From: Planctomycetes bacterium RBG_16_41_13
GTDB taxonomy: Bacteria > Planctomycetota > Brocadiia > Brocadiales > Brocadiaceae
Reading direction: 5' to 3'
Assembly (NCBI GenBank): GCA_001828295.1
Contig: MHYI01000087.1
Location: forward strand, 1-5,308
Length of the DNA: 5,308 bases
Shown here: positions 1-5,308 of the stretch, piece after piece
Layout of the letters: each line of letters starts with the position of its first letter
Position numbering within the stretch: the first letter of the stretch is position 1
Notes under the pieces: generated by a model
The model's database searches: none
What the model was told of the DNA's origin: nothing
The model's input: only the letters and a program-made list of their open reading frames with translations
Translations under genes and position numbers: made by a program

Positions 1-117
1 ATGAAAGCAAAAGACCACCAGCGCATCCACGATGCATTGCTATGCGTTGCCGATATGCTGAAACCAACAAAAGGCGTTCAGTCGCTTGTGGATGTCGACC
101 CCTATATGATGTTATAG
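1..117 (+). CDS. priA: C-terminal end of probable primosomal protein N' (PriA helicase), 5' end outside window
   Basis: Frame 1 is open from the first base and ends at TAG (115-117), giving 38 residues. The tail DVDPYMML, preceded by RIHDALL about 20 residues earlier, matches the usual end of PriA, a superfamily 2 helicase that restarts stalled replication forks; its C-terminus typically ends in a DVDP-x-x-L motif after an amphipathic helix. The window happens to begin with ATG, but I read this as an internal methionine, because 38 residues hold only the last strand and helix of the family and no helicase or zinc motifs. It could instead be a detached gene fragment, since a broken antitoxin-like remnant follows directly. 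The assignment rests on a short motif from memory of the family. Confidence 0.5.
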   Translation: MKAKDHQRIHDALLCVADMLKPTKGVQSLVDVDPYMML

Positions 118-292
118 TACGATTCTTGCAAAGATAGAAAAAGGGATATCGCAAGCAGATGAAGGGCAATGTATTTCTCAGGAGGAAGCAAAAGAAAAGA
201 TGAAAAAATGGCACAGTCGGCAATCTACAGACGACCGACTGCCGACGGTAGATTGTAGATTGTGGACTTTTATATGCCTGGCTACGCAATGA
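110..292 (+). pseudogene. 5'-truncated antitoxin-like remnant running into a heptamer repeat array
   Basis: The frame after the TGA at 107-109 reads through to a TGA at 290-292 but has no start codon at its 5' end. Its first 34 or so residues include ILAKIEKGISQADEG, then ISQEEAKEKMKKW. This matches the C-terminal pattern of small antitoxins of chromosomal toxin-antitoxin modules (a helix followed by 'G..(I/V)S.EEA...(L/M)..W'). The N-terminal DNA-binding half is absent. After KKW the frame enters the 7-bp array at 213-268 and encodes low-value sequence (DDRLPTVDCRLW), so the natural stop also seems lost. No toxin gene follows. I infer a dead gene fragment; family membership is by pattern only. 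Confidence 0.5.
213..268. repeat. Degenerate tandem array of 7-bp units (array 1)
   Basis: Eight consecutive 7-bp units stay in one register: ACAGTCG, GCAATCT, ACAGACG, ACCGACT, GCCGACG, GTAGATT, GTAGATT, GTGGACT. The units diverge but keep a pattern close to G-(C/T)-(A/C)-(A/G)-x-(C/T)-T. Internal complementarity exists: CAGTCGG at 214-220 pairs with CCGACTG at 235-241, and CAATCTAC at 221-228 pairs with GTAGATTG at 248-255. The array overlaps the end of the antitoxin-like remnant and lies downstream of lemA. A related longer array in the same orientation is at 987-1063. Confidence 0.75.
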
Positions 293-331
293 ACATTTAA
301 TCTGACAATCTGGACGACATGGTTGTTTTTA

Positions 332-895
332 CTAAAATTTTACTTTAGGCACTTCCTTCTCAGCCTCTGATACTTCAAAATAACTTGCCTCTGTTACACC
401 AACACGTGCGGCAAAGAATCTGCCGAAAAAACTTTTTATATAGGTGTTAAGTTCTTTTACTGAATCATTATAGCGTTTACGCTCTACGGAAATCCGGTTT
501 TCAGAGCCTTCCAGTGTATCCTGTAGCTTAAGAAATGATTCATTTGCCTTGAGATCCGGGTATGCTTCTCTGAATGCAAGCAGGCGGGAAAGAAAACCTT
601 CGATCTGTGTTGCGGCCTTTGCCTTATCCGCAATGGTTCCTGCGCTAAAATATCCCTTGCGGGCCTCCGCAAGTTTTTCAAAAACTTCTCTTTCGTGCGA
701 TGCATAACCTTTTACGGTTTCTACCAGATTAGGAATGAGGTCATACCTCCGCTTAAGCTGTGTATCCACTTGTGACCATGAGTTCTTGACGTTTTCATTC
801 AGTTTTACCACCTTATTGTATCCTTTAACATACCAGGAAACAGCAATGATCCCTACAAAAACCAAAATAGCAATGACAGGTAATATCTTTCTCAT
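332..895 (-). CDS. lemA: LemA family membrane protein
   Basis: The 187-residue product has a single N-terminal transmembrane segment (about residues 4-22). It then carries the LemA signature: YNKVVKLNENVKNSWSQVD followed by QLKRRYDLIPNLVETVKGYA at about residues 26-65. The distal block has YNDSVKELNTYIKSFF and the usual closing EVPKVKF. LemA proteins are largely helical bundles anchored in the inner membrane with the bulk facing one side. Their biochemical role is not settled; they are often encoded beside TPM-domain proteins, as here. The ATG at 893-895 is supported by a GGAAGG Shine-Dalgarno 5 nt upstream, and length is typical. It is the last gene of the leftward block, about 197 bp after the TPM gene, with a heptamer array in the gap, so co-transcription with that gene is likely but not certain. 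Confidence 0.93.
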   Translation of the reverse strand: MRKILPVIAILVFVGIIAVSWYVKGYNKVVKLNENVKNSWSQVDTQLKRRYDLIPNLVETVKGYASHEREVFEKLAEARKGYFSAGTIADKAKAATQIEGFLSRLLAFREAYPDLKANESFLKLQDTLEGSENRISVERKRYNDSVKELNTYIKSFFGRFFAARVGVTEASYFEVSEAEKEVPKVKF

Positions 896-986
896 AACCG
901 CCTTCCAATAATATATTGTAAAGTTAATTTAGTACTGTTTTAGGGACATAGAAGTTTTAATATGCCTGTAATTGTCATTACTTCGC

Positions 987-1063
987 TCAATCCTCAATCC
1001 TCAATCCTCAATCTGCAATCTGCAATCTGCCGACTGTAGACTGTAGACTGTAGACTGCCGAGC
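987..1063. repeat. Degenerate tandem array of 7-bp units (array 2)
   Basis: Eleven contiguous 7-bp units keep a strict register: TCAATCC three times, TCAATCT, GCAATCT twice, GCCGACT, GTAGACT three times, then GCCGAGC. The array grades from one variant family (TCAATCC) into another (GTAGACT), as expected if local unit duplication followed point mutation. It fills much of the 197-bp gap between the TPM gene (upstream in transcription) and lemA. No conserved spacer/repeat architecture is present, so it is not CRISPR. It shares unit types GCAATCT, GCCGAC and GTAGA(C/T)T with the array at 213-268. Confidence 0.9.
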
Positions 1064-1092
1064 GCTACGGTATAATAGAAAATCCAAGTCCC

Positions 1093-1863
1093 TTACCACC
1101 TGCCGGAGGCGCCGCCCCCGCCAAACGAACCGCCCATCCCGCCGCCAAAACCTCCGAAACCACCGGAACCCCCCGATCCAAAACCCCTTGGGCCGCCAGA
1201 ACCGCCCCAATAGTACGGGGAGAACATCATCCTCCGCCGAAGCATGCCGCCGCCAAACAAGAAGGGTAATATGAAAAACATGAATAACAACGACGACAAC
1301 GGGCTACTGCGCCCTTCTGCTGTCCTGCGTATTTTTGCCATGTCAGGCATGCCGGTTATTTTGACGCCTTTTTCTTCGGCAATTTTATCCACCATCACCA
1401 ATGCGGCCAGGAAAATGCCTTCGCCAAACTGCCCCTTTTTGAAATTAGGCCCAAAAAATGTCCTCCCGAGTGTACCACAAAAGCTGTCTGGCAATATACC
1501 CTCAAGCCCGTATCCTACTTCAAACCTGTATGCCCGGTCATTTTTTGCCACGACGATAAGCGCCCCGTTATCTTTCCCTTCCTGTCCCAATTTCCATTTA
1601 GTAGCAAGCTCGATAGCATACATCTCAATAGGTACATTGTCAGTGGTATCCACCGTAAGAACCACCATTTGTGCACCCGTTTTTTGTTCCAGTTCCTGCA
1701 AATATCCATTCAACCGGTTTTCTATCTGGGCTTCGATGATATTTGCCCTGTCTTCCACATATCGTTTTGGCACGGGTAAATCTTGTCCGTACGAAACGGC
1801 AGAAAAGAAAAAAATAAGCAGGGAAAAACAGCTACATGTATAGAGAGAATGTTTTTTATGCAT
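1093..1863 (-). CDS. Exported TPM-domain protein with C-terminal membrane helix and glycine-rich tail
   Basis: The product is 256 residues. A signal peptide covers about residues 1-27 (charged MHKKH, a hydrophobic core SLLIFFFSAV, then SYGQ). The TPM domain (formerly DUF477) spans about 31-165, with VEDRANIIE near its start and the hallmark GKDNGALIVVAKNDRAYRFE followed by VGYGLEGILPD. A membrane helix lies at about 188-205, a basic LRRRMM follows, and residues 219-254 are almost all Gly/Ser/Phe, ending SGRW, like YgcG-type proteins. The family is extracytoplasmic; links to photosystem II repair or phosphatase activity come from plant homologues and may not apply. I chose ATG at 1861-1863 over a more distal ATG at 1924-1926. 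It restores a normal signal peptide, has AAGGTGG just upstream, and overlaps the preceding gene's stop by 8 bp (ATGCATAA), implying translational coupling. Confidence 0.9.
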   Translation of the reverse strand: MHKKHSLYTCSCFSLLIFFFSAVSYGQDLPVPKRYVEDRANIIEAQIENRLNGYLQELEQKTGAQMVVLTVDTTDNVPIEMYAIELATKWKLGQEGKDNGALIVVAKNDRAYRFEVGYGLEGILPDSFCGTLGRTFFGPNFKKGQFGEGIFLAALVMVDKIAEEKGVKITGMPDMAKIRRTAEGRSSPLSSLLFMFFILPFLFGGGMLRRRMMFSPYYWGGSGGPRGFGSGGSGGFGGFGGGMGGSFGGGGASGRW

Positions 1864-2611
1864 TTTCCACCTTAAATTCATCAATTTTCCCGGCAAGAGT
1901 ATCGATTTCATGGTACAATTCTTCAAAAATTTCTTTCAGTTCCTCTGCGGAAGGATTTAAGTCCTTCGCCTTTATCGTAAGCAATCTGGTAAAGGGGTCA
2001 ATTTTGATATTACAGCAATCCCGTATTGCAGAGAGAATCGCATTTTTTTCTTTAGGGATTTTTTGACCGTACAAAAAGAGGATGCCGCAAAAAATAGGAA
2101 AGTAGCCGGAAATGGCGCCTTTGAACAAATCCCTTAGCAACGTCTTATTCCCCATAGCCCTTATAAATCCCTGGCAAATTTGCTGAAGCCTGCTTTTCAA
2201 CTCGCGCTCGCATTGAAGCCTGATATCTTTTTTCTCAATTGTTATATTTTTCAGAATATCTTCTCCGTAAGCAAGCTGATTGTTGTGCTTCATATCTAAA
2301 AACTCTAATGGGAATTCGGCTAAAGACCTTTCGATATAATTTTTTGTCATTACCAGAGGCGCATGTAACTTCTTTTTGCCATATTGCTTCCCCAAAGAAG
2401 CAATAAAATCGAAAAAGGAGACCTTGATCTCCTTAACGATAATCAATGTATTAATATCGGAATGTTTTACATCAAAATCCTTTGTTATGGCGCTGCCGGT
2501 GAGGTATATAGAAACGATATTTTCTTTGTGATGCGATAGAATATCGAGAAAGAACGATTCTACATTTTTTTTAATTTCAGCAGGTAAATAGGAAAGATTG
2601 AGATTTTCCAT
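1856..2611 (-). CDS. Nucleotidyltransferase-fold domain protein of unknown substrate
   Basis: The product has 251 residues. Residues 30-58 carry a minimal polymerase-beta-type nucleotidyltransferase core: the strand IVSIYLTGS ending in Gly39-Ser40, then HSDINTLIIV with Asp52 in the strand. Active members normally have GS followed by D-x-D; here the second carboxylate position is Asn54, so metal-dependent catalysis is doubtful unless another acid substitutes. The remainder is helical, with a hydrophobic stretch (SGYFPIFCGILFLYG, about residues 168-182) and an acidic, coiled C-terminus (about 220-250), resembling nucleotidyltransferases with an attached helical bundle. The ATG at 2609-2611 follows a GGAGG site about 9 nt upstream. 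It lies 42 bp after the coiled-coil gene and overlaps the TPM gene by 8 bp, so the three look like one operon. Substrate and function are unknown. Confidence 0.75.
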   Translation of the reverse strand: MENLNLSYLPAEIKKNVESFFLDILSHHKENIVSIYLTGSAITKDFDVKHSDINTLIIVKEIKVSFFDFIASLGKQYGKKKLHAPLVMTKNYIERSLAEFPLEFLDMKHNNQLAYGEDILKNITIEKKDIRLQCERELKSRLQQICQGFIRAMGNKTLLRDLFKGAISGYFPIFCGILFLYGQKIPKEKNAILSAIRDCCNIKIDPFTRLLTIKAKDLNPSAEELKEIFEELYHEIDTLAGKIDEFKVENA

Positions 2612-2653
2612 TGCCTCGTTCCTCCAATAGATGTTCCAGATGTTTTAAATTCA

Positions 2654-2905
2654 CTAACTTCCCCGTTCTTCCAGCTTTTTCCGTAATGCGATATTTTCCT
2701 TTTTCGTAGTTTCCAGGTCAAATTGCAGATATTTTATGTTTAATCGCAATGTGTCAAGGGTTTCCTGTAACATCTTAAATGATTTCAGGAGATCTTCACA
2801 TTTTTCTCCCATTTCACTATACGTGGTTAACCCTCTTGATTCGGCCAGTTGTTTGATTTCTTCCAATAGTTTTAACAACCTGTTCTGAAAAGCTTGATCA
2901 TCCAT
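2654..2905 (-). CDS. Small coiled-coil protein, function unknown
   Basis: The 83-residue product is almost entirely predicted helix: residues 5-23 (FQNRLLKLLEEIKQLAESRG) and about 30-80 show leucine/isoleucine spacing typical of a coiled coil, with a short TTY turn between them. There is no signal peptide, membrane helix, cysteine pair or catalytic motif. The ATG at 2903-2905 has a clear GGAGG about 8 nt upstream. It is the first gene of the leftward block, behind a near-consensus promoter and a leader of about 117 nt, and 42 bp ahead of the nucleotidyltransferase-fold gene. I do not recognise a family. Its position suggests an adaptor or oligomerising partner for that operon, which is inference only. 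Confidence 0.75.
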   Translation of the reverse strand: MDDQAFQNRLLKLLEEIKQLAESRGLTTYSEMGEKCEDLLKSFKMLQETLDTLRLNIKYLQFDLETTKKENIALRKKLEERGS

Positions 2906-3029
2906 GAAGTACGCCTCCGTGTGAATTCACTCGTCGTGTTTAGTGATAAGAGGTATTATTTACGTGCGATTCAGGCTGGCAATGATACATGAGAAAGGGG
3001 CTATTATCCTAAAAATATTAACAGGTTGC

Positions 3030-3058
3030 ATGATAAGTCGCACGGTATTAAATGTCAA
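3030..3058 (-). promoter_or_regulatory. Leftward sigma70-type promoter for the four-gene minus-strand block
   Basis: On the minus strand there is a perfect TTGACA -35 hexamer (3053-3058), a 17-bp spacer, and TATCAT as -10 (3030-3035, five of six matches to TATAAT). Transcription would start near 3023, giving a leader of roughly 117 nt before the coiled-coil gene at 2905. Its -35 is 53 bp from the -35 of the rightward promoter. Confidence 0.7.
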
Positions 3059-3083
3059 GCCCTAAGATGGTTAAGGACGGAAA

Positions 3084-3100
3084 ACTGCGGTATTGGCAGT
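3084..3100. promoter_or_regulatory. Inverted repeat between divergent promoters, candidate operator
   Basis: ACTGC and GCAGT form 5-bp arms around a 7-bp centre, a 17-bp dyad. It lies 11 bp upstream of the rightward -35 and 25 bp upstream of the leftward -35, where a regulator could act on both promoters. It does not match an FNR/DNR site (TTGAT-N4-ATCAA). Arms this short can arise by chance. Confidence 0.25.
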
Positions 3101-3101
3101 A

Positions 3102-3140
3102 AAATTTAAATTTGACAATGCCGTTTTTTGCCCATATAAT
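3102..3140 (+). promoter_or_regulatory. Consensus sigma70-type promoter for the siroheme operon, with an A/T upstream element
   Basis: TTGACA (3112-3117) and TATAAT (3135-3140) are exact consensus hexamers separated by the optimal 17 bp. An A/T palindrome, AAATTTAAATTT (3102-3113), abuts and partly overlaps the -35 and resembles an UP element. The start point would be near 3147, leaving a leader of about 87 nt to the TTG start at 3234. Such a promoter is expected to be strong unless held by a repressor. Confidence 0.8.
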
Positions 3141-3190
3141 TTCAAGACTTAAGAGAAGAAAAAGGGTTTTCGTTCTGAAATTCTGAAATT

Positions 3191-3221
3191 TGCCTCAATT
3201 TTATTGTGGCAATTTTGTTTT
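3191..3221 (+). promoter_or_regulatory. Leader hairpin followed by a T-rich run (possible attenuator)
   Basis: TGCCTCAAT (3191-3199) and ATTGTGGCA (3203-3211) form a 9-bp stem with one mismatch and a TTT loop. ATTTTGTTTT follows at 3212-3221, immediately before the AAGGAG ribosome binding site. The arrangement resembles a weak intrinsic terminator in the leader, but the stem is A/T-rich and may be too unstable to matter. Confidence 0.3.
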
Positions 3222-3233
3222 AAGGAGTTATCG

Positions 3234-4109
3234 TTGGAGTGGGATAAATCAGCAACGTTGTTACTGGAGAAGGTGCCTCCATTCGTACAGAAAAAAGTGC
3301 GTGATAGGGTGGAGTCGCTTGCCCGTGAACAGGGAAAAGCACTGATTACCTCTGTTGAAGTTATTGCGGCCAGAGAAGCTTTTGCCTTCAACCAGAATCC
3401 CCCTCCTCAAGCAGTAACCAAAAAAACCGAAAGCGACAAACTCTCCGTACTCAGGAGATATCAAAAATATTTTGACGCACAGGGCAACCCTGTCTTATAC
3501 CAGGTAAAAACCTGCAGGGGCGCGGAGGTCAACTGTCCATTTCTGATTAAAGATTCCGGGTATTTAGCGGATAAGCTCCGCGCGAAGTTAAAGGAATTGC
3601 ATTTCACTGACAGATTAATAGAAAAAATTGAGGGCAGAATATTGCCTCACCACACCATGAAACTTGCGGTGGCCGGCTGTCCCAACAGTTGCTCTATGCC
3701 GCAAATTAAAGATTTTGGAGTTCATGCGGTTGAACCAGTTTTTGTTGACACTGAATGCGAGTGCATTGAATGCATGAAATGCGTGGAAGCCTGCCGCGAA
3801 GATGCCATAACGGTGAAGGATGCACAGGTAACCATTGATAAGGAAAAATGTGTAGAATGCGGTATTTGCGCAAAGGTGTGTCCTGTTGGCACGATAAAGG
3901 CATCGGAAGTCAAATACCGTGTAATGGTCGGCGGAAAAGTCGGGCGCCATCCCAGGTTTGCCCTGGAGCTGTTCCCGAATACAGATGAATCTACGGTGCT
4001 AAAGGCATTGGAAGTGTGCGCGGAAATGATTATTTCAAATAAGGAAGAACACCGGTTTAGAGTACTGGTGGAACAACAGGGAATAGAGGAGATAAAAAAC
4101 AAGATATGA
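3234..4109 (+). CDS. Siroheme/[4Fe-4S] sulfite reductase-like protein with PCP_red-like N-domain and two ferredoxin clusters
   Basis: The product is 291 residues from TTG at 3234, chosen because AAGGAG lies 6 nt upstream; a farther in-frame TTG (3204) sits inside the leader hairpin. Residues 3-50 (WDKSA, KVPPFVQKKVRDRVESLARE, then ITSVEVIAAR) match the PCP_red domain. Residues 86-170 resemble the siroheme-[4Fe-4S] domain of sulfite/nitrite reductases. They hold Cys94 and Cys101, spaced C-x6-C rather than the usual C-x5-C, then AGCPNSCS with Cys149 and Cys153 (C-x3-C, the last normally bridging to siroheme). Residues 177-187 and 206-216 are two C-x2-C-x2-C-x3-C ferredoxin motifs, and VGGKVGRHPRF near 232-242 is family-like. 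This is far smaller than assimilatory sulfite reductase and nearer small or Asr/Dsr-type proteins. It overlaps ahbA by ATGA, which argues for a job around siroheme-derived heme synthesis. It could be a reductase or a siroheme carrier; the role is inferred. Confidence 0.85.
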   Translation: MEWDKSATLLLEKVPPFVQKKVRDRVESLAREQGKALITSVEVIAAREAFAFNQNPPPQAVTKKTESDKLSVLRRYQKYFDAQGNPVLYQVKTCRGAEVNCPFLIKDSGYLADKLRAKLKELHFTDRLIEKIEGRILPHHTMKLAVAGCPNSCSMPQIKDFGVHAVEPVFVDTECECIECMKCVEACREDAITVKDAQVTIDKEKCVECGICAKVCPVGTIKASEVKYRVMVGGKVGRHPRFALELFPNTDESTVLKALEVCAEMIISNKEEHRFRVLVEQQGIEEIKNKI

Positions 4110-4573
4110 TATTGTGCGATACCGACAGAAAGATTCTTCATCGATTGCAGTCAAATTTGCCTCTGGTATCAAGGCCCTTTGAGGCATTGAGCAAAGAGCT
4201 GGGCATTGATGAAGACACGATTATTGAACGAATTAAATACATGATTGACAATAAATTTGTCAGACGCCTCGCCCCGATAATAAACACCCAGGCAATGGGA
4301 AGGGAGGCAACGCTCGCGGCAATAAAGGTTCCCGATGAACGGATTGAAGAAGTAAGTGAAATTATCAATGGATATACCGGCGTATCTCACAATTATCTCC
4401 GCAAGGGAAAAAACAGGAATATACCATATAATATGTGGTTTACCATGTCCGCCCAAGATGACGAAGAACTGCGCAGCAACCTAAAGGAAATAGAGGAGCG
4501 TACGGGGCTGGTTGTAAGAAGCTTGCCTACAACAAAGAAATTCAAGATAGGGGTTAAATTTAAAATTTATTAA
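4106..4573 (+). CDS. ahbA: Siroheme decarboxylase subunit AhbA (Lrp/AsnC-like; NirD/NirL type)
   Basis: The 155-residue product has an Lrp/AsnC-type winged-helix region (about 5-56, with the family's ILHRLQSNLPLVSRPFEALS and the FVRRLAPIIN wing). An AsnC-like ligand domain follows, with AAIKVPDERIEEV, GVSHNYLR (His95) and YNMWFTMSA near 108-116. These blocks distinguish the AhbA-type subunit from AhbB. With AhbB it forms the cytoplasmic enzyme that removes two acetate carboxyls from siroheme to give 12,18-didecarboxysiroheme, the shared intermediate of the alternative heme b route and of heme d1 synthesis (NirDLGH). The ATG lies inside the stop of the preceding gene (ATGA), and the nearest purine-rich site is GAGGAG about 15 nt upstream, so coupling is likely. 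Despite the helix-turn-helix, family enzymes are not transcription factors. Heme b versus heme d1 cannot be decided here. Confidence 0.92.
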   Translation: MILCDTDRKILHRLQSNLPLVSRPFEALSKELGIDEDTIIERIKYMIDNKFVRRLAPIINTQAMGREATLAAIKVPDERIEEVSEIINGYTGVSHNYLRKGKNRNIPYNMWFTMSAQDDEELRSNLKEIEERTGLVVRSLPTTKKFKIGVKFKIY

Positions 4574-4577
4574 TACT

Positions 4578-5048
4578 ATGGAAGATAAAAAAGAAGATAT
4601 AGACCTTAAACTCATAAAATATACCCAGGAAGGCCTGCCGGTTACTAAGACGCCATATAAGGATATCGGCATTGCCATAGGGATATCAGAAGAAGAGGTA
4701 ATCCAGCGGCTGAAAAATCTTTTGGAAACAGGAAAGATACGGAGGCTTGCGGCGTCAATTGCCCATCGCAAGATAGGCATCAATGCAAATGCCATGTGCG
4801 TGTGGAAGGTTCCCGACGAACGGGTGGATGAGGTAGGTAAGATTATGGCAAAATTCGAAGAGGTGACCCACTGTTATGAACGCCCTACGTATTCAGATTG
4901 GGAATATAATGTTTTCACCATGATACATGGATATACCGATGAAGAATGTGAAGCCGTAATCGCAGCGATAAAGAAACAGACAGGGTTAAACGATTGTGTT
5001 ATTTTGTATAGCGAGAAAGAGTTTAAAAAAGTAGGGGTGCGGATATAG
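4578..5048 (+). CDS. ahbB: Siroheme decarboxylase subunit AhbB (Lrp/AsnC-like; NirG/NirH type)
   Basis: The 156-residue product is a diverged paralogue of the preceding subunit. It has a degenerate winged helix (about 8-60), then ASIAHRKIGINANAMCVWKV (about 59-78), the AhbB-type block THCYERPTYSDWEYN (97-111, with His98, Tyr100 and Arg102), and FTMIHG (His117). These residues are characteristic of the catalytic AhbB/NirG/NirH side of the heterodimer, where conserved histidines and an arginine contact the tetrapyrrole acetates. The ATG is only 4 bp after the ahbA stop. The upstream stretch lacks a good Shine-Dalgarno at normal distance, so translation probably depends on reinitiation after ahbA. 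It is the last gene of the rightward operon; AhbC and AhbD, which would finish heme b, are not in the window. Confidence 0.93.
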   Translation: MEDKKEDIDLKLIKYTQEGLPVTKTPYKDIGIAIGISEEEVIQRLKNLLETGKIRRLAASIAHRKIGINANAMCVWKVPDERVDEVGKIMAKFEEVTHCYERPTYSDWEYNVFTMIHGYTDEECEAVIAAIKKQTGLNDCVILYSEKEFKKVGVRI

Positions 5049-5065
5049 CAAATTCCCCTGAATAC

Positions 5066-5078
5066 CCGCCGTGTGCGG
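5066..5078. terminator. Weak hairpin between convergent genes
   Basis: CCGC (5066-5069) and GCGG (5075-5078) form a 4-bp G/C stem with a 5-base loop in the 49-bp gap between the ahbB stop and the stop of the convergent minus-strand gene. No strong T-tract follows on either strand, so intrinsic termination here is doubtful. Confidence 0.2.
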
Positions 5079-5097
5079 TTGTTCATCTCCCCTTTAT

Positions 5098-5308
5098 TTA
5101 TTCTATTATCCCGTCCTGTATGCGGAACTGAGAATTAAGGCGCGGACGGGAAATGAGTTTTCCCGTGTAGGTAATGGTATCTCCCTGTGAAATATTCATA
5201 ACTTTCTGATACATCTTCCAATGAAAAACTACAACAACATCTGCCTTTTCTTCGTCACCTTGATGGCTGATTCCAACACGGTTCCAATCTACACGCCCTG
5301 CTCCTTTA
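5098..5308 (-). CDS. Hypothetical protein, C-terminal fragment (5' end outside window)
   Basis: The minus strand is open from the right edge to a TAA at 5098-5100, giving the last 69 residues of a longer protein. Visible segments are GRVDWNRVGISHQGD, then a run of valines and aromatics (ADVVVVFHWKMY), then GDTITYTGKLISRPR followed by NSQFRIQDGIIE at the end. The alternating hydrophobic pattern and the glycine-bounded strands suggest a beta-rich, possibly OB-like fold (inference). I see no catalytic or metal motif and do not recognise the family. It converges on ahbB with a 49-bp gap and so is not part of that operon. The frame is supported by the absence of stops over 207 bp and protein-like composition. 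Confidence 0.65.
   Translation of the reverse strand, partial: KGAGRVDWNRVGISHQGDEEKADVVVVFHWKMYQKVMNISQGDTITYTGKLISRPRLNSQFRIQDGIIE

Follow-up and report, generated by a model that had tools for sequence, protein, structure and literature searches.

A reworked sulfite-reductase-type protein heads a conserved gene group with the siroheme decarboxylase genes ahbA and ahbB in Brocadiales

The siroheme decarboxylase genes ahbA and ahbB in the stretch of DNA analysed here (5,308 nucleotides, hereinafter designated the window) belong to a conserved gene group that is headed by a reworked sulfite-reductase-type protein (hereinafter designated gene 1). We infer with good reason that gene 1 is a partner of AhbAB, probably in a redox or siroheme-handling role. 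Anammox bacteria contain exceptional amounts of heme proteins, and a conserved partner gene is a concrete candidate for steering siroheme to heme and for setting the redox state of AhbAB; were the partner role true, the sulfite reductase fold would have been reused in heme synthesis. The occurrence of ahbABCD in anammox bacteria is already known, and the four genes are listed among those gained at the anammox origin (PMC9387917). Among the matches listed by full-text searches of an open-access library there is no account of gene 1 as a partner of AhbAB.

Table 1 Features of the gene 1-ahbA-ahbB group and its upstream region (window positions).
Feature	Positions	Strand	Description or basis
Promoter-like box TTGACA-N17-TATAAT	3112-3140	+	12/12 consensus bases
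Leader dyad TTGCCTCAAT (3190-3199) / ATTGTGGCAA (3203-3212), then TTTTGTTTT	3190-3212	+	conserved in relatives
Shine-Dalgarno AAGGAG of gene 1	3222-3227	+	sequence; similar in relatives
Gene 1	3234-4109	+	291-aa PCP_red + NIR_SIR + 2[4Fe-4S] protein; TTG start
PCP_red domain of gene 1	3240-3371	+	residues 3-46
C94-X6-C101, NIR_SIR cluster motif half 1	3513-3536	+	gene 1 sequence
C149-X3-C153, NIR_SIR cluster motif half 2	3678-3692	+	gene 1 sequence
Two-cluster ferredoxin insert of gene 1, 8 Cys	3753-3899	+	Pfam, alignment
ahbA, siroheme decarboxylase alpha	4106-4573	+	NCBIfam + residue match
ahbB, siroheme decarboxylase beta	4578-5048	+	NCBIfam; His-x-Tyr-x-Arg retained

Gene 1 and ahbA overlap by 4 bases (ATGA, 4106-4109) and a 4-base gap separates ahbA from ahbB; the coordinates, the domain content and this overlap and gap, all proposed by an earlier sequence-only reading, are borne out by the open reading frames and by Pfam and NCBIfam. 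The Pfam matches of gene 1 comprise PCP_red (47.0 bits, cut-off 32.5), NIR_SIR (47.6 bits, cut-off 27) and ferredoxin domains, and NIR_SIR_ferr is absent among them. The ferredoxin insert occupies the same place as in Fsr, DsrA and DsrB (PMC10229431). The nearest relative is the annotated ortholog KsCSTR_42000 of Kuenenia stuttgartiensis (93% identity), which places the window in an anammox bacterium close to Kuenenia; relatives are labelled in databases as, for example, 'anaerobic sulfite reductase subunit C'. The cluster ligands are invariant, including C153, which occupies the siroheme-bridging position of sulfite reductases. The redox domains assigned by the sequence-only reading stand, with two reservations: the Cys pair is C-X6-C rather than C-X4-5-C, and, as judged from the protein sequence, 'siroheme-type' is for gene 1 a domain label only.

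The two downstream proteins score above the cut-offs of the AhbA model NF040708 (144.8 bits against 140) and the AhbB model NF040707 (202 bits against 125) of NCBIfam. His95 and Arg99 of AhbA are the equivalents of the iron-ligand His and the Arg in Desulfovibrio desulfuricans, and the AhbA His/Arg and AhbB His-Tyr-Arg active-site residues, whose roles are described for the D. desulfuricans enzyme in PMC4145669, are invariant in a 10-sequence alignment. The curated-model matches and the retained catalytic residues are shared with AhbAB of D. desulfuricans (4czd/4un1) and Methanosarcina barkeri. In the portions of PMC3942049 and PMC4145669 available to us, the known enzyme is described as a heterodimer of AhbA and AhbB and a third protein is not mentioned, whereas the anammox locus adds gene 1. 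The heme of M. barkeri AhbAB requires reduction for full activity (6.5-fold, -98 mV; PMC4145669). Against a redox partner count the Desulfovibrio enzyme, which is unresponsive to reductants (PMC4145669), and the statement in PMC3942049 that the decarboxylase requires no redox cofactor. In a size-exclusion study of Kuenenia (PMC11897245), KsCSTR_41990 and KsCSTR_41980, which we equate with AhbA/B from tag order alone, co-elute and are reported as heme biosynthesis proteins; KsCSTR_42000 is unmentioned in the main text as available to us, which also counts against a redox partner. A loop of AhbA, 19 residues long in 38/38 readable Brocadiales sequences (window included; L006 cut) and 14 residues long in 9/10 others, was considered as a docking mark and dropped, since L134, L141 and L145 also have 19 residues and no gene 1 in the stretch examined.

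Linkage was followed in a scan of loci, one genome per species, in which the best 80 of at least 402 confirmed relatives of gene 1 comprise 39 Brocadiales loci (L001-L039) and 41 loci from other phyla (L040-L080). Genome counts refer to the relatives' genomes, not to the window's own. Three group names used below (Brocadia/Kuenenia group, Scalindua-type, ~240-aa group) were coined for this analysis from record titles and the tree. Within these best 80 of at least 402, AhbA lies directly after gene 1 in 38/39 Brocadiales loci, and both AhbA and AhbB follow in 36/39, the shortfalls (L037, L006 and L009) being contig ends; AhbA or AhbB is adjacent to the relative in 0/41 loci of the other phyla, where some contigs are short. 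In L079 an AhbA-like frame lies ~4.7 kb from the relative on the opposite strand. AhbB scores above its cut-off in 30 of the 41 other-phyla genomes that have gene 1 relatives (best 80 of at least 402), indicating that the relatives coexist with the pathway though unlinked. At the AhbB loci of these 30 genomes (L095-L124, with shorter flanks in L099, L118, L123 and L124), a gene 1 relative is found within ~1.5 kb in 0/30.

Sixty-two Brocadiales genomes, sorted by match score and span, divide into 51 with a linked-type gene 1, two with only a 213-215 aa relative (G205 and G206) and nine with neither. AhbA is immediately downstream of linked-type gene 1 in 50 of the 51, G212 being a contig end, which makes 50/50 testable genomes, and AhbB comes next in 48 of the 50 (the contigs of G228 and G232 end after or inside AhbA). 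The AhbB model matches in 52 of the genomes, 50 linked and two unlinked; the latter are G205 and G206, where ahbAB and the gene 1 relative sit on separate contigs. Both contain HZS_alpha and are therefore anammox bacteria too, so gene 1 as a linked partner of ahbAB is not universally required. Among 149 sampled Planctomycetota, G089 and G201 carry gene 1 relatives on contigs other than that of ahbA. The arrangement is not due to chance, for all relatives within the linked clade that could be tested have it. The statement, considered in the sequence-only reading, that homologues are mostly found away from siroheme decarboxylase genes is true outside the anammox clade (0/41) and false inside it (50/50 testable). 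The joint absence of linked gene 1 and AhbB from nine of the 62 genomes was discarded as independent support, since eight of the nine retain AhbC, so that a single locus lost to an assembly gap accounts for the pattern.

In a quick tree the linked proteins group together as a single clade (39 rows, SH-aLRT 99), in which seven members of ~240 aa, without PCP_red by length (Pfam was run on one), are nested. A single linked clade suggests that linkage possibly arose once and then persisted, which counts against the redox-partner reading. The triad gene 1-ahbA-ahbB survives the turnover of flanking genes between families: the Brocadia/Kuenenia group has LemA, TPM and a 251-aa protein without a Pfam match as upstream neighbours, 11 Scalindua-type loci are flanked by a DFP-domain gene, and the ~240-aa group has other neighbours. 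The 4-base overlap is present in 17/20 Brocadia/Kuenenia-group loci (L001-L019 and L039; best 80 of at least 402) and gaps of 9 to 428 bases separate gene 1 from ahbA in the Scalindua-type and ~240-aa groups; translational coupling in the strict sense is therefore only a local feature. The neighbours of the unlinked relatives in other phyla have no theme common to most; an HD-domain protein occurs in 8/41 loci and a ferredoxin in 7/41 (best 80 of at least 402), and a CRP-type regulator, a sigma-54 activator, Usp and a P-type ATPase are also seen. Within the best 80 of at least 402, C-X6-C is found in 39/39 readable linked proteins (window included; L039 unreadable) and in 0/39 readable unlinked ones, of which 38 have C-X5-C and one C-X2-C (L045 and L052 unreadable). 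It was rejected as a mark of linkage, since the unlinked L199 also has C-X6-C, as do P0111, P0117 and P0120 (context unassigned); the association is kept as a trend only.

The C-terminal domain of Fsr (7np8, 7npa) is the closest match of gene 1 in both fold and sequence and has the same two-cluster ferredoxin insert; in contrast to Fsr, gene 1 has, according to Pfam, neither an F420 oxidase domain nor NIR_SIR_ferr, and it keeps only the Lys462 equivalent. DsrA/DsrB and AsrC-type reductases share the NIR_SIR domain with its ferredoxin insert, but the TIGR02912 match at gene 1 residues 125-260 stays below the cut-off (69 bits against 324), and gene 1 again differs in lacking NIR_SIR_ferr. BchB of dark protochlorophyllide reductase bears the same PCP_red domain at one end, the match being confined to gene 1 residues 1-50; the body of BchB is nitrogenase-like, and no such domain is among the Pfam matches of gene 1, where PCP_red is the only part in common. 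IspG (GcpE) aligns with gene 1 through its cluster domain only, its other domain being a TIM barrel that is absent from the gene 1 Pfam matches. No fold like that of AhbAB was among those listed by VIA-align for gene 1, a negative that carries little weight.

The fallback of the sequence-only reading, that gene 1 is simply a sulfite/nitrite reductase sharing an operon, is disfavoured. It would account for the NIR_SIR domain, for the Fsr-like fold and for the database names of the relatives. A genuine siroheme reductase is nevertheless very unlikely here, since NIR_SIR_ferr is missing, one of the four sulfite-binding residues is left and relatives have a separate reductase gene. The NIR_SIR_ferr half is part of the normal siroheme cleft. 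The sulfite ligands of Fsr are Arg355, Arg423, Lys460 and Lys462 (PMC10229431), and these positions were mapped to gene 1 via the second NIR_SIR protein of the relatives, whose Arg-Lys spacing of 37 (as 423-460) and Arg-Arg spacing of 35 (as 388-423) fit exactly and whose Arg355 equivalent is one residue off by hand count. In the 38 readable linked loci (best 80 of at least 402), position 89 of gene 1 is Y in 34, F in three and H in one, with no Arg, and position 141 is T in 21, S in five and R in 12, with no Lys; Lys143, the Lys462 equivalent, is retained in 38/38 as the sole kept residue of the four. The 41 unlinked relatives have Arg at 89 in one, Lys at 141 in 10 and Lys/Arg at 143 in 37. 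The C-X4-5-C ... C-X3-C reductase pattern, whose first half is used for calling siroheme sites (PMC8351635), is not matched by gene 1, which has C-X6-C together with the C-X3-C; this criterion is weak, because the spacing varies in true reductases as well (DsrB).

A second NIR_SIR gene is present in 19/19 relatives' genomes searched, with three matches in G016 and with frames broken by stops in G008 and G013; of six such sites examined, five hold the gene and L085, the extra site of G016, scores far lower. The one second NIR_SIR protein scanned with Pfam, that of G001, has NIR_SIR_ferr and NIR_SIR, and its gene neighbours a siroheme-synthase-type protein, DsrE, a PALP enzyme, a JAB protein and TusA. 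Sulfite assimilation thus very probably has its own separate gene.

We tentatively favour gene 1 as a dedicated redox partner of AhbAB in anammox, made from half a sulfite reductase. Electrons would enter via the inserted two-cluster ferredoxin domain and pass to the NIR_SIR [4Fe-4S] cluster, which would reduce an iron at or near AhbAB that belongs either to siroheme or to a regulatory heme; the reduced iron would keep the decarboxylase step active and siroheme ferrous en route to heme. Gene 1 would contact siroheme and dock on AhbAB. By analogy with Fsr, three cubane sites in a row would suit electron delivery. The main rival, a plain siroheme carrier, fits the observations as the redox partner does, though we give it clearly less credence: the half-site of gene 1 would hold siroheme and hand it to AhbAB, or would keep it where the routes to sulfite reductase and to heme part, with no redox role. 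A carrier would explain why the cluster ligands including C153 are invariant while catalytic residues are lost, and is in keeping with PCP_red being a domain of a tetrapyrrole enzyme and with relatives' genomes that contain a second, cys-cluster NIR_SIR gene as well as ahbABC. It sits less well with the lack of the NIR_SIR_ferr half, with two additional conserved ferredoxin clusters that are needless for carrying, with the deviation of C-X6-C from the siroheme-site motif of PMC8351635 and with the absence of PCP_red from some linked members. The redox partner is favoured because all members retain the ferredoxin insert and the cluster ligands, which does not hold for PCP_red or the siroheme cleft; the anammox genomes G205 and G206, with ahbAB and HZS_alpha and no linked gene 1, and relatives outside the linked clade that have the same clusters unlinked, count against it.

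Reduced gene 1 might instead support turnover of AhbC or AhbD, which we regard as improbable. AhbC is above cut-off in 18/19 genomes (in G012 it is in two pieces on two contigs), and the AhbC-related NirJ is said to require external electron donors (PMC12505453). AhbD is above its cut-off of 500 bits in 5/19; ten further genomes score 491-498 bits and the remaining four are weaker. AhbC is, however, on a different contig from gene 1 in 18/19 genomes and ~646 kb away from it in the last, G008, the link being to AhbAB alone, and other two-cluster ferredoxin-like matches (partial, ~residues 173-225) are common in these genomes. About equally improbable is that gene 1 is a frozen neighbour, whose linkage arose once and persists by shared transcription with no functional contact with AhbAB. 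The single linked clade, the two anammox genomes that lack linked gene 1 and the nine in which linked gene 1 and ahbB are both missing, the pattern expected from a gap in the assembly, agree with this; yet the triad stayed while the neighbours on both sides changed, and the gene 1-ahbA spacing drifted from overlap to more than 400 bases with the order intact. A protective, co-expressed reductase acting on some other small molecule that siroheme or heme intermediates encounter (e.g. NO, hydroxylamine) is similarly improbable, and the neighbours in non-anammox relatives (HD-domain protein, ferredoxin) do not suggest such a substrate.

Upstream of gene 1, the promoter-like box and the leader sit just outside the coordinates of the sequence-only reading. 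The leader dyad precedes the ribosome site in the Brocadia/Kuenenia group. A strict pattern for it has a single match per genome in 18 of the 62 Brocadiales genomes. Each of the 18 matches lies a short way upstream of gene 1, there are no others in these 62 genomes, and a reversed control gives none; further members of the group have variants outside the strict pattern. The leader was rejected as a proven RNA structure: in a pairing test on 18/20 leaders (all except L006 and L019), pairing holds in 96.6% of cells, yet 0 pairs change on both sides, and 117/500 shuffles do equally well. Compared with shuffles, folding gives uneven results (z of -1.87 in the window and of -3.13, -3.64 and -1.02 in three relatives), Rfam has no match in the window and ARAGORN no tRNA. 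Sequence conserved without covariation makes a DNA site as likely as an RNA hairpin.

A more speculative reading, which we hold to be quite unlikely, takes gene 1 to be, in most anammox lineages, a third decarboxylase partner, derived from a sulfite reductase minus half its siroheme cleft. Gene 1 would contribute the face with the [4Fe-4S] cluster, and AhbAB, with its ferredoxin-like fold, would replace the lost half, so that siroheme is sandwiched between them; gene 1 would load siroheme into AhbAB and set its iron ferrous, and would so act as a gate that stands between sulfur assimilation and the high requirement of anammox cells for heme. The single-copy leader dyad would then be a site for the AsnC-type HTH carried by AhbAB, by which the enzyme would control its own operon.

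The promoter-like box is found with 12/12 bases upstream of gene 1 in 19/19 other Brocadia/Kuenenia-group loci (L001-L019; best 80 of at least 402), with a spacing of 16 in L014 and 17 in the remainder. Scalindua-type loci (L020-L031) have TTGACT-N16-TATAAT, 11/12 bases, in 12/12 cases, and the seven ~240-aa loci, which are less sure, a box of 10-11/12 only, at a distance of 8-14 bases from the start. When every 250-base stretch is shuffled with its composition preserved, 0-6/200 shuffles match this in the Brocadia/Kuenenia and Scalindua-type groups, and up to 20/200 (L038) do so in the ~240-aa group. The dedicated tie to AhbAB proposed in the sequence-only reading finds support in this common box and in the 50/50 linkage. 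A promoter scan of the window gives five sites against a shuffle mean of 4.9, the box at 3112-3140 being the only perfect one.

Ahead of gene 1, the PCP_red/NIR_SIR/ferredoxin gene that precedes ahbA and ahbB, a promoter-like box is kept throughout the Brocadia/Kuenenia group and almost kept in the Scalindua-type loci. The strict pattern of the leader dyad downstream of it occurs once per genome, at the gene 1-ahbAB operon only, in 18 of the 62 Brocadiales genomes surveyed. Given the AsnC-type HTH present in AhbAB, it is possible that this dyad mediates a putative self-control of the operon by AhbAB.

Features of the window and of two further Brocadiales loci
Feature	Sequence	Position	Strand or location
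LemA	window	332-895	minus
7-base short tandem repeats (CTCAATC, CAATCTG, GACTGTA)	window	986-1057	separating LemA and TPM genes
TPM domain protein	window	1093-1926	minus
251-aa protein without Pfam hit	window	1856-2611	minus
83-aa protein without Pfam hit	window	2654-2905	minus
Promoter-like box, perfect consensus TTGACA-N17-TATAAT	window	3112-3140	ahead of gene 1
Conserved leader dyad	window	3190-3212	ahead of gene 1 ribosome site
C-X5-C gene-1 relative	L196	6921-7562	
C-X5-C gene-1 relative	L197	6322-6969	

Matched by size and position, relatives of the genes further upstream recur ahead of gene 1 among the 39 Brocadiales loci: LemA and the TPM domain protein in 17 each, the 251-aa protein in 18 and the 83-aa protein in 12. 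Gene 1 itself is split between frames in two assemblies, G224 (L186 and L190) and G215 (L019), perhaps through assembly or sequencing errors; in G224 the end of gene 1 continues into ahbA in a single frame.

Two large Brocadiales genomes positive for the anammox marker HZS_alpha (5.9 and 7.6 Mb; loci L196 and L197) carry gene-1 relatives with a C-X5-C first cysteine pair, which form a long branch placed with Desulfobacterota and are not linked to ahbAB. At Desulfobacterota-type loci (L044, L059, L060, L062, L069, L072 and L073), two kinds of neighbour recur next to the unlinked gene-1 relative: HD-domain proteins, at 8 of the 41 loci from other phyla, and ferredoxin-domain proteins, at 7 of the 41.

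Several non-Brocadiales Planctomycetota hold AhbA and AhbB within a single open frame (L125-L130, L132, L133, L140, L141, L143 and L151), exceeding 800 residues in three cases. In the ~240-aa group (G017, G018 and G019), the match to the heme-pathway protein AhbD falls in two pieces inside one frame of ~400 aa, as if the protein held an insertion.
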